From contig VEQL01000032.1 of the NCBI GenBank assembly GCA_018883245.1, forward strand, positions 1-32,708: a stretch of 32,708 bases of DNA, given 5' to 3'. The DNA comes from Chthoniobacterales bacterium (GTDB lineage Bacteria; Verrucomicrobiota; Verrucomicrobiia; Chthoniobacterales; JACTMZ01). The first letter of the stretch is position 1. Each line of letters opens with the position of its first letter. Positions 1 to 32,708 of the stretch are shown here, one piece after another. Below the pieces are notes generated by a model that was not told where the DNA came from, did no database searches, and worked only from the letters and a program-made list of their open reading frames with translations. The translations under genes were made by a program, and so were the position numbers.

Positions 1-424
<424 letters not shown>

Positions 425-445
425 TTAAGGTTAAAATACCCTTGT

Positions 446-463
446 AAGCACGTCCCGTGCCAG
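446..463 (-). promoter_or_regulatory. Sigma-54 (-24/-12) promoter of dnaK
   Basis: Read on the minus strand the sequence is CTGGCACGGGACGTGCTT. It matches the sigma-54 consensus TGGCACG-N4-TTGC at all but one defined base, with the invariant GG (461-460) and GC (449-448) separated by exactly ten bases. Transcription would start near 436, leaving a leader of about 27 bases before the dnaK ATG. No enhancer-binding protein or rpoN gene is in the window. The match is seen directly; its use in vivo is inference. Confidence 0.75.
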
Positions 464-468
464 AGGGT

Positions 469-482
469 GTGTGACAAGTGAC
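469..482 (-). promoter_or_regulatory. Proximal copy of the GTGTGACA-N2-TGAC repeat next to the dnaK promoter
   Basis: GTGTGACA at 469-476 is followed by AG and TGAC at 479-482 (plus-strand reading). This is the same bipartite element found twice further upstream, but with a two-base instead of a three-base gap. It lies about five bases beyond the -24 element, a position that could reduce or modulate sigma-54 polymerase binding. Function is inferred. Confidence 0.45.
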
Positions 483-541
483 ATGTTGCTTGTGAAAAGG
501 GACTTACAAAAATAGCCTCCGCCAAACCGAGGCCCTCCCAA

Positions 542-597
542 GTGTGACATGATGACCCAAATGGCGCGCTCTATGGCGCAAAGTGTGACAGGGTGAC
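542..597 (-). promoter_or_regulatory. Two distal GTGTGACA-N3-TGAC repeats, putative enhancer sites for dnaK
   Basis: Copy A is GTGTGACA (542-549), TGA, TGAC (553-556). Copy B is GTGTGACA (583-590), GGG, TGAC (594-597). They are in the same orientation with a period of 41 bases, about four helical turns. They lie about 105 to 160 bases upstream of the predicted sigma-54 start, the usual place for enhancer-binding-protein sites. A short ATGGCGC direct repeat (561-567, 573-579) lies between them. Repeats are seen; the role is inferred. Confidence 0.5.
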
Positions 598-624
598 GCG
601 ACTCACGCGCATCGCAGCCACAAA

Positions 625-1452
625 CTACATTCGGCTGAGAATCTCAGCTTTCTTCGCCTCGTATTCTTGCTGCTGGATCAAGCCGGCGTCGAGCATGCTC
701 TTGAGCTTGCCCAAGACGGCCATCGGATCGTCTGCTGCGGCCACCGCGATCGGTTGCTGGCTTGGAGCGGCGATAGTGATTCCTCCGGCCGCCGCTCGTT
801 TCTCTTCCATGTCACGCATTCTGCGTTCTTCTCTCACGCGCTCCTCTTTTTCTTGTGCGATCGCGTAAATCTTCCGCGCCTGCTTTTTCGGAATGCTGTC
901 GATTTTAAGTGGCGTGCCTCCGGCAACCGTGCAAGTCACGGTGGCGGTGAGCATCTGCTCACTCATGTGGATGTCACCGATGTCGCGCCAGATATAATCT
1001 TGGAAGGTCATGCCAAAAAGTTTCGGGCGAACGATCATGAATCTCTTGTTTGTTAGGAGAATTCCGTCCGGGGCGATGTTTACCAAAGGCTTCTTTTGAA
1101 CCGCGATGTATTCGATTTGCTCACCGCTCGTTAAAAGGTCCTTAGCTTTGGCGACCATCTTCGCCACGATCGCTGGATCCTGCTCCTCTCCGAGAAATGC
1201 GTTCAGTGCCAAGTCGAGTCGCTCGACTTTCCGATCGATCGCGCGCGAGATTCCTTCAGCTTTTGATTTTACTGCCGCCACAGCTTGTGGCTCGGCCGAA
1301 TCCAACATCTGGCTCAGAGGAACCCAGTCGGACATGCCTTCCTGCCATCCCAGGTGGTCAGGCGCTAAGATCCCGTCGGCCAAGGCTGCGCGTATCTCGT
1401 CCAACTCGTAAGGACCTTCCTGTTGATCGTTTCGGTATACGAGAATCGCCAT
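625..1452 (-). CDS. GYF-like, bacterial PH-like and SHOCT domain protein
   Basis: A 275-residue protein of unknown function built from three small domains. The N-terminus (about 1-50: MAILVYRNDQQEGPYELDEI, DHLGWQEGMSDWVPLSQML) is a GYF_2-type domain. Residues about 95-195 (EQIEYIAVQKKPLVNIAPDG, LTNKRFMIVRPKLFG) resemble a bacterial PH domain. A charged helix with EKEERVREERRMRDMEEKR follows. The last 35 residues (DDPMAVLGKLKSMLDAGLI) are a SHOCT domain, a short oligomerisation or membrane-association module. No signal peptide or membrane helix is seen. The ATG at 1452 is chosen because the domain begins there; the open frame extends further upstream but that part looks non-coding. A perfect palindrome lies about 60 bases upstream. 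Domain calls are from pattern recognition. Confidence 0.85.
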   Translation of the reverse strand: MAILVYRNDQQEGPYELDEIRAALADGILAPDHLGWQEGMSDWVPLSQMLDSAEPQAVAAVKSKAEGISRAIDRKVERLDLALNAFLGEEQDPAIVAKMVAKAKDLLTSGEQIEYIAVQKKPLVNIAPDGILLTNKRFMIVRPKLFGMTFQDYIWRDIGDIHMSEQMLTATVTCTVAGGTPLKIDSIPKKQARKIYAIAQEKEERVREERRMRDMEEKRAAAGGITIAAPSQQPIAVAAADDPMAVLGKLKSMLDAGLIQQQEYEAKKAEILSRM

Positions 1453-1513
1453 GTTTCCGTTTACAGGCCTATTTGGTCTGAACACAAGGCGAATCGGGAA
1501 ATTTATGGTCATA

Positions 1514-1530
1514 ATTGGCCGATGGCCAAT
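1514..1530. promoter_or_regulatory. Perfect inverted repeat ATTGGCC-GAT-GGCCAAT, putative operator
   Basis: Seven-base arms (1514-1520 and 1524-1530) are separated by three bases. The site is 62 bases upstream of the GYF/PH/SHOCT gene and 73 bases beyond the end of the DUF4926 gene, so it lies in the leader or promoter of the former. A dimeric repressor or activator site is the simplest reading. A 3-base loop makes a stable RNA hairpin less likely, and there is no T-run. Confidence 0.4.
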
Positions 1531-1603
1531 GGTTCCGTTCAAGAGCGTCAGTATACAGGCGTCAGCGCCGAAAGAAACTTGCAGGGCGCCGATGAGCGCG
1601 GAG

Positions 1604-1837
1604 TCAGGCGGCGACCAGCTCGCGAACGTGCGAGACATCGCGCTTGCTGACGGGGCGGCACTGATTGGCCATGACCGTGGCAATGGCGAGCGTATCCCCT
1701 GAGAGGGTGATGAACTCAACCTCGAAGGCCTCTCCCGCACGATGAATATGCACAACGGTGCCGACATCACCGGCCTCCAAGCCTTCGGCTGGGAGATCGG
1801 CGGTCAAAACCACACAATCGTGTTCGTGGATATTCAC
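1604..1837 (-). CDS. DUF4926 domain protein
   Basis: A 77-residue protein (MNIHEHDCVVLTADLPAEGL, then AGDVGTVVHIHRAGEAFEVEF) recognised as the DUF4926 family. These are small, probably SH3-like beta-barrel proteins with no established function. Its ATG at 1837-1835 overlaps the stop of the DUF6883 gene by four bases (ATGA), so the two are translationally coupled. No signal peptide, membrane helix or catalytic motif is visible. The adjacent pairing with DUF6883 suggests a two-component cassette. A toxin-antitoxin-like role is possible but unproven. Confidence 0.85.
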   Translation of the reverse strand: MNIHEHDCVVLTADLPAEGLEAGDVGTVVHIHRAGEAFEVEFITLSGDTLAIATVMANQCRPVSKRDVSHVRELVAA

Positions 1838-2172
1838 CCTTCTAAAGGATATGCAGTGATCAGACGCGGCGCAACTTCGCCGTTATCCATTTGCCAGACA
1901 GTTCGCACTTTTGGATTTCGTCCGTCGGGCGTTTTGAGAGGGCCCTCAACTGCGTAGCGGGGCCCGTATCCTGTCTGCGATACGCGCGCCACTTCGTGGG
2001 AGCGACCATGCTCCAAGAGCGCGCTGCGCGCTGTGTCTAAGTCGTCCAATGTGAACTCGAAGCGACCCAGGTAACGCGCTTTGTGCGCGCCATGCGGATG
2101 ATCGGGATTGAGCAAGTAGCCGACAAGTTTGGCATTCTCGACCAGGGCCTCTTCCGCGTTCGGCAGCTTCAC
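1834..2172 (-). CDS. DUF6883 domain protein
   Basis: A 112-residue protein beginning VKLPNAEEALVENAKLVGYL and containing LNPDHPHGAHKARYLGRFEF, the hallmark of the DUF6883 family (NPDHPxGxHKAR). Conserved histidine, lysine and arginine residues in that motif would suit nucleic-acid binding or catalysis, but no activity is established that I can name with confidence. The start is a GTG at 2172; no good ribosome-binding site precedes it and no in-frame ATG fits better. It is first in a two-gene unit, with its stop overlapping the DUF4926 start. It is divergent from the membrane-protein gene at 2308, with about 135 bases between. Confidence 0.8.
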   Translation of the reverse strand: MKLPNAEEALVENAKLVGYLLNPDHPHGAHKARYLGRFEFTLDDLDTARSALLEHGRSHEVARVSQTGYGPRYAVEGPLKTPDGRNPKVRTVWQMDNGEVAPRLITAYPLEG

Positions 2173-2307
2173 TCAGCGTTGGATAATCATGGAACGATGG
2201 TTCTGGAAGACGAAAAGGGGGCGCCGATCGCGATGCGGAGAACAACAGACAATTTTTATCAGCCCGGCGGTTGACTCGGCTTCGGTTGTTGCGCTAACGA
2301 GCGGACT

Positions 2308-3108
2308 GTGTCGGCGTTGATTTGGTGGCATGTGTTGGCGGGCTTTGTGGCTGGGGCAGCTTGGATCGCCGTTTGTTCGACGGCGGCTTCGCGCGGCAAT
2401 CCAACGTTGGCGGGTCTGATCACCGGGATGCCGTCGACCGCGGTGATTTCTTTGCTCTTCATGGCGCTGACGCTCTCGCCGGATGCCGCGGTGCAGGGAG
2501 CAACGGCCGCGCCGGCGGCTTTGGGATTGAACTGCGTTTTTCTCGGAGTGTGCGGACGGCTGGCGCGCGCGGGCTGGGGTGTGGCCATGGCGGCAGGATT
2601 GCTGGCGTGGGCTTTGCTCGCCGCGGCATGGTGGGCGTTCGCACCGCGGGACCTGGCCAGTTCTTTGCTCACGCTCGCGGCGGGGTTTGGCGTGGGAATG
2701 ACGATGACACGCAGTCTGTCGGGCGATGATGCTCGTGCGCCGGGGCAGCCCGGCGGTCGGATCACGGCGGCGCGCGCACTTCTCGGGGGTGCCGTGGTAT
2801 CGGCCACGGTTTTGGTTTCCTACTGGGGCGGCGATTTCGCGGGCGGTTTGGCCGCAGCCTTTCCCGCAGTGGCGGCGGCGACGATGGCCATCGTGGGGTG
2901 GTCCTCGGGTCCGAAGACGGCGTGCGCGATGCTGTGCCCGGTCGTGTTGGCCAATGCGTTGACCATCGCTCCTTATCTGCTCGTGGTGCGCGCGACTTAC
3001 GGGACGATCGGGGTCGCGCCAGGAACGCTGCTCGCGCTGGCGGTGTCCGCGTTTTGCGCGTGGGGTCTTTACACGGTGACCCGGCGATGCCAAAGGAAAG
3101 CGGAATGA
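2308..3108 (+). CDS. Polytopic membrane protein of unknown function
   Basis: A 266-residue very hydrophobic protein with about eight membrane helices and no recognisable catalytic motif. It seems to contain two related halves: LITGMPSTAVISLLFMALTL near residue 37 and LAAAFPAVAAATMAIVGWSS near residue 179 are both followed by helices ending in short loops. A DUF3147-like small transporter fold is possible but not established. The start is a GTG at 2308, giving MSALIWWHVLAGF; a TTGACT box lies at 2271-2276, so the leader would be very short. Its stop codon overlaps the start of the amidohydrolase gene (ATGA, 3105-3108), so the two are co-translated and probably serve one pathway, for example import of the amidohydrolase substrate. 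That last point is inference. Confidence 0.75.
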   Translation: MSALIWWHVLAGFVAGAAWIAVCSTAASRGNPTLAGLITGMPSTAVISLLFMALTLSPDAAVQGATAAPAALGLNCVFLGVCGRLARAGWGVAMAAGLLAWALLAAAWWAFAPRDLASSLLTLAAGFGVGMTMTRSLSGDDARAPGQPGGRITAARALLGGAVVSATVLVSYWGGDFAGGLAAAFPAVAAATMAIVGWSSGPKTACAMLCPVVLANALTIAPYLLVVRATYGTIGVAPGTLLALAVSAFCAWGLYTVTRRCQRKAE

Positions 3109-4043
3109 CTTTGCCGGTTTCCCGATTCGTCGATGCGCACGTGCACGGCGTCGATTTTTTGCAGGAGGGCGACGGCCTCGAGAGTTTGCTGCGCGCCATG
3201 GATGCCGCGGGCATCGCACGGGCGGTGGTCTTCGGATTGCCGGTGGTGAAGAAGTGGAGCGCCTTCGAGCCGGTCGAACCGCATTACTATTTGGACGACG
3301 ATTCGCGCTGTTACTACTACAGCCACACGGACCAGATCATTCGCGCAGCCTGGGAAAAACTGCCGGCGGCGGACCGCTCGCGGCTGGCGCCGTTGTTGTG
3401 CGGGTTCAATCCCACCGATCTCCACGGGATCAAACACGTCGAGCGCGTGCTGACCGAATGGCCCGAGTGGCGCGGGGTAGGCGAGGTGCTGTTGCGGCAC
3501 GATGACCTGACGAACATGACCGAGGACGAAACCGCGCGGGCAAACCATCCCGCGATGGATGCGGTCTACAAGTTCTGCGCGCAGCGGGGGTTTCCGCTCT
3601 TGCTGCACCACAACAGCACGTCGGTGGGGCGCCGTGGCGAGTATGTCTACCTGCACGAGTTGGAAGAGGCGCTGACCAACCATCCGGAGCTGACGGTGGT
3701 GTGGGCGCATTGCGGAATCTCGCGGCGCGTCTTCCACGAGAATTACCACGAGATGCTCGAGGACGTTTTGCGGCGCCATCCGCGACTGCATGTCGATATT
3801 TCCTGGGCCTGCCGGGAGGAGGTGATGCCCGAAAGCGGAGGAGTCGCCGAGGGATGGGTCCCGCTCATCGAGGAATTTCCGGACAGGTTCCTGCTCGGAT
3901 CGGACATGGTCGGGCATTTCGACCAACTCGGACAAACCATCGCGTCCTTCACGCCCTTGCTCGAGGCGCTATCCGCAACGGCGCGGGAGAAGATTTCCTC
4001 GGCCAACGCCGAGAGATTGTTTTTCGGGTGTGCAAGAGGCTAG
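3105..4043 (+). CDS. Amidohydrolase family 2 (TIM-barrel metal-dependent hydrolase)
   Basis: A 312-residue cytoplasmic enzyme of the amidohydrolase_2 group (PF04909 type), which includes decarboxylases and lactone hydrolases. Metal-site motifs are in order: VDAHVHG near residue 9 (HxH on strand 1), LLLHHNSTS in the middle, VVWAHCGISRRVF, and LLGSDMVGHF near the C-terminus carrying the catalytic aspartate. The ATG at 3105 is preceded by AAAGGAAAG, one of the few good Shine-Dalgarno sequences in the window, and overlaps the stop of the membrane-protein gene. An in-frame ATG at 3087 would lie inside that gene and is less likely. The substrate cannot be deduced. Confidence 0.88.
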   Translation: MTLPVSRFVDAHVHGVDFLQEGDGLESLLRAMDAAGIARAVVFGLPVVKKWSAFEPVEPHYYLDDDSRCYYYSHTDQIIRAAWEKLPAADRSRLAPLLCGFNPTDLHGIKHVERVLTEWPEWRGVGEVLLRHDDLTNMTEDETARANHPAMDAVYKFCAQRGFPLLLHHNSTSVGRRGEYVYLHELEEALTNHPELTVVWAHCGISRRVFHENYHEMLEDVLRRHPRLHVDISWACREEVMPESGGVAEGWVPLIEEFPDRFLLGSDMVGHFDQLGQTIASFTPLLEALSATAREKISSANAERLFFGCARG

Positions 4044-4083
4044 CAGCGCTGTGGGGGTGGGTTCATCTGGTGCGGTTGACAAC

Positions 4084-4450
4084 ATGAAGCTTACCATCGT
4101 GTTGATTTCTGTGGCTCGTATGCACCCTCTCCTCGCCGCAGTCGCCTTGGTTTTGCTTGGATCCCTTCCTTGCCGGGCAGACCTGATTTACGCTCGTCGA
4201 TGACGATGGGCCTTGGCAGAGCACGGCAGGTTCGATCTGGCTGGCGCAGTCATTCAGCACGGGCGCGGCGCTGATGACGCTCAACACCGTGAGTGTCTGG
4301 ATCCGCAACGCCAACTCGTCCAACACCTCTGCAGTGCCGAGTTCGATGAACCTCTGGCTCTACGCGGCCGACATCAACAACAAACAAGCCGACCGGCTCC
4401 GTGCTTGCAGACTTTTGGTTTGGACGGGGGGCAGAGGGGCATCCGTGCAG
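4084..4450 (+). pseudogene. Frameshifted, truncated secreted protein (choice-of-anchor / PEP-CTERM type)
   Basis: An ATG at 4084 starts a good signal peptide (MHPLLAAVALVLLGSLPCRA) followed by DLIYARR and a stop at 4201-4203. In the next frame the text continues as VDDDGPWQSTAGSIWLAQSF, then TGAALMTLNTVSVWI and SMNLWLYAADINNK, typical of Verrucomicrobia surface proteins with a choice-of-anchor beta-sandwich. A single-base indel between about 4190 and 4200 therefore separates signal peptide and mature domain. After about 4390 the frame loses protein-like character and no C-terminal PEP-CTERM segment appears, so the gene is also truncated. It precedes an intact PEP-CTERM gene in the same direction. 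Confidence 0.65.
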
Positions 4451-4537
4451 TGTGAAAGAAAACAGGCGAGACGGCCGTTCCCTATCTTTTGGAAGACGTC
4501 CAGAAGCTTCGGGACGTGGGCATAAGGGGAGCTTGTC

Positions 4538-4565
4538 TTGACCGCGGGAGTCGGGGCTGTAACTT
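4538..4565 (+). promoter_or_regulatory. Possible sigma-70 promoter for the PEP-CTERM protein gene
   Basis: TTGACC (4538-4543) and TAACTT (4560-4565) are separated by 16 bases, about 33 bases ahead of the ATG at 4598. The -35 box matches five of six consensus bases and the -10 box three of six. The stretch 4450-4537 between the pseudogene remnant and this site shows nothing else recognisable. Confidence 0.3.
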
Positions 4566-4597
4566 AGTTAAGAACACTTCGACCCAACCCTGCCGGA

Positions 4598-7303
4598 ATG
4601 TCCAAAGCCGCCACCATTTTTCTCGGCGTTCTGCTTGTTTTGACCGGCCGCGCCACCTTTGCGCAGACGAGCTACACTTGGACAGGCGGCGGCTCGGACA
4701 ACAATTGGGGCACCGGTGCCAACTGGTCCGGAGGCATTGCGCCATCCGGGGATACGGGCAACAATGTGCTCGTCTTCGCAGGCTCCACGCGCACCAACGC
4801 GAACAACAATCTTGGCAACTGGAGCCTGGGCATGGGCCAGCTCCAGTTCGCCAGCGGTGCCGCATCGTTCACCCTTTCGGGCGATAACTTCGGCTTCCGG
4901 CCATACCTCGGATCCCAAGAGCAGCAGATCATCCAAAACAGCGCAAACACGCAGACGATCGGCGTCGGTGCGTTTTCTTTTCGCAACGACAACAACAGCC
5001 GCATCAACCTCAATGCCGGCGACTTGGTCATCACGGCGTCGGACCTGTTCATCGACGCCTCAAGCAGCACGGTTCGCAATCTCACAGTGACCGGCACCGA
5101 CACGACGCGCCGCACCGTGACTTTCGCGGGAAACGTGAACAAGGGAGCCAGCGGCCAGGATCCCGACATGTATATCCAGGAAAACAAGCGTGCCTTGGTC
5201 ACCGGCTCACTGACCTTCGGCTCGGGTAATGACGCGTCGGTCTTCGTGGAAAATGGCGTCCTGCAATTCAGCGGCTCGGGCTCGATGACGGGCGGGCGTC
5301 CGCTTCTCGGCGCCACATCCGGCTCGGCCGACGCCTCCCTCTTTCTCGACACGGCCGGTTCGACCTTTGGTCGCCAGGTGGAATTCCGCAGCGGATCGTC
5401 CGGACGCCGGACGGTCGGCGGCCTGAACACCAACGGCACGGTCACGTTCTCGGGCGATTTCGTGGGAAGCGGCGACATCGACCTGGCTGCCGCGACCGGC
5501 GGCACGGTGGTCGTCTCCGGCACGCGCAATTTCAACAGCAACCTCTTGGTCAACCGGCCCGACGGCGCGACGACTTACGGCGGCACGGTCGTGCTTTCCA
5601 ACTCTACCACCTCCTCGGGCTGGACCGCACTCGAGGGCGGGACGCTCGAATTCGGCAACCTCAACCAGATCGGCACCGCGCACTTCGAGTTCAACGCCTC
5701 CTCGGGCGACTCGGGCACCATGCGCTACACCGGCGGCACGGCGACCAACACGCGCACCCTGTGGATCGACAACACCGGCATCACCCGCGCGGCCATCGAC
5801 ATCGCCCAAGCCGGCACGACGTTCACGTGGAATCCGGCTGACGGCAACGTCAACCAGAACCTGACCAAGACCGGCGCCGGCACGCTCGTCTTCGGGGCGA
5901 ACCGCATCACCGGCAACGCGACCGTGGGCGTCGAGGCCGGCACCCTGGTGATCACCGGCACGAATACCTATGCCGGTGGCACCACCGTGGCCAACGGCAC
6001 GCTCGTGGTCTCGGCGGGCGGCGCCGCGGGCGGCAGCGCCTCCGCACTCGGCAGTGGTTCCATCACCGTCGGATCAGGTGGCCAACTGACCTGGCATTTG
6101 AGCGCGTCCGGGTCCCACACGATCAGCAATGCCATCTCGCTCTCCGGCGGCACTCTCTACACGGAAGACGGCGCCAACACGTTCTCCGGTCTGGTCACGC
6201 TCGCCTCCGGCGCGAGCACGATCAGCGCGCAATACGAAGACACCATCACGCTTTCCGGAGGACTGTCAGGCAGCGGCAACGTCATCTTCACGCAGTCCGG
6301 TTCCACCGGCGGTTGGGCTGCTCCCACCTACGTGCTCTCGGCCGCCGGTTCGAACACCGGCACCGTGCGGATCAACGGGTCGTCGGGCAGCGTTCCCACC
6401 CAGTTGCAACTGGGTCACGTCAATGCCCTGCAAAACGCCACGCTCGACCTCGCCACCGGCGACACCGGCGTCGTCGCATTCACTGTGGCGGGAACAAACA
6501 CCTACAACCTCGGAGGATTGCAGGGCAGTCGCAACCTCGACCTCGGCGCAAACAGCATTTCCGTCGGCGGCAACGGCAACTCCACGGCCTACAGCGGCGT
6601 CCTCTCCGGCGCCGGTTCGTTGATCAAGAGTGCGGCTGGCACGCTGACGCTCACCGGCACGAACACCTACAACGGCGCGACCACGGTTTCGGGCGGTCAA
6701 CTCACCGTCAACGGCGCGGCCAACAACACAACGGTGACGGTGCAAAGCGGCGCGAGGCTCGGCGGCGGCGGTTCCATCGGCGGTCTGATTCTCGGCTCGG
6801 GCAGCACCCTGGCCCCGGGCAATTCGGTCGGTCTGCTCACCGCGACCAATGCGATCCTCGACGGCGGCGCGGCCTTCGAGCTGGAAGTCTTCGATTGGCT
6901 GGGAGCGGGGGGAACGGGATGGGACCTCCTGGCGGTGAACGGAAATCTCACCCTGAGCAACACGACCAACAACAAGTTCACCATCAACCTGGTGTCGCTG
7001 CAGAACACGAACACGCCGGGACTGTCCACCAATTGGAACGCGGCCAACAGCTTTACCAACCGCTTCATCAGCTATACGGGCAGCCTGCTCGGCACGACCT
7101 TCTCGCCCGATCTATTCACGGTGAACACGGGCGGGTTCCAAAACACATTCGGCGGCACCTTCAGCGTGACCAATGTGACCGGGGGTCTCGCCTTGCTCTA
7201 CACGCCAAGCGCTCCCGTGCCCGAACCCGGCACTTGGGCCGCGGCGGCGCTCCTTGCCGGCGGTGTGGCTTTCGCCCGCTGGCGCAAGCGGCGCATTGCT
7301 TAA
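4598..7303 (+). CDS. Autotransporter-associated beta-strand repeat protein with PEP-CTERM anchor
   Basis: A 901-residue exported surface or matrix protein. Residues 1-22 (MSKAATIFLGVLLVLTGRAT) are a signal peptide. The mature part is rich in Gly, Ser, Thr and Asn and predicted all-beta. It opens with the YTWTGGGSDNNWGTGANWSG motif and contains passenger-type repeats such as GAGTLVFGANRITGNATV, GTLVITGTNTYAGGTTVANG and AGTLTLTGTNTYNGATTVSG, then the LAPGNSVG motif. The last 30 residues hold VPEPGTW, a hydrophobic helix and an RWRKRR tail, a PEP-CTERM sorting signal read by exosortase with cleavage after export. There is no C-terminal autotransporter barrel, so it is not a type V secretion protein. 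It probably contributes to extracellular matrix or the cell envelope. The exosortase gene is not in the window. Confidence 0.93.
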   Translation: MSKAATIFLGVLLVLTGRATFAQTSYTWTGGGSDNNWGTGANWSGGIAPSGDTGNNVLVFAGSTRTNANNNLGNWSLGMGQLQFASGAASFTLSGDNFGFRPYLGSQEQQIIQNSANTQTIGVGAFSFRNDNNSRINLNAGDLVITASDLFIDASSSTVRNLTVTGTDTTRRTVTFAGNVNKGASGQDPDMYIQENKRALVTGSLTFGSGNDASVFVENGVLQFSGSGSMTGGRPLLGATSGSADASLFLDTAGSTFGRQVEFRSGSSGRRTVGGLNTNGTVTFSGDFVGSGDIDLAAATGGTVVVSGTRNFNSNLLVNRPDGATTYGGTVVLSNSTTSSGWTALEGGTLEFGNLNQIGTAHFEFNASSGDSGTMRYTGGTATNTRTLWIDNTGITRAAIDIAQAGTTFTWNPADGNVNQNLTKTGAGTLVFGANRITGNATVGVEAGTLVITGTNTYAGGTTVANGTLVVSAGGAAGGSASALGSGSITVGSGGQLTWHLSASGSHTISNAISLSGGTLYTEDGANTFSGLVTLASGASTISAQYEDTITLSGGLSGSGNVIFTQSGSTGGWAAPTYVLSAAGSNTGTVRINGSSGSVPTQLQLGHVNALQNATLDLATGDTGVVAFTVAGTNTYNLGGLQGSRNLDLGANSISVGGNGNSTAYSGVLSGAGSLIKSAAGTLTLTGTNTYNGATTVSGGQLTVNGAANNTTVTVQSGARLGGGGSIGGLILGSGSTLAPGNSVGLLTATNAILDGGAAFELEVFDWLGAGGTGWDLLAVNGNLTLSNTTNNKFTINLVSLQNTNTPGLSTNWNAANSFTNRFISYTGSLLGTTFSPDLFTVNTGGFQNTFGGTFSVTNVTGGLALLYTPSAPVPEPGTWAAAALLAGGVAFARWRKRRIA

Positions 7304-7317
7304 GTGGCTGTCGTTGG

Positions 7318-7339
7318 GCCGAGAACCGTTTTCTCCGGC
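7318..7339. terminator. Hairpin between convergent genes
   Basis: GCC-GAGAA (7318-7325), loop CCGTT, then TTCTC-C-GGC (7331-7339) forms an eight-base-pair stem with one bulged C. It lies in the 39 bases between the convergent PEP-CTERM and DUF6671 genes. There is no long T-run, so termination would be inefficient or factor-assisted. Confidence 0.4.
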
Positions 7340-7342
7340 TGC

Positions 7343-8215
7343 CTACGGATTACAGTGCGGACAGAAGCCCGGGTCCGCTTTGTGTCGGTCGGTGCGCGGC
7401 TTGGATTCGATGTGCGGGCAAGCCACGCAGTGGAACTCCTCGGCTTTCCAATCATTGGTCGGCTCGCCGCACCATGAGCAGGGGAGGCCGGATTCCAAGC
7501 GTGCCAAGCCGAACCCCGGGGCGTCGCAGGCGGGGCACGCTCGCATCATGCGGGCGATGAGGTCATCGCACGCCGCGCCGATGTTTTCCGTGCGCGTCGG
7601 ATTGAGATGCGCGCGTAGATCGCTCTCGGCAAAAACGGCGCCGGCTTTGGCCAGCGCGAGGCATTCGTCATAAGCCGCGCGCAACGCACCATGGTCGGTG
7701 AGGCCTTTGCGGATGTGCGGATGGTTTTCGTCATCGGGACGAAGGACCAGCGCGTGCGTGGGAAACTTGGCTTTTCCGGCGAAAGCGGCGAGGGCGTCCC
7801 AAGTTTCGAACGTGCCCGAGGCATGATGGCCGGGTTGGCGAACAGCGCCAGTGATGACGAGATTACGATGGCGATCGACGAGCGTGATTACTTCGAGATT
7901 GAGCGAGCCGAGTCCGAACGGACCCGGAATGAACGATCCTTCGCTGCCCAAACCGAGCGGACACCCGGTAAGTTTAATGGCCAATTCGGCTTTTTTGCGC
8001 GCGGCATCGAGCTGATTGCCGAAGCGCGGGATTTCGCGGGTGAAAGTTCCCAGCGTGTCGGTATCGAACGCATCGGTCACGGCGATCGTCGCACCGAGCG
8101 CTGCGGCGAATCGCGGGGTGATGGCTCGCTCCTTGCCATGCTTTGTCAACAAGGCAAAAGACGCGCCCGCGTAAGGCGCGTCTTGGCGTGAGATTTGTTT
8201 TGGATCAGTCGGCAT
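7343..8215 (-). CDS. DUF6671 family protein with cysteine-rich zinc-binding-like C-terminus
   Basis: A 290-residue, apparently cytoplasmic protein of the DUF6671 family, function unknown. The conserved N-terminal block is YAGASFALLTKHGKERAI, followed by ALGATIAV, DTDTLGTFTREIPR and GLGSEGSFIPGPFGLGSLNL. The last 80 residues contain CPACDAPGFG, CSWCGEPTNDW, CVAC and CPHC, four Cys pairs that suggest two zinc ribbons. The ATG at 8215 is inside the end of the carbonic anhydrase gene (11-base overlap), indicating co-transcription as the last gene of the sbtA1 operon. A terminator-like hairpin lies inside its first codons. The family is often encoded alone, so placement with bicarbonate genes may be a clue to function or an accident. 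Confidence 0.85.
   Translation of the reverse strand: MPTDPKQISRQDAPYAGASFALLTKHGKERAITPRFAAALGATIAVTDAFDTDTLGTFTREIPRFGNQLDAARKKAELAIKLTGCPLGLGSEGSFIPGPFGLGSLNLEVITLVDRHRNLVITGAVRQPGHHASGTFETWDALAAFAGKAKFPTHALVLRPDDENHPHIRKGLTDHGALRAAYDECLALAKAGAVFAESDLRAHLNPTRTENIGAACDDLIARMMRACPACDAPGFGLARLESGLPCSWCGEPTNDWKAEEFHCVACPHIESKPRTDRHKADPGFCPHCNP
8155..8184 (-). terminator. Terminator- or attenuator-like hairpin in the start of the DUF6671 gene
   Basis: On the minus strand AAGACGCGCC, a seven-base loop and GGCGCGTCTT form a perfect ten-base-pair stem (8184-8158) followed by TTTT. It sits 21 bases after the carbonic anhydrase stop codon and within codons 11-20 of the DUF6671 gene, encoding part of its conserved N-terminus. 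It could reduce transcription into the last gene of the operon. Structure is seen; function is inferred. Confidence 0.45.
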
Positions 8216-8891
8216 CGGCGAGGAATTGCACTTTCCCCGAAGCGAGATCGTGCACTCCGCCAACGATGCGGATTTGTCCCTTGTCCGCCAATTCTTTCAG
8301 GATCGGGCTCTTCTCCGTGAGCTGTTTGACCTGCCAGCGGACGTTCTCCTCGATGCAGGCGTTGACGAACTCGGGGTTTTTCGCGGTGTCATCACCCTTC
8401 TGTTCTTTGGCTGCCCGGGCCACGGCGGGCTCGATGCGGTCGAGGAGACCGGTGAGGTTGCCGAGTTCGACTTTGTCGATCGCTCCGACCACGGCGCCAC
8501 AGCCGCTGTGTCCGATGACAGCGACCAGCTTGGCGCCGGCCACTTTGGTGGCGAACTCGAGGCTTCCGAGCACGTCCTCATCGACCACATTGCCGGCGAG
8601 GCGCGCGTTGAAGACATCGCCGATGCCTTGGTCGAAGATCAATTCGGTCGAAGTGCGCGAATCGATGCAACTGACGATGGCGGCGAAGGGTTTTTGTCCG
8701 CCGCTGGTGTCCTTGGCCTCTTCGAGAAGATCGCGCCGCTCGGCCACGCCGTTTTGGAATCTTTCGTTCCCGGCGCGGAGTTCGGCCAATGCTTCGTCGG
8801 GTGTGGATGGCGGTTTGCCTTCGGGCAAAGCAATCGCGTTGTGGATCGCGGCGCAGGCCGCTACGGTTGCGATGATGTGTTGTTTGTTCAT
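8205..8891 (-). CDS. Exported beta-class carbonic anhydrase
   Basis: A 228-residue zinc enzyme interconverting CO2 and bicarbonate. Zinc ligands and catalytic dyad are intact: SCIDSR (Cys75, Asp77, Arg79) and GHSGCGA (His128, Cys131), with the surrounding NARLAGNVVDEDVLGSLEF typical of beta-carbonic anhydrases. The first 21 residues (MNKQHIIATVAACAAIHNAI) look like a Sec signal peptide, so the enzyme probably works in the periplasm. The ATG at 8891 is chosen because it begins this signal peptide; the open frame further upstream overlaps the transporter gene. It lies 37 bases after the SbtA-type transporter gene on the same strand, a strong hint that the two work together on CO2/bicarbonate supply. 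It is followed by an overlapping DUF6671 gene. Confidence 0.93.
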   Translation of the reverse strand: MNKQHIIATVAACAAIHNAIALPEGKPPSTPDEALAELRAGNERFQNGVAERRDLLEEAKDTSGGQKPFAAIVSCIDSRTSTELIFDQGIGDVFNARLAGNVVDEDVLGSLEFATKVAGAKLVAVIGHSGCGAVVGAIDKVELGNLTGLLDRIEPAVARAAKEQKGDDTAKNPEFVNACIEENVRWQVKQLTEKSPILKELADKGQIRIVGGVHDLASGKVQFLADAD

Positions 8892-8928
8892 GGTGTGTGT
8901 GGTTGCGGGTTGAACCTGCGCGGCGGAC

Positions 8929-9903
8929 TCATGCGGGGACGAGCCAGCGGGCGTAGGAAAAGTAGAGCGGGATGCCGACGACGACATTGAAGGGGAAAGT
9001 CACCGCCAACGACGAAGTAAGGTAAATGGCCGGGCTCGCAGCGGGCAGGGCCACGCGAACGGCGGCGGGCGCCGCTATGTAGCTCGCGCTCGCGGCCAGC
9101 GTGCCGAGGACGGTAGAACCCCCCACGCTCATGCCGCAGAGATAGCCGAGCGTCACACCGAGAATGCCGTGCAGGAAGGGCATGACGATGCCGAAGGCGA
9201 CAAGGCGCCAGCCGGCGTGCCGCAGATCGCCAAGCCGACGACCGGTGACGAGTCCGATCTCCAGCAGAAAAAGGGTTAGCACACCGCGGAACGGATCGCT
9301 GAAGAGCGGTGCGACCTGCTCGGCGCCCTTTTTGCCGGCGAGCAGACCGATAGCCATGCCGCCCATGAGCAGGACGATCGACTTGCTGGTCAGCAGTTCG
9401 TGCAGGACTTTTTTCATATCCCCGCCGCCGGCCGCAATGGTGGTTTTGCCGACGAGGAAGATGGCGAGAATGATGGCCGGAACTTCCATCACGGCGAGGA
9501 GCGCAGCTACGTAGGGCTCGTAGGGGATTTTGGCGAATTGCAGGAAGGCGAGGGATTCACCGAACGTCACGGCGGACACCGACCCGTAGTGCGCGGCGAG
9601 GGCGGCCGAGTTTACCGCATCAAGCCGCCCGAAGGTCTTCATGAGGAAGTAGCACCAGACCGGGATGGCGAGGCTGAGGAAGATGGCCGCGGTGAGGGGC
9701 TTCCAGAATTCGGCGAAAGTGACCCCGTCGAGGTTGGCTCCGCCCTTCAGCCCGATGGCGAAAAGCAGGTAAATGGTCATCGCCGTGTATATCTCCGGCG
9801 GGATTTTCAGGTCGCTCTTCACCAGGCTGGCGATCACGCCCAGAATGAAGGCGAGGACCATCGGGGTGAGCAGACTCATCATCAGGGAATTGAGAACGTC
9901 CAT
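8929..9903 (-). CDS. sbtA: Sodium-dependent bicarbonate transporter, SbtA family (copy 1)
   Basis: A 324-residue inner-membrane protein of the SbtA family (PF05982), with about ten helices in two inverted halves. Family features include LTPMVLAFILGVIASLVKSD, PPEIYTAMTIYLLFAIGLKG, HYGSVSAVTF in half 1 and TLAASASYIAAPAAVRVALP in half 2; the latter two are the half-helix substrate and sodium regions. The ending FPFNVVVGIPLYF is also typical. Cyanobacterial SbtA is longer, with a cytoplasmic loop that docks the PII-like SbtB; here the central loop is short and no sbtB is nearby. The ATG at 9903 heads an operon with an exported carbonic anhydrase. Expression is probably set by the divergent winged-helix gene via the palindrome at 9954-9970. 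Bicarbonate as substrate is inferred from family and context. Confidence 0.92.
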   Translation of the reverse strand: MDVLNSLMMSLLTPMVLAFILGVIASLVKSDLKIPPEIYTAMTIYLLFAIGLKGGANLDGVTFAEFWKPLTAAIFLSLAIPVWCYFLMKTFGRLDAVNSAALAAHYGSVSAVTFGESLAFLQFAKIPYEPYVAALLAVMEVPAIILAIFLVGKTTIAAGGGDMKKVLHELLTSKSIVLLMGGMAIGLLAGKKGAEQVAPLFSDPFRGVLTLFLLEIGLVTGRRLGDLRHAGWRLVAFGIVMPFLHGILGVTLGYLCGMSVGGSTVLGTLAASASYIAAPAAVRVALPAASPAIYLTSSLAVTFPFNVVVGIPLYFSYARWLVPA

Positions 9904-9948
9904 GGTTTGTTGCGGTGTTGTGCGGGTTTCTTGTTTGTTGTATTATGA

Positions 9949-9977
9949 ATCACGTCATGAAAAACATGACATATAAT
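9949..9977 (+). promoter_or_regulatory. Promoter of the winged-helix regulator gene
   Basis: A perfect TATAAT at 9972-9977 is preceded at 17 bases by a weak -35 (ATCACG, 9949-9954). Transcription would begin near 9984, leaving about 32 bases before the ATG at 10016. The palindrome 9954-9970 fills the spacer, which suggests autorepression. Confidence 0.5.
9954..9970. promoter_or_regulatory. Palindromic operator between sbtA1 and the winged-helix regulator
   Basis: GTCATG-AAAAA-CATGAC is a perfect inverted repeat with six-base arms. It lies between the -35 and -10 positions of the regulator promoter (TATAAT at 9972-9977) and near the predicted start of sbtA1 transcription. A dimeric winged-helix protein bound here could control both genes. 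The repeat is seen; binding by the neighbouring protein is inference. Confidence 0.6.
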
Positions 9978-9978
9978 G

Positions 9979-10008
9979 CATGTATTGGACGACACCATAG
10001 GCTGTCAA
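9979..10008 (-). promoter_or_regulatory. Possible promoter of the sbtA1 operon
   Basis: On the minus strand a perfect TTGACA (10008-10003) is followed after 18 bases by TACATG (9984-9979), a weak -10 box. The start point would fall near 9972, beside the GTCATG palindrome, leaving a leader of about 70 bases before the sbtA1 ATG. Confidence 0.4.
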
Positions 10009-10015
10009 CCCCTCG

Positions 10016-10348
10016 ATGAAAAAAAATCCAAAAAAAATCACGGCCCCTGAACCGCACGCCTTCACTTATCTGACCAACCACAGCCATGTGCTTGTGGCCC
10101 TGGACACCGATCCCGAACTGAGGGTGAGGGATCTCGCCTCGTTCGTCGGCATCACCGAGCGCGCCGTGCAGCGCATCCTCTCCGACCTGGAAGAAGCCGG
10201 GGCGATCAAGATCGAGCGCGTCGGCCGCCGCAACCGCTACCGCATACAGCGCGGCGGACGACTGCGCCACTCGCTTGAGGAGCACTGCACCATCGGCGGA
10301 CTGTTATCGTGGGTGCACTCGGGTGCGCGGTCACGCGGAGGCGACTGA
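10016..10348 (+). CDS. Small winged-helix transcriptional regulator next to sbtA1
   Basis: A 110-residue DNA-binding protein. Residues about 18-80 (AFTYLTNHSHVLVALDTDPE, then LRVRDLASFVGITERAVQRI and LSDLEEAGAIKIERVGRRNR) form a winged helix resembling MarR/ArsR-type single-domain regulators. ITERAVQRILSDLEEAG is the recognition-helix region and VGRRNRYRI the wing. No effector domain or cysteine-rich metal site is visible; the tail HSLEEHCTIGGLLSW may be the only sensing or dimerising part. It is divergently transcribed from the sbtA1 operon and convergent with sbtA2, so it sits between the two transporter genes. The palindrome in its promoter suggests it controls itself and sbtA1. The signal is unknown; it could take the place of SbtB-type control, but at the transcriptional level. 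Confidence 0.85.
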   Translation: MKKNPKKITAPEPHAFTYLTNHSHVLVALDTDPELRVRDLASFVGITERAVQRILSDLEEAGAIKIERVGRRNRYRIQRGGRLRHSLEEHCTIGGLLSWVHSGARSRGGD

Positions 10349-10371
10349 CTCACCGGCCGCGATCATGATTT

Positions 10372-11376
10372 CTACGTCATTCCCCACATCCAGCGGATGG
10401 CCATCCAATAGAGCGGGATTCCGAGCGTGATGTTGAAGGGGAAAGTGACACCCAGGGAGAGAAGTTCCACCAAGCCGGGGTTGGACTCCGGCACGGCGTG
10501 CCGCATGGCGGCGGGCGCGACGATGTAGCTGGCGCTGGCACTGAGGATGGCGAACAACAGCGCGTCGCCCGGCGCCATGCCGATAGCTTTGGCCAGGAGA
10601 ATGCCGAGGGTTGCATTGATCACGGGCGCGACCAGACCGAACACAACGAGTGGCGCGCCGGTTTTTTTGAAAAGCCCCACGAGCCGTCCGGCGTGCATGC
10701 CGGTGTCGAGGAGGAAGAAGATGACCATGCCTTTGAAAAGTCCCGACATGAATGTCTCCAGCGATTTGCCATGCGCCGGCCCGGTGACCCAGCCGATAAG
10801 CAGGCTGCCGAGGAGTAGAAAAACCGAGGCGTTGAGGAACGACTCACGAAGAAGGGATGACACCGTGGTCTTCGGCGCCGCGAGCACGCGGCGCGGCGCG
10901 AACATGCGCACGAGGAAAATACCGGCGATGATGGCAGGCGATTCCATGAGCGACATGATCGCGACCATGTAGCCGCCGAAGGCCTGTTCGTTGCGCGCAA
11001 GGAACTCGGTGCCGACGATGAAAGTGACGATGCTGATCGACCCGTAGGTGGCGGCCATGGCTGCCGCGTCGTATACAGACAGGAATTTCCTCAGGACAAA
11101 AAACACGCCGACCGGCACCAGCACGGCCATGAGCATTGCCGCGAGGATGTAGAGCAGCACCGTGGCGTTCAGCCCGGAGGCGGCGAGTTTGGTGCCGCCG
11201 GTGTAGCCGATGGCGATGATCAGATAGAGCGAAAAAAGTTTCGGGAGCGGAGCGGGGATCTCCAGATCCGTCTTGAGCAAAACCGCCGCCAGCCCGAGCG
11301 CGAAAAAGAGCGCTGCGGGATTGAGCACATTGGTTATGGCGAGCCCCCAGTCCATGTTCAGCGGGGCGGATTGCAC
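10372..11376 (-). CDS. sbtA: Sodium-dependent bicarbonate transporter, SbtA family (copy 2)
   Basis: A 334-residue paralogue of copy 1, again about ten helices in two halves: NPAALFFALGLAAVLLKTDL, PLPKLFSLYLIIAIGYTGGT, TYGSISIVTFIVG, then ILSASASYIVAPAAMRHAVP and FPFNITLGIPLYW. The same half-helix motifs as copy 1 are present but overall similarity looks moderate, so this is an old divergence rather than a recent duplication. The start is either GTG at 11376 or ATG at 11355 (MDWGLAI); the homologous region begins after both. It is divergent from a second carbonic anhydrase gene with about 84 bases between, and tail-to-tail with the regulator gene. Membrane location and sodium/bicarbonate symport are family-based; a different affinity or substrate from copy 1 is possible. 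Confidence 0.9.
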   Translation of the reverse strand: MQSAPLNMDWGLAITNVLNPAALFFALGLAAVLLKTDLEIPAPLPKLFSLYLIIAIGYTGGTKLAASGLNATVLLYILAAMLMAVLVPVGVFFVLRKFLSVYDAAAMAATYGSISIVTFIVGTEFLARNEQAFGGYMVAIMSLMESPAIIAGIFLVRMFAPRRVLAAPKTTVSSLLRESFLNASVFLLLGSLLIGWVTGPAHGKSLETFMSGLFKGMVIFFLLDTGMHAGRLVGLFKKTGAPLVVFGLVAPVINATLGILLAKAIGMAPGDALLFAILSASASYIVAPAAMRHAVPESNPGLVELLSLGVTFPFNITLGIPLYWMAIRWMWGMT

Positions 11377-11415
11377 AAGGATTTAGCGCCGGGGTCAATG
11401 CGGAGATGAAGGCTC

Positions 11416-11432
11416 GTCATGCTCCCCGTGCG
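11416..11432. promoter_or_regulatory. Degenerate match to the GTCATG operator between sbtA2 and carbonic anhydrase 2
   Basis: GTCATG-CTCCC-CGTGCG has one perfect half of the palindrome seen before sbtA1, the same five-base gap, and a second half matching at three of six bases. It lies in the short divergent region between sbtA2 and the second carbonic anhydrase. This is weak evidence for common control. A small GC hairpin (CCCCGTGCGGGG followed by TTTT, 11423-11438) overlaps it. Confidence 0.2.
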
Positions 11433-11460
11433 GGGTTTTAATGCCGCGCCAGTGCGGTCC

Positions 11461-12057
11461 ATGAGCAAGTCACAGAACGTCCTTGAGGTTGAGGCAGCGA
11501 ACGAGCGATATGCGGCGAAGTTCGGCGGAAAGCTGGCCAACCTGCCAATCCCGCCCGCGCGCAAATTCGCCATCCTCACGTGCATGGATGCGCGTATTCA
11601 TGCTTCGAAGCTTTTCGGCCTCGAGGAGGGCGACGCGCATGTCATCCGCAACGCCGGCGGCCGTGCGAGTGACGACGCAATACGTTCTCTTGTCATCTCC
11701 CACAAGCTTCTCGGGACCAACGAATTTTTCGTGGTGCACCATACCAACTGCGGAATGGTCACATTCACCAACGAGGTGATGGCCGGCTTGTTGGCCAGCA
11801 GTTTGGACACGGCGGTGAAGGACGAGAACGGTTGCTGGCGTGATGTGGGGCAGGGCCCCGGATCTCCCGAGGGTGCGCGAATCGATTGGCTGACGATTTC
11901 GGACGAGTTCCAGGCGGTGATCGATGACGTGAAGACGATCCGCAATCACCCGCTGGTTCCGAAAACCATTCCGATCTACGGCTACATTTATGACGTGCGC
12001 ACCGGAAAGCTCAACGAGGTGCCGGAGGCGATGGAGGCCGGTGCGGTCGCATGCTGA
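11461..12057 (+). CDS. Beta-class carbonic anhydrase, cytoplasmic type
   Basis: A 198-residue enzyme with the zinc and catalytic residues of the beta class: LTCMDARI (Cys41, Asp43, Arg45) and VVHHTNCGM (His94, Cys97), plus [20 protein letters not shown], the signature of the short subtype found in many bacteria. There is no signal peptide, so it should act in the cytoplasm, unlike the exported enzyme of the sbtA1 operon. The ATG at 11461 matches the usual family start; an in-frame ATG at 11419 would add 14 residues. It is divergent from sbtA2 and first of three plus-strand genes. It would interconvert imported bicarbonate and CO2 for carboxylases. Confidence 0.93.
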
Positions 12058-12105
12058 CGGCCCCCGGCTTTTGATGGTTGAAGTGTGCGCGGCCGCAGGG
12101 CTTTA

Positions 12106-12960
12106 TTGCGCTCTGTGGAAAGCCCGTTTCCGCCAAAGCCATACAGCGCGCTGCTCATCCTCGCCCATGGGTCCAGCGTGAATCCTTCTTCGAGCCGGCC
12201 CACGCGCGAGCTGGCCGAACGTTTGCGTTCCTCGGGCCTGTTCGGTGAAGTGGCCTGCGGGTTCTGGAAGGAAGAGCCCGGACTTCGGGAGGCGCTCGAT
12301 TCCCTGACCAAGCCGGAAGTGTTCATCGTGCCGAACTTCACGGTGGAGGGATACTTCGTGCGCAAGGTCATTCCCAAGGAACTCGGACTCGCGGGGCCGG
12401 TGACAGTGCGTGACAACGGCCAGGTTATCCGCCTGTGCCTCCCGGTCGGCGGGCACCCGCGCATGACGGAAGTGTTGCTGCATCGTGCGAGGGAGGCCGC
12501 CCCCGGCGTTGATTGTTCGCGGGCGGCCATGCTCGTTCTCGGTCATGGCACGCCGCTGGATGCGCGCAGCTCCGAGGCCGTCGAGGCGCAGGTGGCAGCG
12601 ATGCGCGCACGCGGAATTTTCGCCGAGGTCCACGGCGCGTTCATGGAGACGCCGCCGAAGATCGAGGACTGGCGGAAGATCACGGCTTGCCGCGATGTGA
12701 TTGCGGTCCCGTTTTTCATCGCCGACGGATTGCACAGCGATGAAGACATTCCGCGACTTCTCGGTATCGCTGGTGCCGGGACGGCCGCGGAGCGCGAGGG
12801 CAAGAACCCGCACCCCATCGATGGACGGCGTTTGTATTACTCGCGGGCGATCGGCACGGACGCGGGGCTGGCGCAGGTGATCCTCGATCAGGTGCATGCG
12901 TGGGAGCTGTGCGCGCGCGGCGTTCCGCGAAACGGGGAGACAGCGGATGCGGCCGTGTGA
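12106..12960 (+). CDS. CbiX/SirB-type chelatase-fold protein, two tandem domains
   Basis: A protein of about 284 residues of the CbiX family, whose members insert cobalt, nickel or iron into sirohydrochlorin-type tetrapyrroles. Two related domains are visible, each with its metal-binding histidine: LLILAHGSSVNPSS near the start and MLVLGHGTPLDARSSEAVEA in the middle. EVFIVPNFTVEGYFVRKVIP in the first half and DVIAVPFFIADGLHSDEDIP in the second are parallel and confirm the duplication. The start is uncertain: TTG 12106 has AGGG five bases upstream, while GTG at 12085 or 12115 is possible. It lies 48 bases after the carbonic anhydrase gene and 12 before the glyoxalase-type gene. No other tetrapyrrole genes are present, so the substrate is open. 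Confidence 0.85.
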   Translation: MRSVESPFPPKPYSALLILAHGSSVNPSSSRPTRELAERLRSSGLFGEVACGFWKEEPGLREALDSLTKPEVFIVPNFTVEGYFVRKVIPKELGLAGPVTVRDNGQVIRLCLPVGGHPRMTEVLLHRAREAAPGVDCSRAAMLVLGHGTPLDARSSEAVEAQVAAMRARGIFAEVHGAFMETPPKIEDWRKITACRDVIAVPFFIADGLHSDEDIPRLLGIAGAGTAAEREGKNPHPIDGRRLYYSRAIGTDAGLAQVILDQVHAWELCARGVPRNGETADAAV

Positions 12961-12972
12961 TAGTTATTGCCC

Positions 12973-13353
12973 ATGGTCACAAAACTCCTTCATACCCGCT
13001 ACCGTGTCGCCGATCTCGAAAAGACGGTGAATTTTTACAAGGACGTGCTCGGTTTGCAGGAGGTTCGCCGACACAAATCGCCGCGGGGATCGGAATTGGT
13101 CTTCCTCAAGGCGCCACAAAGCGAGGAGCTGATCGAGATTTGCTGCTATCCGGGCAGCGGACCGGTGATTATCGGGCCCGATCTCACGCACCTTGCCTTC
13201 GAGGTCGATGATCTCGAGGCCTTTGCCAAGCATTCGGCCTCCAAGGGTTATCCGCTTTCGGATGGCCCGACGAAGTCTTCCAGCGGGTCGGTCTTCGCTT
13301 TTATCGACGCGCCGGAAGGCTACGAGATCGAGTTGATCCAACAGGGCGCGTAA
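12973..13353 (+). CDS. Glyoxalase I-like protein (vicinal oxygen chelate superfamily)
   Basis: A 126-residue single-domain VOC protein. The order LLHTRYRVADLEKTVNFYKD, LGLQEVRRHKSP, LIEICCYPG, THLAFEVDDL and YEIELIQQG reproduces glyoxalase I, and the four metal ligands (His near residue 7, Glu in LIEICC, His in THLAF, Glu in EIEL) are all present. It could therefore isomerise the methylglyoxal-glutathione adduct or act on a related substrate. The ATG at 12973 fits the family start; a TTG two codons earlier is less likely. It follows the CbiX-type gene by 12 bases and is probably co-transcribed. Whether the host makes glutathione is unknown, so lactoylglutathione lyase is only the best family guess. 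Confidence 0.87.
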   Translation: MVTKLLHTRYRVADLEKTVNFYKDVLGLQEVRRHKSPRGSELVFLKAPQSEELIEICCYPGSGPVIIGPDLTHLAFEVDDLEAFAKHSASKGYPLSDGPTKSSSGSVFAFIDAPEGYEIELIQQGA

Positions 13354-13385
13354 GCGTGGGTGGCGCGTGCCCGCGGCGCGAGCCC

Positions 13386-14450
13386 TCAAAGGCCCGTTGT
13401 TTTCGCTTGAGGTGCTGAATCCGTTGCGTCCATGGCGCAGCGGAAACCGACATGGCTTGTGCCGGTGTCGGGCGGCGTTCCGCGACGTGCGGAGGGACGG
13501 TAGCTCTCGCAGTAGGAGGGGTGACAAAGGAACGAGCCGCCTTTGGTGACGCGGCGCTCGGCACCGGGAACCAACGGGGGCGACGGATCCCCGGGCATCA
13601 TGGCTTCACCTTCGGCCGTGAGGGGTCCGTGCGGATCACAGCAGGCTTTGGTGTCGCCGGCTCGTGCTGCGTAGGTGTCCGCGCGGTAAATGTCGCTGCA
13701 CCAGTTCCAGACGTTGCCGGTCATGTCATAAAGACCGTAGCCATTGGGCGGGAATGAACCGACAGGCGAAGCGCCGACGAAGCCGTCCTTGCCGTCATTG
13801 TGATAGGGAAACTCGCCGGTCCAGCGGTTGACCATGTATTTGCCGTCCGGCTGTTCCTCGTCGCCCCAGGCGTAGCGCTTTTTGTCGAGGCCTCCGCGCG
13901 CGGCGAACTCCCACTCGGCCTCCGTGGGAAGGCGTTTTCCCGCCCATTTTGCGTAGGCCTGAGCGTCTTCGAAAGCGATCTGCACAACAGGGTAATTCTC
14001 GCGTCCTTCGATGTTGCTTTCGGGACCTTCGGGGTGGCGCCAGGAAGCGCCGGGTGTCCATACCCACCATTGCGACATGTCGCGGAGATCCACGGGACCT
14101 TTGGTCGGATGGAAAACAAGCGAACCGGGCACGAGAATTTCATCCGGCGGCTTGGGTGTGCCGGGCGGGACTTGTTTTTTCATCTCCTCCCAGTCGATGG
14201 GACGCTCGGCCACTGTTTTGTATCCGGTGGCTTCGATGAACTTCGCGAATTCGGCGTTTGTGACCGGATGCGCGTCGAGGAAGAACGGCGCAACAGTCAC
14301 GCGGTGGGCGGGTCGCTCGTTGGGGAAGGAGCGCTCGGAGTTCGTGCCCATGGTGAACTCACCCCCGGGTATGAGAACCATGCCGGCCGGAGGTCGTGGT
14401 CCGCACGCCGCGACGCACAGGGCGCAGAAAAAGAGAACGAAAAGCTTCAA
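13386..14450 (-). CDS. Lipoprotein formylglycine-generating enzyme (FGE/SUMF1 family)
   Basis: A 354-residue protein of the FGE-sulfatase family, which oxidises a sulfatase cysteine to formylglycine. Typical blocks are MVLIPGGEFTMGTNSER, HPVTNAEFAKFIEATGY, RLPTEAEWEFAARGG, YDMTGNVWNWCSD and KGGSFLCHPSYCESYRPSAR, then VGFRCAM. The copper-binding active-site cysteines of true FGEs are present (Cys309 and Cys314 in CHPSYC), so this is not merely an EgtB- or PvdO-like relative. Residues 1-16 end in CVAAC, a lipobox, so the enzyme should be anchored outside the cytoplasm, unusual for bacterial FGE. The start is a TTG at 14450 overlapping the stop of the HAD gene (TTGA). No sulfatase gene is in the window. 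Confidence 0.9.
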   Translation of the reverse strand: MKLFVLFFCALCVAACGPRPPAGMVLIPGGEFTMGTNSERSFPNERPAHRVTVAPFFLDAHPVTNAEFAKFIEATGYKTVAERPIDWEEMKKQVPPGTPKPPDEILVPGSLVFHPTKGPVDLRDMSQWWVWTPGASWRHPEGPESNIEGRENYPVVQIAFEDAQAYAKWAGKRLPTEAEWEFAARGGLDKKRYAWGDEEQPDGKYMVNRWTGEFPYHNDGKDGFVGASPVGSFPPNGYGLYDMTGNVWNWCSDIYRADTYAARAGDTKACCDPHGPLTAEGEAMMPGDPSPPLVPGAERRVTKGGSFLCHPSYCESYRPSARRGTPPDTGTSHVGFRCAMDATDSAPQAKTTGL

Positions 14451-15454
14451 GGGGTAAAAATCTCAACCCAGTCTTTCGCCATGTCCACCACTATCCAACC
14501 GCGCTTGGGCGCATCGGCGAGGGCGGCCACGAGTTTTCCGGAGCTTTTGGCGTCCTTGTCGTAGGCGTATTCGCGCTCGGCGTCAGTGTGATGGACGATC
14601 AGCCCGAGCGACGGGCGCGGGTTGTTGATCGTGGTGTATTCGAGCATTTCCTTGTCGCCGTCGCTGTTGCCGAAGCACGCGATCGGGCGACGGCCGATAA
14701 ACTGATGAATGCCGACCGGCTTGCCGGCTTTGTCATCGACGAAAAGCGCATCCGGCGTTTTGACCAGCACCGGGCCGTTTTCACGCAGCTCGTAAACCGT
14801 GCGTGCGTTCGACCCGACGACTTGTTCCGGCGGCACGCCGTAAACGCGTTCGCTGAAAACGCGCATGAAATCCGCCCCGCCGCCGGAGACCAGGAAGGTC
14901 TTGAAGCCGTGCGCGCGCAGATAGGCGAGCAATTCCACCATCGGTTGGTAGGCCAGTTGGTCGTAGGGGCGTTTGAAGCGCGGGTGTTCGGCGGTTGCGA
15001 ACCACGCGCGCACACGGTCGGCGAATTCGACGGTAGTCATGCCCGATCCTGTCAATTGTATGAGGCGGAAGAGACCTTTGTAGTGGTCGGCCAGCAAGGC
15101 GGCCAAGTTGCCCCCGAGTGCAGACTGCACGGCGGGATCGTCGTTCCATGAGGGTTCGTCCGGTAGCCGGCGCTTCAATTCGTCCATGGTGAAGGCGAGT
15201 TGGAACGGCATCGGGTTCTCCGGCCAAAGCGTGCCGTCGTTGTCGAAAACCGCGATACGTTCGGAGGGCGGGACGAAATGCGGCGAGTCTTCGCGGGTCA
15301 CATTCGCCACAAAATCAACGATCGCGTCCTTCGCGTCCGAGTCGCGCCACGATGCAAGGGCCGTGGGTGCCGCGTCCGTCCTGTTGACTTCCGCGGCGGA
15401 TACGACGGCCGCGCAATGCGGCGAGTTGCTGCATGGACGCTTCGGCTTCGCCAT
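14447..15454 (-). CDS. HAD-superfamily phosphatase
   Basis: A protein of about 335 residues of the haloacid dehalogenase superfamily. Motif I is RIAVFDNDGTLW (nucleophile Asp71, Asp73), motif II FLVSGGGADF, and motifs III-IV ACFGNSDGDKEML. The segment SWRDSDAKDAIVDFV near residue 35 is the usual mature N-terminus of this phosphatase group, whose members generally have a signal peptide; the 32 residues before it here are not hydrophobic, so the start at 15454 may be wrong or the leader lost. Its 3' end overlaps the FGE gene, indicating coupling. Its 5' part overlaps, on the other strand, the start of the AraC-type gene. The substrate is unknown. Confidence 0.85.
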   Translation of the reverse strand: MAKPKRPCSNSPHCAAVVSAAEVNRTDAAPTALASWRDSDAKDAIVDFVANVTREDSPHFVPPSERIAVFDNDGTLWPENPMPFQLAFTMDELKRRLPDEPSWNDDPAVQSALGGNLAALLADHYKGLFRLIQLTGSGMTTVEFADRVRAWFATAEHPRFKRPYDQLAYQPMVELLAYLRAHGFKTFLVSGGGADFMRVFSERVYGVPPEQVVGSNARTVYELRENGPVLVKTPDALFVDDKAGKPVGIHQFIGRRPIACFGNSDGDKEMLEYTTINNPRPSLGLIVHHTDAEREYAYDKDAKSSGKLVAALADAPKRGWIVVDMAKDWVEIFTP

Positions 15455-16202
15455 CCCCGACCAGGGTCCGAGTATAAAATTTTCCGGCGAGGAGATGGAC
15501 CGCTGCCGTCTTGCATCGGCGATGACCGGCAAAGAAATGGATGTCCACGCCCCGGCCGGACTCAAGCAGTTCGTCGTGCTGCTCGACCACGCGCGGATTC
15601 GCGCGTTGGCCGACGAGGCCGGCCTGCCGTTTGAAGTGCAGCGCGCGCTTTGTCCCGGTCGCCCGACCATGCCGCTGGTGGCGCGTCCGCAAGCCGTCGC
15701 CGCCTTGGGACGCAGCCTGCGCGAGCGTTTGCGGGCCGCAGCCGAAGGAAATTTGCGCATGGATGCAGCGGATTTCGAGGACTGGGTTTACGCGGAGGCT
15801 TTGTCCATTCTCGACGTGAGGGAGATGCCCCCCGGACGCCCGCCTGCCGCGGTGCTGGTGCGGCGCGCGACGGATTTGGTGGACTCGCAGCGCGGACCTG
15901 TGCGTATCGCCCAGCTGTGCAGCCAGCTCCGGGTGAGCCCCAGTTCCTTGGAGAATGCCTTCAAAGTGGTGGCCGGCGTGACTCCGCACGCGTTTTTCAT
16001 GCGGCGCCGATTGAACCGCGCACGCACCGCCCTTTTGCGCGAGGATCCGGAAAGGAGCCGGGTGACGGATATCGCCACCGAACTCGGTTTCAGCGAACTC
16101 GGACGCTTCGCCGTCCGATACCGGAAGATGTTCGGCGAAACGCCGTCGGAAACACTGCGCCGCCAAACCCGCTGCACGGTGGCCGTGCCGTTCGCGAGCT
16201 AA
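15363..16202 (+). CDS. AraC-family transcriptional regulator
   Basis: A regulator of about 279 residues. The C-terminal 100 residues hold two helix-turn-helix units: VRIAQLCSQLRVSPSSLENA with FKVVAGVTPHAFFMRRRLNR, then VTDIATELGFSELGRFAVRY with RKMFGETPSETLRR, the AraC signature. The N-terminal part (GFAIPDQGPSIKF, DVHAPAGLKQFVVLLDHARI) resembles the sensor region of EutR-like AraC proteins but is short. The start is uncertain: GTG 15363 has AAGGG close by, TTG 15384 and ATG 15495 are alternatives, and all but the last put the 5' end inside the antisense HAD gene. It probably controls the divergent HAD-FGE unit. Its stop overlaps that of the convergent hydrolase gene. Confidence 0.85.
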   Translation: MGAASVLLTSAADTTAAQCGELLHGRFGFAIPDQGPSIKFSGEEMDRCRLASAMTGKEMDVHAPAGLKQFVVLLDHARIRALADEAGLPFEVQRALCPGRPTMPLVARPQAVAALGRSLRERLRAAAEGNLRMDAADFEDWVYAEALSILDVREMPPGRPPAAVLVRRATDLVDSQRGPVRIAQLCSQLRVSPSSLENAFKVVAGVTPHAFFMRRRLNRARTALLREDPERSRVTDIATELGFSELGRFAVRYRKMFGETPSETLRRQTRCTVAVPFAS

Positions 16203-17860
16203 GAACGCTTCAAGTGCAGGCGCAAAATGCGCCGGAATTCCTGCACGCCTTCGGGATTTTCATTCGTTCCGTGGCCGGACGGAACGATCTTTTCCGATGC
16301 CGCGCCCTCGAGATGGGAACTCCAGTAAGGCACGACACCGTCGGAGCTGTCCGGCGTGTCACCGCGTCCGCGGTCTCCAATGACCGAGTGGTAGGGAGTG
16401 CTTCCCCTCATCGGGAGTTTCATGATTGCGGCGAGCAGGGGAGATCGGGCGCGCAGAAAAACGAGGCTGTTCGCCGGCGCCACGAAAAGCTCGCGAACGT
16501 CGTCGTGGAGGAATTTCTGGAGATCCATCATGTCTTTGCGAAGAAAACCGAAAGGCAGGCGCACGAGCCGTGCGAAGAATTCGGCGAACGGATTCACTGC
16601 GAGTTCGCTGCCGCGGTGAGGTGTGGCGAAAAAGACCACGCGCGCGACCTCGGGTCGCGGATGGAATTCCACAATGCGGATGATGTGCTCTTTCAGCCTC
16701 GGCGAGACGTTCATTTGCTCCGGGGGCGTCTTGAGGAATTGCCGCCAGAGGTGCTTTCCCCCGGTGCGGATCTGCAGGCCGGAGATCAGGCCGCCCATGC
16801 TGTGGCCCGCAAGCACCGTGCGGTCGAAGTTCCGGTTCACGCGCTGCGGATCGAGCACGACGCGGTAGCGGTCGAGTTCGCTGCGCAGCTTGGCGGCCGA
16901 TGCCCAGACCGGAAGCCCCGTGGGGTAGAGGAAAAACCAGAACTGGTAGCGCTCGCGGATTTCTTTATCGGCCAACAATTCGTTCACGGCGGGAACCCAT
17001 GTCTCGGGCCGCGACATCAGGCCGTGCACAAAGACGACCGGGATCTTGCCGGGGTCATAGACCGAGAATTGGTAAAGCCCCGCTTGGCCCATGTTGATGT
17101 CGGAGCGGAACATCTCGCGGACGGCCATGATGCGGTTGCGGCCCTTCGACACCATGTAGGCGAGGGGCGCGGAAAAATCCGCGGCGAGTTTGACTTTTCT
17201 TCCTTCGATCAGGACTTCGTCGTCCTCCCGCGTGCGGTAAAACACCAACTGCGGATTGCCGCCGTCGAAGCGCACCAAGGCCGTGACGGGCTCGCAAACA
17301 CCGGCCAGCGGCGTGATGCCCGGCTGTCCGCGCAGCGCAGACGATTTTGGCGCGAATCGTGCCACGCACGGGACGCCTGCGCCATCCTGCACCGTGCGCA
17401 CGCGGAGCTTTTTGATCTGTATTGATGAAGCCGCGAGCAGTTCGTCCGGAACCCGCGGGTCGAGCGTTGTCGGGGAATCGCCGGCGACTGTCAGCGCTCG
17501 CCCGTCCGGGAGGCGTGCGGGCGCGAAATTCTCCGCTTTCATAATGCGGACAATCTCCTCGCTGGCTGCGCGGTTGAGTTTGTGCTCCTCGCTTCCTGGG
17601 GCGGCGCTGCGTGTGAGGTGCACCGCCTCGAGCAGCGCGGAGAGCTGGTCCGAAGCACCAACTCCGGGTTGCGTTGCTTGTTTTAGGAGCAGGGCGGCCC
17701 GATTTTCCCCGTTGGCTTGGATCAATTGGCGCGTCTCCGTGTGCGCGGCGGAAGATTTCCGCACTTTGACCCCGACGACAGAGCATCCAACGGTCAGCAG
17801 AGGTGCGACGAGAAGTGCGACCACACGCAGAATCCGCTGGTGTGAGGATGGTGTTGCCAT
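16199..17860 (-). CDS. Alpha/beta-hydrolase lipoprotein
   Basis: A 553-residue envelope protein. Residues 1-26 (RVVALLVAPLLTVGC) end in a lipobox, so it should be lipid-anchored. After a 250-residue N-terminal region without recognised domain comes an alpha/beta-hydrolase: PVVFVHGLMSRPETW (oxyanion region, about 275-288), LAGHSMGGLISG with nucleophile Ser354, FFATPHRGSELA, and near the end SDGVVPYWSSHLEG and VPSGHGTNENPE, supplying Asp and His. The triad appears complete, so an active esterase, lipase or amidase is likely. The ATG at 17858-17860 starts the signal peptide. It is convergent with the AraC gene and shares its stop region. The substrate is unknown. Confidence 0.85.
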   Translation of the reverse strand: MATPSSHQRILRVVALLVAPLLTVGCSVVGVKVRKSSAAHTETRQLIQANGENRAALLLKQATQPGVGASDQLSALLEAVHLTRSAAPGSEEHKLNRAASEEIVRIMKAENFAPARLPDGRALTVAGDSPTTLDPRVPDELLAASSIQIKKLRVRTVQDGAGVPCVARFAPKSSALRGQPGITPLAGVCEPVTALVRFDGGNPQLVFYRTREDDEVLIEGRKVKLAADFSAPLAYMVSKGRNRIMAVREMFRSDINMGQAGLYQFSVYDPGKIPVVFVHGLMSRPETWVPAVNELLADKEIRERYQFWFFLYPTGLPVWASAAKLRSELDRYRVVLDPQRVNRNFDRTVLAGHSMGGLISGLQIRTGGKHLWRQFLKTPPEQMNVSPRLKEHIIRIVEFHPRPEVARVVFFATPHRGSELAVNPFAEFFARLVRLPFGFLRKDMMDLQKFLHDDVRELFVAPANSLVFLRARSPLLAAIMKLPMRGSTPYHSVIGDRGRGDTPDSSDGVVPYWSSHLEGAASEKIVPSGHGTNENPEGVQEFRRILRLHLKRS

Positions 17861-17966
17861 GGACCGGGAACTTTAGCGTTTCGTCCCGCCATGGAAAGCC
17901 ATGCTTCGGCTGCCGCGGGAGCTTCGTGCGGCCGCATCATTTTCTGCTAAATGTGCATAGTCCGGG

Positions 17967-17982
17967 TCGGCTGCGCAGCCGA
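17967..17982. promoter_or_regulatory. Perfect 16-base palindrome ahead of the winged-helix gene
   Basis: TCGGCTGCGCAGCCGA is fully self-complementary and ends 12 bases before the ATG at 17995. As DNA it could be the site of the winged-helix protein itself; as RNA it would form a hairpin over the ribosome-binding region. It lies in the 134-base divergent region shared with the hydrolase gene. Confidence 0.4.
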
Positions 17983-17994
17983 TGATCCGCGCTT

Positions 17995-18669
17995 ATGCTG
18001 AAACCCGAACGATCTTCTTTTGTCGCACAAACTGTTCCGAAAAGTGCCGCTCATCACGGCAATGTGCCGAGTGATGCTCCCACGCCTCGTGAAGTTCGTG
18101 CCCAACTCCAGCGGGTGTTGGACAGTCCCGATTTTCGTTCGTCCGCGCGCAACCGGAAGTTTCTCGCTTTTGTTGTCGAACGCAGCCTCGAGGGCGGTAG
18201 AACCGGTGGCTACGAAGTGGCGACCAAGGTCTTCGGTCGTCCGGCCAGTTTCAACGCCTCATCCGACCCGATTGTCCGGATCGAGGCGGGCAAAGTTCGC
18301 CGCGACCTCGAGACCTACCATCTCAAGGGCGGCAAGGATGATCCTGTGCATATCGTCATGCCCAAGGGTGCTTATCGTGCGGTGTTCCTCCGCAACGGTG
18401 TCTCGGCAGCCGGGAATGCGGGGATTTTGCGTGCGGCGCTGCTCGGTTTGTCCGGTCAGCGCGAAGTGGCTTCGGCGAGTTGGCGGCGCTTGCCTTCTTC
18501 ATGCACCGCCGGCCCCGTCGATTCGCGCATTCTCGACCGCATCGGGGCGCAGGCCCTGCGCGACGAGAAGGTGAGGGGGTTGCTGCTTTCCGGTCTGCTC
18601 AATGCTGCGAGCTGCGCCTCCAGCACGACAACGGAGCGCGCGGCAGACAGCTTGCGTGTCGTTTCATGA
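17995..18669 (+). CDS. Winged-helix domain protein without output domain
   Basis: A 224-residue protein. Residues about 30-130 (TPREVRAQLQRVLDSPDF, NRKFLAFVVERSLEGG, GYEVATKVFGRPASFNASSD, PIVRIEAGKVRRDLETYHLK, VMPKGAYRAVF) match a winged-helix-like module usually found at the N-terminus of long proteins that carry cyclase, TPR or TolB-like parts in Acidobacteria and Verrucomicrobia. Here the remaining 90 residues have none of these, only a weakly hydrophobic patch (ILRAALLGLSG), so this is a short form. The stop overlaps the start of a small membrane protein gene (ATGA, 18666-18669), implying a joint role, perhaps as a DNA-binding protein with membrane partner. No target is known. Confidence 0.75.
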   Translation: MLKPERSSFVAQTVPKSAAHHGNVPSDAPTPREVRAQLQRVLDSPDFRSSARNRKFLAFVVERSLEGGRTGGYEVATKVFGRPASFNASSDPIVRIEAGKVRRDLETYHLKGGKDDPVHIVMPKGAYRAVFLRNGVSAAGNAGILRAALLGLSGQREVASASWRRLPSSCTAGPVDSRILDRIGAQALRDEKVRGLLLSGLLNAASCASSTTTERAADSLRVVS

Positions 18670-18920
18670 GAACTTCCCGTTTCCATCACCGCCCCAAGCG
18701 CATCGCGCGACGCGAGGAAAGAAACGCGTTTTGCGCCTTTGTCATGCCCTTGGCTTGGTTGGCGGGTGTGCTCGGCGGAGCTGTTGCTCTTGGGGCGCTG
18801 GTGTATTTTGGCATCCATGCCGGTGCTCTCGGGGCGGGCGTCATCCTGGGTCTAGCGCCCGCTTGCGTCGTATTGATGCGCCTGAATCGAGGCCATGACA
18901 GCCGCGCTCTTGAACCTTGA
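18666..18920 (+). CDS. Small two-helix membrane protein
   Basis: An 84-residue protein with a basic N-terminus (RTSRFHHRPKRIARREER) and two hydrophobic helices (VMPLAWLAGVLGGAVALGAL and AGALGAGVILGLAPACVVLM) joined by a short turn, ending in a charged tail. No family is recognised. It is accepted as a gene because its ATG overlaps the stop of the winged-helix gene by four bases and the composition is that of a real membrane hairpin. The basic N-terminus should face the cytoplasm. Confidence 0.6.
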   Translation: MRTSRFHHRPKRIARREERNAFCAFVMPLAWLAGVLGGAVALGALVYFGIHAGALGAGVILGLAPACVVLMRLNRGHDSRALEP

Positions 18921-18978
18921 TTGCAAAGACCGTCTGCCACGGGTCGCGGACTGCGGCACCCGTGCGATGCGCGCCGCT

Positions 18979-19228
18979 TTAAACCACGACGGCCTTTTCC
19001 GTTCCATGATCCTCGGCAAAGAACTGCAGCATTTCCGGATACGCATTCGCTAGCGACGGAACCGCATCGGGAATGTGCTGTGTCTCGAACCGGCCCCTCG
19101 TCGCGCGCATCGACCAGAACCCAGTGCCCGGCTTCGACTTTCGGTTGTGCTTCTTCCCAAGGGTGCAAAGCTTGCCAGATGGCAGCCATGCCAGGCGCGG
19201 CAAGCAGGGTAAAGTATTTTGGCGGCAA
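18979..19228 (-). pseudogene. Frameshifted, truncated rhodanese-like protein
   Basis: From an ATG at 19228 one frame reads MPPKYFTLLAAPGMAAIWQA and HWVLVDARDEG; the neighbouring frame continues RFETQHIPDAVPSLANAYPE and GTEKAVVV before a stop at 18979. Together they give a rhodanese-type domain (VDARDEGRFETQHIPDAV). The frames are joined if one base is removed from a run of four (C4 at 19094-19097 on the plus strand), so a real mutation or a sequencing error is possible. The text stops right where the catalytic-loop cysteine (VVYC) should follow, so it is also truncated. It lies nine bases after the AsmA-like gene and is probably the end of that operon. Confidence 0.65.
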
Positions 19229-19237
19229 GTCTTGCTG

Positions 19238-21013
19238 TCACTGAATGCGTTCTCGCGGATTTCTCTTCCTATCCGGCTCTCTTGCAGCCCTCGTCTCGAA
19301 CACGTCCCCAAGCCACCAGCTAAGTCCGCGCACGGCGAGCTCGGCCATGGCGGCAGGATGTTTTTCAAGTTGCCGCAGCACTTGGGCGGTAAAGTCTGTG
19401 ACCGGCTTCTCTTCGGTGCCGGTGATCGCGACGGAGCACCAGTAGAGGCCGTCTTCCTGTTTGGAAAAGACGGTGGAGGTGGCGTCCGGCAACCATGCCA
19501 AGGACTCGACCGGCAGCCCGACCAACAGCGCGCCGCTCAAGCGACCGTCGGTTGTAACCCGCACGGAACCGCGCAATCCGGCGCGTCCGGCAGAAAGCAC
19601 GTCCAATTTTTCAATGCACAGGCCTTCTCGGTCCTGCTTCCACGCGCATTGCGCTTTAGTCAAATCGAGGTCGAGATACGTTTCGTCCTTGAGAAAACGT
19701 GCGAGAAATTTCTGGAAGGCGAATCCGTCCAGTTGTCCGCCGTCCACCGATACCGTGCCGCCTCCACGGCCGTGGCCGAGTTTGGTGCCGTGCCATGCCC
19801 AGTCGGCCTGCGCGGACAGTTCGCCGTTAACTCCGCCGGCCAAGGATGAGGGAAGATAGGCGGACAAGGGAATGCGCGAAACGGCGACCGAGGCCGTGGC
19901 ATCGCGCGTGGCGATGTTCCAGGTTGCGCGGCCATGCAGGGCGAAACCGTTGGCCCCCCGGACCAGAAGGTTTTTCACCGCCGCGATTCCGTCGGCCAGT
20001 TCGTAGTCCAGTGACACGTTGTCGAACTCGAAATGCCGCAGCGCCGGATCGTCCGCGCGTTCGGCCAGATTGTCGAGGTAGGACCAGTCGTGCAATTTTG
20101 CTCCGGTGACCGAAAGCTTTCCCGTGCTGTGCGTGTTGCCTCCTGTTGTGTCCGTGTCATAGGAGAGTTTTCCCGAGAGTCGTCCCGACATGACCTCGGA
20201 GATCTCCGTCGGGAGCAGCATGCCGATGTTGAGATCAGTGATGTCCGCCTGCGCCGCTATGCTTTTGTCCGCATGCTGCCCGAGACGTCCGGAAAGCCGG
20301 ATGTTGCTTCGTGCACTCCCGGGAACCCGCAGATAAAGGTATCCGACTTCGATCGCTTCCCGCGTGACATAAACTTCGAGGCTGTCCACGTCCAAGTCGG
20401 GAAATCCGGGATAACGCAACGCGCCGTTTTTGCCGAAGTATTTGAAATTTTTTCCGATCATCGTGGCGCCCACGTGAATCCGCTCTCCGGTGATCCTTGT
20501 TTGCCCGACCGGAAGCTCGATTTTCATGTCGGGACACTCGATCCATCCGCAATGAAACTGTGATGGCATCAATGCCGCATACCAAGGCTTCGGGCCGGGC
20601 TGCGGATCTAGGGCCTTCAATGCGTCATCGGGTGTGCGCAGCACGAACTTTGCGTTGGCGACGCTGATCAGATCCACCTGCCATGCCCCGCGGAGAATGC
20701 CCCGGGGATCGAAGCGGCCTGTGGCCGGTCCCGTGTCAAGGGCGCCTATGGCTTGTCCGGGCCATCCGGTGCTGGTGAATCCGTCCGTTCGGACGGAAAA
20801 ACCTTCCTCCAGTTGCAGTTTGCCGAACTTTCCATCGACTTTGAGTGCGGAGGAGACAGCCCCGGAGAGGATGCGATGGAACTCTTTGCCGGCTACCCAG
20901 TCCGCGAGCGCGGGAAGTATCAGGTGGCGGCCCGCCAGGGGCAGGGCTACCGCGGCAAAAAGGAGCGAAACCAGCGCAATGAAAGCGAATTTTCCCGCGC
21001 GCGACCGGAGCAT
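19238..21013 (-). CDS. AsmA-like envelope protein
   Basis: A 591-residue protein with one N-terminal membrane helix (FAFIALVSLLFAAVALPLAG, about 9-28) and a long beta-rich periplasmic part. Segments such as ITDLNIGMLLPTEISEVMSG, GRLSGKLSYDTDT and RGANGFALHGRATWNIATRD resemble AsmA/DUF3971-type bridge proteins, which span the periplasm and may take part in lipid transport to the outer membrane. The family call is tentative since repeats are diverged. It starts with ATG at 21013, 55 bases after a lipoprotein gene on the same strand, and is followed by a broken rhodanese gene. No transmembrane helix is seen at the C-terminus, which is strongly charged. Confidence 0.7.
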   Translation of the reverse strand: MLRSRAGKFAFIALVSLLFAAVALPLAGRHLILPALADWVAGKEFHRILSGAVSSALKVDGKFGKLQLEEGFSVRTDGFTSTGWPGQAIGALDTGPATGRFDPRGILRGAWQVDLISVANAKFVLRTPDDALKALDPQPGPKPWYAALMPSQFHCGWIECPDMKIELPVGQTRITGERIHVGATMIGKNFKYFGKNGALRYPGFPDLDVDSLEVYVTREAIEVGYLYLRVPGSARSNIRLSGRLGQHADKSIAAQADITDLNIGMLLPTEISEVMSGRLSGKLSYDTDTTGGNTHSTGKLSVTGAKLHDWSYLDNLAERADDPALRHFEFDNVSLDYELADGIAAVKNLLVRGANGFALHGRATWNIATRDATASVAVSRIPLSAYLPSSLAGGVNGELSAQADWAWHGTKLGHGRGGGTVSVDGGQLDGFAFQKFLARFLKDETYLDLDLTKAQCAWKQDREGLCIEKLDVLSAGRAGLRGSVRVTTDGRLSGALLVGLPVESLAWLPDATSTVFSKQEDGLYWCSVAITGTEEKPVTDFTAQVLRQLEKHPAAMAELAVRGLSWWLGDVFETRAAREPDRKRNPRERIQ

Positions 21014-21068
21014 CTCGCCACGCTATGGTCATTCACCCTCGGCGTAAAGGGGCCCGGAAGGCGAGGTA

Positions 21069-21587
21069 TTACTTTTTGCGGAAGACGGTCGGACTGCCGA
21101 AAACCTTGTTCCAGTCAAAATCGGGGTCGGCGAGAAGCTTGCGCAGGTCTTGGCCCGTGAGCTTCTGCTTGGAGATCGCGCTGCTATCCAAAGCCCGCAC
21201 TTGCATCGCGCCATCGGGCTGTGTCTCGAGCCAGATCAGCGTGAATGTTTCCGCTTTGCTCCCCGGTTGTTTGCCGTCCGGTTGCGCCAGAATTTCCAGT
21301 TGCATCAAAAGTCTGTCGCGGAGCCGCACGGTCCGCGCCCCGAAATACCAGCCCTTCTCGCCCGCAGGATAGTTGATGATGGCGCGGTCCGGGCCGTCCC
21401 GGACGACGATCGCATTTTCGGGTTTTTCATCCCCGCTCGTCGTGGTCCAAACACCGGCCAAGTTTGCGTCGAATTTCTGCCATCCGCCTTTGAAGACGGG
21501 CGCCTCGAAAACGCAGGCGGACAAAGCCAGGCAAGACAACCCGAGCACAATCCGGGGGATGATTTGCTTTGCGATGGGGTTTCTCAT
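21069..21587 (-). CDS. Lipoprotein of unknown function
   Basis: A 172-residue protein with a lipoprotein signal peptide (IIPRIVLGLSCLALSAC, lipidated Cys25) and a mature part (WQKFDANLAGVWTTTSGDEK, IINYPAGEKGWYFGARTVRL) that looks like a small beta-barrel or lipocalin-like fold, but no family is recognised. It is first in a minus-strand unit with the AsmA-like gene and divergent from the L,D-transpeptidase gene with about 100 bases between. An envelope role fits both neighbours. Confidence 0.75.
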   Translation of the reverse strand: MRNPIAKQIIPRIVLGLSCLALSACVFEAPVFKGGWQKFDANLAGVWTTTSGDEKPENAIVVRDGPDRAIINYPAGEKGWYFGARTVRLRDRLLMQLEILAQPDGKQPGSKAETFTLIWLETQPDGAMQVRALDSSAISKQKLTGQDLRKLLADPDFDWNKVFGSPTVFRKK

Positions 21588-21689
21588 CGGGGCATTCTGA
21601 TGGCTTGCATTCGGCGATCAAGCCCGCGCCGTTTGTTTCGGCTTGCTGCATCGCAGGGGTTCGGGATGATTTCGTGCGTTTCTCACGCC

Positions 21690-22688
21690 ATGAAAACACT
21701 AACTGCTTTGTTTCTGTCTTGTCTGCTCGCAGTGCCCGTTCACGCGATGCAAAAACCCTCCTTCCACACGCAGGGCATCCCGACCGGAAAGCCGACGGGG
21801 TCCCTGAAGCCCGGCGAATATTGGTGGAGGCCGCAGCTCTCGCCGGCCGGCCCCGTGGTCGCGCTCGTCTCCATTCCCCAGCAGGTGATGCACGTTTACC
21901 GCAACGGTGTTCTCATCGGGAGATCCAGCGTCAGCACCGGCGCCAAGGGGCACGGAACACCGAGCGGTGTCTTCACGATCCTCGAGAAACAGCGCACGCA
22001 TTACTCGAAGACCTACGACAACGCTCCCATGCCAAATATGCAGCGCCTGACGTGGAATGGTGTCGCCATGCATTCGGGCAATCTTCCCGGCTATCCGGCG
22101 AGCCATGGCTGCATCCGCCTGCCTTACGACTTTTCGAAACTGCTCTTCGATGTCACTTCGCAAGGAGGAACGGTCGTGATTGGTGACGGGCGCACGCCGC
22201 ATCCGCGCCTAGCGTCCAATCCGGGTGTGATTCTCGCTCCGGAAGATTTTCATCCATCCATGCTGCGCCCCTTGGGCCGCGGGGACTTTGATTGGCGGCC
22301 GGAGCGCAGTCCTTCGGGGCCTGTGACCCTCGTCCTGAGCAGCGCCGACAAAGCCGTTTACGTTTACCGCAACGGCAATCCCATCGGTCGGGCCGCCGCG
22401 GACTTTTCCGGCCGCGGAAAACTCGGCCAGCACGTTTTCACTCTGCTCGACGGGGCTTCTTCGAAACCGAGTTGGTGGGCTCCCGGCCGACCCGGACGCA
22501 AATGGATGCGCGTGAGCAGCGAGAAAGGGCCGCGTATCGATGCCAACGATCTCGGACGTCGGGTGCGCGTGAATCCCGTTTTCGCCTCCAAAGTTTACGA
22601 CATCATTGCCCCCGGAACCACAGTGCTCGTGACCGATGATCCGGTTGCTCGGAAAATCAAAGCCGACTTCACGATCCTCACCAACTGA
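21690..22688 (+). CDS. L,D-transpeptidase (YkuD family) with second degenerate half
   Basis: A 332-residue exported enzyme that would cross-link peptidoglycan or attach proteins to it in the periplasm. Residues 1-19 are a signal peptide (MKTLTALFLSCLLAVPVHA). The YkuD domain is complete: VSTGAKGHGTPSGVFTI, MHSGNLPGYPASHGCIRL with His128, Ser138, His139 and catalytic Cys141. Residues about 199-255 (FDWRPERSPSGPVTLVLSSA, VYVYRNGNPIGRAA, GQHVFTLLDG) repeat residues 43-100 (YWWRPQLSPAGPVVALVSIP, MHVYRNGVLIGRSS, PSGVFTILEK), but no second SHGCxR motif follows, so the second half is a catalytically dead partial copy. The ATG at 21690 is chosen because it starts the signal peptide; the open frame extends much further upstream. 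Confidence 0.92.
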   Translation: MKTLTALFLSCLLAVPVHAMQKPSFHTQGIPTGKPTGSLKPGEYWWRPQLSPAGPVVALVSIPQQVMHVYRNGVLIGRSSVSTGAKGHGTPSGVFTILEKQRTHYSKTYDNAPMPNMQRLTWNGVAMHSGNLPGYPASHGCIRLPYDFSKLLFDVTSQGGTVVIGDGRTPHPRLASNPGVILAPEDFHPSMLRPLGRGDFDWRPERSPSGPVTLVLSSADKAVYVYRNGNPIGRAAADFSGRGKLGQHVFTLLDGASSKPSWWAPGRPGRKWMRVSSEKGPRIDANDLGRRVRVNPVFASKVYDIIAPGTTVLVTDDPVARKIKADFTILTN

Positions 22689-22695
22689 GCCAGCG

Positions 22696-22723
22696 GACCG
22701 GGGCCGGTGCATCCGGCCCGGTC
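22696..22723. terminator. Strong GC hairpin between convergent genes
   Basis: GACCGG-G-GCCGG (22696-22707), loop TGCAT, CCGGC-CCGGTC (22713-22723) form an 11-base-pair stem with one bulged G. It starts eight bases after the transpeptidase stop and overlaps the stop of the convergent glycosyltransferase gene. There is no T-run, but the position suits a bidirectional terminator. Confidence 0.5.
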
Positions 22724-24416
22724 ACGGGGAGGAGGTGTCTGCCGGTGTCGTCACTTCGATCAGCAGGTCTTTCTTGAAAAGTTGTCCGGTGATGTTGCCG
22801 CGCAGCATGTCCTGCGTCTCGTTGCCCTTGAAGCGATCGACAAGATTAAGCCGTGCTCCGAGAACGCGCAGTCCGGCGGCGTTTTCTATGCTGTGGTCGC
22901 GGGCCGGCACGGGCAGGATAAAAAGCGGATACGACCCCCGCATGTCATCCAGTTTCACGGGTGGTTCGATGTGGACTCGCTCCAAATCGCAACCGGGCAA
23001 AATGAACCGGTAAACCTCGTCGTGGGCGCCGTAAACCGAAGGCAGGACGACTTTCTTGCCCCGCACCGCGGCCTTCGCCGCTTCGTCGAAAGCGCCGAGC
23101 GGTCCGTCGAACGGGATCAGAAAAACCGCGTAGGCGAGATAAAGCAGCAGGATGGCCGGACAGATGAATGCGCGCGCCAGCGTGTCGCGGCGCAACCCGG
23201 CCACGGTGAACGCAATAACGGCAGCGAACACGACCCACGACCACCACGGATAGATTTGGCCGGATTGCAGTTCGCCCGTGAGCACTGCTGCGCCGACGGG
23301 AAACACGCACGCGATCAACGCAACCGCGGAAAGGCTCAAAGTGAATGTCCAACGCGGGAGCTTGCTCCACGAAATCGCGAGCAGCACGGCCAGGGCTGGC
23401 ATGGCAGGCAGGAGATAGCGTTCGTCGCGTTGGTTCGGGAAAGCGAAGACGATCATTTGCGTCAGGATCCAGATCCAAAGAAGCTGCTCTGGCTGGGAAA
23501 GTGAACGCCTTCCGCGCCAAGCCATGAAAAAAAGGACGACAACAGCGGGGGCCAGCAGGCCTGCGTTGAAGGGATAGCCGAACAGGATGCGCCAGATCGT
23601 GTAGTTGCCCGCGAAAAAATTGACGATGTAGCTGCCGCGCTTCGGGTCGAATTTTCCGACATTTTCTTTGAGCACGAAATCGCGCCAGATGTTTTCCGGA
23701 TGCGGATCAAGCCAGAACCAGAGGCCGAATACGCCTACGGCAAGCAACGCGATCAAAATGATCTTCGGTGCCGCCGCGCGCAGCCACGAGGGGATATCGT
23801 AGCTGCGCTGATGCATCGTCCACCAGGCAAGCCCGACCGCGAAGGGGATCACCAGTGCGAACGATTTGTAGAGAAGGCCCGCGCCCACCATGAGACCGAA
23901 AGCCGCGGCCAATGGCCAAGTGAGGGCGGCCGGCTGCGGACGCCGGTAGAGAAGGATAAAAAACGGCAGGAAAAACCAGAATGTTTCCGGCGATGACGTC
24001 AGAACGACGCGCCCGTAGCGGTAGGTGCTGAAAAATGCGAGAAAGGCAAGCGCGGCAAGGATGCCTGTGCGCGTATCCCCGGAAAGACGGCGTGCCAGCA
24101 GCAGCACCAGCGCCGTTGTGGCCAGCGTATAGAGCGCGACGGGCAGGCGCACTCGCCACAGGTCCCAGTGCTTGCCCCAGTCGGTTGCAATGATGCCCTG
24201 CCAGAAAAGCGCCGGCGGCTTGGTGTTACGTTCCGGTTCGGACAGGTTTTTCAGCGGTAGCCATTCGCCGCCCTGCGCGGTCATGCGCGTGATCTGCCAG
24301 TAGAGATGTTCGTCGGGGTTGGTCGCGGCGTGCTCGCTGCCGAGGTTGAAAAGATAAACGAACACGCCCAAAGCGAGCGCGAGCCAAACTGCCCAAGAGC
24401 GGGACGACGCGTTCAT
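22722..24416 (-). CDS. ArnT/PMT-like membrane glycosyltransferase (copy 1)
   Basis: A 564-residue polytopic protein of the GT-C fold, like ArnT (GT83), which transfers a sugar from a polyprenyl phosphate to lipid A or another acceptor on the periplasmic face. Features: SEHAATNPDEHLYWQITRM near residue 30, with the acidic catalytic-loop motif; NTKPPALFWQG; about ten helices; NQRDERYLLPAMPALAVL in the middle; and a small soluble C-terminal domain ending NITGQLFKKDLLIEV. Its ATG overlaps the stop of a paralogous upstream gene (ATGA, 24413-24416). The two share motifs throughout and are an old tandem duplication. Sugar and acceptor are unknown. No lipid A or decaprenyl-phosphate genes are nearby. 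Confidence 0.85.
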   Translation of the reverse strand: MNASSRSWAVWLALALGVFVYLFNLGSEHAATNPDEHLYWQITRMTAQGGEWLPLKNLSEPERNTKPPALFWQGIIATDWGKHWDLWRVRLPVALYTLATTALVLLLARRLSGDTRTGILAALAFLAFFSTYRYGRVVLTSSPETFWFFLPFFILLYRRPQPAALTWPLAAAFGLMVGAGLLYKSFALVIPFAVGLAWWTMHQRSYDIPSWLRAAAPKIILIALLAVGVFGLWFWLDPHPENIWRDFVLKENVGKFDPKRGSYIVNFFAGNYTIWRILFGYPFNAGLLAPAVVVLFFMAWRGRRSLSQPEQLLWIWILTQMIVFAFPNQRDERYLLPAMPALAVLLAISWSKLPRWTFTLSLSAVALIACVFPVGAAVLTGELQSGQIYPWWSWVVFAAVIAFTVAGLRRDTLARAFICPAILLLYLAYAVFLIPFDGPLGAFDEAAKAAVRGKKVVLPSVYGAHDEVYRFILPGCDLERVHIEPPVKLDDMRGSYPLFILPVPARDHSIENAAGLRVLGARLNLVDRFKGNETQDMLRGNITGQLFKKDLLIEVTTPADTSSP

Positions 24417-26095
24417 GGATTGACGGCTTCGACCAACAGGTCCTTTTTGAAGAGATTGCGGGAAATATTGCCCGTCAGCATGTCCATTGTCTCCTTGTTG
24501 TTGAAGCGGTCGATCACTTGGAGGCGCGTGCCGATGACACGCAGGCCGGGGGAATTTTCGACGGTCATATCGCTCAGCGGGAGCGTGACGATGAAGACGC
24601 TATTGTTTGCCCGGATCTCGTCGAAGGTAAAGTCGTTCACGTGGTAGGGCCGCGGATCGCTCCCGGGCAGCATGAAGCGATAGATTTCCTCGCGGGCATT
24701 GAAATTGATCGGTGCCGCGTAGCTCTTCCCCCGAGCGAAATCCTTCGCTGCTTGGTCGAACTCGCCGCGCGGCCCGTCGAAGGGAATCAGGAAGGCGGCA
24801 TAGCACAGGTAAAGAAGAAGAATCGCCGGACATACGAATGCGTGGGTCAATGCGCCACGGATCATCCCGATGACCGCGAAGCCGACCACCGCAGATATAA
24901 AGATCCAGTAAAACCATGGATACAGAGGCCCTACGCCGGCGTCCGAGGTCAGAATGATCGCGCCAAGGGCCATGCCCGAGGCGATCACCGCCACGGCAAG
25001 CAGACTGATTGCGAGCACCCACCGGGGTATCTGCGACCATCGCAAGGCGGCAAGCACGGCGAGGGCGGGCATTGCCGGCAGCAGATAGCGTTCGTCGCGC
25101 TGATTCGGCAGCGTGAAAACGGCGAAAACCGCGGCAACCCAGATCCAAAGCAGTTTCTCGCTGTCGCCCAGATCGCGCCTGTGCCGCCACGAAACAACAA
25201 AGAGGGCAACGATGGCCGGGGCTAGCAGTCCTGCATTGAGCGGATAGGAAATGACGCTGCGCCAGATGCTCGACTCGCCCCAAAGAAGATTGACGAAGTA
25301 GCTCCGACCGCCCGTGTCGAATTTGCCGGCATTTTCCCGGAGCACGAAGTCTTGAAGAATGAGGTGGCGTTGCGGGTCGAGCGCGAACCAGAGGCTGAAC
25401 ACACCGAGGGCAATAACTCCCAGCAGGGCGATTTTCGGAAGGTCCGAACGCAACCACTCGCGCCAGCCGTAACCGCGCAAGTGAAGTGTCCACCAAGAAA
25501 AGCCAACCGCAGCGGGGAGCACCAAGGCGAAAGATTTGTAGAGGAGGGCAAATCCGGTCATCAATCCGAAGGCGAATGTCATCGGCCAAGTGAGTCCGCC
25601 CGCGCGCGGACGCCAAAAAAGCAGCGCAAAAAACGGGGCGAAGAGCCAGAATGTTTCGGGCGCGGATGTAAGGAAGACTCGCCCGTATCGGTAAGTTCCG
25701 AAAAAGCTCAGATAAATAAGCGCGGCGAGCAGGCCGAGGGATGCGCTTGCGGACGCTTTGCGTGCCAGCGCAAAAACCATCAGCGCCGTCCCCAGCGTGT
25801 AGAGCACATTCGGCCAGCGGAGATTCCAAAGCGTGTAGGATTTCGCCCAGTCCGTGCTCACCAACCCCTGCCAGAAAAGACCCGGCGGCTTGGTGTTGCG
25901 ATGTCGCTCGATCATCGTCTGCAGCGGCAGCCAGTGGCTGCTCTTGGCCGTGGCATAGGTCATCTGCGCGTAAAGCAATTCGTCGCCGTTGGTGGCGGCA
26001 TGGTCGCTGTTGAGCGCGACAAAATACGCGGTCGCAGCCAGCATCGCGCAAAGCAGTGCGGTCAGTCCGGTGAAGCGGACAATGTTCGGCGGCAT
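24413..26095 (-). CDS. ArnT/PMT-like membrane glycosyltransferase (copy 2)
   Basis: A 560-residue paralogue of the following gene with the same layout: SDHAATNGDELLYAQMTYAT with the acidic loop, NTKPPGLFWQGLVSTDWAKS, GTYRYGRVFLTSAPETFWLF, then NQRDERYLLPAMPALAVLAA and the C-terminal NISRNLFKKDLLVEA. About ten membrane helices are expected. The ATG at 26095 (MPPNIVRFTGL) is preferred over a TTG at 26134, though neither has a good ribosome-binding site. It is first in the pair and divergent from the OppA-like gene. The second residue of the acidic motif differs (NGDE here, NPDE in the downstream copy), which may reflect different donors or acceptors. Confidence 0.85.
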   Translation of the reverse strand: MPPNIVRFTGLTALLCAMLAATAYFVALNSDHAATNGDELLYAQMTYATAKSSHWLPLQTMIERHRNTKPPGLFWQGLVSTDWAKSYTLWNLRWPNVLYTLGTALMVFALARKASASASLGLLAALIYLSFFGTYRYGRVFLTSAPETFWLFAPFFALLFWRPRAGGLTWPMTFAFGLMTGFALLYKSFALVLPAAVGFSWWTLHLRGYGWREWLRSDLPKIALLGVIALGVFSLWFALDPQRHLILQDFVLRENAGKFDTGGRSYFVNLLWGESSIWRSVISYPLNAGLLAPAIVALFVVSWRHRRDLGDSEKLLWIWVAAVFAVFTLPNQRDERYLLPAMPALAVLAALRWSQIPRWVLAISLLAVAVIASGMALGAIILTSDAGVGPLYPWFYWIFISAVVGFAVIGMIRGALTHAFVCPAILLLYLCYAAFLIPFDGPRGEFDQAAKDFARGKSYAAPINFNAREEIYRFMLPGSDPRPYHVNDFTFDEIRANNSVFIVTLPLSDMTVENSPGLRVIGTRLQVIDRFNNKETMDMLTGNISRNLFKKDLLVEAVNP

Positions 26096-26159
26096 TGGTG
26101 CAGAATAGGAGATCAAGCGGGGGATTGTCAGCAAGCGACGATCCAGCCATCAATGGCGC

Positions 26160-27725
26160 ATGGCCCGCCTGATTTTCATCGCTTTCTTGCTCTGTGCGGG
26201 ATGCTCGCCGCAAAAGCGTGCCGATCTGGTTTTTCTCAACGGGGCCGAACCGGAGACCCTTGATCCTGCTCTCATCACCGGCCAGCCGGAAGGGCGCGTG
26301 GCCAACGCGCTGTTCGAGGGGCTCCTCACATTCGATCAGCACGGGAAACCGCAGCCCGGGATGGCCGAAAATTGGGAGATATCCGGGGACGGCAAGACAT
26401 ACACGTTCACTCTGCGCGAGGGCCTGGTGTGGAGCGACGGGAGGCCGCTGACCGCGCAGGACTTCGTCGCCTCGTGGCGCCGCACGCTGGATCCGGCCAC
26501 GGCGTCGGAATACGCTTACCAGCTGCACTACATCAAAAACGCCAAGGCCTTCAACGAGGGGACGCTGAAGGACTTCGGTCAGGTCGGCGTCTCCGCGCCC
26601 GACGACCGGACGTTGCGTGTCGAGCTTGAGAATCCCACGCCGTTTTTTCTCGATCTGTGCGCTTTTGTCACGTTGCTGCCCGTGCCAACGCATGTGATCG
26701 GGGAGCATGGCGACAATTGGATCAAACCCGGAAACTTGGTCGGCAACGGCGCCTACCTGCTCGAATCTTGGCGGCTCAACGACCGCATCCGTTTGCGCAA
26801 GAATCCGCGTTATTGGAATGCGAAGAGCGTCGCCTTGGATGCCATCGACGTCATTCCGGTGAGCAAGGCGAACACGGCATTCAACCTTTACGCGTCGGGG
26901 CAGGCCGATTTGATGATGGACAAGGGCCTTGTTCCCCCGGCCCTGCTCTCTGAGATCAAAAAGCGCGACGATTTTCACGCGGCGCCGTTCCTTGGCACGT
27001 ATTTCCTGCGCTACAACTGCGCCAAGGGCGCCTTCACCGACCCGCGCGTTCGGCGTGCTTTCAGTCTCGTCATCGACAAAAAGTCGATTGTCGATCGCAT
27101 TACCCGCGCCGGTGAGCTGCCGGCCGGAAGCTTTGTCCCGCCGGGGGCGGGCGGTTACGAGCCCTGCGACGAATGCGGAACGAAGGATACCGCGGAGGCG
27201 AAACGGCTGCTGGCGGAGGCGGGATATCCGGATGGCAAAGGATTTCCCATGGTGAACTATCTTTACAGCGAAGGGGAGCTGAACGAGGCGATTGCCGTCG
27301 AACTCCAAAGCATGTGGCGGCGCGAACTCGGGGTGAACGTGCAACTACTGCGCCAGGAGTGGAAAGTTTATCTGCGCTCGCTGAGCACATTGGACTATGA
27401 CATCGCCCGCTCAAGCTGGGTGGGCGATTACCCCGACCCGAACACATTTCTCGACATGTTCGTCACGGGGGGAGGAAACAACCGCACCGGCTGGAGTGAT
27501 CCGCGCTACGACCGGCTTATCGGAGAAGCGGCCGCCGAACTGGACCCGGCGAAGCGCCACGCGATCCTGCGCGAAGCCGAAAAAATCCTCGTTTGCGAGC
27601 AGATGCCGGTGTGCCCGCTGTATTTCTACGTCGGTATCCAGCTCTATGATGATGAGGGCCTCGCGGGCATCGAAGGCAATGTGCTCGACGAACACCCGCT
27701 CAAATCGATGTATTGGCGGAAATGA
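26160..27725 (+). CDS. Oligopeptide-binding lipoprotein, OppA family
   Basis: A 521-residue solute-binding protein of the SBP_bac_5 family, which captures peptides for an ABC importer. Residues 1-15 (MARLIFIAFLLCAGC) are a lipoprotein signal with Cys15. Typical OppA blocks are LNGAEPETLDPALITGQPEG, LFEGLLTFD, LREGLVWSDGRPLTAQDFVA, SWRRTLDPATASEYAY, VGNGAYLLESWRLNDRIRLR, DPRVRRAFSLVIDKKSIVDR and SSWVGDYPDPNTFLDMF. Length agrees with the family. No permease or ATPase gene is adjacent, so it is an orphan; partners must be elsewhere. The ATG at 26160 follows a second ATG at 26153 in another frame. The stop is followed by a convergent DUF5671 gene. Confidence 0.92.
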   Translation: MARLIFIAFLLCAGCSPQKRADLVFLNGAEPETLDPALITGQPEGRVANALFEGLLTFDQHGKPQPGMAENWEISGDGKTYTFTLREGLVWSDGRPLTAQDFVASWRRTLDPATASEYAYQLHYIKNAKAFNEGTLKDFGQVGVSAPDDRTLRVELENPTPFFLDLCAFVTLLPVPTHVIGEHGDNWIKPGNLVGNGAYLLESWRLNDRIRLRKNPRYWNAKSVALDAIDVIPVSKANTAFNLYASGQADLMMDKGLVPPALLSEIKKRDDFHAAPFLGTYFLRYNCAKGAFTDPRVRRAFSLVIDKKSIVDRITRAGELPAGSFVPPGAGGYEPCDECGTKDTAEAKRLLAEAGYPDGKGFPMVNYLYSEGELNEAIAVELQSMWRRELGVNVQLLRQEWKVYLRSLSTLDYDIARSSWVGDYPDPNTFLDMFVTGGGNNRTGWSDPRYDRLIGEAAAELDPAKRHAILREAEKILVCEQMPVCPLYFYVGIQLYDDEGLAGIEGNVLDEHPLKSMYWRK

Positions 27726-27731
27726 GGCGCC

Positions 27732-27743
27732 CGGCACGTGCCG
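27732..27743. terminator. Palindromic hairpin CGGCACGTGCCG between convergent genes
   Basis: A perfect 12-base palindrome within the 27 bases between the OppA-like and DUF5671 stop codons, flanked by GGCGC (27726-27730) and GCGCC (27746-27750), which can extend the stem. There is no T-run. A bidirectional terminator is the simplest reading. Confidence 0.4.
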
Positions 27744-27752
27744 TTGCGCCGG

Positions 27753-28805
27753 CTACTGGTTGGGCGGGCCGACCTCGATCGTGAATGTTGTCTCCCCGGC
27801 TTCGTGCCTCCAGAAGCCGTCATCCGACGGTCCGGAATAGTCGCCATTGCCGCGGTCTTCGCGGCTGGGCAGGTCGAAGGACGCCCTCAGTGTGAAAGTG
27901 TCCTTGTCAACGGCCTCGTATTCGTAAGCTCCACCGGTGACAGGGTCCGTCTGGTCTGCAACAAAGCTTCCGGGGTTGGTGTTGCATTCTTCAAGCGTCG
28001 CAGGCAGGCGCTTCTGCGCCTGATAAAATTGGTTCACGCTTTGATAAATTGAAAGCAGGTCGCGCACGCGCTGTTCGTCCTGCGCCTCGAGCCGTGCTCG
28101 AAGCGGTCCGCCGGTGACCCACACGGCCGCGGCTATCGCCGCTATCACCGCGAGGCAAACCGCATACCATGCCGGGCGCAGTGGTTGTATTTTCTCGCGC
28201 AACTCGCGCAGGAGCCACCAAGTCACGCCCCCGGCAAGTGCGGCGATGACCGCAGCTTTCAGGACAAAACGGATGGTGAGTTCGCCGTTCAAGAACGACA
28301 CAACTGTCCCGATCGCATCGCCCAGAAGAATGAGCGCCGCGACGAAAAGCGCGATGTAGGTGAGCCAGCGGCGCACGGGGTTCATTCCGCGAGCCGGGTT
28401 CGCGGTGATGTCCCTTTTCACCCGCCGCAACGTGAGCGCAAAAACGGGAAATGCCACGACAAGCGCCGCTACACCAAAGCGGATCGAACCAAAATCCACG
28501 ACCGGGCGTCCATCCAGCAGCGGGAAGCGAATGTTGATGAAATCAAAAAGCAATGATCCGAGAGCGGTCGCCCAAGTCGCGAGCGACGCGAACAGAAGAA
28601 GATGAAGGAAAGCCTCGCGGGGTCCCGCGGAAGCACGGCATTTGGGCACGGGCAGCGGAAGCCCGGCATCGATGTAGTAGTCCAACGCCTCGTGGATTTC
28701 GCGCTCCGGCCAACCGGCGGAACGCAAACCTCGGGCCACGTCGTCTCTCGAGGCGCCACGGGCAAGGCAGTCGCCGACGAACATCTGGAGTTCTCTTTCA
28801 GCCAC
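27753..28805 (-). CDS. DUF5671 membrane protein
   Basis: A 350-residue protein. The N-terminal helical part (AERELQMFVGDCLARGASRD, then DVARGLRSAGWPEREIHEAL) precedes a membrane region with about six to seven helices (REAFLHLLLFASLATWATAL, LLFDFINIRFP, RRWLTYIALFVAALILLGDA, VIAALAGGVTWWLLRELREK, WYAVCLAVIAAIAAAVWVTG), characteristic of DUF5671 proteins. The last 110 residues are soluble (RVRDLLSIYQSVNQFYQAQK to TFTIEVGPPNQ) and resemble small pilin-like tails (LPATLEEC, DPVTGGAYEYEAVD). A start at GTG 28805 is chosen from homology (AERELQ near the N-terminus); ATG 28784 is possible. It lies after aroE on the same strand. Function is unknown. Confidence 0.75.
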   Translation of the reverse strand: MAERELQMFVGDCLARGASRDDVARGLRSAGWPEREIHEALDYYIDAGLPLPVPKCRASAGPREAFLHLLLFASLATWATALGSLLFDFINIRFPLLDGRPVVDFGSIRFGVAALVVAFPVFALTLRRVKRDITANPARGMNPVRRWLTYIALFVAALILLGDAIGTVVSFLNGELTIRFVLKAAVIAALAGGVTWWLLRELREKIQPLRPAWYAVCLAVIAAIAAAVWVTGGPLRARLEAQDEQRVRDLLSIYQSVNQFYQAQKRLPATLEECNTNPGSFVADQTDPVTGGAYEYEAVDKDTFTLRASFDLPSREDRGNGDYSGPSDDGFWRHEAGETTFTIEVGPPNQ

Positions 28806-28841
28806 GAGGCTAATTACACGGGGGTCCGCGGAATGATGCAA

Positions 28842-28864
28842 GCCTCGCCCCTCGCGAGGGAGGC
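28842..28864 (-). terminator. GC-rich hairpin after aroE
   Basis: CCCTCGCGAGGG (28849-28860) is a perfect 12-base palindrome, and GCCTC (28842-28846) can pair with GAGGC (28860-28864) as an alternative outer arm. It lies between the aroE stop and the DUF5671 start and could separate the two genes. There is no T-run. Confidence 0.35.
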
Positions 28865-28876
28865 CTGATGAGAAAC

Positions 28877-29818
28877 TCAGGAGCTGGCTTTTTGCAGCGC
28901 ACTCCGCATGACATCCAACGGTGCGGTGCGGTTGAGCCAAATCTCGAGCGAAAGCGCGCCCTGGTGCAGAAGCATCGAAAGGCCGTTGGCCGTGCGGGCG
29001 CCGGCCGACCTTGCGTCTTCGAGCAGGCGTGTGACCGCGGGGCGGTAGATCATATCGAAGACCATGAGGTCCGGGGTGATCAGCGCCGCCGGGATCAGGC
29101 GCGGGTCGGTGCGCTTCATTCCCAGCGATGTTGCATTGATCACAAGATCGGTGCGGCCGAGTTGTGCTTGCAGCGCGGAGCCGTCCAAGGAAATTACCGT
29201 CACCAGATCCTCGGGGCCTTCGAGGCGGTCCGTGTGCAAGAGGGCGAATGCTTTCTTGGCCACGGCTTGTGCTTTCGCTGCCGTGCGATTAACCAGCACC
29301 AAGCGCGGACACTTTTCCAATGCGCATTGCAGGGTTGCAGCGGAGCCGGCCCCGCCGCCGGCACCAAGGATCATGACGCGCAGGTCTTTCAAATCCATCC
29401 CGAACGATTCGCGGATGGCCCGCACGAGACCCTGTCCATCGGTGTTGAAGCCGACGGTGCGGTCAGCGTCGAACAGCAAGGTGTTGACCGCGCCCAGTTG
29501 GCGGGCCGTTTCGTCGAGTTCGCTGCAAAGTTTCAGCGCTTCGAATTTGTGGGGAATCGTCAAATTGAGCCCTATGAATCCCGCGCGGCGGGCCAGATCG
29601 ATCGCCGTGGCGAGTTGTTCGGGTGCGCATTCAATCTTGGCGTAACGCGCATCGGAGCCGAGCGCTTCAAGGGCGGCATTATGCATAGCCGGCGAAAGCG
29701 AGTGCGCAACCGGGCAGCCAAGCACGCCGAGACGCACGGCGGGCGACATCGAGCCGCCTCCTTCCGCGCGTGCGCGCAGGTCGTCGATGTTGAATGTGGT
29801 TTGCTGGAGGTTGGTCAT
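28877..29818 (-). CDS. aroE: Shikimate dehydrogenase
   Basis: A 313-residue NADP-dependent enzyme reducing 3-dehydroshikimate to shikimate in aromatic amino-acid synthesis. The substrate site is complete: GCPVAHSLSPAMHNAAL, NLTIPHKFEAL with the catalytic lysine, NTLLFDADRTVGFNTDGQGL with the catalytic aspartate. The nucleotide site is VMILGAGGGAGSA, followed by LVNRTAAKA, LVINATSLGM and the C-terminal GLSMLLHQGALSLEIW. It is slightly longer than usual because of about 27 extra N-terminal residues (MTNLQQTTFNIDDLRARAEG) before the core; a shorter start at the internal MSPAVRLGV is possible. Its ATG overlaps the stop of a RelE-like gene by four bases, an odd partner for a biosynthetic gene. Confidence 0.95.
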   Translation of the reverse strand: MTNLQQTTFNIDDLRARAEGGGSMSPAVRLGVLGCPVAHSLSPAMHNAALEALGSDARYAKIECAPEQLATAIDLARRAGFIGLNLTIPHKFEALKLCSELDETARQLGAVNTLLFDADRTVGFNTDGQGLVRAIRESFGMDLKDLRVMILGAGGGAGSAATLQCALEKCPRLVLVNRTAAKAQAVAKKAFALLHTDRLEGPEDLVTVISLDGSALQAQLGRTDLVINATSLGMKRTDPRLIPAALITPDLMVFDMIYRPAVTRLLEDARSAGARTANGLSMLLHQGALSLEIWLNRTAPLDVMRSALQKASS

Positions 29819-30120
29819 ATGGATCCGCTTTCCGACCTATAACCTGCAGTCGCCGCAAAAGCTTCATAAACCGTCGAGCGGTGTTCGCAAAACAGGCAGT
29901 CTATTTCCGGCGGTCCGGGCCGCTTTGTTCCACGGTAAGCCAAGATGACGCGATAGGACCGGACTTTTACGCGGAAATATCCGTGCAGATCTTCTTCCAA
30001 GGCCTTGATGTCGCCTTTTTCATGCTCCAATTCGCGGATGGCGCACCGCAGGCGTTTGCGGGAGTGGGGGGCCAGACGTTTGATGTCTTCGCTGACCTGA
30101 TACGCGACGTTGACCTTCAT
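29815..30120 (-). CDS. RelE/ParE-type toxin-like protein
   Basis: A 101-residue small basic protein of the RelE/ParE fold (VAYQVSEDIKRLAPHSRKRL, IRELEHEKGDIKALEEDL, GYFRVKVRSYRVILAYRG, CLFCEHRSTVYEAF). Members of this group cleave mRNA on ribosomes or poison gyrase. The basic residues of the GYFRVKVRSYRV strand are typical. The expected antitoxin is missing: only 81 bases separate it from the gyrA stop. A short frame ending with ATGA at its start is mostly inside gyrA and is not antitoxin-like. The gene overlaps the start of aroE by four bases. It may be an orphan or domesticated toxin, possibly regulating its neighbours. Confidence 0.75.
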   Translation of the reverse strand: MKVNVAYQVSEDIKRLAPHSRKRLRCAIRELEHEKGDIKALEEDLHGYFRVKVRSYRVILAYRGTKRPGPPEIDCLFCEHRSTVYEAFAATAGYRSESGSI

Positions 30121-30201
30121 TCTCTTCGAGGACGGACGGCGGGCAGAGCTTCGTCTTGCCTGCCTCGTAGTCGCAGATGGCTTTCAAGGTCCGCCCGCTG
30201 G

Positions 30202-32708
30202 TTACGCTTCCGCGTTCTCGGCGGCGTCTTCCTGGCTCTGGCTGACGACGGGGGCCATGGCCTGAAGCTTTTCACCTTCGGACAGGCCGATGAGGCGGAC
30301 GCCTTGGGCATTGCGGCCGGTCATGCGGATTTCGGCCACGCGTGTGCGGACGCTTTGTCCACCGCTGGTGATCAGCATGATCTCGTCGTTTTCGCGGACA
30401 CTCAGGGCGCTGACAACCTCGCCGGTCTTGTCGGTGACCTTCATGGTGATGATGCCCTTGCCGCCGCGTTTCTGCAGTCGGTATTCGTCGAACTCGGTGC
30501 GTTTGCCCACGCCGTTGGCGCCGGCCACCAGCAGGGTGGCGTCGGTCACAACCAAGGCAGCGCCGATGACGAAATCTTTTTTCTCCGGACGGATGCCCCA
30601 CACGCCGGTCGCGGTGCGGCCCATGTCGCGGATATCTTCCTCGCTGAAACGGATGCTCATGCCGTCCTTGGTGATAAGGACGACTTCGTTGTGTCCGTCG
30701 GTCATGAGCGCGGCGATGAGTTCGTCGCCTTCCTCGATGTTGATCGCGATGATGCCGCCCTTGCGGATGTTGCGGTAGGAGGAGAGGTTGCTCTTCTTGA
30801 TGATGCCCGTCTTGGTGGCGAAGAGAATGTGGAGATTTTCATCCCACGTTTCGTCCTTGCCCGCGCCGGTCTTGGCCTGGATGCGCATGACGGCGGCGAT
30901 TTCCTCGCCCGGTTTGAACTCGAGCAGGTTGGCAATCGAGCGTCCCTTCGCCGCGCGGCCCATCTCGGGAATATTGTAGGCTTTCTCGACGTAGCAGCGC
31001 CCCTTCTTGGTGAAGAAAACGAGATAGTCGTGCGTGCTGGCGGTGAAGAGGTGCTCGACGAAATCGTCCTCCTCGTCTTCCGCTTTGGCCTCGCGGGTCT
31101 GCATGCCGATGACGCCTTTGCCGCCGCGCTTTTGGGCGCGGTAGGCACTCACTGCGGTGCGTTTGATGAATCCGCGGTGCGTGACCGTGATGATGCAGCC
31201 TTCGTTGGTGATGAGGTCTTCGATGTTGATTTCGCCCTCGTCGGGCACGATATCGGTGAGGCGCGGCCCGGCGTATTTGGACTTAATTTCGCGCAGCTCG
31301 GTTTTGATGATATCGAGCACGCGCTCCTCGCGGGCGAGGATGTCCATGAGGTCATCGATGGTGGAAAGGAGTTCCTTGTATTCCCCGAGCACCTTGTCGC
31401 TCTCCATGCCGGTCAACTGGTAGAGGCGGAGTTCGAGGATGTCATCGACCTGCTGTTCGGTGAGAAGGTATTCGCCGTCGGTCAGGCGGTCATCGCGCCG
31501 GATTTTGACCCCGAATTTCTCTACCTGCTTGCGGGTGAATTCGAAGGCGAGGAGTTTGACCTTGGCTTCTTCGCGGGTTTTCGAATTGCGGATGATGCGG
31601 ATGAAGTCGTCGAGGTTGGCCAGCGCAATGAGGAAGGCCTCGAGTTTTTCCGCGCGGATTTCGGCCTCGCCGAGGAGATGGCGCGTGCGGCGCAGGACGA
31701 CTTCACGGCGATGCTCGATGTAGCAGGAGATGGCTTCTTTGAGCGACAGCAGCTTCGGCTTGCCGTGGTCGATGGCCAGCATCGTGATGGGGAACGAGGT
31801 CTCCAGCGCGGTGTGCTTGTAGAGATTGTTGATGACGACCTTCGGATTGGCGTCGCGCTTGAGTTCGACCACGACGCGCGTCTTTTCATCCGACTCGTCG
31901 CGGATGGCGCTGATGTCGGTGATCGTCTTCTGATTGACGAGATCCGCGATGCGTTCGACGAGGGTCGCGCGGTTGACGTTGTAGGGGATCTCGGTGATGA
32001 CGATCTGCTCGCGGTTGCCCTTGAGTTCCTCGACGCCGGCTTTGCCGCGGACTTTGACCGAGCCGCGGCCGGTCTCGAGGTATTGGCGGATGCCGCCAAC
32101 TCCGCAGAGTTGGCAACCCGTGGGGAAGTCCGGGCCTTTGATGTATTTCATCAGCCCGTCGAGCGTGATGTCGGGTTTGTCGATCTGTGCGCAGATGGCG
32201 TCTATGACCTCGCCGAGATTGTGCGGCGGCATGTTGGTCGCCATGCCGACGGCGATGCCGGTGCCTCCGTTGACGAGAAGATTCGGGAATGCGGCGGGGA
32301 AGACGATCGGTTCGCTCAGGCGCTCGTCATAGTTCGGAACGAAGTCGACGGTGGACTTGTCCATGTCGGCCATGAGAGCCGTGCCCAGATGGGTGAGGCG
32401 CGCCTCGGTGTAACGCATGGCGGCCGGCGGATCGCCTTCGACCGAGCCGAAGTTGCCCTGTCCATCAACCAGAGTCTCGCGCATGGCCCAGTCCTGCGCC
32501 ATGTGCACAAGGGTAGGATAGATGACCGCTTCGCCGTGGGGGTGGTAGTTGCCGCTCGTGTCGCCGCAGATCTTCGCGCATTTGATGTGCTGCCGCCCGG
32601 GAAACAAGCGCAGGTCGTGCATCGCGTAGAGGATGCGGCGCTGGGCGGGCTTGAGTCCGTCGCGCGCATCAGGCAAGGCGCGGGAGATGATGACGGACAT
32701 GGAGTAAT
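30202..32708 (-). CDS. gyrA: DNA gyrase subunit A, N-terminus cut by window edge
   Basis: At least 835 residues of the gyrase subunit that cuts and rejoins DNA. The reading frame continues off the right edge (codons TAC TCC precede the ATG at 32700), so this ATG is the internal Met of the SMSVIISRALPDARDGLKP motif rather than the start. Counting from it, the catalytic tyrosine is Tyr97 (AAMRYTEARL) and the quinolone pocket is HPHGEAVIYPT, with Ala where E. coli has Ser83 and Pro for Asp87. GMATNMPPHNLGEVIDA and the C-terminal wrapping domain follow. Two QKRGGKG repeats in that domain identify GyrA rather than ParC. The tail EDAAENAEA is acidic. It is followed by the RelE-like gene and aroE on the same strand. 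Confidence 0.97.
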   Translation of the reverse strand, partial: YSMSVIISRALPDARDGLKPAQRRILYAMHDLRLFPGRQHIKCAKICGDTSGNYHPHGEAVIYPTLVHMAQDWAMRETLVDGQGNFGSVEGDPPAAMRYTEARLTHLGTALMADMDKSTVDFVPNYDERLSEPIVFPAAFPNLLVNGGTGIAVGMATNMPPHNLGEVIDAICAQIDKPDITLDGLMKYIKGPDFPTGCQLCGVGGIRQYLETGRGSVKVRGKAGVEELKGNREQIVITEIPYNVNRATLVERIADLVNQKTITDISAIRDESDEKTRVVVELKRDANPKVVINNLYKHTALETSFPITMLAIDHGKPKLLSLKEAISCYIEHRREVVLRRTRHLLGEAEIRAEKLEAFLIALANLDDFIRIIRNSKTREEAKVKLLAFEFTRKQVEKFGVKIRRDDRLTDGEYLLTEQQVDDILELRLYQLTGMESDKVLGEYKELLSTIDDLMDILAREERVLDIIKTELREIKSKYAGPRLTDIVPDEGEINIEDLITNEGCIITVTHRGFIKRTAVSAYRAQKRGGKGVIGMQTREAKAEDEEDDFVEHLFTASTHDYLVFFTKKGRCYVEKAYNIPEMGRAAKGRSIANLLEFKPGEEIAAVMRIQAKTGAGKDETWDENLHILFATKTGIIKKSNLSSYRNIRKGGIIAINIEEGDELIAALMTDGHNEVVLITKDGMSIRFSEEDIRDMGRTATGVWGIRPEKKDFVIGAALVVTDATLLVAGANGVGKRTEFDEYRLQKRGGKGIITMKVTDKTGEVVSALSVRENDEIMLITSGGQSVRTRVAEIRMTGRNAQGVRLIGLSEGEKLQAMAPVVSQSQEDAAENAEA

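Follow-up and report, generated by a model that had tools for sequence, protein, structure and literature searches.

The analysed DNA (here called the window; 32,708 nucleotides) is the start of contig C32 in the 2.9-Mb genome of a member of the Chthoniobacterales (Verrucomicrobiota), labelled G000. It opens with a truncated dnaK gene, and the features of interest lie in the noncoding region ahead of it:

2–409, minus strand: dnaK, first 136 codons; the ATG is at 409, the gene runs leftwards, and the contig ends within it
436–437, minus strand: predicted transcription start
447–462, minus strand: sigma-54 -24/-12 element TGGCACGGGACGTGCT, a 16-base box assigned from sequence and conservation
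469–482, plus strand: proximal GTGTGACAAGTGAC copy, in relatives either a GTCACNN heptad array or absent
543–559, no strand assigned: predicted proximal enhancer dyad TGGGTCATCATGTCACA (on the dnaK strand), centred at about -114
584–600, no strand assigned: predicted distal enhancer dyad CGCGTCACCCTGTCACA (on the dnaK strand), centred at about -155

Farther upstream, on the same strand as dnaK, positions 625 to 1770 encode a protein with GYF_2 and bacterial PH domains and a weak SHOCT match.

The near-perfect -24/-12 element that a first-pass annotation had placed in front of dnaK was confirmed in the sequence as TGGCACGGGACGTGC (TGGCACG-N4-GTGC), at 462-448 on the minus strand. Exactly 10 bases separate the GG from the GC, and the surrounding bases provide the TGGCAC/TGC context of a sigma-54 promoter. 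The end of the 16-base box lies 37 nt from the dnaK ATG. Transcription from sigma-54 promoters usually starts about 11 to 12 nt downstream of the -12 GC, and the start was predicted on this basis. The gene for sigma-54, rpoN, the absence of which from this genome would have counted against the proposal, is present, as it is in all of the 24 genomes tested, two of them 0.9 Mb in size. The classical heat-shock regulators were searched for as well. HrcA was not found in this genome, and the window contains no CIRCE inverted repeat; no RpoH was detected above the curated cutoff in this genome, in which two sub-threshold hits of the sigma-70 family reached at most 169 bits versus 323. No sigma-70-like promoter was found between positions 400 and 700 of the window.

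Upstream of the promoter, the string GTGTGACA-N-TGAC is repeated on the plus strand at 469-482, 542-556, and 583-597, with the upper two copies 41 bp apart. The string is rare: the genome as a whole (2.9 Mb) contains four copies, three of them upstream of dnaK and one within 23S rRNA. All three same-direction copies and the 41-base period noted in the first reading are thus present, but the distal two are better described as imperfect 17-bp palindromes of the form TGNGNCA-N3-TGNCNCA. The proximal copy, which had been tentatively viewed as an inhibitory site, has a 2-bp rather than a 3-bp spacing, is absent in three relatives, and lacks a conserved dyad structure, so that an inhibitory role for this copy is less well supported. 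In this part of the region, between the enhancers and the promoter (window positions 465-505 and loci L114 to L116), several congeners have an array of up to five GTCACNN heptads, which is degenerate or absent in other congeners.

Taken by itself, the window provides no statistical support for either element. The -24/-12 pattern is expected 0.55 times per window, so a single match is not beyond chance, and the dyad with at most one mismatch is expected 1.2 times, which is not significant either. The strong sigma-54 pattern TGGCAC-N6-TGC is not enriched genome-wide (23 matches versus 42 for the reversed control); apart from the site at dnaK, none of these has an upstream dyad scoring at least 9/10, and the majority fall inside reading frames. 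The case therefore rests on conservation.

Conservation was assessed in the dnaK upstream regions of the genus, in named Verrucomicrobiota and related loci, and in a second set from the order, with a promoter score threshold of 13.5 of 15.5. A -24/-12 element precedes dnaK in approximately 92% of 76 nonredundant sequences from the order and the wider Verrucomicrobiota. The threshold was reached by 78% of the upstream regions in the genus, 93% in the order, for which a search for the element had originally been suggested, and 92% in other Verrucomicrobiota, compared with 0 to 2% of the control windows drawn from these loci. Among the 19 outgroup loci, a set that wrongly took in one member of the PVC group (“Candidatus Tritonobacter,” L110), none reached it. 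Within the genus, dnaK was located in 10 of 11 genomes, and all 10 upstream regions carry the element at essentially one position, although the automatic scan chose another box in one of them (L119). In the alignment of these ten sequences (57% mean identity), most invariant columns belong to one of the two dyads, to the promoter, or to the start codon. The promoter element is also found ahead of dnaK in Kiritimatiellae, Lentisphaeria, Hydrogenedentes, and Sumerlaeota; the -24 boxes are weaker in some lineages, for example, CGGAATATGGATTGCT in family f9. In “Ca. Tritonobacter,” a top-scoring box and two dyads lie about 430 bp upstream, ahead of a 131-codon open reading frame (ORF) adjoining dnaK. 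This ORF (“Ca. Tritonobacter lacicola,” L110:2380-3000), situated directly before dnaK and carrying the box and both dyads, is receiver-like, which suggests a regulator-dnaK operon. With rpoN in the genome and the -24/-12 bases retained in close relatives and phylum-wide, the proposed RpoN control of dnaK is supported, and the sigma-54 step at this promoter appears highly probable on comparative grounds.

The dyad was also recovered de novo. Unconstrained expectation-maximization yielded the motif G.G.CA...TGtCaCA together with its complement, that is, an imperfect palindrome; a palindrome-constrained search was dropped in favor of the unconstrained one, having produced AT-rich artifacts at most widths. 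At a cutoff of at least 8 of 10 fixed positions, the dyad is present in 100% of the upstream regions in the genus, 96% in the order, and 88% in other Verrucomicrobiota, compared with 4 to 7% of control windows and with 14 to 33% when a scrambled motif was scored in those upstream regions. The figure for the order comes from 27 sequences outside the motif finding, whereas otherwise some of the sequences scored had also served to derive the consensus. Each of six congeners has one exact dyad at dnaK and between zero and two elsewhere in the genome; those of the latter that were inspected appear to lie mostly in coding sequence, and one of them lies over the start of clpP.

The centers of the dyads mostly fall between -90 and -165 relative to the predicted start, and the gaps between them cluster at 32 to 34, 40 to 44, and 51 to 54 bp. 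A Rayleigh test for a period of 10.5 gave significant clustering (P ∼ 1e-6 to 1e-10), with the qualification that the sequences are related and hence not independent. Because, in addition, the best-fitting periods are 11.25 bp for sites and 9.25 bp for gaps rather than exactly 10.5, phasing lends only approximate support. Dyad sites about 80 to 200 bp upstream that are conserved and approximately phased are what is expected of sigma-54 enhancers (upstream activating sequences), and the enhancer-like character attributed to the two upstream repeats is supported by their conservation, their rough helical phasing, and their recurrence at the gene of the candidate activator described below. In one genome, G002 (L120, about 1950-2230), a divergently transcribed gene also faces the dnaK dyads. 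It has a separate -24/-12 box (TGGCATAAAACCTGCT), and its product, judged by eye, we take to be ATP-grasp-like; the enhancers may be shared between the two genes.

A sigma-54 promoter requires consideration of the enhancer-binding proteins (EBPs), of which this genome encodes only two strong candidates, along with two further weak domain matches in large ORFs:

G000:C45:9819-11144: EBP2, an AtoC-like response regulator (receiver Asp intact, GAFTGA loop present, helix-turn-helix [HTH] of the Fis type)
L002:1012-2439 (G000:C7): EBP1, an NtrC-like EBP linked to uppS, with Glu at the acceptor position of the receiver

EBP2 has the full architecture of the NtrC family, namely, a receiver with the phospho-acceptor Asp, an AAA+ domain with GAFTGA, and a Fis-type HTH. 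It is AtoC-like only and not an AtoC equivalog, given its score of 474.9 bits versus an NCBIfam cutoff of 714. The protein is near-universal in the order, where it forms one clade that broadly follows the families; in four small genomes (G017, G027, G035, and G049), no EBP besides it was detected. With regard to the search for an EBP with a matching site, proposed at the outset, the dnaK dyad is found at at least 8/10 positions in 21 of 51 EBP2 genes, 21 to 47 nt before the receiver motif (start codon), including all six EBP2 genes read in this genus, compared with 4.6% of random 160-nt windows. In about half of the EBP2 genes, no dyad is present at the start; some of these genes follow the kinase gene in a kinase-EBP2 operon. 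One fragmented metagenome-assembled genome (G061) has the promoter and the dyads, yet no EBP was found in it. Being the sole EBP in four reduced relatives and having, in many lineages, the palindrome at its own start codon, EBP2 is the best candidate for the activator of the dnaK promoter, and this assignment, made from sequence, is considered likely.

The strongest competing explanation retains the sigma-54 dependence of the promoter but has EBP1 as the activator, or EBP1 and EBP2 sharing the sites. EBP1 is the other EBP of this genome and is 62 to 85% identical across most of the order, and an 8/10 dyad is located near its start in two congeners. However, 13 of 57 genomes of the order have no EBP1, and the dnaK upstream regions of these mostly keep the boxes and dyads: in the 12 EBP1-less genomes that were read, sigma-54-like boxes are present, most with dyads, some of them weaker. 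Furthermore, none of the EBP1 start regions reaches a 9/10 dyad, versus 20% of those of EBP2. Control by EBP1, alone or shared, is therefore unlikely. In each of the 11 EBP1 orthologues read, Glu takes the place of Asp at the receiver phospho-acceptor, and this protein is possibly a constitutive or pseudo-receiver activator.

Alternatively, the dyads could be operators of an unrelated repressor or activator acting on a sigma-70 promoter, with the -24/-12 element being of minor importance. Such dyads are also typical of other dimeric regulators, and the genome does encode sigma-70-family factors, but the dyads and the -24/-12 element are conserved together over the phylum, at the enhancer-typical distance of 90 to 165 bp; the lack of a sigma-70-like promoter in the 400-700 interval and the failure to find HrcA in the genome likewise count against this explanation, which is given little credence. 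Finally, a chance resemblance combined with ordinary noncoding conservation and no sigma-54 control, although compatible with the expectations for the single window, is hardly credible given the elements' presence in 92 to 93% of relatives versus 1 to 2% of controls and none of the outgroup set, and given the concentration of invariant bases in the elements.

Activation by EBP2 from the two dyads is thus preferred, and a probable partner for EBP2 was identified:

L273:760-1968 (G000:C19): PAS histidine kinase, behind the oligopeptidase F gene

The N terminus and PAS domain of this kinase give one strong match in each of the 25 genomes tested (25/25), and in several families the kinase gene adjoins EBP2. 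In the four kinase loci parsed, no strong dyad, with or without a promoter, was found ahead of the gene. Judging from gene content and neighborhood, the pairing of the kinase with EBP2 is somewhat favored. In this genome, the kinase gene overlaps the end of the oligopeptidase F (peptidase M3) gene (L273:760-3443), which might connect the signal of the kinase to peptide turnover.

The proposed mechanism, to which an overall probability of about 0.8 is assigned, is as follows. Sigma-54 RNA polymerase would transcribe dnaK from the -24/-12 promoter. Activation would come from the two imperfect palindromes, enhancers that lie some 115 and 155 bp upstream and share approximately one face of the helix. 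EBP2, the most likely activator, would act on the sigma-54 holoenzyme via DNA looping, probably after phosphorylation by the conserved PAS histidine kinase, and would probably tune its own gene via the same palindrome at its start codon. Actual binding to the enhancers, the connection of EBP2 with dnaK, its pairing with the kinase, and the inducing signal are inferences, and protein-folding or heat stress as this signal is a guess.

The arrangement is phylum-wide, with a parallel in Chlamydia, and is not peculiar to this organism. A broader proposition, at somewhat under even odds, is that a dedicated, autoregulated kinase-EBP2-sigma-54 pathway with dnaK as its principal target has taken the place of sigma-32/HrcA control throughout Verrucomicrobiota, a change that perhaps dates back to the ancestor of the PVC group, and that it has been kept even in 0.9-Mb genomes in which EBP2 is the sole sigma-54 activator. 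If true, bacteria would have a third major route for controlling their chaperones. The analysis also suggests a reason why genomes as small as 0.9 Mb retain rpoN and one activator. The control of the core chaperone in Verrucomicrobiota seems to be little studied: a full-text literature search for sigma-54 control of dnaK in this phylum yielded nothing direct, and no description of the phylum-wide extent, the enhancer motif, or the candidate activator circuit was found in the literature searched. A specific promoter, enhancer, activator, and kinase are now proposed.

Among known systems, control by sigma-32 (RpoH) and by HrcA/CIRCE has the same target gene, dnaK, but relies on elements that the searches here did not reveal, namely, HrcA in the genome, the CIRCE repeat in the window, and an RpoH scoring above the cutoff. 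The classical NtrC, ZraR, AtoC, and GlrR units share with the present one the -24/-12 element, paired palindromes about 100 to 160 bp upstream, a receiver-AAA-Fis activator, and a PAS kinase; here, in contrast, the target is the core chaperone gene dnaK, the dyad is TGNGNCA-N3-TGNCNCA, and a candidate autoregulatory site lies at the start codon of the activator. A 2025 survey (PLoS One, PMC12316311) predicted an enrichment of sigma-54 promoters on chaperone genes in Planctomycetota and Bacteroidota. The regulons described there similarly have predicted -24/-12 elements ahead of the DnaK, DnaJ, GrpE, and GroES genes, but in the passages considered the enrichment concerns just these two phyla and not Verrucomicrobiota, and neither an enhancer motif nor an activator is given for the chaperone cluster. 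The closest parallel is the hrcA-grpE-dnaK operon of Chlamydia, which has tandem sigma-66/sigma-54 promoters in an organism with an AtoS-AtoC pair (PMC8762339), so that sigma-54 at dnaK is not new in itself. Both systems belong to the PVC group and combine a sigma-54 promoter on dnaK or its operon with an AtoC-like EBP and a sensor kinase. In Chlamydia, HrcA control is added, whereas here HrcA was not found, and dnaK has its own promoter and two upstream dyads. The chlamydial CtcC is not known to have a DNA-binding domain. The analysis connects the sigma-54 promoter of the chlamydial dnaK operon with a possibly older, PVC-wide circuit.
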